A DNA stretch of 64,000 bases from Moraxella ovis (GTDB taxonomy: Bacteria; Pseudomonadota; Gammaproteobacteria; Pseudomonadales; Moraxellaceae): NCBI RefSeq assembly GCF_900453105.1, contig NZ_UGPW01000001.1, positions 496,001 to 560,000 of the forward strand, given 5' to 3'. The notes beneath the pieces were generated by a model, which was not told the origin of the DNA, did not search any database, and saw only the letters and a list, made by a program, of their open reading frames with translations. Positions 1-64,000 of this stretch are shown one piece after another. Both the position numbers and the translations under genes were made by a program. Each line of letters opens with the position of its first letter. The stretch's first letter is position 1.

Positions 1-1158
1 AAATATCAAGGCGTGATGGAGATCCTTCCGTATCAAGTCAAAGCCCATGATTATCTGGTTAAAGACGAACGCGACCTGTGGGAATACCGCCTGAATCTAA
101 GCGATCTTGAAGTTGATCAAATCATGCGCCACATCTGGGAGGTGAGAGATTTAAAGCGTCCGTATTATCTGACGCATGATAACTGTGCTACCGAGATCGC
201 GCGCCTTGTTGATGTGGTACGCGCTGATGAGACGCTGTTTGGTAAGCTTGGCATGGTGACGACGCCTGCTAAGGTGGCGCAGCTACTCAGCGAGGAGGGT
301 TTGGTTGAGCGTGTGCGTTACCAAGCATCAAATTCCACCAAGCGACAAGCCATCATCAATAATGGCGATGATTTTGATCTGGGCAATATACAGACTAATA
401 ACAACAATCCCACCAAGGCAAGCCCAAGTCATCGCATTGGTGCAGCAGTCTCTTATGATGAGTTTCGAGATGATGAAATGGCTTATCACATTAGTTTGCG
501 CACCGCCTACCAAGATGCGCTGGACAATCCGGCTGGCGTGCGTAAATTCCATCAGCTGACATTACCGTCTATCGATGTGAGTTATCAAGACGATAAAATC
601 AAACTGCATGAGCTTACCATCTTTGAGATGACAAGTCTTAATCCTGCCAATACCGCTAAAGCTTATCCCGATGGTAACACCGACAAGAAAGCCCTGGCAA
701 GTCAAATATATCTAGGACTGCGCCGTACGACAGATGCTTCTAGTGCGAATAGCAGCACTCATCTGGTGCTAGATGCGCACACCCAAAAAGGCAAGGCATG
801 GACGATCGGTCACGGGGCAGTTGGCACGGGCGACATGGCGGATACGGTGTGCTATCTTCTGGGCGGTGGTGGCGCGCAGCTTGGTCACATCAATCAAGGC
901 TATCGCGTTGGCGTACGTGCAACAGCAGGTTGTATCCATCACGCGGCGGATAATCTTAGGGTGATGGGCGAGCTGAGTGTGCCATATTGGTATCATAAAG
1001 ACAGCGCAGCAAGATCGGGATATGTGCAGCCCGAGATTAGCTTAGGCGCGCAATATGACTTTGATCGTCATCATGCATTAAGACTAAAAGCAGCCGCCCA
1101 AAAAAATCACAGCCAAACCGATCATTCGGCTCGCCTTGAGTTTTTCCGCTATTTTTAG
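1..1158 (+). CDS. DUF4105-family protein, C-terminal part (cut by window start)
   Basis: The frame is open from base 1, so the N-terminus lies outside the window. The visible 385 or so residues begin inside a DUF4105 (Lnb N-terminal periplasmic) domain. The stretch around the RDLWEYRLNLS motif, followed by a tryptophan-containing helix and the LTHDNCATEIARLVD segment, matches the conserved Asn-Cys region of that family. The C-terminal half has alternating short strands ending in an aromatic residue (FFRYF), like a barrel-type membrane domain. Family members are envelope proteins of unknown function. The next gene starts 9 bases after the stop, so the two are probably co-transcribed. Family call fairly sure; function unknown. 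Confidence 0.75.
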   Translation, partial: KYQGVMEILPYQVKAHDYLVKDERDLWEYRLNLSDLEVDQIMRHIWEVRDLKRPYYLTHDNCATEIARLVDVVRADETLFGKLGMVTTPAKVAQLLSEEGLVERVRYQASNSTKRQAIINNGDDFDLGNIQTNNNNPTKASPSHRIGAAVSYDEFRDDEMAYHISLRTAYQDALDNPAGVRKFHQLTLPSIDVSYQDDKIKLHELTIFEMTSLNPANTAKAYPDGNTDKKALASQIYLGLRRTTDASSANSSTHLVLDAHTQKGKAWTIGHGAVGTGDMADTVCYLLGGGGAQLGHINQGYRVGVRATAGCIHHAADNLRVMGELSVPYWYHKDSAARSGYVQPEISLGAQYDFDRHHALRLKAAAQKNHSQTDHSARLEFFRYF

Positions 1159-1167
1159 GATGAAGGC

Positions 1168-1998
1168 ATGGCGAATCAATTCCTAATCATCGGTCAGGGC
1201 GCCATTGGGTATGCGCTAGCGAACCAGCTTGCCAGACAGGGTGAGTCAGTCGTCACCATGTCGCGTACTGCCAAGTCTTATCCGTGTGATAGTGTCAGGC
1301 ATCTACAGATGGATGCGCGTAGGATTGATCGGGTGATTGATGACCTTAATCAGGTGACGCACATTGCCATTATCATCGCACCTGATCGAGAGATATCCGA
1401 CAGGCTAAAGGCGTATCGTGAGAGTTATCTTCAGATTTGTCAGGCGCTTGCTAATATCGCCGATAGACTGCACAGCATTCAACAGGTGCTATTCGTGTCA
1501 TCCACGTCTGTCTATGGCGAGAACGCAGGAGAGTGGGTCGATGAGTACTCACCAGCCAAGCCGGCTTCGTCCACCGCGCAGGTGTTATATGATGCTGAGC
1601 GAGTAATAAAGAACGCCTATGTTGATAAATCAGTCATCGTACGCCCCAGTGGCATCTATGGCAAATCAAGGCGGCGCATGATTGAGCTTGCCAAAAAGGC
1701 TCACGTTAATGGTGCGCCAAGCGAGCATTACACAAATCGAATCATGGATATCGATCTGATGGCGATACTGGCGCGCATCATGACATGTGACGCACCGAAG
1801 AGCATGTATCTTGTGACAGACCTTTTGCCTGTGAGTAGCTTGTATGTGATGGTGTTTATTTGCCAAGCGCTTGATATTGCTCCGCCAGCCGTCATCGACG
1901 CTCCAACAACGGGCAAACGCATCTTATCCAATGTGCCTAGAGATTGGCTGACGTTTCCTGATTATAAAGCAGGCTATGCGTGGATACTAGAAGATTAA
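1168..1998 (+). CDS. SDR-family (NAD-dependent epimerase-like) protein
   Basis: A 276-residue Rossmann protein. A GQGAIG dinucleotide-binding loop lies at about residues 9-14, a SSTSVYGE motif follows the fourth strand, and a VRPSGIYG segment is typical of extended short-chain dehydrogenases and YeeZ-like proteins. The usual YxxxK catalytic pair appears as YDAER, so the lysine position holds arginine; it may bind cofactor without classical dehydrogenase chemistry. The start has an AGGATGAAGG stretch just upstream. It lies 9 bases after the DUF4105 gene and is followed by a strong hairpin terminator. Substrate unknown. Confidence 0.75.
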   Translation: MANQFLIIGQGAIGYALANQLARQGESVVTMSRTAKSYPCDSVRHLQMDARRIDRVIDDLNQVTHIAIIIAPDREISDRLKAYRESYLQICQALANIADRLHSIQQVLFVSSTSVYGENAGEWVDEYSPAKPASSTAQVLYDAERVIKNAYVDKSVIVRPSGIYGKSRRRMIELAKKAHVNGAPSEHYTNRIMDIDLMAILARIMTCDAPKSMYLVTDLLPVSSLYVMVFICQALDIAPPAVIDAPTTGKRILSNVPRDWLTFPDYKAGYAWILED

Positions 1999-2010
1999 TA
2001 TGTTAAAAAC

Positions 2011-2041
2011 AAAAAGAGATGAAGTGATTCATCTCTTTTTT
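2011..2041. terminator. Bidirectional hairpin terminator between SDR gene and mrcA
   Basis: A perfect 13-bp stem (2011-2023 with 2028-2040) and 4-base loop. A- and T-runs form the stem ends, so it can stop transcription from both convergent genes. Confidence 0.85.
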
Positions 2042-2098
2042 ATTGGGTTAATTCGCGGCAGGTTTTTGGGTTTGGTTGTCATCGGTGATGCTGATGAC

Positions 2099-4489
2099 TT
2101 ACTGCTCTGATTTGACAACTTTGGAGCGGTCTTCAGCAGATACCCATCTCACAGGTGTGCCACGCAGCTGATGACGGCTAAAATTCACCCAAATCGGCAA
2201 CGCAGCCACGCCACCGTATTCTTTGGCGCCCAGCGGTGCAGGGTTATCAAAGCCCACCCAAACAATGGTCGCGCTGGTAGGATGCACGCCTGCGAACCAA
2301 GCATCTTTGGCTTGGTTGGTCGTACCTGTCTTACCGCCTACATCCGAACGACCAAGTGCCAATGCCTTACGCGCTGTACCGCTTGTGATGACTTCACGTA
2401 GCATGCCTGCCATCGCATGAGAGGTCTTTTGGCTGATGACACGCGGTGCCTGTGCGGCGCTGACATAGCTGGCAGGCGCGGCAGGTTTTAGGCGGTCATG
2501 CTCTGCGGTCGCATTTAGAGTGCTGTCAGCTGGAGTGTCTTGCTTAGCGTTTGATTTTGATTCATCAGTTTTGGTGTCTGTTTGTTCAGCGTATGATTTG
2601 GCAAGATTTTCGTTTAATTTACTCAGATCTTCATTAAAGCAAAGCGCGCACGCCTGTACAGGATTGGCTTGGAAAATCGCCTGATTATTAAAGTCATAAA
2701 TACGTTCAATAAAATAAGGTTGAACGCGGTAGCCGCCGTTAATCAAGGCAGCAAAGCCTATCGCCATCTGTAGTGGTGTGGCATCAGCAGCGCCCAGAGC
2801 GAGTGCAAGTGTTGCAGGTAGGCGTTCTTTCTCTAGTCCAAACATATCTAGAGTTTGGCGCGCATTGTCAATGCCTGTTGAGCGTAGTAGGCGAATTGAA
2901 GGTGTGTTACGCGACAGCGCCAGAGCACGGCGGACAGTCATGTCGCCTGTGTATCTGCCGTCAGCGTTCTTCGGCTGCCATCCTCCCACACGAATCGCGG
3001 CATCAGAGACGAGACTGTCCGGGGTGTATTTACCCGACTCCAGTGCGGCCGCATAGATGAGTGGCTTGATGATGGAGCCTGGCTGACGATAGCCTTGAGT
3101 GGCGCGGTTGAATTTACTGTGGTTAAAGTTAAAACCACCCACAAGCGCGCGAATCGCGCCATTGTCAGGATGAACCGACACCAACGCACCTTGAACAGAG
3201 GGTACTTGCACCATGCGCCAAGCGGTTTTTTGTTCGTTGAGTGGTGAGACGCGAACGATGTTGCCAACTTTTACTATCTGATGAGCGTTACTAAACCCGC
3301 CACCCACGCGGTTTTCGCTGTAATAGCGACGCGCCCAGCTCATGCCCGACCAAGGAATGGTGATGGTGTCGCCTGATTGTAATTTTGCTTCAAAGCTACT
3401 GGTATTAACCTTGGTAACTTCGGCAGGATACATGTTATCGTAGTTCTTGAGCTTGCTTAGGTCGCCAGATTCGGCTTCCACGCCGCGCCAGCCGTGGCGC
3501 GCAGTATAGCTTTTTAGGCCTGATATTAGGGCATTCTCAGCAGCGATCTGCTCTCTACTATGGACGGTTAATTGTACGCGCCAACCGCTGTCAATGACTT
3601 GCTCGCCGTATTTGTCAACCAAGGTGCTTCGTGCCATCTCTGCCAGATATGGCATGTTCATGTCGAGCTTTTCTTGGTAGATATTAAGCCCGATCGGTGC
3701 ATTGATCGCTTCGTCATGCTCAGCTTGACTGATGTGACCTTCTTTTAGCAGGCGACCGATGATCCAGTTACGTCGGGTTAGGGCACGCTCAGGATTTACG
3801 ACAGGGTTGTAGGCAGAAGGGGCTTTTGGTAGACCTGCAATCATCGCCATCTCAGCCACGGTAAGCTTATCTAGCGTCTTACTAAAATAACGACGCGCCG
3901 CCGCCGCGATACCATAAGCACCTTCGCCCAGATAAATCTTGTTCACGTATAGTGTTAAGATTTCATCCTTGGTCATTTCTTTTTCGATTTTGCGGGCGAT
4001 GAACATCTCGGTAAGCTTACGATCAAGTGTGCGCTCAGAGCTCAAAAAGTAGTTCTTGGCAACCTGCATGGTAATGGTTGAGCCACCAGTTTGGATGTCG
4101 TCATTGGTTACGATCTCGGTCATGGCGCGACCGATGCCTTTAACGCTGATGCCACTATGCTCAAAAAAACTAGAATCTTCTGCTGATAAGAATGCGCCGA
4201 TCATTTTTTTGGGAATCTGATCATAAGTTACGGGAATGGCAAAGCGGTTGCCGTACTGACCGATGAGCTGATTGTCTGCGGTATAAATCTGCAGCGGCAT
4301 CTCAAATTTGTTATTATCGATGTTCTTGACGTCAGGTAGGGTCGGCTCAAGATACATCGCCATACCATAAAATCCAATCGGAAAGGCGAGCACCAAAATC
4401 AATAATAAGGCAATAATGGCAACCAAACAGCGCAGGATCACAGATAGTATCGAGGCGCTTACGGTCTTGTTTTGGGTGGTTTCGGTCAT
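2099..4489 (-). CDS. mrcA: Penicillin-binding protein 1A (class A PBP)
   Basis: A 796-residue bifunctional peptidoglycan synthase of the inner membrane. One membrane anchor spans about residues 17-40. The glycosyltransferase domain has the EDSSFFEHSG motif with catalytic Glu near residue 104. An OB-like linker follows, then the transpeptidase domain with SIIK (active Ser near 472), SRN and KTGTTNQAKDAWFAG (Lys near 720). Length suits PBP1A. A Lys/Asp/Thr-rich, low-complexity insert of about 50 residues lies between the SxN and KTG motifs. It is transcribed alone and convergently with the SDR gene, sharing the terminator. Confidence 0.96.
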   Translation of the reverse strand: MTETTQNKTVSASILSVILRCLVAIIALLLILVLAFPIGFYGMAMYLEPTLPDVKNIDNNKFEMPLQIYTADNQLIGQYGNRFAIPVTYDQIPKKMIGAFLSAEDSSFFEHSGISVKGIGRAMTEIVTNDDIQTGGSTITMQVAKNYFLSSERTLDRKLTEMFIARKIEKEMTKDEILTLYVNKIYLGEGAYGIAAAARRYFSKTLDKLTVAEMAMIAGLPKAPSAYNPVVNPERALTRRNWIIGRLLKEGHISQAEHDEAINAPIGLNIYQEKLDMNMPYLAEMARSTLVDKYGEQVIDSGWRVQLTVHSREQIAAENALISGLKSYTARHGWRGVEAESGDLSKLKNYDNMYPAEVTKVNTSSFEAKLQSGDTITIPWSGMSWARRYYSENRVGGGFSNAHQIVKVGNIVRVSPLNEQKTAWRMVQVPSVQGALVSVHPDNGAIRALVGGFNFNHSKFNRATQGYRQPGSIIKPLIYAAALESGKYTPDSLVSDAAIRVGGWQPKNADGRYTGDMTVRRALALSRNTPSIRLLRSTGIDNARQTLDMFGLEKERLPATLALALGAADATPLQMAIGFAALINGGYRVQPYFIERIYDFNNQAIFQANPVQACALCFNEDLSKLNENLAKSYAEQTDTKTDESKSNAKQDTPADSTLNATAEHDRLKPAAPASYVSAAQAPRVISQKTSHAMAGMLREVITSGTARKALALGRSDVGGKTGTTNQAKDAWFAGVHPTSATIVWVGFDNPAPLGAKEYGGVAALPIWVNFSRHQLRGTPVRWVSAEDRSKVVKSEQ

Positions 4490-4988
4490 AGCATTCTTTA
4501 TATGGTTTGGGTGCGATAGCTTGTCCTACGATAGCTTGTCCTAACTGGTAGGCACGTTCTTCATGTAATTTACCATTTTACCACGTTATCACAAAAATGC
4601 CAGCATTGTGTTCGTATGTTACCAAAATTATACTAAGTAAAATTTAATATAAATAACTGATTTTTATATAATTATTTAAAATATCTTGGGCGAACCATGA
4701 ATCTAAAATGCCATTAGGAAGGTAAATAAATCAGCTGGCTGTATCGGGATTCTTCATAATAATTAAAATCTTATCTTTAATCAATTTCGCCGTGAGCAGA
4801 ATCGCAAGAACAATCAGTGGCGTTTGTCTGTGATGAATGCAATAAAAAGGGTTAAACTTTTACAATTGATTTTGATAATAGTTATTATTTGATATATAAT
4901 CTTAACAAATCGTCACACCCTTGACGCAATCTAGCCATGTATCATGACAGGGCGTCATAAAACCAGCACTCAACAAAAGGACGAATCC
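4490..4988. other. Intergenic region, about 500 bp
   Basis: It separates divergent mrcA and the lipoprotein gene. The part near mrcA contains a short direct repeat of about 14 bases (ATAGCTTGTCCTA, around 4516 and 4532). The middle is AT-rich with no open frame of note. A good promoter for the lipoprotein gene lies at 4872-4900. No RNA gene was recognised. Confidence 0.6.
4872..4900 (+). promoter_or_regulatory. Sigma-70-type promoter with overlapping Fur-like palindrome
   Basis: TTGATA (4872-4877), a 17-base spacer and TATAAT (4895-4900). A near-perfect palindrome GATAATA-GT-TATTATT (4874-4889, one mismatch) overlaps the -35 and spacer, where a repressor would block RNA polymerase. Its GATAAT half-sites resemble Fur boxes, but the 7-1-7 spacing is not met, so Fur is only a suggestion. 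Confidence 0.6.
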
Positions 4989-5728
4989 ATGAAGAACTCT
5001 ATGAAGTTGGCTGGTTTGGCGACAGCGATGACCGCAGCATTAGTGATGACAGGCTGCAATAATGTAAAAGCAGCAGACATCACAGCCGTCAAGCCTGTTA
5101 CTGTCGTTCACAGCGGCATTGACAGCACGCATTCAAAGTATGCCAACGAGCGCGAGATGCAGATTGACGATGCCATCTATCCGATCCGCGAGACATCAGC
5201 GTGCCTGCTTGTGAATGCGAAGGGTGATGCACCTGAATTGGTGGCGGATATTTTTGATGGTAAGGCAGATAAGGTAGTTGCTGGTTATAAGATTATGGTT
5301 ATGAATCGCACTACATCCATCGCCGCCGAAGCGCGCACTCTACAAGATGGCAGAATCATCGATAACAACATGGTGCATCGCGGCAGCAAGGCTTTGATTG
5401 GCATTCCTGTCGTGAACGGCAAAGCGGCGCTAGATGCTGCTGTATTGTTGGATCTGGACATTATTTATGATGATTTTATGCACCATTGACAGAAGGGACA
5501 GTCTTTAAAGATCACGGTCAGAAGCTTACCAAGCCAGACGTGGCAGTTAATGATAAAAAAGTCACCATCCGCTCTCTGACGCTACCAAACTTCGCATCAG
5601 GAGAGAATGCTGGTGACGGTATTGACTTTGTGGCGACAGCGACCATCGACGCCAAAAAAGTCACAACAGGTGCGAACAGCGCGTTCCAGATTTTCTACAC
5701 CGCAACACCTAAAGCGCGCGGATTTTAA
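4989..5728 (+). pseudogene. Lipoprotein gene with single-base frameshift in a T-run
   Basis: The best start is the ATG at 4989, with AAAGGA upstream. It gives a lipoprotein signal peptide ending in the lipobox VMTGC. The first frame stops at 5487-5489. A second frame, blocked upstream by a stop at 5471-5473, runs on to 5728. Adding one T to the T4 run at 5474-5477 joins them into a protein of about 246 residues reading DDFYAPLTEG across the join. I do not recognise the family. It may be a true pseudogene, a phase-variable lipoprotein or a sequencing error. The upstream promoter carries a Fur-like palindrome, which hints at metal-responsive expression. Confidence 0.6.
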
Positions 5729-5733
5729 TTAAG

Positions 5734-5772
5734 CATAAACAAACCCCTGTATCATGCAGGGGTTTGTTTATG
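5734..5772. terminator. Long hairpin between the lipoprotein gene and prpF
   Basis: A perfect 16-bp stem (5734-5749 with 5757-5772) and a 7-base loop, between convergent genes. There is no long T-run after it, but the stem ends are A/T-rich in both directions. Confidence 0.8.
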
Positions 5773-5790
5773 ATATGAGAGAGTAGGGCG

Positions 5791-6957
5791 TTAAAAACTA
5801 TCCTCAGGCACAAACACTTGCCCCACCATCAGTCGTCTTGCACTGCGACTCATAGACACTTTACGAGCAACCCATTTACCACCCACGCATTCGGATTGTC
5901 CACCCACCGTGAGCGTGCCTGACGGGTGTCCAAAACAGACTTCTGTCAATGCCTTGCCACCTGCCACCTCATTAACAATCGTCCCCACAATCGTCCCTGC
6001 CGTACCGATTGCCACGCTTGCCGTTCCCATCATAGCGTGATGCAGCTGTCCCATACTCATCGCACGCACCAACAGGTTTATGTCATCGGCTTTAACCGTT
6101 TTGCCACTTGATGCGACATAGTCGGTGGGCGGTGCAACCCAAGCGATTTTGGGTGTGTGCTGACGGCTTTGGGCTTGTTCCACATCATCAATCAAGCCCA
6201 TTTTGACTGCTCCGAGAGCACGGATTTTTTCTAATTTGTCTAGGATTTCGCTGTTTGAATTGATGTCCGCTTGCATTTCTGTGCCTGTAAAGCCCAAATC
6301 GCTTGCGTGCAAAAATATCGTGGGAATGCCTGCGTTAATCATCGTAACTTCAAACTCGCCCACATCAGGCACGGACAAAGTGTCCTTTAAATTGCCTGTG
6401 GGGAGCATCTCTCCGCCCTCGTCCACAGGGTCTATAAATTCAATTTTAATTTCACTGGCTGGAAAAGTTACCCCATCAAGCTCAAAATCGCCTGTTTCTA
6501 CTACTTGACCATTCTCAATAGGTACATAGGCGATGATGGTTTTGCCGATATTTTGCTGATAAATCTTGACCGTACAAATGCCGTTATCGGGGATTTTATC
6601 TGCCTGCACCAAGCCATTGGTAATGGCAAATGCCCCCACCGCCGCTGTCAGATTGCCACAGTTGCCCGACCAGTCGATCATCGCCTTATCAATCGCCACC
6701 TGCCCAAACAGATAATTGACATCGTGCGTGCCGTCCGTTGCTGGCGAGATGATGACGACTTTGGAAGTGCTTGATGAGCCATTGCCCAGTCCGTCAATCT
6801 GCTTGCCGTAGGGGTCTGGACTGCCGACCACACGGAGCAAAAAATTGTCTCGTGCTTGCCCTGCCACTTGGCAAGATGCGGGCAAATCGGAGAGTTTAAA
6901 AAATGTGCCTTTTGATGTGCCACCACGCATATAAGTGGCTGGGATTGGGGTTTGCAT
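5791..6957 (-). CDS. prpF: 2-methylaconitate cis-trans isomerase PrpF
   Basis: A protein of the diaminopimelate-epimerase fold that isomerises the product of AcnD in the methylcitrate route of propionate breakdown. The start at 6957 gives the conserved N-terminus MQTPIPATYMRGGTSKGTFF and has AAAGGA 12 bases upstream; a longer reading adds 27 unlikely residues. Conserved GNCGN and the C-terminal HPSGTL segment are present. At 388 residues the length is normal. Its ribosome site overlaps the end of the inserted upstream gene, only 13 bases away, so its expression may now depend on that cassette's transcript. Confidence 0.93.
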   Translation of the reverse strand: MQTPIPATYMRGGTSKGTFFKLSDLPASCQVAGQARDNFLLRVVGSPDPYGKQIDGLGNGSSSTSKVVIISPATDGTHDVNYLFGQVAIDKAMIDWSGNCGNLTAAVGAFAITNGLVQADKIPDNGICTVKIYQQNIGKTIIAYVPIENGQVVETGDFELDGVTFPASEIKIEFIDPVDEGGEMLPTGNLKDTLSVPDVGEFEVTMINAGIPTIFLHASDLGFTGTEMQADINSNSEILDKLEKIRALGAVKMGLIDDVEQAQSRQHTPKIAWVAPPTDYVASSGKTVKADDINLLVRAMSMGQLHHAMMGTASVAIGTAGTIVGTIVNEVAGGKALTEVCFGHPSGTLTVGGQSECVGGKWVARKVSMSRSARRLMVGQVFVPEDSF

Positions 6958-6970
6958 TTTGATTATTCCT

Positions 6971-7627
6971 TTAATTGCAATAAACTTCCTGAAAAGTGCG
7001 TATTTCCAACCAATGAATTTTATTATTAATATAAGCAAATAAATGAGTAGCTAGTTTTGAGTTTAGTCTTTCTTCTTCATTATGAAAAGTATCATTTTGA
7101 GAATCAGACATTCTTGCTCTATCTATTTCATCAGAATTGGGTAGATAATAAACAATCAAAAAATGTTTAGAGTAATTTTCATTTGGAATATCACAAATAA
7201 ATTCACTATACTTCCTAGAATATAATTTCCTTAAAATAAAGTCTGTGTTAACTATTTTATCTGCCATTTCGTCTGATATGAGGGATACACTATCTAATTT
7301 TTTAATAATACTCTTTTTCTCAGAGCGAATAATATCTAAACTCTTTATTTTATCAATAGAGTCATCTCTTGTATTTTTCTGGGCTAATAAATCGGAAAAT
7401 TCCACGCATAAAAATAGAGTTTTTTCATTTGGAATATAGAAATAATCACAAGTTTTAACTTTTTGGTTGCTTTCAGGATTTCGGATGTTGCAATGGGTTC
7501 TAATACCGTCAAATTTTCCCTTGCAATCATCAACACGACAAGCACCAACACCCAAAACTATGGAACAATCTTTAATCTCGTGTTCCATAGGTTCTAGAAA
7601 GTCATTCCAAGATTTTAATTTACTCAT
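6971..7627 (-). CDS. 218-residue protein of unknown function, partner of the ATPase
   Basis: I do not recognise a family. The N-terminal third holds several cysteines (CSIVLGVGACRVDDCKG, then single Cys near residues 46 and 60), a spacing that could bind metal. The middle is charged and helical; the end is mixed strand/helix with a WLEIRTF segment. The start ATG overlaps the ATPase stop by one base (TAATG), so translation is coupled. Base composition is far more AT-rich than the flanking prp genes. It lacks an HNH motif, a TOPRIM VEG motif and membrane segments. With the ATPase it forms a two-gene unit that could be an effector plus sensor pair; that role is inferred. Confidence 0.7.
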   Translation of the reverse strand: MSKLKSWNDFLEPMEHEIKDCSIVLGVGACRVDDCKGKFDGIRTHCNIRNPESNQKVKTCDYFYIPNEKTLFLCVEFSDLLAQKNTRDDSIDKIKSLDIIRSEKKSIIKKLDSVSLISDEMADKIVNTDFILRKLYSRKYSEFICDIPNENYSKHFLIVYYLPNSDEIDRARMSDSQNDTFHNEEERLNSKLATHLFAYINNKIHWLEIRTFQEVYCN

Positions 7628-9021
7628 TACGGCAACCTTTGTTTTAATAAATCAACATAAGGTTTACCTAAGTCCGCCTTAGCCTCTCTAATATCTTGCA
7701 TAATACCTTTTGACTCAAAGGTTGTACCATTTTTTGCCAAGCGGTTTAGGGCAAATAACTTTTCAATAGAATCTTGGTCTTCATAGTTTTCCACAATATT
7801 TTGTAGGCGTAAAACCATATCAAGGCTATGGCTTGCCACCATAACATTTACGCCAGCTAAACTCAAATCCACCAAAATTTCAAGCATTAAATGTTGCCAT
7901 TCAGTATGTAAGTTTAACTCTGGTTCATCAATGAATAAAAAACTGCCTTTTGTTAAAATATTCTTTTTTAATAAAAGTGCAACAATACCCAAATTGGAAA
8001 TACCTGATGATACTAGGTTAAATGGAATTTCCATATCTGGATACTCAGAATCATAAAATACAATGTTATTCCTGCTATCTATAGATAATTGACCATTAAT
8101 TCCATTATCTATTTTTTGAATAATACTAATGATTTTATCAGGAATTTTTTCAGTAATGTAATCATTTGAAAGCATTTTGTCTGTATCATAAAAATACTTC
8201 GGCACTTGATTTAAAACATTCCTTCTGCTGAATCCTAAATTTTGAAATCTTGACTCTTGTAAGGTATTTCTCAATTTTAAATATATTGGAGATTCCAAAT
8301 AAACAACATTATGAAATGCTTGTAAATCTGATATTATTGAATGCTCTAATTCCCACATCAAATCATCATTTCTAATAGAAATTACGCTTTCGTCAATAGA
8401 AATATTGCTTTCATTGGAAAGAAACTTTAATTTGGATAGAGAATTAACTTGAAAATTACCTAAAAAAGACAGCCTTAGTTCTCTATCCAATTCATCAGCA
8501 TAAAATCTGTCCCAAGATTCAGTGGATAGATTTAACTGAGAAAGATTATAGTCTAATTCATCAAGGTATTCTTGAACAGACTGGAATTTAGTGCCTTTAC
8601 CTGTCTGTAAAGAGCTTTTTAATTCATTAACTTTTTGAATTAATTCTTGTATTTGTGGCTGAAAACTGCGTAGAATATCCCTTTCTTGAAAGATGCTTAC
8701 AGATTCAAATTTTTCTCCTATATATCTCTTTAAGGCAAAAAAATCTTGCTCCAAGTCAACCAATAACTCAGCATCTTTTTGGGTGATTCTTATTAAATTA
8801 TGACCAATTTTATCAATAGTCTTTATGATAAAATCAATGTTTTGTACAAGAAATTTAGCCATTAAATCTTGATTTAAGGTATAAAAAACGCTGTACAAAG
8901 CCCTCGTGATAAAACTTTTACCACTAGAGTTGTGTCCAGTAATCATTGTAAAGGGACGCATACGAATGTGAGCGTCTTTAACTTTACCGAAATTTTGAAA
9001 ATGGATTTCTTTACTTATCAT
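7627..9021 (-). CDS. AAA/ABC-type ATPase (AAA_15/AAA_21-like) of an inserted cassette
   Basis: A 464-residue ATPase with the SMC/OLD-like layout. Walker A GHNSSGKS is at residues 29-36, a long helical middle (about 90-200) looks coiled-coil, an ABC-signature-like NLVSSGISNLG follows, Walker B is FLFIDEPELNLH with Asp365-Glu366, and the switch histidine is His398 in VASHSLDM. No TOPRIM nuclease domain follows, unlike OLD proteins. ATPases of this type occur in several phage-defence pairs with a small partner, but none of those partners matches the downstream gene. It is separated from acnD by a terminator and is coupled to the 218-residue gene. ATPase class is sure; defence role is inference. 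Confidence 0.85.
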   Translation of the reverse strand: MISKEIHFQNFGKVKDAHIRMRPFTMITGHNSSGKSFITRALYSVFYTLNQDLMAKFLVQNIDFIIKTIDKIGHNLIRITQKDAELLVDLEQDFFALKRYIGEKFESVSIFQERDILRSFQPQIQELIQKVNELKSSLQTGKGTKFQSVQEYLDELDYNLSQLNLSTESWDRFYADELDRELRLSFLGNFQVNSLSKLKFLSNESNISIDESVISIRNDDLMWELEHSIISDLQAFHNVVYLESPIYLKLRNTLQESRFQNLGFSRRNVLNQVPKYFYDTDKMLSNDYITEKIPDKIISIIQKIDNGINGQLSIDSRNNIVFYDSEYPDMEIPFNLVSSGISNLGIVALLLKKNILTKGSFLFIDEPELNLHTEWQHLMLEILVDLSLAGVNVMVASHSLDMVLRLQNIVENYEDQDSIEKLFALNRLAKNGTTFESKGIMQDIREAKADLGKPYVDLLKQRLP

Positions 9022-9046
9022 ACGGAACTTGGTCTCTTATGGCATA

Positions 9047-9083
9047 AAAAGCCTTTATTCACTTCAATGATTTAAAGGCTTTT
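9047..9083 (-). terminator. Hairpin terminator between acnD and the ATPase cassette
   Basis: An 11-bp stem (9047-9057 with 9073-9083), a 15-base loop and a T-run on the minus strand. It would stop acnD transcripts before the inserted genes. Confidence 0.7.
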
Positions 9084-9162
9084 TAAAGTTATAGATATTT
9101 TAGCATTCCATATTATCAAAATATTGTAAAAAATCAAGTTTTTTATGCAAATTTTGATGATT

Positions 9163-11742
9163 TTATGCTAAAAACTTACTCGCAAACTCCCTAAGCACAC
9201 CCCCCGCCTTATAAGTTCTCACATCGCTATCACTATCAAGGCGACATAAGACAGGCACTTTTTCAATATCGCCATTTTTGCGTTCAATGATTAAATCTAA
9301 AGTACAGCGAGCCGAGATTTCTCCTTGTACCGCATAAATTTCTGTACCATCTAATTTAAGGGTATGGCGATTTTGACCGTTTATAAATTGCAGTGGTAAC
9401 ACGCCCATTCCCACCAAATTGGTGCGGTGAATGCGTTCAAAGCCTTCTGCGACAATCACTTCCACGCCAGCCAAACGCACGCCCTTTGCCGCCCAGTCCC
9501 GACTTGACCCTTGTCCATAATCCGCCCCTGCAATGATGATGAGAGGCTGTGAGCGGTTCATATAGGTCTCAATCGCCTCCCACATTCTCATCACCGTGCC
9601 ATCTGGTTCAACTCGTGCCAGTGAGCCTTGTTTGACCGTGCCGTCAGCGTTTTTGACCATTTCATTAAAGAGTTTTGGATTTGCCAAAGTTGCTCTTTGT
9701 GCGGTCAAATGGTCGCCTCGGTGTGTGGCATAAGAGTTAAAATCTTCCTCTGGCACGCCCATTTTGGCAAGGTACTCGCCTGCGGCTGAATTTTTGACAA
9801 TGGCATTAGAGGGCGATAAATGGTCGGTGGTAATATTATCAGGCAAAATGGCAAGCGGTCGTAAGTTTTTAAGTTCACATTCTTTTGCCAATGCTCCCTC
9901 CCAATAGGGTGGACGGCGGATATAGGTGGACTTTTCACGCCAATCATATAAAGGATTGCTTGCCTTGTCAGATTTATCCAAATCAAACATTGGAATGTAG
10001 ATTTCTTTAAATTGCTCTGGTTTTACGCACTTGGCGACAATCTTGTCAATTTCATCATCTGATGGATAAATGTCTTTTAGGTAAATCGGCTTGTCGTTAT
10101 AGAAGCCCAAGACATCATTTTCAATGTCAAAGCGAATCGTCCCAGCAATCGCATACGCCACAACCAGTGGCGGACTTGCCAAAAATGCCTGTTTTGCTTG
10201 TGGGTGAATGCGTCCATCAAAATTACGATTACCAGACAGCACCGCCGTGGCGTATAGGTCTCGCTCCACGATTTCTTGTTCAATTTCTGGTCGCAAAGCC
10301 CCACTCATTCCATTACAAGTCGTGCAAGCATAGGCAACAATGCCAAAGCCTAATTTTTCAAGTTCGGGCAGTAGCCCTGCTTCTTCTAGGTAGAGCTTGG
10401 CAACTTTTGAGCCGGGGGCAAAAGACGATTTGACCCACGGCTTACGAGTTAGACCAAGTTCATTGGCTTTTTTTGCCAAAAGTCCTGCTGCAACGGTATT
10501 TTTTGGGTTTGAGGTATTGGTACAACTGGTGATGGCAGCAATAATCACTGCACCATCAGGCATTAGTCGGTCTGTGTGATTTTCTACTACCCCTGCAATG
10601 CCTCTCTCTTTTAGTTCGCTGGTGGCAACTTTGGCGTGCGGATTGGAAGGTCCTGCGATGGTGCGAGTAACCTGTGATAAATCAAACTCTAACACTCGTG
10701 GATACTGGGCGTTTACCATTTTATCCGCCCACAGCCCAACGGTTTTGGCGTAAGTTTCCACCAATTTTACTTGCTCGTTTTCTCGCCCTGTTAGGATCAG
10801 ATAATCTAAGGTATTTTGGTCAATATAAAACATCGCCGCCGTTGCCCCATATTCAGGGGTCATATTAGAAATGGTGGCGCGGTCGCCCACACTAAGCGAA
10901 TTTGCCCCTTCGCCAAAAAATTCCAAGAATGCACCAACGACTTTTTGCTCTCGCAAAAACTTGGTCAAAGACAATACAATATCAGTTGCCGTAATCCCCG
11001 CCCCGCGTTTACCTGTTAAATGCACACCGATGATGTCAGGGGTACGCATCATTGAGGGTTGTCCTAGCATGACGCATTCGGCTTCAAGTCCGCCTACGCC
11101 CACAGAAATCACGCCCAAAGCATCGGTATGTGGCGTATGGCTGTCTGTTCCCACACAAGTATCAGGGAAAGCGACGCTGTCTTTTGCTTGCACCACAGGC
11201 GACATTTTTTCAAGGTTGATTTGGTGCATAATGCCGTTGCCCGCAGGGATAACATCGACATTAAGAAAGGCGGTTTTTGTCCAGTTGATAAAGTCAAAAC
11301 GGTCGTCATTACGGCGGTCTTCAATGGTACGATTCTTGGCAAAGGCGTCAGGGTCATCGCCTCCGTGTTCCACCGCCAAAGAATGGTCCACGATGAGCTG
11401 AGTTTGTACCACAGGATTGACCTTTGATGGGTCGCCCCCTGCTTTGGCAATCGCATCACGAAGCCCCGCCAAATCCACAAGGGCGGTCTGTCCCAAAATG
11501 TCGTGGCACACCACCCGTGCAGGATACCAAGGAAAATCAAGTTCTTGTTTGTTGTCGGTAAGCTGTGCTAAATACTCGGAGAGTTTTGGGTCATCATTGC
11601 AATTTCGCACCAGCTGTTCGGCAAGTACTTTGGCGGTGTAGGGCAAGCGTTCATAAGCATTGGGGCGAATGTCGTTAATTGCCTGTTCTATATCAAAGTA
11701 GTCTAATGCAGTATCGGCTAAGGGTTTGCGGTAGTTTTTCAT
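9163..11742 (-). CDS. acnD: Fe/S-dependent 2-methylcitrate dehydratase AcnD
   Basis: An 859-residue aconitase-family enzyme that dehydrates 2-methylcitrate to an aconitate isomer, which PrpF then converts. Iron-sulfur cluster cysteines are visible in SCTNTSNP and ACTTCNG. The C-terminal swivel domain contains GSSRDWAAKG and the RTNLVGMGVLPLQF segment. The length and N-terminus (MKNYRKPLADTALDYFDIEQ) fit AcnD rather than AcnA. It belongs with prpC and prpB upstream and prpF downstream, although the ATPase cassette now separates it from prpF. Confidence 0.93.
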   Translation of the reverse strand: MKNYRKPLADTALDYFDIEQAINDIRPNAYERLPYTAKVLAEQLVRNCNDDPKLSEYLAQLTDNKQELDFPWYPARVVCHDILGQTALVDLAGLRDAIAKAGGDPSKVNPVVQTQLIVDHSLAVEHGGDDPDAFAKNRTIEDRRNDDRFDFINWTKTAFLNVDVIPAGNGIMHQINLEKMSPVVQAKDSVAFPDTCVGTDSHTPHTDALGVISVGVGGLEAECVMLGQPSMMRTPDIIGVHLTGKRGAGITATDIVLSLTKFLREQKVVGAFLEFFGEGANSLSVGDRATISNMTPEYGATAAMFYIDQNTLDYLILTGRENEQVKLVETYAKTVGLWADKMVNAQYPRVLEFDLSQVTRTIAGPSNPHAKVATSELKERGIAGVVENHTDRLMPDGAVIIAAITSCTNTSNPKNTVAAGLLAKKANELGLTRKPWVKSSFAPGSKVAKLYLEEAGLLPELEKLGFGIVAYACTTCNGMSGALRPEIEQEIVERDLYATAVLSGNRNFDGRIHPQAKQAFLASPPLVVAYAIAGTIRFDIENDVLGFYNDKPIYLKDIYPSDDEIDKIVAKCVKPEQFKEIYIPMFDLDKSDKASNPLYDWREKSTYIRRPPYWEGALAKECELKNLRPLAILPDNITTDHLSPSNAIVKNSAAGEYLAKMGVPEEDFNSYATHRGDHLTAQRATLANPKLFNEMVKNADGTVKQGSLARVEPDGTVMRMWEAIETYMNRSQPLIIIAGADYGQGSSRDWAAKGVRLAGVEVIVAEGFERIHRTNLVGMGVLPLQFINGQNRHTLKLDGTEIYAVQGEISARCTLDLIIERKNGDIEKVPVLCRLDSDSDVRTYKAGGVLREFASKFLA

Positions 11743-11801
11743 TGCTAAGTTCCCTTTTCTTTGGCTGTGAAAAATTTTGGGGGTTGTGGGTTAAAATGGG
11801 G

Positions 11802-11883
11802 CGTAGGTTGGGTTGAGCCTGCGAAACCCAACAAATTAAATATCGTATTAAAGTTGGGTTACGCTATTGCCAACTCAACCTAC
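11802..11883. repeat. Intergenic inverted-repeat element (about 82 bp)
   Basis: Two imperfect 31-base arms (11802-11832 and 11853-11883) in opposite orientation surround an AT-rich centre. The arms carry the GTAGGTTGGGTT / AACCCAAC words seen in intergenic repeats of many Gammaproteobacteria and Neisseria-like genomes. It can fold as one long hairpin between acnD and the small secreted gene. It may act as an mRNA-processing site; no transposase is linked. Confidence 0.65.
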
Positions 11884-11885
11884 AG

Positions 11886-12287
11886 CTATTTGCCATAATT
11901 GCAAACAAAATTAAAGCGTGTATTGATGGCGGGTTCTTTGCCAATGTCTTGCCATACTGCTTTTTTGGTTTGATTTTGGTAAATGACTAAATTATTTTTA
12001 TCGTAGAAGTTTACTTGCAAAACGGCAATTTTTTTAGTTTTGCAATTTACTTTAATGGTTAAAATTTGAGAATGGTATTGCTGATGTTCATCAAATTGTT
12101 GTGGGCTATTGTAATCCCTTTTTAAATTATAAATTACTTGATTTAGATTGCTCTTTTTAATATTGTCTGTATCAATATAAATTGCTTTTTCATCTGGATA
12201 TTCTGCTGGTAATTGCATCCAATTTTGAGAAAAGGCAAAATTAGGGAATAAGAATAAAATTAAGACAATTTTTTTGTGAAAATTCAT
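11886..12287 (-). CDS. Small secreted protein, possible surface-adhesin-E-like
   Basis: A 133-residue protein with a clear Sec signal peptide (MNFHKKIVLILFLFPNFAFS, cleavage near 20). The mature part has an early IYIDTDNIK segment, then strands and two cysteines (in VNCKTKK and the end FVCNYGK) that could form a disulfide. This layout resembles the Haemophilus protein E / Adhesin_E family, a tentative match. It sits between prpC and acnD and has no evident link to propionate metabolism; low GC suggests later insertion. AGG-type ribosome site and an AT-rich leader precede it. Confidence 0.6.
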   Translation of the reverse strand: MNFHKKIVLILFLFPNFAFSQNWMQLPAEYPDEKAIYIDTDNIKKSNLNQVIYNLKRDYNSPQQFDEHQQYHSQILTIKVNCKTKKIAVLQVNFYDKNNLVIYQNQTKKAVWQDIGKEPAINTRFNFVCNYGK

Positions 12288-12361
12288 AAAAATACCTCAT
12301 TAAAAAACTTAAAAACAAAGGCACATTTTCCCAATTAAAAATATGCCCCTGTTTTATTTAA

Positions 12362-13522
12362 TTACCGCTCATTCATCGGTACAAACGCCAAATTCTCAGG
12401 GCCTGTATAATTGGCACTTGGGCGAATGATTTTACCATCTGCTCGCTGTTCTAAGATATGAGCCGCCCAGCCTGCGGTGCGAGCCAGCACAAACAGTGGG
12501 GTAAACATTGCTGTTGGTACGCCCATTTTTTGATAAGACACGGCAGAGAACCAGTCTAGGTTAGGGAACATTTTTTTCTCGTCCCACATTAAGGTTTCAA
12601 GACGCTCAGCAATGTCAAACAAACGCATATCGCCCGTCTCTGCCGATAGGTCTTTGGCGACTTGTTTAATCACCACATTACGGGGGTCAGAGATGGTATA
12701 GACAGGGTGTCCAAAGCCGATGATAATCTCTTTTTTGGCGATACGCTCACGAATATCCGCTTCGGCATCATCAGCATTGCGATAGCGTTTTTGGATGTCA
12801 TAAGCTACTTCGTTAGCACCGCCGTGCTTAGGACCTTTTAATGCTCCGATAGAGCCTGTGATGCACGAATAGATGTCCGAGCCCGTACCAGCAATGACAC
12901 GGCTGGTAAAGGTGGACGCATTAAACTCATGCTCGGCATACAGGATTAGGCTGATGTGCATGGCTTTGACGTGGCTGTCTGATGGACGCTTGCCGTGCAG
13001 TAGGTGCAAGAAATGCCCACCGATGGAGTCTTCTTCGCTCTCCACACTGATACGCTTACCGTTATGGCTGTATTGATACCAATATAGGAGCATGGAGCCA
13101 AGAGAAGCAATGAGTTTATCGGCGATGTCTTTGGCTTCTGATGCAGGCTGACTTTCACGCTCAGGGTGGACGCAGCCCAACATGGATACGCCTGTACGCA
13201 TCACATCCATCGGGTGTGTGTGAGCAGGCAAGCTTTCTAAGACTTCAATGACACGAATGGGCAGACCACGAAGCGATTTGAGTTTTTGTTTGTAGGCGAT
13301 AAGCTCAAATTTGTTGGGCAGATGACCATGAATAAGTAGGTGGGCGACTTCTTCAAATTCGCAATGCTTGGCAAGGTCAAGAATGTTATAGCCCCGATAG
13401 CTCAAATCATTGCCCGACCGACCGACCGTACATAGGGCGGTGTTGCCTGCTGGCACGCCTGATAGAGCGACTGATTTTTTGGGTTTAAAGGTGGGGGTTT
13501 GAGGTAGGGTATTGTCTGTCAT
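12362..13522 (-). CDS. prpC: 2-methylcitrate synthase PrpC
   Basis: A 386-residue citrate-synthase-family enzyme condensing propionyl-CoA with oxaloacetate. Catalytic-region motifs are visible: [23 protein letters not shown] and [13 protein letters not shown], which carry the conserved histidines, and the Asp-containing [10 protein letters not shown]. The N-terminal [19 protein letters not shown] is characteristic of methylcitrate rather than citrate synthases. It follows prpB on the same strand with a hairpin between them. Confidence 0.95.
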
Positions 13523-13645
13523 GATAAACTCCTTGTTCGACAGGTTGGCTAGAATTTTTGATAATTTAAAAATTCGGGCGATGAATATTTTGTTAATATC
13601 ACCTTGGGTTGGCGAATTGATCGCGCGCCTAGGCTGAATTTATAT

Positions 13646-13693
13646 GAAAGCCTGCTCGTACTGCCCTATACTCCAGGGTGCGGGCAGGCTTTC
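13646..13693 (-). terminator. Stem-loop between prpB and prpC
   Basis: A perfect 10-bp outer stem (13646-13655 with 13684-13693) with a CCCT/AGGG inner pairing and no T-run. It is better read as a processing or attenuating hairpin inside the operon than as a strong terminator. Confidence 0.5.
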
Positions 13694-13702
13694 GGTGATG
13701 GA

Positions 13703-14578
13703 TTATTTTTGAAATAATGCGTCTAATTTTTGTTCAAAATCATGATACCCCAAGAACTCATAAAGCTCAGCGCGGGTTTGCATGGTATCGACGACATTCG
13801 CCTGTGTACCGTCAGCCATGATGGATTGATAGACATTCAACGCAGCTTTACTGGCAGCGCGGAATGATGAGAGTGGGTAGAGTACGAGCGATACGCCATG
13901 ATCGGCAAGCTCTTCTTGGGTATAAAGTGGCGTTGCGCCAAATTCGGTGATGTTCGCCAGCACAGGCACGCCAACCGCTTGGCTAAATTCCTTATACATG
14001 CCCAAGTCCGTAATCGCTTCAGGGAAGATCATGTCCGCGCCAGCTTCCACGCAAGCGACCGCTAGTTCAATGGCGGATTCTAGACCTTCGACAGCCAAGG
14101 CATCGGTGCGAGCCATGATGACAAAATTCTCATCAACACGTGCATCGACAGCGGCCTTGATTCTGTCGACCATCTCGTCCTTGCTGACGATGGCTTTATT
14201 TGGGCGATGTCCGCAGCGCTTTTGGGCGACCTGATCTTCAATATGCACGGCTGCTACACCAGCGCGTTCAAAGTTACGAATGGTGCGAGCGATGTTAAAT
14301 GTACCGCCCCAACCAACATCAATATCGACAAGTAGGGGAGTATCAACGTTATCCGTGATGCGTCTTGCGTCTATCAGCACATCTTCCATGGTGGTAATAC
14401 CAAGATCGGGGATGCCATTAGCGCAGGCAGCAACACCGCCACCAGACAGATAAATTGCCTTAAAACCGCTTGCAGTCGCAAGGCGAGCAAAATAAGCATT
14501 AACACAGCCGACAACGGCTAGGGGATTGGATTCTTTGACGGCTTGGCGAAAACGCAAGCCTGCAGATGGGTGACTCAT
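13703..14578 (-). CDS. prpB: 2-methylisocitrate lyase PrpB
   Basis: A 291-residue TIM-barrel enzyme of the isocitrate-lyase superfamily that splits 2-methylisocitrate into pyruvate and succinate. The signature KRCGHRPNK holds the catalytic cysteine near residue 122. The DIDVGWGG and [10 protein letters not shown] segments carry the metal- and substrate-binding residues. It is the first gene of the methylcitrate cluster; an AT-rich 265-bp leader lies upstream. Confidence 0.95.
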
Positions 14579-14843
14579 GGCGATTGTCCTTAAAACAGTA
14601 AAACAAAAGTAAACTGGCTGTGAGTTAAAAAATTGAATCTGGATTTAGTATAGCGATAATTTTACGCACTGTCTTTACTTATTTTAATTAAATTATCTAC
14701 ATTAATTTATTATAAATATTATCATTATTAAATTATTGCATAATAAAAGCCATTTTTTACATAATAATCGCTTACTTTTATTGAGATTTTGCATGAATTA
14801 AGCGCATGATGCACGCGTTTAATGGGATTTTTGACATAATTTG

Positions 14844-15788
14844 TTACAATTTATCAATACTGTCAGCAGGCGTGTATTCTATTTGTCGATCATGATACAC
14901 GGCATAAGTCGCTTGCAGAAGGGCTTTTAAGTTCGGGTTAGTGGTGTCGGTTAGGGTATTTAGGTAGATGGGCGAGGTGATATTATCAGGGGATAAGGAC
15001 AGGTATTGAATCTGTTCGGTGCGCACGGTGGTCAAGCTTTTTGGTACTAAAGTGACGCCTTCGCCAGCTGATACCAAGCCAAGCGCGATTTGAATGTCAC
15101 GCGCTTTGTTAATGTGTAGCGGGGTTAGATTGCGTTCATAGAACAGATGAAGCAGGGGGTCGCTGTGTTCGCCCGAGCCAAGTATCATCGGCTTACGGTG
15201 GTATAAAATTAGTGTCTCATCAATGAGTTCTCTTAAAGAGATGCTACTACTATTGGCAAACCTATGCTGAATGGGTAGGGCGACCGCCCAAGGCTCATGT
15301 CGCAGAAATATCTGCTTAACAAAGTCATCTTGCAATAAGAATCGCCCAAAGCCGACATCTATCTCGCCTGATTTTAGGGCGTTAATCTGATCGTTAGAAC
15401 TGACCTCGATGAGCTTAATATCAAGGCTTGACAGGGTGGATTTTAATTTGCTGATGATCTCTGGCAGCAGCCCGTAGAGTATCGACGCCACAAAGCCGAT
15501 GGTTAAGGTATTGCTTGATTTACCGAAGTTTTGAGTGAGGGCAATCAGCTCATTTAATTCGCCCACGCTCTTTTGGGCGTGCAGATAGAAGAATTCCCCA
15601 GCGGGAGTCAATATCATCGGGCGACGATAGCGGTCGATCAGCACCTGATCAAGCAGCTGCTCTAGTTGTGCGATGTGCCGCGATAGGGTGGGCTGAGATA
15701 GCCCTAAATCCTTGGCGGATTGGCTCATGCTGCCCGTATTGGCAACATGAATAAAAGCGTTTAGTTGCGTAAGATTCATGATGAGCAT
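14844..15788 (-). CDS. LysR-family transcriptional regulator
   Basis: About 311-314 residues. The N-terminal winged helix reads MNLTQLNAFIHVANTGSMSQ with the SAKDLGLSQPTLSRHIAQLE recognition helix. The periplasmic-binding-like effector domain follows, with GFVASILYGLLP as its first strand-helix. The likely start is the second Met (15779), giving the standard MNLTQL. It lies upstream of prpB on the same strand and divergent from the DUF4212/symporter pair, so it could control either. By the usual divergent rule the symporter is the likelier target. Confidence 0.88.
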   Translation of the reverse strand: MLIMNLTQLNAFIHVANTGSMSQSAKDLGLSQPTLSRHIAQLEQLLDQVLIDRYRRPMILTPAGEFFYLHAQKSVGELNELIALTQNFGKSSNTLTIGFVASILYGLLPEIISKLKSTLSSLDIKLIEVSSNDQINALKSGEIDVGFGRFLLQDDFVKQIFLRHEPWAVALPIQHRFANSSSISLRELIDETLILYHRKPMILGSGEHSDPLLHLFYERNLTPLHINKARDIQIALGLVSAGEGVTLVPKSLTTVRTEQIQYLSLSPDNITSPIYLNTLTDTTNPNLKALLQATYAVYHDRQIEYTPADSIDKL

Positions 15789-16154
15789 CGGCGATAAAAA
15801 GACTGATGCTAGCCTAGCATAATTTGCCCAAAAAAGGAATTTATGCCGATTTTAGGGTTTGGATTGTTAAAATGTTTCATAAAGGTTAAAAATTTTCTGA
15901 AATTTATGCCAAAAAATGCTTGAAATGACAAAAAATTGTGCTATTATGCGAAAACACTAGCTAAGTTGAATAGGAATCTGACTCACCGAAGCTTTGGCTG
16001 TCAGTGAGTTAGCTATTATTGTGGTCTGCTTTCTTAATGAAATTTAAGTGCGGTACCTTTTTAGGGTTTTGTGTTATTCAGTGGTAATAACCTTAAAAGG
16101 ATTTTATTAAGGAAGTATTTTAAAATTGCTTATGCAATTTACAAGGAGGTCGCC
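15789..16154. other. Divergent intergenic region, 366 bp
   Basis: It lies between the LysR gene and the DUF4212/symporter operon. It contains a plus-strand promoter (15921-15948) and a long leader with a stem-loop (15978-15986 with 16004-16012, 9 bp, one mismatch). No further gene was seen. Confidence 0.6.
15921..15948 (+). promoter_or_regulatory. Promoter of the DUF4212/symporter operon
   Basis: TTGAAA (15921-15926), a 16-base spacer and TATTAT (15943-15948). It predicts a leader of about 200 bases before the first start codon. Confidence 0.55.
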
Positions 16155-16421
16155 ATGTTACATGGTACAGATAAAGACGTCTCTGGCTACTGGAAAGCCA
16201 ACGTTCGTATTATTATTGGTTGTTTGATCGTGTGGGCAGTTTGCTCGCTCGGTTTCGCCGTTCTTCTTCGCCCTGCATTAATGGGCATCACTTTCATGGG
16301 TACAGACCTTGGACTATTTTTTGGTCAGCAAGGCGCTATTCTTACCTTTGTCGCACTCATTTTCTTCTATGCTTGGCGCATGAATCGCCTTGATAAAGAA
16401 TACGGTGTAGAGGAGGAGTAA
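16155..16421 (+). CDS. DUF4212 small membrane subunit of a sodium:solute symporter
   Basis: An 88-residue protein with two membrane helices (about 18-40 and 55-75). The start at 16155 is set by a strong AAGGAGG site 5 bases upstream; a longer frame upstream adds 28 implausible residues. Proteins of this family (TIGR03647 type) are always paired with a VC_2705-type symporter, which follows here after three bases. Its exact role in transport is not known. Confidence 0.9.
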   Translation: MLHGTDKDVSGYWKANVRIIIGCLIVWAVCSLGFAVLLRPALMGITFMGTDLGLFFGQQGAILTFVALIFFYAWRMNRLDKEYGVEEE

Positions 16422-16424
16422 GCC

Positions 16425-18200
16425 ATGAGTCAATTTGCAATTAACCTAATTTTTGTTGGCGCATCGTTCCTGCTGTACTTCGGTATCGCGATTTGGGCGC
16501 GTGCAGGCTCGACCAAAGAATTCTACGTTGCAGGCGGCGGTGTTCACCCTGTCGTCAACGGCATGGCTACAGGTGCTGACTGGATGAGCGCGGCGTCATT
16601 CATCTCGATGGCGGGTATGATCGCCATGGGTGGCTATGCTGCTTCTGCTTATCTAATGGGCTGGACAGGTGGTTTCGTGCTACTGGCGTTATTGCTAGCC
16701 CCTTATCTGCGTAAGTTCGGTAAGTTCACCGTGCCTGACTTCATCGGCGATCGATTCTACTCTAAGAGTGCGCGTCTGATCGCTGTTGTGTGCTTGATTT
16801 TGGCATGTACCACTTATGTTATCGGGCAGATGACAGGGGCAGGCGTGGCTTTCTCTCGCTTTTTGGAAGTTGATAAGAATACAGGTCTGATCATCGCAGC
16901 AGTCGTGGTACTGTTCTATGCTGTACTTGGCGGCATGAAGGGCATTACCTATACTCAGGTAGCTCAGTATGTGGTATTGATGATTGCGTATATCATTCCT
17001 GCAATCTTCATCTCAATGAACATCACTGGCAACCCAATCCCGCAGTTAGGCCTGTTCGGTACTGACCTAGAAAGTGGCGCAACCATGCTATCTAAGCTTG
17101 ATAGCTTGATTACTGATCTGGGGTTTGCAGCTTATACTGCTGATGTTCCTGATAAGCTAAACATGTTCTTATTAACCTTGTCGCTAATGATTGGTACTGC
17201 AGGTCTGCCTCACGTTATCATCCGCTTCTTCACGGTTAATAAGGTATCTGATGCGCGTTCATCAGCAGGTTGGACACTGGTATTCATCGCATTGCTATAC
17301 ACTGCAGCACCTGCAGTAGGTACGATGTCTCGCATGAACCTGGTTGAGACTGTGTATCCAAATGGCACAACTTCTGCACCGATTGATTATGAAGCACGTC
17401 CAGAATGGATGAAGAACTGGGAACAAACTGGCCTTCTAAAATTCGAAGACAAAAACGGTGATGGTAAGATCAACTACTACAATGACAAGTCAAAAGACGA
17501 AGCGTTCAACGCTGCCGCTGCTCAAAAAGGCCTACAAGGCAACGAACTGGATGTAAACAATGACATCATGGTCTTAGCTAACCCTGAGATTGCCAACCTG
17601 CCACCTTGGGTTATTGGTCTGATCGCTGCAGGTGGTATCGCGGCAGCACTATCTACCGCTGCAGGCTTGCTACTGGCCATCTCATCAGCCATCTCGCATG
17701 ACTTGATCAAGAAAATCTTGAAACCTGAGATCTCTGATAAAGGTGAATTGACAGCGGCTCGTGTTTCGATGATTGTCGCGATCACCATTGCAACTTGGCT
17801 TGGCATGAACCCTCCTGGTTTCGCTGCACAGACAGTCGCCCTGGCATTCGGTATCGCAGGTTCGTCTCTGTTCCCTGCCTTGATGATGGGTATCTTCTCA
17901 AAACGCATCAACAACAAAGGCGCGGTAGCTGGTATGCTTGCAGGCTTGATCGTAACTTGTGTGTACATCTTCTTGTTCAAAGGCTGGTTCTTCATCCCAG
18001 GTACGAACATGCTTGCTGATGACGCATCAGGCTGGATCATGGGTATTAGCCCACTAGGCTTCGGTCCGATCGGTGCTCTGATCAACTTTGTGGTAGCATT
18101 TGCAGTATCTTACATGACTGCGCCACCACCACAAGAGATCCAAGATCTGGTTGAAAGCGTACGCTATCCAAAGGGCGCAGGCGCAGCAATCGATCACTAA
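16425..18200 (+). CDS. Cation/acetate-type symporter (VC_2705 subfamily of SSS)
   Basis: A 591-residue sodium:solute symporter with about 13 membrane helices, of the ActP-like family; the substrate is probably acetate or a similar short-chain acid. The conserved FYVAGGGVHPVVNGMATGAD start and GLPHVIIRFFTV segment support this. A hydrophilic loop (about residues 315-380) carries an EF-hand-like DKNGDGKIN loop at 342-350. The ribosome site GAGGAGG lies at the end of the DUF4212 gene, showing one operon. Proximity to the methylcitrate genes fits use of short-chain fatty acids. A strong terminator follows. Confidence 0.9.
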   Translation: MSQFAINLIFVGASFLLYFGIAIWARAGSTKEFYVAGGGVHPVVNGMATGADWMSAASFISMAGMIAMGGYAASAYLMGWTGGFVLLALLLAPYLRKFGKFTVPDFIGDRFYSKSARLIAVVCLILACTTYVIGQMTGAGVAFSRFLEVDKNTGLIIAAVVVLFYAVLGGMKGITYTQVAQYVVLMIAYIIPAIFISMNITGNPIPQLGLFGTDLESGATMLSKLDSLITDLGFAAYTADVPDKLNMFLLTLSLMIGTAGLPHVIIRFFTVNKVSDARSSAGWTLVFIALLYTAAPAVGTMSRMNLVETVYPNGTTSAPIDYEARPEWMKNWEQTGLLKFEDKNGDGKINYYNDKSKDEAFNAAAAQKGLQGNELDVNNDIMVLANPEIANLPPWVIGLIAAGGIAAALSTAAGLLLAISSAISHDLIKKILKPEISDKGELTAARVSMIVAITIATWLGMNPPGFAAQTVALAFGIAGSSLFPALMMGIFSKRINNKGAVAGMLAGLIVTCVYIFLFKGWFFIPGTNMLADDASGWIMGISPLGFGPIGALINFVVAFAVSYMTAPPPQEIQDLVESVRYPKGAGAAIDH

Positions 18201-18213
18201 TCGTCAATCTAAC

Positions 18214-18244
18214 AAAAATGCAGACCTAGTGTCTGCATTTTTTA
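18214..18244 (+). terminator. Hairpin terminator after the symporter gene
   Basis: A perfect 12-bp stem (18214-18225 with 18231-18242), 5-base loop and a following T-run. Confidence 0.9.
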
Positions 18245-18370
18245 TTTTTAAGTAATTGATAATAAAAGAAATTTATATGAATGAAATGCGAAATTTAACT
18301 ATAAAATGCGATGTCTTTATGATATAGTTAGCCTGATTTTGTTTAATGATTATCACAAAAGGATTGTTGA

Positions 18371-18841
18371 ATGTTTTGGGAATTGATTGCGACCATTTTG
18401 GCAGGGTTTATGGCGGCAGGGATTGCGCTGTCTTTTAGGTTGCTATTTAAAAAGCTACCACGTTGGATTGTGCCTGCTGCGGCTGGACTTGGCATGCTTG
18501 GTTTTCAGATTTATAGCGAATATACTTGGTTCGATCATACCAGGAGCCGTCTGCCTGATGGTGTGAGTGTGGTGGCAACCCATGCCGATCCTGCATTTTA
18601 TAAGCCATGGTCATATTTTCGCGCGCCAATCTTACACTTCGTTGCGGTCGAGCCTAGCGAGAACGCCGAAGCTGGCAACATTAAGCGTGCGAACCTGTAT
18701 TTTTTTGAACGGCGAATGGCGGCACATCATGCACCGATCTTGGTAGATTGCCAAAACAAATTACAATCGGATTTTAGCCAATCACCGAATTGGGGTCAGA
18801 CGCCGATGACAGAAGACATCGTTCGCGCTGTTTGCCAATAG
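18371..18841 (+). CDS. Conserved hypothetical membrane-anchored protein
   Basis: 156 residues. Two hydrophobic segments at about 4-26 and 32-50 are followed by a soluble domain with conserved-looking aromatic residues (YTWFDHTRSRLPDG, PWSYFRAPILHFV) and two cysteines in the C-terminal third. An AAAGGA site precedes the start. I do not recognise a family with known function. It stands alone between the symporter terminator and tsaD. Confidence 0.7.
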   Translation: MFWELIATILAGFMAAGIALSFRLLFKKLPRWIVPAAAGLGMLGFQIYSEYTWFDHTRSRLPDGVSVVATHADPAFYKPWSYFRAPILHFVAVEPSENAEAGNIKRANLYFFERRMAAHHAPILVDCQNKLQSDFSQSPNWGQTPMTEDIVRAVCQ

Positions 18842-18915
18842 TTATTTCTTGATAAATAAGCCGCCTTTTGGGTGGTTTTGTTTATTTCGCTGTTATCAAA
18901 AATCATCCAGAAAAA

Positions 18916-18924
18916 TGCTATAAT
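18916..18924 (+). promoter_or_regulatory. Extended -10 promoter of tsaD
   Basis: TGCTATAAT matches the extended -10 consensus (TG-N-TATAAT) 27 bases before the tsaD start. No good -35 is visible, as is usual for extended -10 promoters. Confidence 0.6.
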
Positions 18925-18951
18925 AATCAAAATTGTAAAACAAAGAGACTT

Positions 18952-19989
18952 ATGAAAGTATTAGGTTTAGAGACTTCCTGTGATGAGACAGGGCTTGCCA
19001 TCTATGACAGTCAGATGAATGACGGTCGTGGCGGGGTGCTTGCACAGGCGCTATACAGTCAAATCGAGCTGCACGCCACTTATGGTGGGGTTGTGCCCGA
19101 GCTTGCCAGCCGCGATCATATCCGTAAGCTGGTTCCGTTGTTGAATGAGCTGCTTCATGAGGCAGGCATTGAGAAATCTGACATCGATGCGGTGGCTTAT
19201 ACCAAAGGGCCGGGGCTGATCGGTGCGCTGATGACGGGCGCGCTGTTTGGTCGTACTTTGGCTTATGGGCTTGGCGTGCCTGCCATCGGTGTGCATCACA
19301 TGGAAGGGCATCTGCTTGCGCCTTTATTGGGCGAGGATGTGGCATTTCCTTTCGTGTGTTTGCTTGTGTCGGGCGGGCATACGATGCTGGTGCGTGCCGA
19401 TGCTGTTGGACAATACGAAATATTAGGCGAGTCCATCGATGATGCGGCGGGTGAGTGCTTTGATAAAGCGGCTAAGATGCTAAATCTGCCTTATCCAGGT
19501 GGGCCGAACGTTGCACTTTTGGCTGAGGGTGGCGATAAGAACGCCTATCAACTGCCGCGCCCAATGCTGCACAAAGGGCTTGATTTTTCTTTTAGTGGCA
19601 TGAAGACAGCCGTGCATAATCTTATCAAAGATACGCCGAATTCTGATTCAGATCCTGTGGTGCGTGCCAATATCGCAGCGAGTTTCCAGCATGCGGTTGT
19701 GGATACTTTGGTCAAAAAATGCGTTCGCGCGCTCAAGCAAACAGGCCTAAAGCGACTCGTCATTGCCGGCGGTGTCTCTGCCAATACTGAGCTTAGAGAG
19801 AGTTTGGGACGTGAACTTGCCAAGCTAAACGCCAAAGTACACTACGCCCCAAAAGAGCTGTGCACGGATAATGGTGCGATGATAGCCCATGCGGGATTTT
19901 GTCGATTGCAGGCGGGTCAGAGCGATGATTTGTCTGTAACGTGTGTACCAAGATGGGACATGCAGACCTTAAACTTCACCAGTGCGTGA
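18952..19989 (+). CDS. tsaD: tRNA N6-threonylcarbamoyladenosine synthase subunit TsaD
   Basis: A 345-residue Kae1/TsaD ATPase-fold protein that transfers threonylcarbamoyl to A37 of ANN-decoding tRNAs. The N-terminal [14 protein letters not shown] and metal-binding HHMEGH (about 115-120) are present, with [12 protein letters not shown] and [10 protein letters not shown] further on. The start at 18952 is fixed by this conserved N-terminus; the longer frame upstream adds 28 unrelated residues. The length is normal for bacteria. Confidence 0.97.
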
Positions 19990-20019
19990 CGGCTAATATA
20001 ATTCCATCTATATCATCGT

Positions 20020-20057
20020 AATCAGCATATTGAGCTTGTGCACCCAATATGCTGATT
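20020..20057 (+). terminator. Stem-loop after tsaD
   Basis: A perfect 12-bp stem (20020-20031 with 20046-20057) and a 14-base loop. The T-run is weak, so termination may be partial. Confidence 0.5.
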
Positions 20058-20193
20058 AAATGCTTTACTTCCCCATCACAGATTTTGTTTGATGAGTGCC
20101 GATGTGAATTAAAGGCTGATAAATTTATCTTGCGCGATGGGTGCTATTTTGAGAAAATAACTGTTCACAACATAACAACAAAAAGAGCTCACT

Positions 20194-21645
20194 TTGCCAT
20201 TATCATCCCCAAAGATCGAATCCTTGTCCAAATTCTCTGCCAATTTTTTTATTGCAAACATCAAAGCCGCCTTGCAAATGCTGGGCGGTAATGCTCGCGC
20301 TTTTACATCCGTTAAGCCGACCTTTGGGCAGTTTGCGGTTTTTTTATTAGCGGCGCTTGGTGCGAATATTTTGTTTGCTTATTTGTCAGCGCAGGGCGGC
20401 AGCTATTTTAATGAGTGGGGGCTGATCAGTTATTTGATATGGCCGGTGATTATTTTAGTGGCGGGCATCATCTTGGCGAAGCGTACAATGAATTACTCGC
20501 TGCTCTTTGTGCCGGTGATTTTATGGCTTGCTGCTGATACCATGTTGGTGCTTATCCAAAGCGGCATTCAGTATCTGGACATTAAGGGGTGGCTACCGTC
20601 GTTTTTGTATGGCATCTTGCCCGGTCTTTTCACGTTTTTATTTGTGTGGCAGACGGCATCTTTGTTGTGGATTTTCGCCAAGAAGCTGCATTGGCCGTGG
20701 TGGGAGCGTCTTTTGATGATTGGCGGTGCGGTGTTGCTGCTTGTCGTGTGGCAAAGAAACATCGCTGACCAGCCGATTTTTAAGGTAAATAATGTCGCGC
20801 CAACGCTATCTGAGCGTCAGTTTTATGAACAATCAGCGTTACTGGGGCAAAGCTTGGATGGTGTTGCCAAGAGCGTCAAAGGCAAACATGAATGGTATTT
20901 TGTCGGTGTGGCAGGCTATGCTGAGCAAAATGTATTCGCCAGTGAAATCGAGCAAGCGGCGCAGCTGTTCGATGCCAGATTCGGTGCAAAAGATCGCTCC
21001 GTATCACTCATTAATAACGCACATACTTGGGATGAATATCCGATCGCCAGTCGTACGAGTCTGGCTGAGACGCTAAAGGCGGTTGGCAATCGCATGGATG
21101 TGGACGAAGATGTGCTGTTCTTAACGCTCAGCTCTCACGGTGCGGTGGATGAGTCGGGCAGTATCTTGGGCGATCTGGTCATGACCAATCCGCCATTGAC
21201 GCTCGATCCGGTCGACCCCGTGTGGCTGCGCGGGGCATTGGATGCATCAGGCATTCGTTGGCGAGTCATTGTGGTATCGTCTTGCTATTCAGGCGCATTC
21301 ATTCAGGCTTTATCAAGTCCGACCACAGCCATCATCACCGCAAGCCGTGCCGATAGAGCGTCTTTTGGCTGTAGTAATGATGCTGACATGACTTATTTTG
21401 GGCGTGCGTTCTTTTCTGAGAGCATGCGCGAGCAGACCACACTAACAGGCGCGTTTAATCAAGCGCGTCGCCGTGTTGGTGAGCGTGAGGCATTGATGGG
21501 GTTTGAGCCATCAGAGCCGCAGATGGTGGTGGGTGCGATGATGCAAAGCGCTTTACCTGAATTAGAAAAGGCTTTATTCCATCACGCGACCAATCCCGTC
21601 ATTGATATGCCGACATTTAGCCATGTTGAAAGCGCATCTCTGTGA
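20194..21645 (+). CDS. Membrane-bound C13 (legumain-like) family peptidase
   Basis: About 483 residues. The N-terminal 190 form about five or six membrane helices. A soluble caspase-fold domain follows with the His motif LSSHGAVDES and the catalytic Cys motif VVSSCYSGAF, spaced as in clan CD peptidases. Asparaginyl-specific cleavage is typical of the family, but substrates of the bacterial membrane forms are unknown. The predicted start is TTG with AAAAGAG 7 bases upstream; an in-frame ATG at about residue 29 is the alternative. It is transcribed alone and followed by a terminator. Confidence 0.85.
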   Translation: MPLSSPKIESLSKFSANFFIANIKAALQMLGGNARAFTSVKPTFGQFAVFLLAALGANILFAYLSAQGGSYFNEWGLISYLIWPVIILVAGIILAKRTMNYSLLFVPVILWLAADTMLVLIQSGIQYLDIKGWLPSFLYGILPGLFTFLFVWQTASLLWIFAKKLHWPWWERLLMIGGAVLLLVVWQRNIADQPIFKVNNVAPTLSERQFYEQSALLGQSLDGVAKSVKGKHEWYFVGVAGYAEQNVFASEIEQAAQLFDARFGAKDRSVSLINNAHTWDEYPIASRTSLAETLKAVGNRMDVDEDVLFLTLSSHGAVDESGSILGDLVMTNPPLTLDPVDPVWLRGALDASGIRWRVIVVSSCYSGAFIQALSSPTTAIITASRADRASFGCSNDADMTYFGRAFFSESMREQTTLTGAFNQARRRVGEREALMGFEPSEPQMVVGAMMQSALPELEKALFHHATNPVIDMPTFSHVESASL

Positions 21646-21670
21646 TAGAGTATTTATTGAATATTTATGT

Positions 21671-21700
21671 AAACACCCCTGACGATCAGGGATGTTTTTT
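21671..21700 (+). terminator. Hairpin terminator after the C13 peptidase gene
   Basis: A 12-bp stem with one mismatch, a CGA loop and a T6 run. Confidence 0.85.
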
Positions 21701-21932
21701 GTGTGAAGGTTGTCATCTGATTGAAATCATAAAAGGATATATTTGTTAAAACTGATTGATAGGGTGTTATATATCATAATTTATAATATATGCATAAAAA
21801 ATATTGAATAATGTTTGCAATTTTGACCATTTTTTATTATATTGTATTTGCTTATGAATATATCACCTGATATGATTAATTTCATTGATTGATATCATTC
21901 TTTTTTAACCCACCTAACCTAAGGAATCTGCC

Positions 21933-23273
21933 ATGACCATCCAGTCTGCCATCGAAAAAGTAGAAAAAAACTACGCTCACCAACCAGAATTCATTCAAGC
22001 GGTAAAAGAAGTTGCGCTGACCATTGATAAGGTGTATGCTGACAATCCTAAGTTTGAAGAGTATCGCGTGTTTGAGCGTCTGTGCGAGCCTGACCGCATC
22101 ATCGGTTTCCGTGTAAACTGGGAAAATGACAAAGGTGAAGTAGAGATTAACCGCGGCTGGCGTGTTCAATTCAGCAACGCCATCGGCCCATACAAAGGCG
22201 GTATCCGCTTCCATCCAACTGTCACTGAAGGCACCCTAAAATTCCTAGGCTTCGAACAAATTTTCAAAAACGCACTAACTGGCCTACCTATGGGCGGTGC
22301 TAAAGGTGGTTCGGACTTCGATCCTAAAGGCAAATCAGAAGCTGAAATCCGCCGTTTCTGCTACGCATTCATGCGCGAGCTACACAAAAACATCGGCAAA
22401 GACATGGATGTACCAGCAGGTGACATCGGTGTTGGCGGTCGTGAAGTGAACTACATGTTCGCCATGTACAAGAACCTAACTCGTGAGTTTGAAGGTGTAT
22501 TGACTGGTAAAGGCGTTGGTCACGGTGGTTCATTGATCCGTACCGAAGCGACTGGCTATGGCTTGGTTTACTTCCTTGACAACATGCTAAAAGTGAACAA
22601 CGACAGCCTAGTAGGTAAGACTGTTCTAGTATCAGGTGCAGGTAACGTGGCGCAATACGCTGCCGAAAAAGTACTACACCTAGGCGGTAAAGTAATCACT
22701 TTCTCTGACTCTAAAGGTACTTTGGTTGATCACGACGGTTTCACCCAAGAAAAAATCAACTGGGTAAAAGATCACAAAGCCAACGGCAAAGCATTGGCAG
22801 ATTACGTGAAAGAATTTGGCGGCGAATGGCTTGAAGGTCAAAAACCATGGCAGTTCGATGCAGAAGTAGCTCTACCTTGCGCTACCCAAAACGAAGTTGA
22901 TGCTGAAAACGCTAAAGCTTTGGTTAAGCATGGCGTAAAATACGTTGCTGAAGGTGCGAACATGCCATTGACTGCTGAAGCGATTGATGTGGTACGCGAC
23001 AATGGCGTAGCATACGCACCCGGTAAAGCTGCGAATGCTGGTGGTGTTGCGGTGTCTGGCCTAGAAATGAGCCAAAACTCAGTACGTCAATACAAGACTT
23101 TTGCAGAGCTTGATGAAAAACTACAAAACATCATGAAAAACATCCACGACAATTCAAAAGCAGCTGCTGAGAAATACGGCACTACCAAAGATGCTGTGGA
23201 CTACATGACTGGTGCTAACGTCGCAGGCTTTGTTCAAGTAGCGAACGCATTGGTGGCTTACGGTATCCTATAA
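21933..23273 (+). CDS. gdhA: Glutamate dehydrogenase (NADP-type)
   Basis: A 446-residue hexameric-type enzyme interconverting 2-oxoglutarate plus ammonium and glutamate. The catalytic-lysine region reads GLPMGGAKGGSDFDPKGKS, followed by DVPAGDIGVGGREVNYMFAMYK, with the GAGNVAQYAAEKV nucleotide-binding loop and AEGANMP. The N-terminal and lysine regions fit the NADP-dependent assimilatory group. AAGGA lies upstream of the start, preceded by a 287-bp AT-rich leader. Codon use is biased toward a restricted set, which suggests high expression. Confidence 0.96.
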   Translation: MTIQSAIEKVEKNYAHQPEFIQAVKEVALTIDKVYADNPKFEEYRVFERLCEPDRIIGFRVNWENDKGEVEINRGWRVQFSNAIGPYKGGIRFHPTVTEGTLKFLGFEQIFKNALTGLPMGGAKGGSDFDPKGKSEAEIRRFCYAFMRELHKNIGKDMDVPAGDIGVGGREVNYMFAMYKNLTREFEGVLTGKGVGHGGSLIRTEATGYGLVYFLDNMLKVNNDSLVGKTVLVSGAGNVAQYAAEKVLHLGGKVITFSDSKGTLVDHDGFTQEKINWVKDHKANGKALADYVKEFGGEWLEGQKPWQFDAEVALPCATQNEVDAENAKALVKHGVKYVAEGANMPLTAEAIDVVRDNGVAYAPGKAANAGGVAVSGLEMSQNSVRQYKTFAELDEKLQNIMKNIHDNSKAAAEKYGTTKDAVDYMTGANVAGFVQVANALVAYGIL

Positions 23274-23287
23274 TATCTAGAAACCCT

Positions 23288-23319
23288 AAAAAATCCGCTC
23301 AACGATGAGCGGATTTTTT
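23288..23319. terminator. Bidirectional terminator between gdhA and the TauE/SafE-like gene
   Basis: A perfect 13-bp stem (23288-23300 with 23307-23319), 6-base loop and A/T runs on both sides. Confidence 0.9.
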
Positions 23320-23339
23320 ATTGTTAAATTTAATGATGG

Positions 23340-24173
23340 TTATTCTTGATGATTGTGATGTTGATGAGTGCCGTGGTCATGGTTGTGATTGCTATGGTCA
23401 TGCTGCATGTGCGAATGATCATGAGAATTGTCATGATGTATGTGACCATGTGCATGATGACCGTGAGAATCATGAGAGCCATGTCCGTGCATCATGTGCA
23501 TGACGGTGGGCGATAATGCAACAGCCAGACCAGAGATGAGCATCAGCGCGCCGCTAAACTTACGTAAGTTGAACTTACTAACCGTCTTTTGAAGCCATGC
23601 GATCATGGTGTCAGTAGCGATAAGCATGGGCAGCGTACCAAGTCCAAAAAACAGCATGAAGGCAGACCCTGATAGTGGGCTAATCTGTGCTGCTGATACA
23701 CCAACCGCCATCACTAGTGCACCATAGACTAATCCGCATGGCAGAAGCCCCCATAATAGACCCGCGCCAAGCGCCTTAGGAATGCTATCAATTGGCAGAA
23801 CCTTTTGGCGGACGGGCGCAAGCTTATTCCAAAGACCCAAGCCCAATTTCTCAAGACGAGTCAGAAATGGCACGCCAAGCATGAGCAGCGCTGCAAAAAT
23901 CAGCGCTCCACCCAAAAGAATGCGCGGCAAAGCGTTATTGGTCAAAAATGGCGCAATCACCGTGCTGCCAACAATCGTAGCCAGTACGCCAAGAGCCATG
24001 TAGCTTAGCAGCCTGCCAAGGTGATAAGTGGCGATGAGCGTTTTTCGTTTGGCAGGCGTGAGATTCTTCATTGAGATGCCAAAGGCAGCAACGATGCCAC
24101 CACACATTCCCAGGCAGTGCGGCGAGCCGAAAAAACCCATGGCAAGCGCTGCGATTAATAATGAAGCTGTCAT
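23340..24173 (-). CDS. TauE/SafE-like (DsbD_2/UreH-type) membrane protein with His-rich tail
   Basis: About 277 residues. Six or so membrane helices start with ALAMGFFGSPHCLGMCGGI, where GxPHCxGMCGG is the signature of this family, often encoded beside cbb3-oxidase assembly genes. The last 55 residues are extremely His-rich (over 20 His, alternating with Asp, Ser, Asn), a likely metal-binding tail. The start at 24173 follows a GGAGGT site; the ATG at 24185 lies before that site and is rejected. ccoS is directly upstream. A role in copper handling for cytochrome oxidase is inferred from this neighbour and the tail. Confidence 0.85.
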   Translation of the reverse strand: MTASLLIAALAMGFFGSPHCLGMCGGIVAAFGISMKNLTPAKRKTLIATYHLGRLLSYMALGVLATIVGSTVIAPFLTNNALPRILLGGALIFAALLMLGVPFLTRLEKLGLGLWNKLAPVRQKVLPIDSIPKALGAGLLWGLLPCGLVYGALVMAVGVSAAQISPLSGSAFMLFFGLGTLPMLIATDTMIAWLQKTVSKFNLRKFSGALMLISGLAVALSPTVMHMMHGHGSHDSHGHHAHGHIHHDNSHDHSHMQHDHSNHNHDHGTHQHHNHQE

Positions 24174-24204
24174 AATTACCTCCATACTGGCAAAAGCTGG
24201 TATG

Positions 24205-24384
24205 TTATTTTCGTGAATCTTTTTTTAGGATTTTGCGGCGCTCTTGTCTGTCGTCTAGGATGATCTGCTCTGGCGCATTGTCCAGATCTTCAAATTGATT
24301 GGATTTGACGGCGTACCAAATCGCCCAAATCGCCACCACGAACAACATGAGACTCAAAGGAATGAGCAGATAGATGCTAAGCAT
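24205..24384 (-). CDS. ccoS: cbb3-type cytochrome oxidase assembly protein CcoS
   Basis: A short gene of 59 codons. The product has one N-terminal membrane helix (about 3-26), then VKSNQFEDLDNAPEQIILDD, the conserved SGQFDDL-like motif of CcoS, and a basic end. AAGGAAT precedes the ATG. CcoS is needed to mature the copper/heme cbb3 oxidase. The TauE/SafE-like gene follows with about 30 bases between. The ccoNOP and ccoGHI genes are not in the window, so this is a separate fragment of that pathway. Confidence 0.9.
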   Translation of the reverse strand: MLSIYLLIPLSLMLFVVAIWAIWYAVKSNQFEDLDNAPEQIILDDRQERRKILKKDSRK

Positions 24385-24694
24385 GTGTATTCCTTGGAAT
24401 GATTGTCAATCCTGCTTATCTTGGCTGACGTATAAGTCATAAGAAAGATCGATACAGGAAAATCCGCAACGAACCATTATAACATAATGGATGTTAAAGG
24501 GTGAATAAAAAGAATGTTCAAGTAATGCGCTCATTATACTATAATTTGGCAGCCAATACCTAAACTACAAAAATGCAACCAAATTACCTGCTTTTTGCAT
24601 TGTGTTTAATCTCAAAATACGCAATACTAAACTCATAAAAGTGATTGATAATCAAAGTATGAGCCCAGCCGAATGTAAAATTACACGATGCTTT
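24385..24694. other. Divergent intergenic region, about 310 bp
   Basis: It lies between ccoS and the META-like lipoprotein gene. A TATAAT at 24540-24545 with a poor -35 (TTCAAG) may be the plus-strand promoter. Nothing else was recognised. Confidence 0.45.
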
Positions 24695-25219
24695 ATGCGA
24701 TTTAAATATAATACCGATTTACTAGCTACTCAGGGATTAAATAAAAGCGCCGTGCTTTTGGTATCTGTGCTATTTTTCGTTGGGTGCAGCGAGCAGCCGC
24801 CCAGAGGTAGCGATGAATCTAAAATAAGCAACACGCCCATTTCTGCGTCACCCAGCTCAGCTATTGCCATCGGCAAGACAAGAGCGACCGAGCAATTCAT
24901 CGCAAAAAAATGGCAGGTCATCAGCATCAATGATCGGCCTGTAACGAGTAAATTGGTTTTGGATTTGCACGATTTTAGTCGCGGTCAGGGCAAATTCTAT
25001 GATGATTGCGAGCGTATCTTGGTGGATTTAAATACACATGACGTCTCTAATGAGCGCCTATCGATAGATAATTCTACCAGACAGAGCGGTGATTGTAGCA
25101 GCGAGCTCATTGATACCATCATGTGGATCTTAAGCGATGTCTATGCCTTTGAACGTAGTGGCGATGAGCTGCTCATCATCGCGGTTCAGGACATCATTCG
25201 CCTTGTGCCGTCAGATTAG
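24695..25219 (+). CDS. Putative META/HslJ-like lipoprotein
   Basis: About 174 residues from the ATG at 24695. The frame extends to 24602, but those extra residues spoil the signal. A hydrophobic stretch ends in the lipobox FFVGC. A Ser/Pro-rich linker follows, then a domain with KWQVISINDRPV, a central G-KFYDDCERI and a C-terminal strand pair, which fits the META/HslJ fold. Four cysteines in the domain could form disulfides. No good ribosome site is visible, so the start is uncertain. Function unknown; some META proteins are stress-related outer-membrane lipoproteins. Confidence 0.6.
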   Translation: MRFKYNTDLLATQGLNKSAVLLVSVLFFVGCSEQPPRGSDESKISNTPISASPSSAIAIGKTRATEQFIAKKWQVISINDRPVTSKLVLDLHDFSRGQGKFYDDCERILVDLNTHDVSNERLSIDNSTRQSGDCSSELIDTIMWILSDVYAFERSGDELLIIAVQDIIRLVPSD

Positions 25220-25259
25220 CACGATATTCCCATCTTCATTCTTTTTATTCTGAGCTACT

Positions 25260-26711
25260 CTAAGACATACAGCTAACTGGCGTCATGTCACGTCTGTCGG
25301 TGGGTGCGATATCCTCGTTCATGGCGATGGATTGTAATTCAAATGGATTTGCCAGCAAGTCAAATAATCTCGATACTTCTATAAAATCATCTTTCAGGGC
25401 GCCTTGAATGGCGCGTTCTGCCATGGCGTTACGCAGGATGTAGATTGGATTGGTTCTTGTCATGAGATCGATGGATTGCTGAGCATTCGTTATGGTGGAG
25501 ATATAGCGTGCTTGCCAATCTTGCCATCTCTCGATTCCGCCTTGTGTGCTGATCTCTTGGGTTAATTGATGAAATAAACCCCGCTCATACCGATGCTCAT
25601 CATCTGATAGTACGCCAATCAATGCGCGAAAACTGTTGGTATAATCCAGCTCATAAGTCTTTAACAAGCCAACAAATTCATATGCCAAGTCTATCGCGCC
25701 AGCATGTGATGAATCCAGACCAATTTTTTGGCAGATGCCTTTATCATAATGCTGATGGAAGGTTGCCTCATAGTCTTCTAGACATGCCAACATCACATCG
25801 TGCTGCACGGATAGTAAGCTAAAACAAGACAACCACTTTTGTAGATTCCAATGCCCGATGGTGGGCTGATTCTGATAAGTGTAACGCCCATAATGATCAG
25901 AGTGGTTGTTAATCCACGTCGGATTGAATCGCTCCATCATGCCAAATGGCCCAAAGTCCAATGTTGAGCCTGTAATATTTAGATTGTCCGTATTCATGAC
26001 GCCATGGCTAAATCCAATCAACTGCCAGCTTGCGATGAGTTTTGCGGTGTTTTGACAGACCGTATGCAAGAATTTATTGATGTCATTCCTCACTTCTGGA
26101 TAATAAATATCCATCATCTGATAAGTGAATTCACCCAAAAGTTCGGGTGCGTACACAGCAATCCATTCAAAATGACCAAGTCGCACATGACAGTCGCTAG
26201 TGCGCAGTAGGGCGGCAGCGCGCCCCATTTGATTGCGAGCGATTAGGGTATCTGACACCACAAAACCAAGCGCATTGGAGCTGGCAATGCCTAGGCTGGA
26301 CAAGGCATGACCGCACAGATATTCGCGAACCGTACTGGCAATCATCGCTCGACCATCTCCGAATCGGGAGAAGGGTGTCTTGCCTGCGCCTTTTAAATGC
26401 AAATCGGTTAACTTGCCTTGTTTGTCGATGATCTGTGTGAGTAATAAACCGCGACCATCTCCAAGCTGGCCTGCCCATTGCCCGAACTGATGTCCTGCAT
26501 AGACCATGGCAAGCGGTTCAAATTCGTCAGGAAATGCATCGTTATCTGCGCCAATGATTCTTTGCCAATCCAACGCATCAAAGGGAAGATCGCTCATGCT
26601 CTGGTATAGCGCATGATTGAGATGCGCAAGCTTTGGGTTGTCCAATGGGAGTGCGTTTTGTTTATGATAAAGTCTGGGATTGACGGTAAGATAACTGTGC
26701 TGATGATTCAT
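25260..26711 (-). CDS. selO: Protein adenylyltransferase SelO (YdiU family)
   Basis: A pseudokinase-fold enzyme that transfers AMP from ATP to protein hydroxyls, linked to redox stress. Visible are FAPLAMVY-like FEPLAMVYAGHQFGQWAGQL, the GDGRGLLL loop, LHLKGAGKTPFSRFGDGRA and the active-site GVMNTDNLNITGSTLDFGPF with its metal-binding Asn and Asp. The C-terminus ends SCMS, the cysteine standing where some relatives have selenocysteine. The start at 26711 (MNHQHSYL) follows AAGAAG; an upstream Met adds 12 residues. Length 483, normal. Confidence 0.93.
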   Translation of the reverse strand: MNHQHSYLTVNPRLYHKQNALPLDNPKLAHLNHALYQSMSDLPFDALDWQRIIGADNDAFPDEFEPLAMVYAGHQFGQWAGQLGDGRGLLLTQIIDKQGKLTDLHLKGAGKTPFSRFGDGRAMIASTVREYLCGHALSSLGIASSNALGFVVSDTLIARNQMGRAAALLRTSDCHVRLGHFEWIAVYAPELLGEFTYQMMDIYYPEVRNDINKFLHTVCQNTAKLIASWQLIGFSHGVMNTDNLNITGSTLDFGPFGMMERFNPTWINNHSDHYGRYTYQNQPTIGHWNLQKWLSCFSLLSVQHDVMLACLEDYEATFHQHYDKGICQKIGLDSSHAGAIDLAYEFVGLLKTYELDYTNSFRALIGVLSDDEHRYERGLFHQLTQEISTQGGIERWQDWQARYISTITNAQQSIDLMTRTNPIYILRNAMAERAIQGALKDDFIEVSRLFDLLANPFELQSIAMNEDIAPTDRRDMTPVSCMS

Positions 26712-26747
26712 GAGTTTCTTCTTTGGGGTTTGATGAGATTGTAGCAT

Positions 26748-26777
26748 AAAAAAACCCTCCGCAACATGGCGAAGGGT
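26748..26777 (-). terminator. Terminator of the desaturase gene
   Basis: A 9-bp stem with one mismatch (26754-26762 with 26769-26777) and a T7 run on the minus strand. It lies in the leader of selO. Confidence 0.85.
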
Positions 26778-26806
26778 GTGGAGAAAAGTGCTTAACTTAT
26801 TATAGC

Positions 26807-27991
26807 TTAGCCTTGGGTTGATTTACCTTTTAGCTGTAGGTAAGCATTTTTGATGCGTTCACCGTGCACTAGAATCTTAGCCTCGACTTGGGCGAATTGT
26901 TCTTTTAGCTTCTCATCGGCTTCATGTAGGCGATTGGCGAACTCGGTACGCTTTAATTCGACTGATTTAGCCTTTAGGGTGTGCCATTCTTCTACCGTCT
27001 GAGTGAATGCTTCGTATTCTGCGCTGATGCGGTCTTTGAATGCCATGAAACGCTCATCTAAAGTCATCTCTTCGCCTTTGGCAATGCGCTCTTGCGCACG
27101 TTTAAACTGCATGGTAACTTCAGCGTGCTTGATGGTAACGTCATCAACGCGTTTTAGTTCTTTGGCAAGACCGACTTTATGTAGTAAGCCGATAAACCAT
27201 TTGGTTGGGTCATACTGCCACCATTTAACGCCATTGCGATAGTCGTATTGGAAATAGTGATGGTAGTTGTGATAGCCTTCACCCCAAGTAAAGATCGCAA
27301 GGATTGGGTTGTCGCGTGCGGTGTTCTCGTCAGTATATGGGCGAGTGCCGAACATGTGGCACAGCGAGTTAATAAAGAACGTGAAATGATGTGTTAGTAC
27401 CATGCGCAGCAGACCTGCGATTAGGAACGTACCCAGCATATCACCCGTCAAAAGACCCGCTAAACCAACAACCACGACGTTGGTCACAATGACCCAAATG
27501 CCATAGTATTTATGCTGTAGTTGTAGCACTTTGTCTTTTTTTAGATCCGGGATGTTCTTGTAGTCGTATTGACCGCTTGGATATTTGTGTAGCATCCAGT
27601 CCATGTGACTAAACCAAAAACCACGCTTGGCAGAGTACGGGTCATCATATTCGTCATCGACATGACGGTGATGCGTACGGTGTCCAGAGCACCAATCAAA
27701 TGCTGAGCTCTGCACGGCCAACGTTGCGCCGAGCAGCAAGAAGTATTTGATGATCGGATGAGCTTCGTAGGACTTATGCGCCCATAAACGGTGATAGCCT
27801 GCCGTGATAGATAGGCCTGTCCACGCCATAAAAAACGCAAAGGCAGTCCAGACAGCAGGGTTAACGCCATGCGTCCACAGATACCAAGGTACAAGTACGA
27901 TGGCAAGTAATGGCGTAGAAAGTAGCACGATGGCGGGCACCCAGTTAATGGGCGCATTTTCAAAGGCTTGAGGGTTTCTTTCGACACTCAT
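26807..27991 (-). CDS. Acyl-CoA (stearoyl-CoA type) delta-9 desaturase
   Basis: A 394-residue membrane di-iron desaturase. All three histidine boxes are visible: HRLWAH, HRTHHRHVDDE and EGYHNYHHYFQYDYRNG. Four membrane helices surround them. It makes monounsaturated acyl chains aerobically to adjust membrane fluidity. The last 100 residues or so (about 290-394) are highly charged and helical, a coiled-coil-like tail longer than in minimal relatives. A divergent TetR gene and an operator palindrome over the promoter suggest lipid-responsive repression, as with DesT/FabR systems. Confidence 0.93.
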   Translation of the reverse strand: MSVERNPQAFENAPINWVPAIVLLSTPLLAIVLVPWYLWTHGVNPAVWTAFAFFMAWTGLSITAGYHRLWAHKSYEAHPIIKYFLLLGATLAVQSSAFDWCSGHRTHHRHVDDEYDDPYSAKRGFWFSHMDWMLHKYPSGQYDYKNIPDLKKDKVLQLQHKYYGIWVIVTNVVVVGLAGLLTGDMLGTFLIAGLLRMVLTHHFTFFINSLCHMFGTRPYTDENTARDNPILAIFTWGEGYHNYHHYFQYDYRNGVKWWQYDPTKWFIGLLHKVGLAKELKRVDDVTIKHAEVTMQFKRAQERIAKGEEMTLDERFMAFKDRISAEYEAFTQTVEEWHTLKAKSVELKRTEFANRLHEADEKLKEQFAQVEAKILVHGERIKNAYLQLKGKSTQG

Positions 27992-28094
27992 GTCGGTTTC
28001 CTGTTGGTCAAAAATAAGTCAATGAACTAGATGAATCTAGGCGTTCTTATTTAAATAATAAAGTAGTTAAAGCGTTGATATTCTTATGAAACCT

Positions 28095-28123
28095 ATTGTA
28101 GCTTAAAAAAATTCAAAAGTGAA
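28095..28123 (-). promoter_or_regulatory. Desaturase promoter
   Basis: Read on the minus strand: TTCACT (28123-28118), a 17-base spacer and TACAAT (28100-28095). The -35 lies inside the operator palindrome. Confidence 0.6.
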
Positions 28124-28135
28124 CATTTATTCACG
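28118..28135. promoter_or_regulatory. Operator palindrome for the adjacent TetR-family repressor
   Basis: AGTGAACATTTATTCACG has perfect GTGAA/TTCAC arms and overlaps the -35 of the desaturase promoter. It resembles the AGTGAAC-type sites of FabR/DesT regulators. Regulator assignment is inferred from position. Confidence 0.6.
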
Positions 28136-28369
28136 CAAATTTATTAAAACTTTGTAACTATTTTTATACCCTGTTTGTCTGTGCAGATTTTGAGTTGATT
28201 GCAGTAAATTTTGGGTTTTTTTTCCGACAAATTTTACTAATTTGACAAGAAAAAATGCTGTTTTCGGTGGGGCTGTTTGTTATAATTTTCTTAATTTTTG
28301 CATGAAGATTTGCACAGTTTGCCTGAATTTGAGATTTTTGGCAAGTGCTAAAAGCCTCTAAGGATAACT

Positions 28370-29086
28370 ATGTCAAGCCGTAAAGAATTATTTGAAATAA
28401 GAGAATCTAAGATTTTACAGACCGCTGAACAGCTGATTTTGGAGTCAGGAGAGGGCGATTTGACGTTAGACAGTCTTGCGCAGCATCTTGATTTGGCGAA
28501 AGGGACGCTTTATAAGCACTTCGCCAGTAAGGATGAGCTTTTGCTTAGAATCTTAATTCATCATGAGTATAAATTATTTATGATGAACAAGACCGCCGAT
28601 GGTGCGGGTGCGGGTGTTGCGCGGATGGTACTTCAGCAATTAAGGCTGCCGCAGCGTGCAATGCTGTTTAATCACATCGAGGAGCGACTTGCCAGCACAT
28701 CATCCGGGCTGAATAAGATTTTTGCAGAATTGTACCAAATCCGACGCGAGCGAATGAAATGTATGCTTGAGATTGCAGAGACCTATCTGAATGAACAGCA
28801 GAGTGCCATGACCGTACGAGATTATATGGCGAGTATTTGGGCGATCGGACAGGGTGGGGCGGGACTGCTTAATTCTAGCTTCTATCAGAGATACCTTGGT
28901 AGTCGTGAGACTTTAAAATATGCGTTCGTCAAGCAGCTGCTTGATTTGCCAAAGTTGTACCCGCTAAGTGACGAACTTGATAGAGATGAGGGTGCGGCAG
29001 ATGGCTATACTAAGGGGGATTTGATACAGGGAAAAGATCAGTCAATCGCCAGTGAAATGCAAGACCAAAGCGCAGTAGGGTTTTAA
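28370..29086 (+). CDS. TetR/AcrR-family transcriptional regulator
   Basis: 238 residues. The N-terminal helix-turn-helix reads LTLDSLAQHLDLAKGTLYKH followed by FASKDELLLRIL, the standard TetR DNA-binding domain (about 14-60). The rest is helical with a variable C-terminal tail of acidic and polar residues. AAGGA precedes the start. It is divergent from the desaturase gene and is the likely repressor of it. Confidence 0.92.
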   Translation: MSSRKELFEIRESKILQTAEQLILESGEGDLTLDSLAQHLDLAKGTLYKHFASKDELLLRILIHHEYKLFMMNKTADGAGAGVARMVLQQLRLPQRAMLFNHIEERLASTSSGLNKIFAELYQIRRERMKCMLEIAETYLNEQQSAMTVRDYMASIWAIGQGGAGLLNSSFYQRYLGSRETLKYAFVKQLLDLPKLYPLSDELDRDEGAADGYTKGDLIQGKDQSIASEMQDQSAVGF

Positions 29087-29095
29087 ATTTAGAAT

Positions 29096-29130
29096 AAACA
29101 AAAGACGCAATGATTTTGCGTCTTTTGTTT
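29096..29130. terminator. Bidirectional terminator after the TetR gene
   Basis: A perfect 15-bp stem (29096-29110 with 29116-29130) and 5-base loop, between convergent genes. Confidence 0.9.
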
Positions 29131-29149
29131 ATTTGGGGATTGATGCCAA

Positions 29150-29687
29150 TTAAGATGCTTGATCGGCAGGTTGAGCCGTCTGTTCGGGTACGTCTTTTTG
29201 GGTGTTTGCCGTGAGGTTGTAGCGGAAACTCTGTTTTTTCACAGTTTAGAGAGTGAATTTTGTCGTTGATGGTAACAGATAGAACGCCCATGTCGCCTTT
29301 TTGGGGCCATTCGTATTTTGAAGTAGGATTGGTTTCGTTCACGAAACGCTTACCTGAACCTGTGGTTGCTGCTATCATCTCAAGACGAGTGTTGTTTAGA
29401 TTCCAAGAGGGTGTATTAACTTTTAGCAATGCTTTATCTTGTTTAGGCAGCTGATGCACCATAACGGCTGCGTCTGACTCACATTGATAGGCTTGCAAAT
29501 TACCTTTGCGCTTGCCATCTTTATGCTTGTGGTGCTTGCCACCATGCTTGTGATGGCCTTTCATGCCTTTATGAGCGTCATGCATTTCGCTGTGTGGATG
29601 GCCATCGACGGCTTAAGTGTTGTTGGTTGCACAACCTGTCATAACCATGGCAGAGACGATACCGCTTACGATCAGTAGTTGATTCAT
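29150..29687 (-). pseudogene. Broken MliC-like lipoprotein (C-type lysozyme inhibitor domain)
   Basis: From an ATG at 29687 the frame encodes a lipoprotein signal (MNQLLIVSGIVSAMVMTGCA), then hits a TAA at 29613-29615, five residues after the lipobox Cys. The same frame continues with a His/Lys/Gly-rich linker and an MliC-like domain: YQCES, SGKRFVNE, a conserved W and LNCEK. A second lesion, one extra base in the CGG at 29223-29225, shifts the end; removing it restores FRYNLTANTQKDVPEQ and a stop at 29150-29152. Intact relatives inhibit lysozyme at the cell surface. Two lesions of different kinds favour real decay. Confidence 0.7.
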
Positions 29688-30023
29688 GATAGTTTCCCCG
29701 AATGATAAGAAGTAAAATATATTTTGATTTTAGGCCTAAATACTAATTCTAAATACTAATGAAGTCTTAAGACCTTAATTTATTCTATCCAAAAATTCAG
29801 ACATGATGTAACGCGTACAGGGAAAATTGTATGAGTGATGTGAAAAATTTTACCCATAAAATTGTAATTAAAGAAAGATATTAGAATTGGGCAAAGTAGG
29901 AAATATCTTATAAAAAGTTGAGCGAGGTTCTCAGGTCGTGTCTTTAGTTTATCATGCGCATGATGATATTTGATGGTATAAAAAAGCGAGCCTTTTGGCT
30001 CGCTTTTTTAATGGTTGTATTGT
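29688..30023. other. Intergenic region with the nhaA terminator
   Basis: About 336 bp, AT-rich. It holds the leader of the MliC-like pseudogene with two CTAAATACTAAT direct repeats near 29740-29760, and the nhaA terminator. No gene was seen. Confidence 0.5.
29980..30009 (-). terminator. Terminator of nhaA
   Basis: A perfect 13-bp stem (29980-29992 with 29997-30009) with a TTTT loop and A/T flanks. Confidence 0.9.
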
Positions 30024-31247
30024 TTACTTTGGTTCGCCTGTGCCTAGGTACATGCCGTCATCTTTAACCAGTGTTGGATGATCGGCGTCTTTAATGTTGG
30101 CACGCAGGATGAGATAGCCCACAACGCCAGAGATAAGTGATCCTAGGATGATACCCAGACGTGGGTCGTAATCGTCTGGAATGCCACCGAATGCTAGACC
30201 TGAGATGAATAACGACATGGTAAAACCAATGCCGCACAGCATAGATACGCCATAGATTTGTTTAATGTTCGTGCCGCTAGGCAGTGCCGCCAGCCCTAGC
30301 TTAAGCACAATAAACACAGGAAGCATGACGCCGATTTGTTTACCAATAAATAAGCCCAATGCAATCCCTAGGGGTACGCCGTGCATCAGTTCGCCCATGT
30401 TCGTACCAGCTAACGAGATACCAGCGTTGGCAAAGGCGAATAGTGGCAAAATACCAAAAGCAACCGTGTTATGTAAGTCGTGTTCTAGCTCTTCTAACGG
30501 TGAATGCTCAGGGTCTTTATTGTTGCGAAGTGGGATAAAGAACGCCAATAACACACCTGCCAATGTGGCATGTACGCCTGATTTTAACATCGCTACCCAT
30601 AGGATAACGCCGATGAGAATGTAAGGGGTTAAGCGGACGACATTTAGACGGTTTAATAAGAATAAGAATGGCAAACAAACCGCGGCGACCGCTAGAGAGA
30701 AGAGTGATAATTCAGAAGTATAAAATAGTGCAATAATGATGATCGCGCCCAAGTCGTCAAAAATCGCAATAGAAACCAAGAATACCTTAAGCGCATTGGG
30801 TACTTTATTACCCAATAAGCTAAGCACACCAATGGCAAAGGCGATGTCGGTGGCGGTAGGGATTGCCCAGCCTTTCATGGCTTCTGCATCGCCATGATTA
30901 AGCCCAAAATATACCAAGGCAGGCGCCATCATGCCACCCATCGCGCACAAGGCGGGGAGTATGATTTGTTTGATGTCCGACAGCTCGCCGATGAGCGCTT
31001 CACGTTTTAACTCAAGACCAACTAAAAAGAAAAATACTGCCATTAAGCCGTCATTAATCCAGTGGTGAGCGTCTTTGGCGATTTCAAAATCACCAATCTG
31101 AATGACAACCGGCGCATGAATAAATGCATTATATAGTTCAGATAAAGGTGAGTTGGCGACGATCATCGCAAGTAAAGCAGCAAAGGCAAGCACAATACCG
31201 CCCGCAGCTTCCAACTCAAAAAAAGATTTTACTCGACTTATCGGCAT
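30024..31247 (-). CDS. nhaA: Na+/H+ antiporter NhaA
   Basis: A 407-residue inner-membrane antiporter with about 12 helices. The paired aspartates of the ion site appear in [12 protein letters not shown], and the unwound-helix segments [17 protein letters not shown] and [11 protein letters not shown] are clear. It expels sodium in exchange for protons and serves pH and salt homeostasis. The length is slightly above the E. coli protein. It is a single gene with its own terminator. Confidence 0.96.
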
Positions 31248-31496
31248 GGTTATTGTCTCTTTTTTGGCTGTGAGTTTTGATTGATAAAATTAAAGTAATC
31301 CAGGAAATATATCATAAATACTAATAGGGTTAAAGGTTTTTTATTATTTTTGTGTTAAAGCTTTGTAAGGAGTTGAGTGTTGGCTATTTGAATTTTTAAT
31401 CTATTATCAAGGAGTGTTTTAAAATAATTAATGGATGTGCTGGGCTAATTACTTTATTTAAAGTAATTTTTATAAATTGTATTTTGATTTCCGTGT

Positions 31497-31914
31497 CTGT
31501 ATCGGTACAGGCGTGAGTGTACAACCTTATGCCTTTGTTAACCATCAGCAGTACAAAAACGGTGGTAGCTTCAATGACGGTCTTAACATTGTTAACGACA
31601 TCGAAGCAAAACAAACTCAGGTAGGTGTGGGTGCTGATATGGTGTTCCAAGCAACACCTGCTCTACAGCTTACTGGTGGTGTGCAAGTAGCTCACGCTGT
31701 TAGCCGTGACACCAACCTAGACACTCGCTATGTTGGTACAGCGACAGATGTACAGTATGGCACTTGGGATACTGACAAAACCAAATGGTCAGCCAAGGTT
31801 GGTGCTAACTATAATGTGACACCAAACAGCCAAGTGGGTCTAAACTACAGCTACACAGGTAGTGGCGATTCAGATGCTTCTCAGGTAGGTCTAAGCTTTA
31901 CCAGCAAGTTCTAA
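31497..31914 (+). pseudogene. Orphan C-terminal fragment of an autotransporter beta-barrel
   Basis: About 139 residues matching the last strands of an autotransporter (type V) barrel: alternating strand patterns such as QTQVGVGADMVFQ, SAKVGANYNVT and SQVGLNYSYTG, and a C-terminal phenylalanine (SFTSKF), the BamA recognition signal. There is no signal peptide, passenger domain or full 12-strand barrel. Homology seems to begin abruptly near 31497 after an AT-rich stretch. A frame start at 31477 is only a TTG without a ribosome site. It is probably a remnant left by deletion, or a recombination reservoir. Confidence 0.65.
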
Positions 31915-31931
31915 TTCATTAATAAGGCAAC

Positions 31932-31965
31932 AAAAAACAGCACAATTTCGGTTGTGCTGTTTTTT
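31932..31965. terminator. Bidirectional terminator
   Basis: A perfect 14-bp stem (31932-31945 with 31952-31965) with a TTTCGG loop and T-run, between the barrel fragment and the symporter gene. Confidence 0.9.
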
Positions 31966-31985
31966 TGATTTTCAAATATCAACAA

Positions 31986-33266
31986 TCAAGAATCCCACAC
32001 TTCTTTATCCAACGTATTTTCTTGTTTGGCGACAGTTACCACCCCTGCGATATCGCCCCCAACGTTTAGGGCGGTGCGTCCCATATCAAGCAAGGCATCA
32101 ACGCCCAAAATCATGCCATAGGCAATCGCCACCGCCGAGCCAGCTTCCACAGGCAAGCCAATGGATTCTAGCACCATAAGTAGCATAATTGCCCCTGCCC
32201 CTGGCACACCTGCTGTCCCAATCGCCCCAAGCACGGCAGTCATCGTGATGGTCAGCATTTGCGAGCCGTCAAGCGGTACACCCACCGCATTGGCGATAAA
32301 AATCGCACACACGCCAAGATAGACAGTCGTGCCGTCCATGTTCATCGTCGAGCCGACAGGTAAGCCAAAACTATAAATGTTCTTAGGCACGCCCATGCTT
32401 TGCGATGACTGGATAGATACAGGTAAGGTTGCCCCCGATGAGCGGGTTACAAAGCCTGTGATAAGGGCAGGGCGAGCTTTTTTCAAAAAGACAAGTGGGG
32501 AGAGCTTCATCAACGCACAAATCACGCAGTACACCAGTAGGATTTGCATGATAAAGCCGACATAAACAGTTGCCGTAACGCTTGCCAAAGAGCCAAAAGC
32601 GGTTGCCCCATTTTTTGAAAAAACAATAAAAATCAACGCAAACACGCCAATCGGAGCGTACTGCATGACCCAGCCGACAATCTTAAACATCGCTTGGCTA
32701 ACCCCGTCCACAAAATAAAACACGGTATCCGAGCTTTTTTTGATATTCTCATCATCGCTATCACGCCCAAAGGCAAGGGCGATGCCAAATATCAAACAAA
32801 AGAAAATCATGGGCAAAACTTGACCGCTACTAATCACACCGATTGGGTTCGTGGGGACGATTTCAAGCAGGATTTGAAGCATGCTTGGGGCTTCGGCGGT
32901 TTTGCCTTCGCTTGCGGTGTCGGTGATGAGTTCTAGCCCCAAACCAGGGTTAAAGAGCTTGCCCACGCCAAGCCCGATGATAATGGCAAAAATGGACGTA
33001 ATGGTATAATAAATGAGCGTTTTTATGCCGATACGCCCAAGCTGGGCAGGCGTGATTGAGCTTGCCCCCACGATGAGCGTGGACGCAATGACAGGAATGA
33101 CAATCATCTTTAACAGACGAATGAACAGCTCGCCAATGGGCGATAAAATGCTAATGGCGGTTTGGGCGTTTTGAAATATGATGCCGCAGATTGAGCCTAG
33201 GATTAAGCCGATTAGGATTCTTAATAATAAGTTTGGCTTAAAATACCATGAAAAAAGTTTTGACAT
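31986..33266 (-). CDS. Dicarboxylate/amino-acid:cation symporter (DAACS/GltP family)
   Basis: A 426-residue transporter with eight membrane helices and two re-entrant loops. The family motif GSTMNMDGTTVY and the serine-rich TRSSGATLPVSIQSS hairpin are present. It imports acidic amino acids or C4-dicarboxylates with sodium or protons; the exact substrate cannot be told. It is a single gene sharing a bidirectional terminator with the barrel fragment. Confidence 0.93.
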   Translation of the reverse strand: MSKLFSWYFKPNLLLRILIGLILGSICGIIFQNAQTAISILSPIGELFIRLLKMIVIPVIASTLIVGASSITPAQLGRIGIKTLIYYTITSIFAIIIGLGVGKLFNPGLGLELITDTASEGKTAEAPSMLQILLEIVPTNPIGVISSGQVLPMIFFCLIFGIALAFGRDSDDENIKKSSDTVFYFVDGVSQAMFKIVGWVMQYAPIGVFALIFIVFSKNGATAFGSLASVTATVYVGFIMQILLVYCVICALMKLSPLVFLKKARPALITGFVTRSSGATLPVSIQSSQSMGVPKNIYSFGLPVGSTMNMDGTTVYLGVCAIFIANAVGVPLDGSQMLTITMTAVLGAIGTAGVPGAGAIMLLMVLESIGLPVEAGSAVAIAYGMILGVDALLDMGRTALNVGGDIAGVVTVAKQENTLDKEVWDS

Positions 33267-33393
33267 TGAAATGCCCTATGTGAATGATAACTAAAAATAA
33301 CAAAAATTTGCGTATTTTAACATAAAAAGGATTTTTTGGAATAAATTATGATAAAATAAGTTTTTGTGATAAAACTTAAAATAAAGGCAATTT

Positions 33394-34143
33394 ATGGAGC
33401 TCACCACTCAGCTTATTTCCATGCTCTTTTTTGTGGCGTTATTTGCAGGGTTTATTGATGCCATGGCAGGCGGGGGCGGACTTTTGACCATTCCCGCCTT
33501 GCTTTTGACAGGCATGAACCCTGTGGCGGTGCTTGCCACCAACAAATTACAAGCCTGTGCAGGGTCATTCTCGGCAAGTGTTACCATGATAAAAAAGGGG
33601 CTTATTTATCCTAAGATGATGAAAATTGCCCTGATTATGGCGTTTATTGGCTCAGGCGTAGGGACAATTTTAGTACAGCTCTCGCCACCTGAATTTTTAC
33701 AAAAGGCATTGCCCTTTGTCATCGGGGCTGTGGGGATTTATACGCTGTTTAGCCCCAATTTAGGTAAGTTAGAGACCATGCCCAAAATGAGTCAAAAGTT
33801 ATATGAACGTACTATCGCTCCACTCATCGGGCTGTATGACGGCTATTTTGGACCGGGGACGGGGACGTTTTTTAGTCTGTCGCAAGTTGTGCTTCGTGGG
33901 CGTGATTTGGTGCAAGCCACCGCTCGAGCCAAGCTGTTAAATTTTGCCACCAACATTGCGTCTTTGATTTTCTTTATTCTAGGTGGTCAAGTGGTGTGGG
34001 TTGTGGGGCTTGTCATGATGGCGGGGCAGCTAGTCGGAGCGTATCTGGGCTCGCACATGGTCGTTAAGGGCGGGGCAAAATTTATCCGCCCTGTGATTGT
34101 GGTGGTGTGCTTTTGCATGGTGGCAAAATTGGTCTGGGGATGA
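33394..34143 (+). CDS. TSUP-family (TauE/SafE) membrane transporter
   Basis: A 249-residue, about 8-helix protein. The N-terminal GFIDAMAGGGGLLTIPALLL and the mid-protein LIGLYDGYFGPGTGTFF are the two repeats of the YfcA/TSUP family, which export sulfur-containing anions or organic acids. It is followed after two bases by the DUF1697 gene. Confidence 0.9.
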   Translation: MELTTQLISMLFFVALFAGFIDAMAGGGGLLTIPALLLTGMNPVAVLATNKLQACAGSFSASVTMIKKGLIYPKMMKIALIMAFIGSGVGTILVQLSPPEFLQKALPFVIGAVGIYTLFSPNLGKLETMPKMSQKLYERTIAPLIGLYDGYFGPGTGTFFSLSQVVLRGRDLVQATARAKLLNFATNIASLIFFILGGQVVWVVGLVMMAGQLVGAYLGSHMVVKGGAKFIRPVIVVVCFCMVAKLVWG

Positions 34144-34145
34144 TT

Positions 34146-34684
34146 ATGAGTGCGAATGATATGACCAGATATGCTTTGCTGCTGCGCGGTGTGAATATGA
34201 TGGGCAAAAATACCCTAGTCATGAGTCGATTCGTTCAGGATCTGACAGGGCTTGGGCTATATAATGTCAGCCATTATATTAATAGTGGTAATGTGTTTTT
34301 TGATAGCAATAGGGCTGTGGTTGATTTATATGCTTGTATTCAAGAGTGCTTAGCAGAAAAGCATGGCTGGGTGTGGATTTTGTTTTGGTGTCGTCAGATG
34401 TTTTACATGACGAATGGCGTAATTTACCAGCTTTTTGGCATGATGATAATCTAAAAAAAGAAGTGCTATTTTTTATGCCAAACTTCGATGTTGATGGTTT
34501 TGTTGCCTCGGTGAGCGATTGGCAGTTAAAGAATGAGTGTTTGTATATTGGCAAAACCGCTATTTTTTGGGCGAGTGCTAAGAATGGTAGTGTTTATCGG
34601 CATGAGCTGATCAAACCAAAACTATTGAAAAACCTAAGCATCAGAAATGCTAAAACCTTTAATGCAATTTTTGACTTTTTGTAA
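34146..34684 (+). pseudogene. DUF1697 gene with a single-base frameshift
   Basis: The first frame gives MTRYALLLRGVNMMGKNTLV and YNVSHYINSGNVFFDS, typical of DUF1697, then goes out of frame near 34370 and stops at 34454. A frame shifted by -1 carries the rest (VDFVLVSSDVLHDEWRNLPA and onward) to a stop at 34684. Together they make a full-length DUF1697 protein of about 180 residues. The function of DUF1697 is unknown. Real lesion and sequencing error cannot be told apart here. Confidence 0.7.
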
Positions 34685-34749
34685 TGATGGTGTTTAAGTT
34701 TTGGCATCGGTTGGGTTTTTTAGTATAATGAACCACTTTATCTTAAAAT

Positions 34750-35997
34750 ATGCCAAATCTCATGAATGCTCCCAGCACTCCCAAAATCCTACTTGTCATA
34801 ACAGGTGGTATCTCCGCCTATAAATCCGCTATCCTTGCTCGCTTACTTATGAAAGCAGGTTGCAGTGTGCGTGTGATGATGACGGATGGGGCGTGCGAGT
34901 TTATCACGCCTTTGACCTTGCAAGCTTTGACAGGCAACGAAGTCCATACCAAGCTGCTGGACGATGAAGCCGAACGTGGCATGGGACATATTGAGCTTGC
35001 CAAATGGGCGGACATGGTTGTCATCGCCCCTGCCAGTGCCAACACGATTGGCAAGCTCGCCCACGGACTTGCCGACAACCTTGTAACCACTGTCGCCCTT
35101 GCCACCACCGCCCCCATTGTCATCGTGCCTGCTATGAATCAGGCGATGTACGCCCACGCCATTGTCCAAGACAATCTTGCCAAACTTACCCGTTTTGGCT
35201 ACACCGTGCTGAACCCCGATAGCGGTGAGCAGGCGTGTGGTGATGTGGGGGCAGGGCGATTGCCTGAGCCTGATGATTTGTGCGATCGGATTTTGACGCT
35301 CCTTGCCAAACGCCAAACGCCCCAAGCCTTACACGGCAAAAAAGTCATCATCACCGCAGGGGCGACCATTGAAGCCATTGACCCCGTGCGATTTTTATCC
35401 AACCATTCCACTGGCAAAATGGGCTTTGCCATTGCTCGGGCGTGTGTGAACGCAGGGGCGGACGTTACCCTGGTAGCAGGGCGGGCAGTGCATTTGCCAA
35501 CCCCTTTTGGGGCAAAACGGCTGACGGTTGGCAATGCCAATGATATGCTCACCGCCTGCCAGTCGGTGATGACGAACGACAGCGACACCATTTTCATCGC
35601 CACCGCTGCCGTGGCGGATTATAAGGTCAAGAGCATTGCCACCCAAAAAATCAAAAAAACATCCGACCAAGACGACTTGATCTTAGAGCTTATTAAAAAC
35701 CCCGACATTTTGGCAACGATGAGCCACACCTTTCCAAGCGCTATCATGGTAGGCTTTGCCGCCGAGACCCAAGACACCGAAAATTACGCTCGCACCAAAC
35801 TTACCGCCAAAAATTTGGACATGATAGCGGTAAATGACGTATCGGACAAAAGTATCGGCTTTGGTTCGGACAATAACGCCATGACGGTGTTTTTTGCCGA
35901 GCGGTATGGCAGGGACAAGCTGGTCTTGGATAAAGACAGTAAAGACAATATCGCAGCACGCATCGTTGATGCCATTGGTGGCGTGTTGGGTCGTTAG
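34750..35997 (+). CDS. coaBC: Bifunctional phosphopantothenoylcysteine decarboxylase/synthetase
   Basis: A 415-residue fusion making 4'-phosphopantetheine for coenzyme A. The N-terminal flavoprotein (CoaC, about 1-190) has ITGGISAYKSAILARLL and PAMNQAMY. The C-terminal synthetase (CoaB) has ITAGATIEAIDPVRFLSNHS, GFAAET and AVNDVS. The start may be 34750 or the Met four codons later. The next TSUP gene begins 3 bases after the stop, indicating one transcript. Confidence 0.95.
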   Translation: MPNLMNAPSTPKILLVITGGISAYKSAILARLLMKAGCSVRVMMTDGACEFITPLTLQALTGNEVHTKLLDDEAERGMGHIELAKWADMVVIAPASANTIGKLAHGLADNLVTTVALATTAPIVIVPAMNQAMYAHAIVQDNLAKLTRFGYTVLNPDSGEQACGDVGAGRLPEPDDLCDRILTLLAKRQTPQALHGKKVIITAGATIEAIDPVRFLSNHSTGKMGFAIARACVNAGADVTLVAGRAVHLPTPFGAKRLTVGNANDMLTACQSVMTNDSDTIFIATAAVADYKVKSIATQKIKKTSDQDDLILELIKNPDILATMSHTFPSAIMVGFAAETQDTENYARTKLTAKNLDMIAVNDVSDKSIGFGSDNNAMTVFFAERYGRDKLVLDKDSKDNIAARIVDAIGGVLGR

Positions 35998-36000
35998 ACG

Positions 36001-36771
36001 ATGAGAGCGCTAAGCCTTGAGATCTGGATTCTTGCGCTATTTTTGGTGGCGAGCATTCTGCATGGCATTGCAGGCATGGGCTTTCCGCTTATCACGATCG
36101 GCGCGCTTAGCTCGCCATTTGGTCTGACCGATGCGATCATTATCGTGTTGGTGCCAACCGCGGTGCTCAATCTCATCGCTTGGCTCAGTGGTCAAGGTAG
36201 CGCTTGGTATAACTTCACACATTATCTCAAGAAATACTGGGCGCTCATCGTCGTATCTGTCATCGGCAGTGCGCTTGGAGCTTATCTGCTGTTGGTAATG
36301 AATTCGGCATATCTGATGCTGGCATTATCGGTGGTGGTGCTTTGGTATGCCATCACAAGCCTGATGGGCAAGAAGATTGTCCTGCCTGATACTTTAGGCT
36401 CGCTCATCACTATTGGCTTTATCGCGGGGGTGATCGGTGGTGCAACGAATGCGATGTCGTCAGTCTTGCTCATGTATCTGCTATCCATCAGTGATGATAA
36501 GCACACCATCATCAAGCTTGGGAATTTATGCTATTTTGTCAATAAGCTCGTGCAGTTCGTCGTGCTAAAAGACATTATTTTCACCGTTCCTGCGCAGACG
36601 TGGGGTGTGATTGGTGTATTGACGGTGCTGTCTGTGATTGGCATCATCATCGGCGGACGACTGGGTGGGTATCTGCCTAAGGATAAATTCCGTTTGATGA
36701 TTTTGGTGATTTTGCTATTATTAGGTATTAAAGTTGGCTGGCAGGGTGTTAGCATGCTTATGACGGGCTAA
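36001..36771 (+). CDS. TSUP-family (TauE/SafE) membrane transporter
   Basis: 256 residues with about 8 helices. The N-terminal LHGIAGMGFPLITIGALS and GVIGGATNAMSSVLLMYLL are the family repeats. It differs clearly from the TSUP protein at 33.4 kb. It is tightly linked to coaBC, although a functional link is not obvious. Export of sulfur compounds would fit cysteine-based CoA synthesis, but that is speculative. Confidence 0.88.
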   Translation: MRALSLEIWILALFLVASILHGIAGMGFPLITIGALSSPFGLTDAIIIVLVPTAVLNLIAWLSGQGSAWYNFTHYLKKYWALIVVSVIGSALGAYLLLVMNSAYLMLALSVVVLWYAITSLMGKKIVLPDTLGSLITIGFIAGVIGGATNAMSSVLLMYLLSISDDKHTIIKLGNLCYFVNKLVQFVVLKDIIFTVPAQTWGVIGVLTVLSVIGIIIGGRLGGYLPKDKFRLMILVILLLLGIKVGWQGVSMLMTG

Positions 36772-36831
36772 TATTAGATGTAAATTGTGATTATTGAGTC
36801 ATTTATAGATTGAAATGAAAAGAGAGTTGTT

Positions 36832-38526
36832 ATGAATAATAAATTCACCACGCCATCAGATCGTGCTTGGCAGGCAACGTACCGTGAGCATGGGCTAAAT
36901 ATTGATTTGTCATTGCCTGACGGCGTGCAGAGTTTGCCTGATTTTTTTGAGCGTAATTTTAGTCGTCATGCCAAGCAGCCTGTTCTGACCTTCATGGGTA
37001 AGACCATCAGCTATCACGACCTGGACATGTATAGCCGTCAGATGGCAGCCTATTTGCAGTCGTTAGGGCTGGAGTGGGGTGATAAAGTTGCTGTCATGAT
37101 GCCAAACGTACCGCAGTATTTGGTTGCGATGATGGCGATCGTGCGAGCAGGCTTTGTGTTAGTGAATGTCAATCCGCTGTACACCGCGCACGAGCTTGAA
37201 CATCAGCTAAAAGACGCTGAAGTGAAGGTTTTGTTTATTATTGAGAATTTTGCCAAGACATTTGAGAAAGTAAAAGACAAAGGGCAGATTCGCCATGTTA
37301 TCACCACAGGTGTGGGCGACATGTTGGGTCTAAAAGGCATCGTAGTCAATGCTGTCGTGCGCCATGTCAAAAAAATGGTACCAAGCTATCATATCGAAGG
37401 TGTGGTCAGATTTAACGATGTATTAAATCAAGTCTCATCATCTCGCTATGTTCGACCCAGCTTGTCCCCTGATGATGTGGCTATTTTGCAATACACCGGT
37501 GGCACGACAGGCGTGGCAAAGGGCGCGATGCTTACTCATGGTAATGTCATCTCGAACGTCGAGCAGTGCATGACCTATGTGGAGAAAGGATTTGAAAAGC
37601 CTTATCAACACGGTGATTATATGGCGGTGGCATTGCCGCTTTATCATATTTTTTCGTTCATGGTGACCTTGCTTGGTATGAATATGGGCATGGCGATGCT
37701 GCTGATCCCTAATGCGCGCGATTTGGACGATTTGACTAAGCAATTCGCCAAATACAAGCCCGTATTCTTCCCTGCGGTGAATACGCTGTTTAATGCACTT
37801 GCCAACCATAAGGACTTTCAAAAACTTGACCATTCTCGTCTCAAGGTCTCATTGGGTGGTGGCATGTCAGTACTGCCTAGCACAGCTGAGGCGTGGGAGC
37901 GCATGACGGGCAATTACATCATTGAAGGTTATGGGCTGTCTGAGACGTCGCCTGTATTGACCTTTAATCCGCTTGGGCAATACACGGGCAAAATCGGCAT
38001 TCCTTTCCCTGCGACAGACATCATTCTGCTGGACGATGACGGCAATGAAGTGGCGCTTGGCGAGGCGGGTGAGATCTGCGCCAAAGGCCCGCAGGTCATG
38101 AAAGGCTACTGGAAGCGCGACGATGAGACCGAAAAAGTCATGACGAAAAATGGTTATTTCCGCACAGGCGACATCGGCGTCATGGATGAACGCGGTTATT
38201 TTAAAATCGTCGATCGTAAAAAAGACATGATCTTGGTATCAGGCTTTAACGTCTATCCTAATGAAGTCGAAGAAGCGATCGCTGCCCACCCTAAAGTGCT
38301 GGAGTGTGGCGTCATCGGCGTGCCTGATGAACACAGCGGCGAGGTGGTTAAAGTCTTTGTGGTAAAAAAAGACGACACGCTTAGCGAAAAAGACATCAAA
38401 GCGTGGGCGAAGCAGCAGCTGACAGGTTATAAACGCCCAAAACAAGTGCAATTCGTCACCGAATTACCAAAATCTAACGTGGGTAAAATCCTACGTAAAG
38501 AGCTAAGATTGCTCGATCAATCGTAA
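36832..38526 (+). CDS. fadD: Long-chain fatty-acid-CoA ligase, copy 1
   Basis: A 564-residue AMP-forming acyl-CoA synthetase. The P-loop-like motif is LQYTGGTTGVAKGAMLTH, with the adenylate-binding GYGLSETSP and the hinge TGDIGVMDERGYFKIVDRKK. The C-terminal PKSNVGKILRKELR carries the catalytic lysine. It activates fatty acids for beta-oxidation or lipid synthesis. A second copy follows about 190 bases downstream, sharing long identical DNA in the C-terminal half. A terminator lies between. Confidence 0.92.
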   Translation: MNNKFTTPSDRAWQATYREHGLNIDLSLPDGVQSLPDFFERNFSRHAKQPVLTFMGKTISYHDLDMYSRQMAAYLQSLGLEWGDKVAVMMPNVPQYLVAMMAIVRAGFVLVNVNPLYTAHELEHQLKDAEVKVLFIIENFAKTFEKVKDKGQIRHVITTGVGDMLGLKGIVVNAVVRHVKKMVPSYHIEGVVRFNDVLNQVSSSRYVRPSLSPDDVAILQYTGGTTGVAKGAMLTHGNVISNVEQCMTYVEKGFEKPYQHGDYMAVALPLYHIFSFMVTLLGMNMGMAMLLIPNARDLDDLTKQFAKYKPVFFPAVNTLFNALANHKDFQKLDHSRLKVSLGGGMSVLPSTAEAWERMTGNYIIEGYGLSETSPVLTFNPLGQYTGKIGIPFPATDIILLDDDGNEVALGEAGEICAKGPQVMKGYWKRDDETEKVMTKNGYFRTGDIGVMDERGYFKIVDRKKDMILVSGFNVYPNEVEEAIAAHPKVLECGVIGVPDEHSGEVVKVFVVKKDDTLSEKDIKAWAKQQLTGYKRPKQVQFVTELPKSNVGKILRKELRLLDQS

Positions 38527-38546
38527 CAAAAGTAGATTTTGATTTT

Positions 38547-38580
38547 AAAAGCATGACCGACAGGGTTGTGCTTTTATTTT
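38547..38580 (+). terminator. Terminator after acyl-CoA ligase copy 1
   Basis: A 12-bp stem with two G-T pairs (38547-38558 with 38564-38575), followed by a T-rich run. Confidence 0.75.
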
Positions 38581-38719
38581 TTTGAATTGATTTTGTATAA
38601 AATATCAAAAAATTGATTGGAAAAATGGTAAAAATGTTGTATGTTATAAAACATCTGTTAACGGATAAATCAGCGCGCTGATGAGTAAATACATAAATAG
38701 TTAAAAGGAAATTAATGCC

Positions 38720-40423
38720 ATGACAGCAACGAATTTTAGCATTCCTTCAGATCGTCTTTGGATCCAGACTTATGCAGAAAAAGGGCTTGAGCTGCATTTG
38801 GATTTGCCAAGTCACATTCATTCGCTCGTTGATGCGTTTGAGGAGAGCTTTGCCAGGCATGGCAATAAGGTTGCCTATACTTGCATGGGTGCGTCTATCA
38901 CCTACAAAGAGCTTGATGATTACAGTCGTCAGATGGCGGCATATTTGCAGTCGTTAGGGCTTACCAAGGGTAATAAAGTTGCGGTCATGATGCCAAACAT
39001 TCTGCAATACCCGATTGCGATGATTGGTATTATCCGAGCAGGTCTGACCCTGGTGAATGTCAATCCGCTGTACACCGCGCATGAGCTTGAGCATCAGCTT
39101 AAGGACAGCGAGGCGGATGCATTGGTCATCGTGGAGAATTTTGCGCATACCTTTGAGAAAGTCAGAGATAAAGGCAGAGTTAAGCACGTCATCGTCGCGA
39201 CGCTTGGCGACATGTTAGGATTTAAAGGCTTTATCGTCAATGCGGTGGTGCGCCACATCAAAAAAATGGTACCCGCTTGGAACATTCCAAACCACACGAC
39301 CTTCAAAGACGCGTTAAACAGTGTATCGGCCAGCCGTTACGAGCGCCCGACGCTCACGTTAGATGACATTGCGGTATTGCAGTACACGGGCGGTACGACA
39401 GGCGTGGCCAAGGGGGCGATGCTAACCCATGCCAATTTGATCGCGAACGTCGAGCAGTGCATGACCTTTGTGAATAAGATTTTCCCTGATTCTGAGGATT
39501 TGACCGGCAAATATATCGCTGTTGCCTTACCGCTTTATCATATTTTCTCATTTATGGTGTGTGGCCTTTTGGGTATGAAGATGGGCTTTAGTCAGCTTTT
39601 GATCACCAACCCTAGAGATCTTGCGGCTGTCACTAAGGACTTTGCTAAATATAAGCCCGTATTCTTCCCTGCGGTGAATACGCTGTTCAATGCGTTGGCG
39701 CATCATGAGGGATTCCGCGCGCTTGACCACACCAACCTACGATTGTCACTTGGTGGCGGTATGTCGGTGCTGCCTAGCACGGCGGCTGAGTGGGAGAAGC
39801 TGACAGGGAATTATATCGTCGAGGGCTACGGTCTGTCTGAGACATCGCCTGTGCTAACATTGAATCCACCGGGTGGCTATACGGGCAAAATCGGCATTCC
39901 TTTCCCTGCGACAGACATCATTCTGCTGGACGATGACGGCAATGAAGTGGCGCTTGGCGAGGCGGGTGAGATCTGCGCCAAAGGCCCGCAGGTCATGAAA
40001 GGCTACTGGAAGCGCGACGATGAGACCGAAAAAGTCATGACGAAAAATGGTTATTTCCGCACAGGCGACATCGGCGTCATGGACGAAAAAGGCTTCATCA
40101 AAATCGTCGATCGTAAAAAAGACATGATCTTGGTATCAGGCTTTAACGTCTATCCTAATGAAGTCGAAGAAGCGATCGCTGCCCACCCTAAAGTGCTGGA
40201 GTGTGGCGTCATCGGCGTTGAAGATGAGCACAGTGGTGAGGCGGTTAAGGTATTCATCGTCAAAAAAGACGAAACTCTAACCGACAAAGAAGTCAAAGCA
40301 TGGGCAAGAGAGCACTTAACTGGCTATAAGCGCCCCAAACTCATCGAATTTATTGATGAGCTGCCTAAGTCGAATGTCGGTAAGATTCTGCGTAAAGACT
40401 TGCGCGCTCTTGAGAAAAAATAA
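38720..40423 (+). CDS. fadD: Long-chain fatty-acid-CoA ligase, copy 2
   Basis: A 567-residue paralogue of the preceding gene with the same motifs (TGGTTGVAKGAMLTH, GYGLSETSP, TGDIGVMDEKGFIKIVDRKK, PKSNVGKILRKDLR). The N-terminal two thirds have diverged, while 39881-40218 is almost identical to copy 1. AAAGGAAATTAATGCC precedes the start. Two copies may differ in chain-length preference or expression, since each has its own leader and terminator. Confidence 0.92.
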   Translation: MTATNFSIPSDRLWIQTYAEKGLELHLDLPSHIHSLVDAFEESFARHGNKVAYTCMGASITYKELDDYSRQMAAYLQSLGLTKGNKVAVMMPNILQYPIAMIGIIRAGLTLVNVNPLYTAHELEHQLKDSEADALVIVENFAHTFEKVRDKGRVKHVIVATLGDMLGFKGFIVNAVVRHIKKMVPAWNIPNHTTFKDALNSVSASRYERPTLTLDDIAVLQYTGGTTGVAKGAMLTHANLIANVEQCMTFVNKIFPDSEDLTGKYIAVALPLYHIFSFMVCGLLGMKMGFSQLLITNPRDLAAVTKDFAKYKPVFFPAVNTLFNALAHHEGFRALDHTNLRLSLGGGMSVLPSTAAEWEKLTGNYIVEGYGLSETSPVLTLNPPGGYTGKIGIPFPATDIILLDDDGNEVALGEAGEICAKGPQVMKGYWKRDDETEKVMTKNGYFRTGDIGVMDEKGFIKIVDRKKDMILVSGFNVYPNEVEEAIAAHPKVLECGVIGVEDEHSGEAVKVFIVKKDETLTDKEVKAWAREHLTGYKRPKLIEFIDELPKSNVGKILRKDLRALEKK

Positions 40424-40446
40424 CATCTAACACAGAAACCATCAAC

Positions 40447-40476
40447 AAAAGACTTGCCTAGCAGGTCTTTTTGTTT
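40447..40476 (+). terminator. Terminator after acyl-CoA ligase copy 2
   Basis: An 11-bp stem with one G-T pair (40447-40457 with 40461-40471), a 3-base loop and a T-rich run. Confidence 0.8.
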
Positions 40477-40542
40477 TGTGTTATTGATGATAACTTGTTA
40501 AAATGGCACTAATTTCAATCATTTATCAATCTAGGAATTTAT

Positions 40543-41259
40543 ATGCGTAATGATGGCCGTCAATTAAACGAACTTCGTCCAGTGTCGTTCGTCCGTAATT
40601 ATACCAAGCATGCTGAAGGTTCGGTTTTGGTAAGCTTTGGTGATACCAAGGTGCTGTGTACGGCGAGTGTTGAGGCAGGCGTGCCGCGCTGGCTAAAAGG
40701 TCAGGGTCAGGGCTGGCTCACGGCTGAATACGGCATGCTGCCACGCGCCACCGGTACGCGCACGCAGCGTGAAGCCGCTCGTGGCAAGCAGTCGGGAAGA
40801 ACCCAAGAGATTCAGCGTCTTATCGGGCGTTCTCTGCGCGCGATGCTGGATCTAAAAAAGCTTGGTGAGAACACCATCTACATCGATTGCGATGTGATTC
40901 AGGCTGATGGCGGCACGCGCACAGCCAGTATCACGGGCGCAGCAATCGCACTTATCGATGCGCTAGAAAGTTTGCAGCGCAATAAGAAACTAACCCAAGA
41001 TCCATTGCTTGGGCTTGTGGCGGCAGTATCGGTTGGCATCAAGGATGGCAAGGCTTATCTCGACCTTGATTATTCAGAGGATTCTACCTGTGATACGGAT
41101 TTGAATGTGGTCATGACACAGGCGGGCGGATTTATTGAAATCCAAGGAACGGCAGAGGATAAGCCGTTCACTCGTGATGAAGCGGATGTGATGTTGGCAC
41201 TTGCTGATGCAGGCATTCGCTCACTGATCGACGCTCAACAAAAGGCGCTGGGCTGGTGA
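40543..41259 (+). CDS. rph: Ribonuclease PH
   Basis: A 238-residue phosphorolytic exoribonuclease that trims tRNA 3' ends. Motifs are [36 protein letters not shown] and [20 protein letters not shown]. Length matches the intact family, unlike the frameshifted allele of some E. coli strains. The next gene starts in overlap (TGATG). Confidence 0.97.
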
Positions 41260-41720
41260 TGCAAGTTCTAGATGACGGTGTATCGATTACATTGACGGGC
41301 AAGGACAGCGATCCGTTATTCTTGTGGGCGATTGGTATGCTTGTCTTTGCGCTCATCGTGGCGGTGATTTGTTTTACCACGCCTGTGCCTTATGCCATTG
41401 GTTCGGTGGCGATTTGGGCGGTTTTGATGTATTTTTTTAATCAAAAAAAACACACCGCCAAAACCCAAAAGCGATACGCCAGAGGTGTTCTTGTTGCCAA
41501 AAATCGCCATCTAACCATCAACGGCATGGGAATGTTGTTAAGCGATGATGTTCGGATTGATATCAATGGCGACAGCCTTGTGGTATCTGACAGGGGAGTG
41601 ACCCATAGATTCTTGGGGTTTGAAGATGAGCGCGAGATCGCCATCGCTAAGGCGGTGTTAATGGGTCAGAAAGTGGCTAAGCGCAATGCCAACATTACCC
41701 TGAATGAAGGTGGCGAATAA
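41259..41720 (+). CDS. Conserved hypothetical membrane protein coupled to rph
   Basis: About 153 residues. Two adjacent membrane helices (about 20-40 and 45-62) are followed by a basic segment and a soluble domain that looks like a short PH-type beta fold (LTINGMGMLLSDDVRIDING). The start ATG overlaps the rph stop by one base, so translation is probably coupled. I do not recognise a named family. Confidence 0.7.
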   Translation: MQVLDDGVSITLTGKDSDPLFLWAIGMLVFALIVAVICFTTPVPYAIGSVAIWAVLMYFFNQKKHTAKTQKRYARGVLVAKNRHLTINGMGMLLSDDVRIDINGDSLVVSDRGVTHRFLGFEDEREIAIAKAVLMGQKVAKRNANITLNEGGE

Positions 41721-41783
41721 ATTAAAAAAGAGATGTTATCACCATAGAGTATTGTAAAACCTTTAATCTGATCGCTTGTTTAT

Positions 41784-41837
41784 ACCTAAACGCGGTGTTG
41801 GTGTTGTTATGAAACGACCCCGACACCGCGTTTAGGT
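41784..41837. repeat. Inverted repeat with 17-bp arms
   Basis: 41784-41800 and 41821-41837 pair over 17 bases with one G-T. The arms read ACCTAAACGCGGTGT and its complement, 20 bases apart. There is no T-run, so it is more like a repeat element or operator than a terminator. Confidence 0.6.
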
Positions 41838-41962
41838 TTGTGCTTTTCTAGGGTAATTCTAGAGTGAGCGCAGGCTTTACTAACTATGATCTTGGATGCC
41901 AAGATCTTCGCTGGCGACAAGCGGTCAGTGATAACATGCTTTTTATATTCGCATCTAGAATA

Positions 41963-42388
41963 TTAAAAAGGCTTTACCACCACCAAAATCACCACCGCAA
42001 TCAGGATAAATACAGGAATCTCGTTAAACCATCGCCAATAGACGTGGGTTTTTAGTTTGGGATTGTCAGCAAGACGAAGACGAAAGCGACCGCACATCAG
42101 GTGGTAGATGGTGAGCAGGATGATGAGTGTAATCTTGGTGTGTAGCCAGCCTTGGGTTTTATAGATTTGCCAATTCATGATGACCATAGACAGCCCAAGA
42201 ATCCATGTTGCCATCATCGCAGGGTTCATGATGCCGCGATATAATTTACGCTCCATGATGGTGAAGCGTTCTTGGCTGATCTTGTCATCGCTCATGGCAT
42301 GATAGACGAACAGTCTTGGCAGATAAAAAATCCCCGCAAACCAGCAAACCATCGCAATGATGTGAAAGGCTTTTATGTATTCGAACAT
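41963..42388 (-). CDS. hemJ: Protoporphyrinogen oxidase HemJ (UPF0093/CopD-like)
   Basis: A 141-residue protein with four membrane helices. It has YIKAFHIIAMVCWFAGIFYL and MERKLYRGIMNPAM, both typical of HemJ, including the conserved His and Lys-Leu-Tyr. It oxidises protoporphyrinogen IX in the membrane during heme synthesis. It stands alone on the minus strand. Confidence 0.92.
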   Translation of the reverse strand: MFEYIKAFHIIAMVCWFAGIFYLPRLFVYHAMSDDKISQERFTIMERKLYRGIMNPAMMATWILGLSMVIMNWQIYKTQGWLHTKITLIILLTIYHLMCGRFRLRLADNPKLKTHVYWRWFNEIPVFILIAVVILVVVKPF

Positions 42389-42406
42389 GGCGCTATCTCA
42401 CCCAAT

Positions 42407-42433
42407 AAAAAAGTGGCATTATACCACTTTTTT
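42407..42433 (-). terminator. Terminator of the autotransporter gene
   Basis: A perfect 10-bp stem (42407-42416 with 42424-42433) and 7-base loop, with A/T-runs on both sides. Confidence 0.8.
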
Positions 42434-42455
42434 ATTTTTATCGTCTGATTGAAAA

Positions 42456-44282
42456 TTAAAACTTCATCTGCATGCCAATCAGACCGCCAACATCCGTATC
42501 ACCATCAATGTGATCTGCGGCGATGCTTGCGTTTAGATTGGCATTGCCAAACTCATACTTGGCGCCCAGATGAGCGTGAGTGTAGGTATCTTTTTCGCCC
42601 TTAATGATGGTGTTAAATCCGCGAGTATATTCTCGAATAGAGGGTAGAGATGCGGTAACGATACGCTCGTCATCGTTAAACTCTCGGCTGACACTCACAC
42701 CGCCATACAGGTCGGCTTTGTCATTTAGCGAATATTGCAGATTAAGCCCCAGCTCGCCTTGTAGGGATTTTTGGGTTTGTTTGTTAAAGCGCATCGCGGT
42801 CGATAGATTTGGGTTGTTCTCGGTGATGTCATCGACACGCACTTTTTGGGCATTCACACCGATATAGGGGTGATAAGTAACCGAATTGCCCAGCTGATAA
42901 CCAAGTTGCAATCCTGCATGAGTACGTCTGCCGTTCGTCTCGCTCGTATGAGCTCGGGGCGCGCCATCCCAGGCGATATGACGATTGGTATCAATGCTAA
43001 GGCGATCAATGCCAACGTTGGCTTTAAGTTGCACATTGCCAAATTTCTGACGATGATACAGCCCTGCGCCGACGGCTTTTGTGGTTGCGCTCATGGTGCT
43101 GCCCAGATGGTCATCTTGCTCCTGATGGCTGAGATAAAAGCCTGTATTTCTATGCTGGCCAGCATTGTCGAAGCCGAGCGTTACGATGGGATCAACATCT
43201 TGACTACCTGACATATCTGCCCATAGCGAATGTGTATGAGAGTCCAAAGTATCCATACGGCGATTAAGCTGTCGATCCTTGGCGCTGCCTGTACGGATCA
43301 GCTGAGCAGGTAGGGAGGTAATCTGTGCCGGCGCATCAATAATGTTCTGATAGTACTGGGCCAAAATGCGATGCGTGCGTCCTGATGGGTGGATGTCATC
43401 GGCAAAGGCATAGGTTTCGTTGGCAGTAGGCTCTGTGATTTGCCAATTGCCTTCAAGGCACCCTAATGATGAAATCAAGTTATTTAAATTTTGGCATGCG
43501 ACGCCGCTCACGTTGGTAAAGCCGAATTTCTCTTTGTTGGTAACCGCTTCTTGTAGAAGGGCAAAGGTGTTGGCAGGGATAACATTAGCTTCTAGGGTAT
43601 TGAGCTGTGAGAAAAGAGTGCTATTATAAACGGTCGCAGCAAGTGTTGCTGGCTGTGCGATACTGGGATTCCCAACAGCTCGAGGTGTGATGCCGACGTC
43701 AGGCAGATTCGGTACTAGAATTTGTGTTGCGCCTGCTTCATGCAAGCGATTAATAGAATTAGCTTGGCTTAAGGATGTGGATTGAATTTTTGCCAATGCT
43801 TCCGTGGTAGGTTTTGAGCTTGCTGCCAGTAGGTCATTAGCGCCGATCCAAACCGCATAAAGTGCATTGGGATCAGCCTTTTGATTATTAGCAAAGTAAT
43901 TATCCATCTGCTGGCGAACCGAAGGAATGGCAATCATATTAAATGCCGTGGTTTCATCCTTGTCAGCTTTAGCTCCACCTACGGCATAATTCGTACCCGT
44001 TAGAGTTTTGTTATCATTTGGGTTGGCAGTTAGTCCGTAGGATTTTGCCAAGGTGCCAGCCCAAGTTGTATCGGGATTGGTGGTAAATGAGCTGCCTGGC
44101 GTTCCTGTAAAAGGTGAGAGTATAGGATTGGCGTTAATTTGGCTGGCAAGATTTCCCGTATCCGACAAGCTGTCCCCAAAAATAACCAACTGACTGTAGT
44201 TGGCGTGCGAGGTTGGTGTGTATAACGAAAATGCTAATGCAGCGGCAATGGCAGAGCGCTTGATTAAAGCATGTTTTGGCAT
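42456..44282 (-). CDS. GDSL esterase/lipase autotransporter (EstA/McaP type)
   Basis: 608 residues. A Sec signal peptide (cleavage near 27, after TPTSHA) leads into a GDSL passenger: block I VIFGDSLSDTGN, the AVWIGANDLL block with its Gly-Asn-Asp, and the catalytic Asp-His pair in DDIHPSGRTHR. The C-terminal 260 residues form a 12-strand barrel ending in QMKF. Such proteins stay on the surface and split ester lipids; the Moraxella catarrhalis relative McaP is also an adhesin. The gene is single with its own terminator. Confidence 0.94.
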   Translation of the reverse strand: MPKHALIKRSAIAAALAFSLYTPTSHANYSQLVIFGDSLSDTGNLASQINANPILSPFTGTPGSSFTTNPDTTWAGTLAKSYGLTANPNDNKTLTGTNYAVGGAKADKDETTAFNMIAIPSVRQQMDNYFANNQKADPNALYAVWIGANDLLAASSKPTTEALAKIQSTSLSQANSINRLHEAGATQILVPNLPDVGITPRAVGNPSIAQPATLAATVYNSTLFSQLNTLEANVIPANTFALLQEAVTNKEKFGFTNVSGVACQNLNNLISSLGCLEGNWQITEPTANETYAFADDIHPSGRTHRILAQYYQNIIDAPAQITSLPAQLIRTGSAKDRQLNRRMDTLDSHTHSLWADMSGSQDVDPIVTLGFDNAGQHRNTGFYLSHQEQDDHLGSTMSATTKAVGAGLYHRQKFGNVQLKANVGIDRLSIDTNRHIAWDGAPRAHTSETNGRRTHAGLQLGYQLGNSVTYHPYIGVNAQKVRVDDITENNPNLSTAMRFNKQTQKSLQGELGLNLQYSLNDKADLYGGVSVSREFNDDERIVTASLPSIREYTRGFNTIIKGEKDTYTHAHLGAKYEFGNANLNASIAADHIDGDTDVGGLIGMQMKF

Positions 44283-44375
44283 GATTGATTCCTTGTGTTA
44301 ATCCTTTAAAAATACCTGCAAAGTCTAATTTGATTCATCCAATGCAGGCGCTTTATTAATTATCAACAAATAGAA

Positions 44376-45431
44376 TTATGCTGATAATGGGCAGTCTTGC
44401 GGTAGGTCGTCTAATTCACTTTTGCCTGTCATGGCGTCGATGACCTTCAATCGTGGTGCGGCTTTTTCAGGGTGTAGTCCAAGCTCTGCCATCAAGCGAT
44501 CGTCATTGGCTTGAGATTGGTTGCCTGTAGTGAGTAGCTTATCCCCATAAAAGAACGAGTTAGCGCCCGCCATGAATGCCAATGCTTGCTCGCCATCTGT
44601 CAGGCTCTCACGACCTGCTGACAGACGCACATAACTGGTCGGGCAGCAGATGCGTGTCACTGCAATCGTGCGAATCCATTCAATCACGGATAACTTGCCT
44701 TCAGCCAGAACCTTGTCACCAAGGGGCGTGCCTTCAATGGGTACCAGTAGGTTAACAGGAATGGACTGTGGTGGGATAGGCATTTGGGTGAGTTCATGCA
44801 CCCAGTCAATGCGATCTTCACGGCTCTCGCCCATGCCGACGATCGAGCCACTACATACATTGATGCCTGCATTTCTGACGTGGTCTAGCGTCTCTAGCCG
44901 ATCATCATAAGAGCGCGTGGAGGTGACTTGACTGTAGTAATTACGCGAAGTGTCCAAGTTGTGATTATAATAATCCAGTCCTGCATCTGCCAAGGTCTTG
45001 GCTTGATCGGGCTTTAGCATGCCTAGTGTCATGCATGTCTCAAGCCCCAGGTTTTTAACTTCGCCGATTAATTCAACCAGATATGGCATGTCTTTTGCGC
45101 TGGGGTGTTTCCATGCTGCACCCATACAGAAACGAGATGAGCCTGATGCTCTGGCACGTTTGGCGGCGTTGATGACTTTTTGGATTTCGAGGCGTTTTTC
45201 GGCTTCTAGACCTGTCTTGTCGCGATGATGCCCCGACTGTGAGCAGTAGCCACAGTCTTCAGGGCAGTTGCCGGTCTTGATGGATAATAGGGTGCTGATT
45301 TGAACTTCGTTGGCATTGAAATGCTGGCGATGGACGTTTTGTGCCTGCATCAGCAAATCCATCAAAGGCAAATCAAATAAACGGGCGATTTCTTCCTTGC
45401 TCTTATAGGTCGGGCTGTGTATAGTCATCAT
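44376..45431 (-). CDS. bioB: Biotin synthase
   Basis: A 351-residue radical-SAM enzyme adding sulfur to dethiobiotin. The [14 protein letters not shown] motif holds the three cluster cysteines, followed by MGAAWKHPS and YYNHNLDTS. The start at 45431 has AGGA upstream; the longer frame adds 15 residues lacking conservation. The other bio genes are not in the window, so it is a lone biotin gene. It contains [11 protein letters not shown] as expected. Confidence 0.96.
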
Positions 45432-45530
45432 GATGTTCCTATCAAAAAACAGATAAGCAAGCTTATCAGTAAACAAATGTTCCTTATTTTAACAAATTCT
45501 ACACCAATATCAAGCCTTAGCCATTGCTCC

Positions 45531-46031
45531 TTATTTGCCCAGCTTGGACTTAATGGCGCTAATGGCTTGCTCAGCATAAGGCTTGACCTGCGCGATGTAT
45601 GGCTTGGCTTGATCGATATAGCCTTTATACTCTTCAGGGATTTTGACGGCATGCTTGGCAACACCTGCAAACCACAGTACAAGTTTATAATCGCCTGTGA
45701 TCTTAACTTCGCCATCTTGAATGGCGGTCATAAAGGCGGCGATGTCACCTTTGGTCAGTAGCTTGACACCTGTGGTGGAGTCTTGAAATTCAATGGTTAG
45801 ATCGGGGTCTTGCGTCTTACCAAGCGTGTGCGCAAAACCGCCTTGACGAAATTCATAATAACGTTCCGCGGTCGGGCTGATGAACTGAATGCACATGTCT
45901 TTGTCTTTGACAAGCGCGGTCAGTGCTTCGTTGGTGTTATTCTTAATCAATGACGACAGGCGAAAGCCAAGTGCAGCAAGCAGGGCGTCTAGCGCATCCG
46001 CCTTAACGTCTAAAATAGGCAATGTAAACAT
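45531..46031 (-). CDS. SCP2-like sterol-carrier-domain protein
   Basis: About 166 residues with an SCP2-type fold: an N-terminal helix, then DPDLTIEFQDSTTGVKLLTK and AIQDGEVKITGDYKLVLWF, which follow the family's helix-strand pattern and the hydrophobic pocket. The end is a charged helix. The ATG at 46031 is preferred over a TTG at 46040. The domain binds lipids in related proteins; the bacterial role is unclear. It lies about 100 bases downstream of bioB's promoter side with no clear link. Confidence 0.65.
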   Translation of the reverse strand: MFTLPILDVKADALDALLAALGFRLSSLIKNNTNEALTALVKDKDMCIQFISPTAERYYEFRQGGFAHTLGKTQDPDLTIEFQDSTTGVKLLTKGDIAAFMTAIQDGEVKITGDYKLVLWFAGVAKHAVKIPEEYKGYIDQAKPYIAQVKPYAEQAISAIKSKLGK

Positions 46032-46071
46032 AAAATCCAATCTATTCTGGCTAAATTTATCTTAGTTTAAC

Positions 46072-46101
46072 AAAAACCCTAAAAAATCAAGTAGGGCTTT
46101 T
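46072..46101 (-). terminator. Weak hairpin after serB
   Basis: A10-bp imperfect stem (AAAAACCCTA with TAGGGCTTTT), a 10-base loop and T-run on the minus strand. Confidence 0.5.
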
Positions 46102-46143
46102 GTATCGGTGTTGATGTATTCTTACTGTGATAGGCAGCGTGAA

Positions 46144-47247
46144 TTATCCGCGTACATCAAATCGATGTCCCAGCGCGTACAGCACGCCTTCAAGCCCTGT
46201 GATGTTCACGGCGGCATCAGTCTTGGTGCGGACGATAGGCTTGGCGTGGTAGGCGACGCCCACGTCACTGATCGCCATCATCGGCAGGTCGTTGGCACCA
46301 TCGCCAACACAGACGACTTGATGCATGCCCAGACCTAGCTTCTCAGCGGTCTTGGCGACGATGGCAGCTTTCTTATCGCCATCGATAATGTTGTCATCGA
46401 CTTGACCTGTCAGCTGACCATCTAAGATGGACAAGGCATTGGCATGATATTCATCCATGCCAAGCGTCTCGGCAACATATTTGGCGAATGGTACAAATCC
46501 GCCTGAGATTAACACCGTGTGATAACCGATGGCTTTTAGGGCGCGGATGGTGGCATGTGCACCCGATGAGAAAGTGATGTGATTGGCGATAATCTCATCG
46601 ACGACAGAGGCGTTCACACCTTCTAACAGAGCAACGCGGCGCGCAAAGCTGGTCGCAAAGTCAATCTCGCCGCGCATCGCTTGTTCGGTGATGTCTAGAA
46701 CTTTATCCTCAACGCCGCAATATCTGGCAAGCTCAACGATGACCTCTTGTTCGATCAGTGTTGAATCCATGTCAAAGCATGCCAAGCGGTGCTTATGCAG
46801 CATTTGCCCAATTGATAAAATATGAACATCCGCTTCATTACCAAGCTTGCTATGAAAATGCGCACTGATCTGCTCGTCGATGATGTGCGCGGCCGCTTCG
46901 CGTTTGGTGTCGCTCATCTCAGTGCGCTTGGTAGGTGCCAGCAGGTATCGATGAATGGATACATCAGCAAGCGGCGCGGCAGCTTCGATGATGTGTGCGT
47001 TTTGTTTGGCGATTTCGTCATCATGGACATCGATCGCTTGCCAATTGGCCTGTGTGTCCGTCCATGCTTTCATGAGCTCATCGACATTGTTGTGTGGATT
47101 TTTGGCGATGATTACGATGGCAAAGACAGGCAGAGAATCCAATGTGGTGCTATCAATGCTCATGCCTTCTGGCAAGACGTGTGCGACAGAAGATAGGGCG
47201 TTTTGCCATGCTTGGCTGCTTTTTGGTAGGGCGTAAGTCATGCTCAT
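46144..47247 (-). CDS. serB: Phosphoserine phosphatase
   Basis: A 367-residue HAD-family phosphatase for the last step of serine synthesis. The N-terminal 150 residues form an ACT-like regulatory region. The HAD motifs follow: LACFDMDSTLIEQEV, ISGGFVPFAKYVAE, and GDGANDLPMMAISDVGVAYHAKP. It is divergent from an AhpA/YtjB-type gene, the same neighbourhood as in enteric bacteria and pseudomonads. Confidence 0.95.
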   Translation of the reverse strand: MSMTYALPKSSQAWQNALSSVAHVLPEGMSIDSTTLDSLPVFAIVIIAKNPHNNVDELMKAWTDTQANWQAIDVHDDEIAKQNAHIIEAAAPLADVSIHRYLLAPTKRTEMSDTKREAAAHIIDEQISAHFHSKLGNEADVHILSIGQMLHKHRLACFDMDSTLIEQEVIVELARYCGVEDKVLDITEQAMRGEIDFATSFARRVALLEGVNASVVDEIIANHITFSSGAHATIRALKAIGYHTVLISGGFVPFAKYVAETLGMDEYHANALSILDGQLTGQVDDNIIDGDKKAAIVAKTAEKLGLGMHQVVCVGDGANDLPMMAISDVGVAYHAKPIVRTKTDAAVNITGLEGVLYALGHRFDVRG

Positions 47248-47522
47248 GAGAAATCCAAGTGTTTAATAAATGGTTCAAGATAAAATACTACAAAATCACT
47301 GCTATCATGCCCAAATCTGTCAAGAAATACAAGCCTAATTGTTAAATTTTATAAAACACACCCAAAAAAGCACCAAAAATCTCGCCAATAGGTTATTTTT
47401 TATAGAAAAAACCATGAAAAACAACACAAAAACGCATTAATTTATCAATAACCGTGTTAAAATAATCATTTTAATCAATTTTCTCCTTTTGTTCCAAGTT
47501 TTTGGTCTAGGCTTTTGATCTT

Positions 47523-48779
47523 ATGACTTTTTTAGCGCCACGGCAAGGACTATTTGCCGCGATTATTTTGATAAGTTTGTGCTTGCATACGCTGTTTTTT
47601 GTGGTGAGTGAAGAGTGCAAGATTAAGGAAGAGCAGCGCGCTGTTGCCGAAAAGTCGGTGGCCTTGCTTGCCCAAGAGCTAAAAGTGCCACTTGCGACGA
47701 ATGACCGCATCAGCATGAGTGTAGTCGCTGATAAATACGTCAAAGAATCTCAAGTGTCGTTCGTGGGAATCTACGACGCCAAAGATCAGCTGCTCGTACC
47801 TGTCGGCTCGGACAATGACAGCCAAGTTATGCTGCGTGAATCTGTGGTCTCTGGCAGTGATGCACTGGGCAGCGTCGTGGTGAAGGCGGCTGATGTCAGT
47901 CGCGCTGAGATCATCTCGAAGCATTGGCTGTTCTTGCTTGGCGCTCTAGGATTGCATGCGATGCTGTGGCTGCTTTATGGCTATTTGGCGCGTCCAACCC
48001 AAGAGCTAAAAGAAGCCATCGCCAAAAAAGTTCGTATGGATCTATTGGATAAAGGCATCTTATATCAAGCACCACAGCACAATGAAGATAGCGAGCCTGC
48101 TTCGAGCCAAAACCCCATCAAGTCATTCCTAGAAAAAGCCAAAACCGAACAAAAACCTGATCAATCCACCCAAGCTGCTACTCAAAGCGCTGAGGCAAGC
48201 TTGCACGACCAAGATTACATCGTACAGATGCTGTTTGAGGACCCTAATCAGCTGCTTGCGACCGTAAGCCATGATAATAAGGCAGCGTATTTTGCGCTGT
48301 GTGATCAGCTACTTGATAAGGCGATTGTGCATTTATTGGAGTTGCCATTATTGACGGGCGTCGATGCTTCTGTGATTAAGTACTACGATGACAAAGGCGC
48401 CAAAGTTGCCCTCCGAGGTGTATCACCTGCTAAGACTGCGACCGCTGCTGTGTTCTTATCTAAGCTTATGCTCATGCTTAACCAAGTGGTGTATGACAAG
48501 CACCGTGAGATTAAGCGATTCACTTGGCAGATTCGTACCACGGTCAGTGATGCACACCGCGCTGATTCGGTGGTGGATCTAGCCAAGAAACGCCGTGAAG
48601 CGCCGCTGATTCTAATTGACGATAAAGCTCAAGATGAGATCAAAATCTGCGCCGAACTTGTTCGCCTGGAAAACCCAATGTCCATCCAAGAGCGTGAAAG
48701 CCGTGCTCTGGCAAGTGTCACAAAAGCGACTGCTGAACGCCTACGCAGCGTGCGTGATAAAGTATTGCTTGAAGATTAG
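47523..48779 (+). CDS. AhpA/YtjB (SMP)-family membrane protein
   Basis: 418 residues. Two membrane helices (about 8-28 and 138-156) flank a periplasmic domain of about 110 residues that resembles the SMP/YtjB sensor-like fold. A long cytoplasmic part with a Gln/Ser/Glu-rich linker (about 190-235) and a helical domain follows. It has no kinase, GGDEF or HAMP-linked output I can recognise. The divergent position beside serB is the conserved location of this family. Function unknown. Confidence 0.7.
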   Translation: MTFLAPRQGLFAAIILISLCLHTLFFVVSEECKIKEEQRAVAEKSVALLAQELKVPLATNDRISMSVVADKYVKESQVSFVGIYDAKDQLLVPVGSDNDSQVMLRESVVSGSDALGSVVVKAADVSRAEIISKHWLFLLGALGLHAMLWLLYGYLARPTQELKEAIAKKVRMDLLDKGILYQAPQHNEDSEPASSQNPIKSFLEKAKTEQKPDQSTQAATQSAEASLHDQDYIVQMLFEDPNQLLATVSHDNKAAYFALCDQLLDKAIVHLLELPLLTGVDASVIKYYDDKGAKVALRGVSPAKTATAAVFLSKLMLMLNQVVYDKHREIKRFTWQIRTTVSDAHRADSVVDLAKKRREAPLILIDDKAQDEIKICAELVRLENPMSIQERESRALASVTKATAERLRSVRDKVLLED

Positions 48780-48833
48780 TCGTCTGCATGTCGCTTAACG
48801 TGACTAAGGTGCGGGATTTGTTTTAAGATTTAT

Positions 48834-48856
48834 CACATTTTTGTCATAAAAATGTG
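48834..48856 (+). terminator. Hairpin after the AhpA/YtjB-type gene
   Basis: A perfect 9-bp stem (48834-48842 with 48848-48856) and GTCAT loop without a clean T-run; a weak terminator at best. Confidence 0.4.
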
Positions 48857-48971
48857 CAAAAATTCTTGACAATTTTTGAAATAACAGATATAAGGCATTG
48901 AGTAGTCGGTAAAGTATTTTAATCCAAGCTTAGCCGATCGCCCGATGAACCAAAAACGCACATAAGGAGTC

Positions 48972-49193
48972 ATGATGAGCGACATTGATGATGATTTTGA
49001 TGATGACAGCTTTGAAGAAGATGCCGATACGCAGCTGGTGGACGAGACGAAAGCCAAGCCTTTGGAAAAGCGTTTAAAGATTGATGCGCTATTAGAGCAG
49101 CAGCGTCTAAAGAAGCTTCAGTTGGCACTTGAACAAGAAGATGACTTTGCTGAATTTGATTTAGATGACGATGATGATTTTGACGATTTGTAA
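48972..49193 (+). CDS. Small highly acidic protein
   Basis: 73 residues with Asp/Glu-rich ends and a basic-amphipathic helix in the middle (KRLKIDALLEQQRLKKLQLA). AAGGAG lies just before the start; either of two adjacent ATGs may be used. The layout recalls the PA3496-type small envelope-integrity proteins, a tentative match. It lies alone between two short intergenic regions. Confidence 0.65.
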   Translation: MMSDIDDDFDDDSFEEDADTQLVDETKAKPLEKRLKIDALLEQQRLKKLQLALEQEDDFAEFDLDDDDDFDDL

Positions 49194-49287
49194 TTATCTT
49201 GTCAGAATTGATGGTAATAATGGGCTTGTATCGATGTGTAGGTATGAGCCTTATTTATAACAAATTCCCAACCCATAAGAGAGTACT

Positions 49288-49809
49288 ATGAACAAGCAAG
49301 AATTGTTTGATTATTTGGCATCAGACGCCAACCAACTTGGTCTTGATCCGATCGCAGCGCATGGATTTTTGACTGCGACGGTGGTGGGTAAGCCGCTACC
49401 AAATTGGATCTCGGCATTTTTTGAAGGTGCGGACGCTCAAGTGTCAAGCGAAGTAAAAGACGCACTACAAGCATGGCAACAAGAACTGTACGACACCTTA
49501 AAAGCCGAAGAGCCAATCGAGTTGCCATTCGATGCCAGCGAAGAGGCGGAAGACTTTAGCGGAGAGGGTGATCTGGCGGCTTGGGCGATTGGCTTTGTCG
49601 ATGCTATGTATTCAGATGAGAATGTTGATTGGTTCGATGATGAGAATACCGAAGAAGATGTGGCGATGCTCACTCTGCCGATGGTGTTACTGTCAGGCAT
49701 CGATCCTGAGATGGATGAGATGCGCGATGAAGAGACGTTGGCGCAGATGGCTAATTCACTAGAAGACAACATCACAGAGCTGTTCTTGTTGTTCCATACA
49801 GATGATTGA
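49288..49809 (+). CDS. YecA/UPF0149 family protein
   Basis: A 173-residue acidic helical protein. The N-terminal LDPIAAHGFLTATVVGKPLP and the later GDLAAWAIGFVDAM are typical of the UPF0149/YecA domain. It lacks the C-terminal SEC-C zinc motif of longer relatives. Function unknown. A ribosome site with GAGAG lies upstream and a good terminator follows. Confidence 0.82.
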   Translation: MNKQELFDYLASDANQLGLDPIAAHGFLTATVVGKPLPNWISAFFEGADAQVSSEVKDALQAWQQELYDTLKAEEPIELPFDASEEAEDFSGEGDLAAWAIGFVDAMYSDENVDWFDDENTEEDVAMLTLPMVLLSGIDPEMDEMRDEETLAQMANSLEDNITELFLLFHTDD

Positions 49810-49840
49810 TTTTGATTGTATTTATGGTCATTTATCAGTA

Positions 49841-49866
49841 AAATGGGTCGCATTGACCCATTTTTT
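49841..49866 (+). terminator. Terminator after the YecA-family gene
   Basis: A perfect 9-bp stem (49841-49849 with 49855-49863) and a T6 run. Confidence 0.85.
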
Positions 49867-49913
49867 ATTTGGGTAAAAATCCATTAAAATCAAGGACAAT
49901 CATAAGGGTAATT

Positions 49914-50270
49914 ATGCAATTATCAAACCTGGAATATCTGCCAAATCACACCATCACCGAGCGTCTAGACGTCGTGTATGGCAGCACCGTACGCTCAAAG
50001 CATATTGGTAAGGATTTCTTATCAGGCCTAAAAAATATCGTCGGCGGTGAGCTGGTTGCCTATACAGAGCTGCTAGAAGAAGCCCGTGAAGAGGCGATCG
50101 ATCGCATGATTAAAAAAGCAAGTGCACTCGGCGCTGATGCCGTGGTGGGTGTTAGATTCTCCACGTCGAGCATCGCAGCAGGCGCATCCGAACTGTTCGT
50201 CTATGGCACCGCGGTTAAGGTCGCCAGAAGCCATGCGCCATTCACGCCAAGTGTAACCGATGATGTGTAG
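49914..50270 (+). CDS. YbjQ/UPF0145 family protein
   Basis: A 118-residue soluble protein. The GSTVRSKHIGKDFLSGLKNI start, the YTELLEEAREEAIDRM helix and ALGADAVVGVRFSTS are the family hallmarks. Members form pentamers and are sometimes called heavy-metal-binding, though the function is not settled. The ATG at 49914 with AAGGG upstream is preferred to a longer frame. A membrane-anchored paralogue follows 8 bases later. Confidence 0.85.
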   Translation: MQLSNLEYLPNHTITERLDVVYGSTVRSKHIGKDFLSGLKNIVGGELVAYTELLEEAREEAIDRMIKKASALGADAVVGVRFSTSSIAAGASELFVYGTAVKVARSHAPFTPSVTDDV

Positions 50271-50278
50271 GAACCGTC

Positions 50279-50749
50279 ATGGATAATGACATCATTGCGA
50301 TATTGATGAATAACTTCGCCATCGTGTTGGCGGTGTTGTTATTCTTTGTGGGTTGGGCTTTTGGCGGGCTAAATGAGCGAAAGCACTTAGCCAGATTGGA
50401 CAAAGATGAGAAGGCTTATCGCGACATCATCGTCTCTAGCGAGCGGTTTTATCGGGTAAATAGCCAGCAGGGCGGTCAGCTGGTTGTGGGCAATGTTGTG
50501 GTTGCTCAAGACCGATTTAAGATGGTGATTGCGCAGTTTTTGAGTATTTTTGGTAAGAACCTAACGACCTATGAGACGCTGTTAGAGCGTGGGCGACGTG
50601 AAGCGATCGTACGCATGAAAGCGCGTGCGCACATGGCAGGCTATGATGCGGTGATGGGTGTGCGTTTGGAGATCAGTAATATTGGCGCTAATGACCCATC
50701 GGGCGATGCCATCGAGGTGATCGCCTATGGTACGGCGTTTAAGCGATAA
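50279..50749 (+). CDS. Membrane-anchored YbjQ/UPF0145-like protein
   Basis: 156 residues. One N-terminal membrane helix (about 7-28) with a NERKHLARLDKDEK junction is followed by a UPF0145 domain (YETLLERGRREAIVRMKARA, GYDAVMGVRLEISN). AGGA lies before the start. It forms a pair with the preceding soluble paralogue, probably in one operon. Function unknown. Confidence 0.8.
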   Translation: MDNDIIAILMNNFAIVLAVLLFFVGWAFGGLNERKHLARLDKDEKAYRDIIVSSERFYRVNSQQGGQLVVGNVVVAQDRFKMVIAQFLSIFGKNLTTYETLLERGRREAIVRMKARAHMAGYDAVMGVRLEISNIGANDPSGDAIEVIAYGTAFKR

Positions 50750-50868
50750 CCATATAAAATAGATCGTCATTCGTGAAATATCCATCAAAAATTTCCCCAA
50801 TAAACGCCCGTTTTAGGGTAAAATTAGCGGTTTTAGTTTTTATTATTTTGTAAATTTAAGAGTATTGT

Positions 50869-53733
<2,865 letters not shown>

Positions 53734-53744
53734 TTCTAATAACA

Positions 53745-53774
53745 GCAAATAGATTATTTTTATAATCTATTTGC
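53745..53774 (+). terminator. Hairpin after valS
   Basis: A perfect 13-bp stem (53745-53757 with 53762-53774) with a TTTT loop. It marks the left edge of the restriction locus. Confidence 0.65.
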
Positions 53775-53805
53775 CTAATATACCAATTAATGATGAAAAA
53801 AATAA

Positions 53806-54024
53806 ATGAAACCTTTTATAAAATGGGCGGGCGGTAAGAATTCTTTGCTTGATGAAATTCAAAAACGCTTGCCTGATTTTGTCCACTCACAAGATTTTTG
53901 TTTGGTAGAGCTTTTTGTTGGTGGTGGGGCGGTGTCCTTATGGGCATTGTCCGATTTGCCACATCTAAAACAGCTTATCATCAATGATTACAATGCCGAT
54001 TTAATCAATGTTTACCCACATTAG
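53806..54024 (+). pseudogene. N-terminal stump of a Dam-class (DpnM-like) adenine methylase
   Basis: 72 residues matching only the start of Dam/DpnM-type N6-adenine methylases: [15 protein letters not shown] (motif X), [15 protein letters not shown] (motif I) and [13 protein letters not shown]. It then stops at TAG after Tyr-Pro-His. Intact enzymes have about 270 residues; the target recognition domain and the DPPY catalytic motif are missing, so it cannot methylate. The break falls right where the AT-rich DpnI cassette begins. Confidence 0.85.
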
Positions 54025-54186
54025 CTCTAATCTTTAAAAGATAAACAAAGTATTGGGTTTATTATTTTTATTTGGCTGTCATTTTAATCTAAGTGGATTG
54101 TGATGTTTGTTAAATGACATTCAATTAGATTGGATATGGGTAGATACTATAAAAAGATAAAGAGAGTATAGGGCATATAAAAGACG

Positions 54187-54966
54187 ATGAATTTATATTT
54201 TGATAAAAACTTAGCAAATGAATACAGTAGTAAGGCTCAAATTGCAAGAGTTTTAACTGAAAATTGGGTGTTGAATAACTCATATTGTCCCAAATGCGGA
54301 AATCTGCCATTATCTGAATTTGAAAACAATCGACCTGTTGCTGATTTTTACTGTCAAAATTGCCTCGAAGAATTTGAGTTAAAAAGTAAAAATGGTCGTT
54401 TGCCCAATGTGATAACAGACGGTGCTTATACAACGATGATAGAGCGTATCAACGCTAATAACAGCCCAAACTTTTTCTTCTTAACTTATGATAAACAGTG
54501 GCGAGTTAATGATTTTTTGATTATACCAAAACAATTTTTTACTCCAAGTATTATTATCAAAAGAAAGCCTTTGTCGCCCAATGCAAGGCGTGCAGGCTGG
54601 GTTGGATGCAATATTGATATATCCAATGTTGTTGATTTTGGTAAAATTTTTTTGGTCAAAAATTCTCAAATAATTAATCAAAATTTGGTGCAAGAACATT
54701 TTAATAATACCTTATTTATTCGCACTAAGAATATAGAGTCAAGAGGTTGGATATTGGACATAATGATGTGTATAGATAGTATTTCAAAAGATACTTTTAA
54801 CCTAAAAGATATTTATGATTTTGAAGAGATATTAAAAATAAAATACCCAAACAACAACTTTATTAAAGATAAAATTAGACAGCAGTTGCAAATTTTAAGA
54901 GATAAAGGATTGATTGAATTCGTTGCCCGTGGTCGATATAAAAAGGTAAAATATGCAAACCTATAA
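54187..54966 (+). CDS. dpnC: DpnI-type methyl-directed restriction endonuclease
   Basis: A 259-residue protein closely matching the DpnI sequence I remember. It cuts GATC only when adenine is methylated. The zinc-binding pairs are CPKC (34, 37) and CQNC (56, 59). The PD-(D/E)xK core has Asp53, Glu64 and Lys66 in RPVADFYC and EEFELKSK. ARRAGWVGCNIDIS follows, and the C-terminal winged helix reads IRQQLQILRDKGLIEF. All key residues are present, so the enzyme should be active. The host must lack GATC methylation, which fits the broken Dam-class gene upstream. Confidence 0.95.
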   Translation: MNLYFDKNLANEYSSKAQIARVLTENWVLNNSYCPKCGNLPLSEFENNRPVADFYCQNCLEEFELKSKNGRLPNVITDGAYTTMIERINANNSPNFFFLTYDKQWRVNDFLIIPKQFFTPSIIIKRKPLSPNARRAGWVGCNIDISNVVDFGKIFLVKNSQIINQNLVQEHFNNTLFIRTKNIESRGWILDIMMCIDSISKDTFNLKDIYDFEEILKIKYPNNNFIKDKIRQQLQILRDKGLIEFVARGRYKKVKYANL

Positions 54967-55121
54967 AATACAACTTCAAGAGACTTTATCAAAAATTATT
55001 GAGGTTCAAGCAAGTAACATTGATGAAGCCATTCGTATCGTACAAGAATCCTATCAAAATGAAGATATTGTACTGGATTGGGGTGATTTTGTTTTGGTGG
55101 AATTTGATGATGTTTCTGATT
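54951..55121 (+). CDS. dpnD: DpnD-like small protein
   Basis: A 56-residue ORF beginning MQTYKIQLQETLSKIIEVQA and ending LVEFDDVSD. Its ATG lies inside the end of the DpnI gene (16-base overlap), so translation is coupled. The pattern ASNIDEAIRIVQESYQNEDI matches the DpnD/PcfM-like family found next to DpnI in Streptococcus pneumoniae. Function unknown. The stop is TAA at 55121-55123. Confidence 0.85.
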
Positions 55122-55123
55122 AA

Positions 55124-55566
55124 AAATTACTTCGTATTTCTCTTGCCGTTATTTTACCTATTCAAGTGAATGGATAATTTGGGCAAGAAAACATTCTAAG
55201 ATACCACATTATTTTAACCATGATTTGATGAAAAAATTAAATGGCGACAAACAACAAAAAGACATATGGCGATTGCCTGCGGTGGGCAGTTGGGAAAAGA
55301 CACAGGGTAAACACCCTACTCAAAAACCACTTGGGCTTTTATCTCGTATTATATTATCATCTACCCAAAAAGGCGATTTGATTTTAGATCCATTCTCAGG
55401 TTCTGGTACAACAGGTATTGCGTCAATATTGCTTGATAGGAAATATGTCGGCATTGAACAAGAATTGGAATTTTTGGAACTATCAAAAAGGCGTTATCAA
55501 GCAATGACACTTGAATCAAAATATGAATTTAAACAAAAAATTCGTGAACAAATCAGTGTGATTTAA
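55124..55566 (+). pseudogene. C-terminal half of a DpnA-class methyltransferase
   Basis: An in-frame reading from just after dpnD runs through SCRYFTYSSEWIIWARK, HYFNHDLMKK, KHPTQKPLGLLSRIILSS and ILDPFSGSGTTGIASILLDR to a stop at 55564-55566. These are the C-terminal part of a beta-class DNA methylase such as DpnA, where the SAM-binding motif follows the recognition region. The DPPY half is absent. A Met at 55228 could start a small product, but it would not be a full enzyme. Confidence 0.82.
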
Positions 55567-55595
55567 CCATAGAAGAAAAGCCATAGAAATGGCAA

Positions 55596-56570
55596 TCAAG
55601 GAGACTTGTAGTGTACGTTAATACAAGTATTTTTTACGCTATGTATGTCAATAATTTGACGGATTAACCCCCCAACAATCCCCCTCGCCACCCTAAACAC
55701 CCCACAATGCCCCTCTGCCACCGTATCTACATTGTCCGAATAGCCCCCGCCCATGACGACAGCGACAGGTATGCCGTAGCGGTGGGCGACACTTAGCACC
55801 ATTTCATCACGCTCATGACAGCCTTGCATGGACAGCGACAGCTTACCGAGCTTATCGGTGGCAAGCACGTCCACACCCGCCTGATAAAAGATGAAATCAG
55901 GACAAAACTCATCAATCACTCTGGGTAATGTATCGGCAAGCACGCCCAAATACTCATCATCGCCCGTGCCGTCATCAAGCTCGATGTCTAGGTCGGACGG
56001 AGGTTTGATAAAGGGGTAGTTCTTTTTGCCGTGCATACTAAATACAAAAACATCAGGATTGTCCGCCATGATAGACGCATTGCCATTGCCCTGATGTACG
56101 TCCAAATCCACGCTCAAAATGCGTTTGGCTTGCCCTCGTGTCAAGAGCAGGTTGCTTGCCACGCACACGTCATTAAACACACAAAAGCCCTCGCCATGCC
56201 CTGCAAATCCGTGATGTGTTCCGCCTGATGTGGACAGGGATATGCCGTATTCTTTGGCGTATAAGGCACATTCATAGGTGGCGTGTGTGATGTAGCGTTC
56301 TCGTTTGACAAGTTCTCCCGACATGGGCAGACCGATTTTGCGAATTTCTTTTTCGGTTAGCGTACCTGTTTTTAATTTTTGCCAATAGTCGGCGGTGTGG
56401 GTCGTTAGGATTTCTTGCTCGGACAAGAGTTGGGGGTGAAATAGGTTATCAGGCGTGATAACGCCTTCTTGGAGCAGTTTTTGGGGAATTAGGTCGTATT
56501 TTGCCATAGGAAAGCGGTGGGACGCTGGCACACTATGGCAAAATAGGGGCGAATGGGCGATTTTTAGCAT
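55596..56570 (-). CDS. Histone-deacetylase-family (AcuC-like) amidohydrolase
   Basis: A 324-residue metal-dependent deacetylase-fold protein. The active-site motifs TSGGTHHGFAGHGEGFC and VDLDVHQGNG (metal ligands) and the FYQAGVDVLATD segment are intact. In bacteria these act on acetylated small molecules or proteins; the target is not known. It follows the YbjN gene by 3 bases in one operon. Confidence 0.92.
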   Translation of the reverse strand: MLKIAHSPLFCHSVPASHRFPMAKYDLIPQKLLQEGVITPDNLFHPQLLSEQEILTTHTADYWQKLKTGTLTEKEIRKIGLPMSGELVKRERYITHATYECALYAKEYGISLSTSGGTHHGFAGHGEGFCVFNDVCVASNLLLTRGQAKRILSVDLDVHQGNGNASIMADNPDVFVFSMHGKKNYPFIKPPSDLDIELDDGTGDDEYLGVLADTLPRVIDEFCPDFIFYQAGVDVLATDKLGKLSLSMQGCHERDEMVLSVAHRYGIPVAVVMGGGYSDNVDTVAEGHCGVFRVARGIVGGLIRQIIDIHSVKNTCINVHYKSP

Positions 56571-56573
56571 GGC

Positions 56574-57188
56574 TTATTGCGCGGTGTGGGTGGGCGTAAA
56601 AAATCCACTGTCCGACTCTTGGGGTAGGTCGTTATAATCATTGAGGTAGTCGTGAATGATGGGGCTGGGTTCGCTCTCCGCCATCGCGTCATCGAATAGT
56701 CGCTGTGCGATCTCGGTCAGCCCTGCCACGCCTTGTAGGTAGCAGCCGAGCGCCTTATCACTAAGGGTGCTAAATTCGGCATCGATTGACATCTTTACGC
56801 GCACCTCGCCATCAAAAGGGTCTAATTCAATGCTGCCAAAGGCGATGTTAAGATTGGCGCGGGCGATTTTCATTAATATGGAAGCGTAGTGGCTTGGCGG
56901 CACGGTCTCGGTCAGCACGCCAAAGATGGCAACCAGTTGATTATTCTCATTGACGCGGAACACACACGTCCAGTCCGATTGATTGTCCGTGAAACTTAAA
57001 ATCATGTGGTGCGTGCGCATCTCGGCATCTTCTTCGGGTGTACGATGTTCGTATTTCCAACCTTGCTTATCGAGCCACGCCATGATGCGCGTACTGACTG
57101 CGTGACGGTGTGCATCTTCGCTGGGCTCTGGCTTGGCTGGAGTATCGGATTTTTGGAGTAATTGTTTTAATTTGTCTAAGATTTTCAT
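56574..57188 (-). CDS. YbjN-domain protein
   Basis: 204 residues. A charged N-terminal segment precedes a YbjN-like domain (WLDKQGWKYEHR, MILSFTDNQSDWTCVFRV, VPPSHYASILMKIARAN). These are chaperone-like folds of unclear role. The start at 57188 (MKILDKLKQLL) is chosen; the longer frame adds 39 unlikely residues. It lies 3 bases upstream of the deacetylase gene. Confidence 0.78.
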   Translation of the reverse strand: MKILDKLKQLLQKSDTPAKPEPSEDAHRHAVSTRIMAWLDKQGWKYEHRTPEEDAEMRTHHMILSFTDNQSDWTCVFRVNENNQLVAIFGVLTETVPPSHYASILMKIARANLNIAFGSIELDPFDGEVRVKMSIDAEFSTLSDKALGCYLQGVAGLTEIAQRLFDDAMAESEPSPIIHDYLNDYNDLPQESDSGFFTPTHTAQ

Positions 57189-57324
57189 GATGATTTGATG
57201 CTTGATTTTATTGTTAAATTGTAGCCCAAAGGGAGAGATTATGCAAAGCAAATCACCAAACTTATTGAAAATTGGGTTTTGCTTGGGACGGATTTTTGGT
57301 ATCATTAGCCATATTTTTTAACTG

Positions 57325-57957
57325 ATGTGTGCTATGACGGCTTTTGATAAATCGCCCATCTTAACCTTGGATGATGTGGATGTGCAGCGCGGTGAATTTG
57401 TGCTGTGCCAAGGGGTGAATCTAACCTTGGAAGCGGGCGATATTTGCCATTTGATTGGTGAAAATGGCTTGGGCAAGACGACGCTGTTATCTCAGATTGC
57501 AGGGCTTTTGCCGATGGTGTCGGGCAGGGTTGTTTATCATCGAGGCGACATACATCCTGTGTATGTGTCGCATCAGCTGGGCATTAGTGGCAGTCTGACG
57601 GTGGCGCAGAATTTGGCGTTCTTATTGTCGCTGTATGGCGTAGATGCGCATCGCGATGTGATTGATTATGCGCTGGAGCAAGTGGGACTGTATGGGCTGA
57701 ACGACATCTCTAGTGTGCAGCTATCAGCAGGGCAGATGCGCCGTGTGGGGCTGTCACGACTGTTCGTGCTGTCGCCTGACGAGTCGCCATTTTGGCTGCT
57801 TGATGAGCCGCTGACGGCGCTTGATGTGCAGATGGTGGCACAGATTGAGAATCGTATCAGAGATTTTGCGGATCAAGGCGGTGCGGTGCTGATGACTAGC
57901 CATCAAGCCATCGGCTTAAAGACAGGCGTGCTGGATCTGGCGGAGTTCGCATTATGA
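57325..57957 (+). CDS. ccmA: Heme exporter ATP-binding protein CcmA
   Basis: A 210-residue ABC ATPase of cytochrome c maturation. Walker A is GENGLGKTT, the signature is LSAGQMRR and Walker B is FWLLDEPLTALD. It energises release of heme-loaded CcmE with CcmB and CcmC. The stop overlaps the ccmB start (ATGA). The first Met (57325) or the fourth residue Met may be the true start. Confidence 0.92.
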   Translation: MCAMTAFDKSPILTLDDVDVQRGEFVLCQGVNLTLEAGDICHLIGENGLGKTTLLSQIAGLLPMVSGRVVYHRGDIHPVYVSHQLGISGSLTVAQNLAFLLSLYGVDAHRDVIDYALEQVGLYGLNDISSVQLSAGQMRRVGLSRLFVLSPDESPFWLLDEPLTALDVQMVAQIENRIRDFADQGGAVLMTSHQAIGLKTGVLDLAEFAL

Positions 57958-58628
57958 TGAAAAATGCCTTTGGCTCAATGCTGCTTCGTGAATGGCGCAT
58001 CAAGCGTCAAGGCGCGGTTCAGTGGCTGTTCCCTTTGATGATTTTTTTGATTATCATTACGCTGTTTCCGTTGGCGGTGGGCAGTGAGTCTGCGCTGTTA
58101 TTGCGCCTTGCCACGTCAGCCGTGTGGATCGCCGCGCTGTTATCCTTGGTGATGGGTGTGGATGATTTATTTAAGGCGGACATGGAGAATGGTACATTCG
58201 CGCAGATGGTGGTGTCGGGTTCACCTTTGTCGGTATGGGTGTTTGCACGATTATTGGTGCATTGGCTGTTTAGTGCAGGCTTTTTGGCGTTCTTGTCACT
58301 TTTGGCCAATCCATTATTTAACATGCCTTTTGATGAGACGCTCATGCTCATGCTGTCGATCATTGTGGGTTCGCCGCTCATGCTCATGCTGTCTGCGATC
58401 GCAAGCAGCTTGGTGCTGTCTTTGAAGAATGGCGCGGTGATGGTGCCGCTCATTGCACTGCCCATGCAGCTGCCTGTGCTGATCTTTGCCACAGGGGCGG
58501 TGGATCTATACGCAACAGGGCTTAATGGCTTACCGACGTTGGCGCTACTGGGCGCCATGAGCATCATCGCTGTGATCGTTACGCCGTGGGTGGTGGCGCA
58601 GATTCTAAAGATAGCTTGGTCGAGCTGA
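57954..58628 (+). CDS. ccmB: Heme exporter membrane protein CcmB
   Basis: A 224-residue protein with six membrane helices. REWRIKRQGAVQWLFPLMIF and the VDDLFKADMENGTF segment are the family signature. It pairs with CcmA in the Ccm complex. No ccmC or later ccm gene follows; a strong terminator does, so this is a two-gene transcript. Confidence 0.92.
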   Translation: MMKNAFGSMLLREWRIKRQGAVQWLFPLMIFLIIITLFPLAVGSESALLLRLATSAVWIAALLSLVMGVDDLFKADMENGTFAQMVVSGSPLSVWVFARLLVHWLFSAGFLAFLSLLANPLFNMPFDETLMLMLSIIVGSPLMLMLSAIASSLVLSLKNGAVMVPLIALPMQLPVLIFATGAVDLYATGLNGLPTLALLGAMSIIAVIVTPWVVAQILKIAWSS

Positions 58629-58650
58629 TCAATTATGTATATGCCAAACA

Positions 58651-58683
58651 AAAAAAACCGCTCAGCTTCCGAGCGGTTTTTTT
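58651..58683. terminator. Bidirectional terminator after ccmB
   Basis: A perfect 13-bp stem (58651-58663 with 58671-58683), 7-base loop and T/A runs on both sides, between convergent genes. Confidence 0.92.
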
Positions 58684-58691
58684 GTTTGTAT

Positions 58692-59540
58692 CTAAGCCAG
58701 TCGATGACAGTCAAAAATGGGCATGCTTTGGCGGATTTTGGTTTGCTCGTCTTTATCAAATGTCGCAAAGACAGCCAAATAATCGCCTTGAATGTCACTC
58801 ATCTGTGTATCAGCGATCACCTTGCCATGTGCGTTGGCTATGAGTGCGTGACCCCAAGTCTGACGAGTGTTACCACCAATGTGATGCGTGCCGCCTTGGG
58901 TGCTGCCGATCATCATGCATTGACTGTCTAGGGCGCGCGCTTGTAGCAGAAGCTGCCAATGCGCTTCGCCTGTCTTATGGGTAAAGGCGGCCGGTACGGT
59001 GATGATGTCTGCGCCCATCTGTCTTAGACGCTGAGCCATCGCAGGGAAGCGAACATCAAAGCAGATCATCATCCCAAGCTGTATGGTCTGCCCATGAATA
59101 TACAGTGGTGTCACCACAAGTTGATCACCTGCCTCGAAGGTCTTGCCTTCATCATAGCTGCCTGTGCTGTCATTGACCGTCGCGCGAAATAGATGAATCT
59201 TATCATAGCGGGCGATTTGCTCGCCTGATGGGCTGAACACTAGGCTGGTTTGGCGGTATTTACCCTGTGGGACAGTTGTACCATCTGCGCGTGTGGCGCA
59301 TGGTAGTGTGCCTGCCACGATGTGCACGCCATGTGATTTGGCAAGCTCTGACAGGTGGCGACTGACCTCATCGAATCGCGCTGCCAGTTCGCCTTGTCGC
59401 CCCATGACGCACATATTCTCTGGCAGGACAATGATGTCAGCAAGAGAGGCTGTCTCTGCGACCGCACGCGTGATGATGTCAAGATTGGCATTGATGTCGG
59501 TTTGGCTGTTTAGCTGGATGGCTGCGATTCTTATGCTCAT
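58692..59540 (-). CDS. Carbon-nitrogen hydrolase (nitrilase/Nit-like)
   Basis: A 282-residue protein with the Glu-Lys-Cys triad of the nitrilase superfamily: IVLPENMCVMG (Glu), YDKIHLF (Lys) and MICFDVRFPAM (Cys). Length and motifs suit the Nit1/Nit2 or deaminated-glutathione amidase group, which repairs oxidised or deaminated metabolites. Exact substrate unknown. thiS lies upstream. Confidence 0.9.
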   Translation of the reverse strand: MSIRIAAIQLNSQTDINANLDIITRAVAETASLADIIVLPENMCVMGRQGELAARFDEVSRHLSELAKSHGVHIVAGTLPCATRADGTTVPQGKYRQTSLVFSPSGEQIARYDKIHLFRATVNDSTGSYDEGKTFEAGDQLVVTPLYIHGQTIQLGMMICFDVRFPAMAQRLRQMGADIITVPAAFTHKTGEAHWQLLLQARALDSQCMMIGSTQGGTHHIGGNTRQTWGHALIANAHGKVIADTQMSDIQGDYLAVFATFDKDEQTKIRQSMPIFDCHRLA

Positions 59541-59564
59541 GGTGGTATTTTTCTTAATCAGGAA

Positions 59565-59765
59565 TTAGCCACCACCGACAGCTTGAACAACTTCAATGTT
59601 CATGCCTTGGGTGATGGGTGTGTCGGCGAGGCGTGATTTTGGAACCAGATTGCCATCGATTTCTACGGCGAATCTGCCTTGAGTGAGTTCAAGACTCTCT
59701 AGCAGGGCAAGCACATTGCTCTGATCGGTGCTGATGGCGTCGCCATTTAGGGTGATGTTTAACAT
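59565..59765 (-). CDS. thiS: Sulfur carrier protein ThiS
   Basis: A 66-residue ubiquitin-like protein ending in Gly-Gly, with the VEIDGNLVPKSRL and GMNIEVVQAVGGG segments typical of ThiS. The C-terminal GG is adenylated and thiocarboxylated for thiazole synthesis. The other thi genes are not in the window. Confidence 0.95.
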   Translation of the reverse strand: MLNITLNGDAISTDQSNVLALLESLELTQGRFAVEIDGNLVPKSRLADTPITQGMNIEVVQAVGGG

Positions 59766-59823
59766 ATAATTAGGTTGTAATATGGATTTTTGATTATTTG
59801 ATGACTTTTGATTTTGTGGTGGT

Positions 59824-60186
59824 TTACACCTTTACAAATGTGCCAAAGACCAAAACCAACCAGCCAAAGATCATGAGTGTCCCGCCAATCGGCGTGATCA
59901 TACCAAGCCATTTGGGTGCGCCAAGAGCCATGGCATATAGCGTACCGCTGAAGATCACAATACCTGCTTGAATAAGATAAGCAGGCAGCGTGATGCGGTA
60001 TTGACTAACCGCATTAAGCACGCCAATGGCAAGCAATCCAAGCGCATGGATAAATAGATAAAGTGTGGCCGTATCCCAAATTTCAAGCTCATAAGCGCCT
60101 GCAAAGCCTTGCAATCCATGCGCACCGAAAGCACCAAGACCGACACCGATGGCGAGATTTAAGGCGGAAATTTTTAACCAAGTCAT
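59824..60186 (-). CDS. DUF423 (YgdD-like) small membrane protein
   Basis: A 120-residue protein with about four membrane helices. The N-terminal GVGLGAFGAHGL and the LGMITPIGGTLMIFGWL end match the family. Function unknown. It lies downstream of rpoH. Confidence 0.9.
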   Translation of the reverse strand: MTWLKISALNLAIGVGLGAFGAHGLQGFAGAYELEIWDTATLYLFIHALGLLAIGVLNAVSQYRITLPAYLIQAGIVIFSGTLYAMALGAPKWLGMITPIGGTLMIFGWLVLVFGTFVKV

Positions 60187-60210
60187 GAATCATTTGCCCC
60201 GGATCAGTCA

Positions 60211-61356
60211 TCAATTGTTCAGCATTGAGCTGTCTAGCGTCATCGCGTCACGAATCTTATCCATGGCGTTCTTTTCGATCTGTCGGACGCGTTCAGCAGA
60301 GATATTATAGACTGCAGCCAGATCATGCAGGGTGGATTTTTGATCGGCGAGCCAGCGCTGTGTGATGATGTCGCGTGAACGCTCGTCCAGCTCATCCATT
60401 GCTTCTTTTAGCGCGCTGGTGGTGTTCTCTTCCCAGTCCGTCTCTTCAACCACGTCGGCAGGGTCGACGGCGGCATCTTCTAAGAACAGCTGCGGCGCGT
60501 AACGACCTTCGTCTTCATCAGAATCCTGCATCTCAAAGGAAGCATCGTAGCTCGTCAAGCGGCTCTCCATTTCTAGCACTTGCTTGACGGTGACATTGAG
60601 ATCATGTGCGATAGCTCCTGCTTCTTCTAGAGTGAGCTGATTGCTTGATTTTTTAAGGCTTCTTAGGTTGAAGAATAGCTTACGGTGCGCTTTGGTGGTT
60701 GCGACTTTGACGATACGCCAGTTTTTGATGACGAATTCGTGAATTTCCGCCTTAATCCAATGCACAGCAAAGCTCACTAAGCGCACGCCTTTGCTTGGGT
60801 CGAAGCGCTTAACCGCTTTCATCAGACCTAGGTTGCCTTCTTGGATTAGATCGGCTTGTGACAGTCCATAACCTGAATAACTGCGCGCGATATGGATGAC
60901 AAATCGTAAGTGGCTCATGACCAGCAGGCGAGCCGCCTCAACATCGCCATCATGATAATAACGTTCGGCGAGTTGTTTTTCTTCTTCAGGAGTTAAGATG
61001 GGAATCTGATGCACGGTATTGATATAAGCGCCCAAATTAACCCCAGGGGCTGCCAGATGCGTGGGCATGGCAGGCACGAGGTCACGCGTTGCAACTTCGT
61101 ATTCTGGTGTTGCTTTATTGTCATCATGATCGATGATGGTGCGTGTAGGTTTGGGCTTAGCGACAGGCTCAAAATCGCCGTCATAATCATCCAATTCCTC
61201 AATATCATCCATGTCATCGACTTCATGAAAACCTTCACCGAGCGCCTCTTCGTCCATCTCATAACTATCTTCATAGTCATCGTAGGCGTCGTCTTGGTAA
61301 TCATCACCAAAGCCGTCATAGTCGTCTTGATAACCGTCGTTGTAGTTCTTTGTCAT
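60211..61356 (-). CDS. rpoH: Heat-shock sigma factor RpoH with acidic N-terminal extension
   Basis: A 381-residue sigma-70-family factor. Region 2 is SHLRFVIHIARSYSGYGLSQ followed by ADLIQEGNLGLMKAVKRFDP; the RpoH-specific box KLFFNLRSLKK and region 4 ISAERVRQIEKNAMDKIR follow. The sigma core starts near residue 97. Before it lie about 95 residues very rich in Asp, Glu and Tyr (for example DDYQDDAYDDYEDSY), missing from the 284-residue E. coli protein. The tract may affect stability, or an internal start may also be used. The function is heat-shock gene activation. Confidence 0.93.
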   Translation of the reverse strand: MTKNYNDGYQDDYDGFGDDYQDDAYDDYEDSYEMDEEALGEGFHEVDDMDDIEELDDYDGDFEPVAKPKPTRTIIDHDDNKATPEYEVATRDLVPAMPTHLAAPGVNLGAYINTVHQIPILTPEEEKQLAERYYHDGDVEAARLLVMSHLRFVIHIARSYSGYGLSQADLIQEGNLGLMKAVKRFDPSKGVRLVSFAVHWIKAEIHEFVIKNWRIVKVATTKAHRKLFFNLRSLKKSSNQLTLEEAGAIAHDLNVTVKQVLEMESRLTSYDASFEMQDSDEDEGRYAPQLFLEDAAVDPADVVEETDWEENTTSALKEAMDELDERSRDIITQRWLADQKSTLHDLAAVYNISAERVRQIEKNAMDKIRDAMTLDSSMLNN

Positions 61357-61405
61357 TGTCGTCTTTTTGGTTTAAATTTTAGTTCTATTGTAAGGTGTAA
61401 GACGC

Positions 61406-61756
61406 CTAAACGCTAGCCTTTTTTGCACCAATTTTTGTGATGATAAAGTGAAAACAGTTTTCTGTATTGTGTGCGTCCCCACTTTGCCAAGTTTGAACAT
61501 CCATGTGGTTTTTTTGGCAAAACGCAACAAGGTCAGTTTGGGAATTTTTATCGCTAGCGATGAGATAAAGGCTTTCGCCATCTGCCACCGAACGCAGGGC
61601 AATTTTTGCTTTTAATAATGGCATGGGGCAGGGCATGCCGCGCGCATTAAAAAACGCGCTAATGGTCGCATCTTCTGCATTTTTAATATTATCATGGATA
61701 AATTCTAGCGTCGGGGCGTCTAATTGTTCGATAAGAGTAGGGCAGAGAGTCGGCAT
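61406..61756 (-). CDS. TusA-like sulfurtransferase domain protein
   Basis: 116 residues. ARGMPCPMPLLKAKIAL carries the Cys-Pro-x-Pro motif of the TusA/SirA family, preceded by an N-terminal extension of about 35 residues. The conserved cysteine can carry persulfide sulfur. It lies upstream of rpoH on the same strand. The family call is firm; the partner is unknown. Confidence 0.85.
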   Translation of the reverse strand: MPTLCPTLIEQLDAPTLEFIHDNIKNAEDATISAFFNARGMPCPMPLLKAKIALRSVADGESLYLIASDKNSQTDLVAFCQKNHMDVQTWQSGDAHNTENCFHFIITKIGAKKASV

Positions 61757-61934
61757 GTCAATTCATTCATCTAAACTATAAAACATCTGGTTAATATTTG
61801 GGCGGTGTTGTATTTTACAAGCCAAAACGAACGAATGCCCATAAAATTCGGCAAGTATTGAGCAAATAATATCAGCTTGATTGCAACGTGATTTAGTTTT
61901 ATAGTAGGGGTGTTTATGATGGTTGGATAATAAT

Positions 61935-63425
61935 ATGATAAAAAATACAGTAATTGCAGCGGCATTAATATTATCCACGCAGGCGATGGCGGATGATGCT
62001 GTGCGCGTCAATGGGTCGGACCAGAGCCTAAGAGCACCGAATCTAAGCGCAGGCGTGGGATTTAATGAGCAGTATCATAACCGCCAAATTGCCCTATGGT
62101 CGCTACAGCAGATTAATGCGAACATGCCGCTCATCGATGACCCGTGGTCGGTGCAGGTACTGTATGCGATGACTGCTCAGATGAATGCATTGGTGCGGGC
62201 TCAGCCCATCATTGCTGTACCACTCATCAATGATAATAACATCAATGCATTTGCTGTGCCGGGCGGTGTCATTGGCATGAATACGGGCACGGTGCTGGCG
62301 GCAGGCGGCCTAGACGAGGTGGCGAGTGTGCTGGCGCATGAAGTGGCGCACCTAAGTCAGCGTCATTATGAACATCGCTCGGATAATGCCAAAAAGCTCA
62401 TGGCGATACAGTTGGGAGGACTTATTGCGGCATTGGCAGCAAGTGCTGCTGGAGGGGATGCTGCGCTTGCTGTCATGGCGGGATCCCAGACGGCGAGCGC
62501 AGAGAATGCCGCCGCGCACAGCCGAGAGCATGAGCGAGAGGCGGACAGGGTGGGGCAGCAGATTCTATCTGAAGCTGGATATGATGCGCGTGCCATGCCA
62601 AGATTCTTTAATCAGCTTTATAGACAAGTATCTTTAAATCAATCAAAAAACGCCTTCTCGCCCAGCTTTATGCAGTCGCATCCATTTACGATGGAGCGAC
62701 TCTCTGAAGCCAGCGCGCGTGCAGCAAATTATCCACGTGTGGCGATGAGCGAGAAGCAGGTTCAAGATAAGCTCTTTGATGAGCTTTATTGGCGCTTAAA
62801 ATATCTATCCAAACAGGCAACCAGAGCTGACTTAACCGCGAACGCCAACCAGAGCGATGGCGCACGGCTCGCCCTTGTCATGCATCTGACAGATCACAAT
62901 GAATATCAGGCGGCGCAGAGAGCGTTTGACCAAGGGGGTTTTGGCGAGTATGATGTATTACCGAGTATCGTACAGGCGCATTTGCACACCGCTCAGCATC
63001 ACTATGATAAGGCAGTATCCGCCTTAAGTCGGATTCATAATATCTATCCTGAGCGGCGAGATCTAAGGCTGTATCTGGCGCATAATCTGATTCATGATGG
63101 TCAAATCACTGAAGCGCTTGCGTTGATTCAGAGTCTAACGCATCAGAATGCGTATGATGTACAAGCGTGGCAATTGATTAGACAGGCATATGAACAAAAG
63201 GCGCATACAGATGCTGACGCTCGCACTAGGGATATATCCACCATTTATGCGCTACAGGCGCGATCACAGGTAGAACTATGGACCGGCAAATATCAAGGCG
63301 CGCTACAGTCGAATGCTCAGGCGATTAAGGTTGCTCAGAACCATCAGGATCTAAGTGCGCTCATCGGTATGCTTGATAAGGACAAAGAGACCATATTAAC
63401 CGCACGCGATTTTAAACCAAAATAA
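61935..63425 (+). CDS. M48-family metalloprotease (BepA-like) with TPR region
   Basis: About 496 residues with a Sec signal peptide (cleavage near residue 20, after STQAMA). The zinc site is HEVAH, with the third ligand in HEREADRVG. The C-terminal half (about 300-490) has helical TPR-like repeats. This is the layout of BepA/YfgC, which maintains outer-membrane protein assembly. The ATG at 61935 is preferred over a TTG four codons upstream. Divergent from the TusA-like gene. Confidence 0.93.
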   Translation: MIKNTVIAAALILSTQAMADDAVRVNGSDQSLRAPNLSAGVGFNEQYHNRQIALWSLQQINANMPLIDDPWSVQVLYAMTAQMNALVRAQPIIAVPLINDNNINAFAVPGGVIGMNTGTVLAAGGLDEVASVLAHEVAHLSQRHYEHRSDNAKKLMAIQLGGLIAALAASAAGGDAALAVMAGSQTASAENAAAHSREHEREADRVGQQILSEAGYDARAMPRFFNQLYRQVSLNQSKNAFSPSFMQSHPFTMERLSEASARAANYPRVAMSEKQVQDKLFDELYWRLKYLSKQATRADLTANANQSDGARLALVMHLTDHNEYQAAQRAFDQGGFGEYDVLPSIVQAHLHTAQHHYDKAVSALSRIHNIYPERRDLRLYLAHNLIHDGQITEALALIQSLTHQNAYDVQAWQLIRQAYEQKAHTDADARTRDISTIYALQARSQVELWTGKYQGALQSNAQAIKVAQNHQDLSALIGMLDKDKETILTARDFKPK

Positions 63426-63436
63426 ACTTAATGATA

Positions 63437-63465
63437 AAAGACCCATGATATTCATGAGTCTTTAT
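63437..63465. terminator. Hairpin between the M48 protease and YqeY-family genes
   Basis: A 12-bp stem with one mismatch (63437-63448 with 63452-63463), a 3-base loop and A/T flanks. Confidence 0.75.
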
Positions 63466-63487
63466 TGATTGAGCTTGCAAGGTGTGA

Positions 63488-63934
63488 TTAGGCGGTCAGT
63501 GCTTTTTTGACAAGTCCTGAGATGACAGCAGGGTCGGCTTGTCCAGCGGTCTTGTCTTTAACCGCGTTCATCACACGCCCCATGTCCTTCATGCCAGACG
63601 CGCCAAGCTCACCGATGGTCTCATTGATGATGGCAAGGATTTTGTCATCAGATAACTGCTCAGGCAGAAATGCAGAAATCACGTCAATCTCAAACTGCTC
63701 TTTTTGCGCCAAATCATCACGCCCATTGGCGGTGTAAATGCCTAGAGATTCTTGGCGTTGTTTGATTTGCTTTTGTAAGATTGCCAGTACATCTTTATCA
63801 TCAAGCTTAGTCTGTCCGTCAATCTCGACTTGCTTGATGACGGCTTGGACGTTGCGCAGCACTTTGACTTGCTCCATGTTTTTGGCTTTCATAGCAGTCT
63901 TGATGCTGTCGGTTAAGGTTGCTTTTAAGGTCAT
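63488..63934 (-). CDS. GatB/YqeY-domain protein
   Basis: A 148-residue helical protein. The N-terminal LRNVQAVIKQVEIDGQTKLD, then YTANGRDDLAQKEQFEIDV and the end MGRVMNAVKDKTAGQADPAVISGLVKKAL are the hallmarks of the YqeY family. It resembles the tRNA-binding tail of GatB. It often neighbours rpsU, which would lie beyond the window edge. The last 66 bases of the window hold no recognised gene. Confidence 0.93.
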   Translation of the reverse strand: MTLKATLTDSIKTAMKAKNMEQVKVLRNVQAVIKQVEIDGQTKLDDKDVLAILQKQIKQRQESLGIYTANGRDDLAQKEQFEIDVISAFLPEQLSDDKILAIINETIGELGASGMKDMGRVMNAVKDKTAGQADPAVISGLVKKALTA

Positions 63935-64000
63935 GTTTGTCTCCGGTTTTCTTTAGTTTACAGGATTGTTCTAAATCATTTGCTTAATTCAAGCAGTCTA

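Follow-up and report, generated by a model that had tools for sequence, protein, structure and literature searches.

A DpnI-DpnD cassette lies between the remains of two GATC methylase genes in Moraxella ovis

The window, the whole stretch of 64,000 nucleotides of Moraxella ovis DNA analysed here, carries an intact dpnI gene and a dpnD gene between the truncated ends of two methylase genes, in a slot bounded by valS and a gene for a histone-deacetylase-like protein (HDAC). The features of this locus are as follows.

50869..53733, + strand: valS, left neighbour of the slot, which adjoins the HDAC gene in other Moraxella genomes
53806..54014, + strand: mboA stub, codons 1-69 and part of codon 70 of 294
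54015..55135, + strand: insert of 1,121 bp (leader, dpnI and dpnD), replacing the operon core
54187..54966, + strand: dpnI, intact, 259 aa (PF06044, PF17726; 4esj; PADLOC mREase_II)
54953..55123, + strand: dpnD, 56 aa (PF14207), 14 bp overlap with dpnI
55136..55566, + strand: mboC stub, starting within codon 131 and running through the stop (intact gene, 273 codons)
55596..56570, - strand: HDAC, histone-deacetylase-like gene, right neighbour of the slot (PF00850)

The HDAC-like gene points opposite to the mboA stub, dpnI, dpnD and the mboC stub. The gene order, strand, truncations and dpnI/dpnD overlap given in a preliminary description of the locus were all borne out by the sequence and by profile matches.

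Both the catalytic and the C-terminal winged-helix domains are present in DpnI (positions 1-182 of 183 of PF06044 and 1-70 of 70 of PF17726; Pfam). The protein also matches PADLOC mREase_II (E = 1e-114) and aligns over residues 1-253 with crystallised DpnI (4esj; E = 4e-98). Residues D53, E64 and K66, which we take to be the active-site residues of DpnI, are identical in the 4esj alignment, in agreement with the earlier claim that the catalytic residues are intact. DpnD (54953-55123) was matched by PF14207 (E = 3e-14), and NCBIfam gave nothing noteworthy for the window's DpnI and DpnD. Nine promoter-like sites were found in a search for a dpnI promoter, compared to a mean of 9.3 in shuffled sequences, i.e., no excess.

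The 72-codon frame at 53806-54024 runs on past the left breakpoint at 54014 to a stop at 54024. Its residues 7-70 correspond to positions 1-58 of the 253 positions of PF02086 (E = 3e-18), and its residues 1-70 to positions 1-61 of the 267 positions of TIGR00571 (NCBIfam). On the right, positions 55225-55566 match the end of PF01555 (profile positions 136-220 of 221). The right-hand fragment of the preliminary description is thus real, and only its boundary had to be refined, since homology to intact mboC starts at 55136 and not at 55225; by that homology the stub comprises residues 132-273 of 273 (142 residues). When compared with the genes of the related genome G011, the mboA stub retains FVGGG and ends far ahead of DPPY, and the mboC stub retains DPFSGSGTT and is without DPPY. 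The DPPY motif is required for activity of these methylases. With approximately 70 of the 294 mboA residues and 142 of the 273 mboC residues left, the locus does not hold a complete MboI/DpnII-type restriction-modification (R-M) system. PF04556 had no match in the window's genome (G000). In searches of the same whole genome, the sole match to the D12 methylase family (PF02086) was the mboA stub, PF05869 had no match, and PF01555 had two, the mboC stub and one other gene. This other gene has the motif DPPYNTGNDF, adjoins a helicase-like frame and shows a sub-threshold D12 match besides PF01555 (Pfam); presumably it is a type III Mod. A second Dam gene elsewhere, for which the preliminary description had suggested searching, was accordingly not found with these three methylase families. 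Destruction of the methylases by the replacement is well supported by these comparisons, from which it is inferred that the cell would no longer methylate GATC.

Comparison within the genus covered 22 genomes, one per species. DpnI was present in 4 of the 22 and a DpnII-family nuclease in 2; D12 matches at an E value of 0.001 or better occurred in 14, stubs counted, and valS and HDAC were each matched in 19. The valS-HDAC interval was compared in 16 genomes, that of G021 ending at the contig end. In this slot G011 carries an intact mboA (294 aa), a DpnII-family nuclease gene (290 aa) and an intact mboC (273 aa). G001, whose valS is the closest to that of the window (96%), and G008 likewise have intact operons, with mboA and mboC ends matching the window's stubs. 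Hence the related genomes with intact alleles and matching flanks that had been proposed as a check exist, G011 in the same slot and G001 and G008 by their matching ends. The window is homologous to each of the three operons up to 54014, in mboA codon 70, and again from 55136, in mboC codon 131, and no match to G011, G001 or G008 was detected at 54015-55135, between the breakpoints; at the right junction the window and G008 have about ten bases in common. Since the borders are identical against three intact operons, the fragments are not a chance resemblance, and the earlier reading of them as the left and right ends of a single GATC R-M operon holds.

Between the two breakpoints G011 has 1,912 bp, consisting of mboA codons 71-294, the nuclease gene and mboC codons 1-130. 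The cores of G001 (L100:1615-3117) and G008 (L104:2666-4168) are of a third kind, in which oppositely directed genes for a MutH-like protein (227 aa), a protein that Pfam does not match (180 aa) and an HTH protein (88 aa) lie between intact mboA and mboC; the MutH likeness is below the curated cut-offs, and the Pfam and NCBIfam searches used the G001 copies. The mboA stub is 97.6% identical to the start of G001 mboA and 96.7% identical to G011 mboA, whereas the mboC stub is nearer to G011 (93.0%) than to G001 and G008 (85.8% and 81.9%). The lost nuclease may have been of the MboI type, as the right stub suggests, but its identity is not certain given the MutH-like core in G001 and G008. In other genomes the valS-HDAC slot holds a decayed dpnI end, dpnD and an mboC tail (G004, L112:2694-3040) or other defence-type genes, namely a PDC-M16 pair and type IIG enzymes (G017, L106; G016, L113; G018, L114).

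An insert with the same two breakpoints occurs in three Moraxella species, M. catarrhalis and M. oculi among them; the window's copy is 99.4% identical to that of G021 and 98.5% identical to that of G009. At least some of the three hosts acquired the insert by between-species transfer. In the M. oculi alignment, the change from stubs of local ancestry to the near-identical insert falls no more than 23 and 10 bp from the junctions.

Most probably, then, an MboI/DpnII-type operon (mboA, nuclease, mboC) once occupied this locus and had its middle exchanged for a DpnI-DpnD cassette, with the consequences set out here. At the level of sequence, the common breakpoints in three species, the loss of DPPY from both methylases, the intact DpnI and the movement of the insert between species are demonstrated. 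The cell would now restrict incoming G-m6A-TC DNA from Dam+ sources instead of unmethylated GATC. A host with dpnI should need the absence of a GATC methylase, and the cassette would be tolerable because the methylases are lost. DpnI cuts fully methylated GATC and cuts hemimethylated sites poorly, according to a review (PMC12707154). If the methylases were removed as dpnI arrived, methylation could fade over a few generations while DpnI accumulated, and survival would be a race between the two. The cassette may then spread via recombination in flanking homology (the stubs, valS and HDAC), most easily by natural transformation.

The preliminary description had proposed a recombinational swap that replaced the operon core, destroyed the methylases in one step and was the safe way in which such a change can occur. 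The replacement and the destruction are supported by the breakpoints and by the loss of DPPY; "one step" and "safe way" are not shown, because a host in which methylation had already been lost would leave the same picture. The main alternative to simultaneous removal is that decay or silencing of the operon had already ended GATC methylation before the cassette replaced the core, so that there were two steps and the replacement was not the source of safety. This order of events would avoid a DpnI/DpnII-type switch in a methylating cell, which a pneumococcal study argues to be lethal (PMC3573125), and the order is not recorded in the stub or junction sequence. Nevertheless, the mboA stub keeps its high identity to intact mboA up to the left junction without an older frameshift or stop, and we consider prior loss rather unlikely, although a serious contender.

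Simultaneous removal followed by transfer also has to be weighed against accounts in which each of the three species underwent the same replacement independently or in which both points are chosen by a recombinase that inserts the cassette. The sharp edges of the M. oculi insert are what such accounts would lead one to look for, but they are explained more simply if flanks were afterwards exchanged with local alleles, both breakpoints agree in three species though 1.9 kb (MboI-type core) or 2.7 kb (MutH-type core) would have been removed each time, and no recombinase gene was found among the window's open reading frames (ORFs) in the insert; we regard these accounts as very improbable. Somewhat less improbable, though still unlikely, is that dpnI is an unexpressed relic in a decaying island. 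The decayed copy of such a cassette in the same slot of G004 is in keeping with this, whereas in three species all 259 codons of dpnI are open, and the other two copies differ from that of the window at 3 and 8 of 780 bases. That the methylase fragments are unrelated genes or ends of different operons might be suspected from their belonging to different methylase classes; this is already contradicted by intact operons with exactly both ends, in the same order and in the same slot, and we give it practically no credence.

DpnI-type genes that replace dam are already known from Neisseria, where drg lies in the leuS/dam locus, dam+ and drg+ are mutually exclusive (23 and 61 of 84 isolates) and dam is in some strains truncated by drg (PMC516771, PMC4269198). 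This is the nearest precedent, sharing a DpnI-type gene at a methylase locus beside an aminoacyl-tRNA synthetase gene, a disrupted methylase and horizontal spread. Unlike in Neisseria, where the target is dam, the Moraxella replacement struck an R-M operon with two methylases and left both of its ends, and the insert is common to several species whose stubs are local in sequence. Next in closeness are the pneumococcal cassettes: DpnI, DpnII and DpnIII are alternative cassettes at one locus of Streptococcus pneumoniae, and there too DpnI and DpnD alternate with a DpnII-type two-methylase operon at the same locus in different genomes (PMC3573125, PMC12707154). The Moraxella alternation is seen between species, with one genome per species, whereas the pneumococcal one is seen between different genomes. 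Moreover, stubs of the other operon persist in the Moraxella DpnI allele, and to our knowledge the pneumococcal Dpn cassettes leave none. With the MboI operon (mboA-mboB-mboC), the G011 operon shares families and order (294, 290 and 273 aa), and the stubs of the window are its two ends; the window differs in having no nuclease, two truncated methylases and the opposite methylation logic. No title or abstract about the Moraxella valS-HDAC DpnI locus was found in the literature at the level of titles and abstracts. The Moraxella case is a well resolved addition to these precedents, set apart by its two-methylase target, the two stubs and the sharp-edged between-species transfer. One defence strategy has here given way to its opposite, GATC methylation to a predicted attack on methylated GATC; a change argued to be lethal (PMC3573125) has yet left a genomic record with exact breakpoints and both stubs in three species, and how cells change sides thus becomes an experiment with defined junctions.

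GATC is absent from the insert and from 51 of 66 dpnI genes in which it was counted. Relative to synonymous-codon shuffles, the observed/expected ratio for GATC was 0.27 in 55 dpnI genes versus 0.42 in 342 neighbouring ORFs. Only about 0.33 sites would be expected in the M. catarrhalis dpnI, and 40 of 315 equal-length slices of the window lack GATC. The GATC-free cassette was rejected as an argument, since GATC scarcity is not specific to dpnI. Among the 16 four-base palindromes, GATC was the most avoided in the 342 ORFs around the 55 DpnI genes (455 observed versus 1081 expected from synonymous shuffles). Over window positions 1-64000, GGCC (observed/expected, 0.16) and CCGG (0.25) are strongly under-represented, and the value for GATC is 0.57.

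Seventy DpnI loci were surveyed, the M. catarrhalis and M. oculi copies counted. At 26 of them dpnI is immediately preceded by an MboA-like piece, followed by an MboC-like piece, or both, on its own strand (both at 16, MboA only at 6 and MboC only at 4), and at 44 there is neither; the MboA matches of L033, L059 and L086 are short and weak (E = 3e-4 to 8e-4). Of the 52 loci with 1 kb or more of upstream and 2 kb or more of downstream sequence, 18 had at least one piece. Elsewhere in the compared stretches MboA or MboC matches were few (L036, L079 and L085). DpnD follows dpnI at 30 of the 70 loci. The 26 loci are a hint that such a route is perhaps not rare. In another genus of the family, all 8 of 8 intact DpnI genes were without MboA or MboC neighbours within the compared stretches of 1.5 kb and 3.5 kb. 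The notion that DpnI always lies in Mbo remains was rejected, because the 44 loci and these 8 genes indicate that DpnI does not need such a setting. Across the order, DpnI matched in 15 of 390 genomes at E = 0.001; 10 were over the curated cut-off, one of them broken.

The ends of the pieces vary widely, MboA spanning about 22-107 residues at some loci and being almost full at others, and MboC starting anywhere from residue 13 to past 110. At eight loci (L035, L041, L043, L045, L049, L054, L074 and L032) a near-complete or frameshifted MboA-like gene runs into a common element of about 100 bp immediately upstream of dpnI and so encodes a protein without its last residues. The MboA gene of L032 is frameshifted, and at L074 and L089 dpnI is the broken partner. 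At L035, L041, L043, L045, L049 and L054, dpnI is open beside a near-complete MboA-like gene, a paradox if both enzymes are active. Bacteroidota dpnI genes beside a near-complete MboA-like gene sit badly with the explanation preferred here unless those MboA-like genes are dead. The Moraxella stubs are Moraxella sequence (97.6% identity to G001) and the Bacteroidota pieces are only about 50% identical at the protein level, so that at least two separate takeovers of Mbo-type operons by DpnI probably occurred. A broader view is offered tentatively: DpnI-DpnD would be a recurrent invader of GATC R-M operons, lying between mboA-type and mboC-type ends in several phyla and at many breakpoints, the survivors in a GATC-methylating cell would be those that lose the methylases in the same event, and the stubs would become homology arms through which the cassette reaches neighbouring species.

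At a second Moraxella slot, between genes for a U32 peptidase and a ferredoxin (L078:189-3715 in G019 and L115:1522-5807 in G003), one genome has an MboI-type operon and the other a divergent DpnD-DpnI pair; the pair is in reversed gene order, and 15 of the 17 genomes compared there have neither. In G003 (L115:2961-4697), MboA and a DpnII-family nuclease lie in one 578-codon open frame, as if fused.
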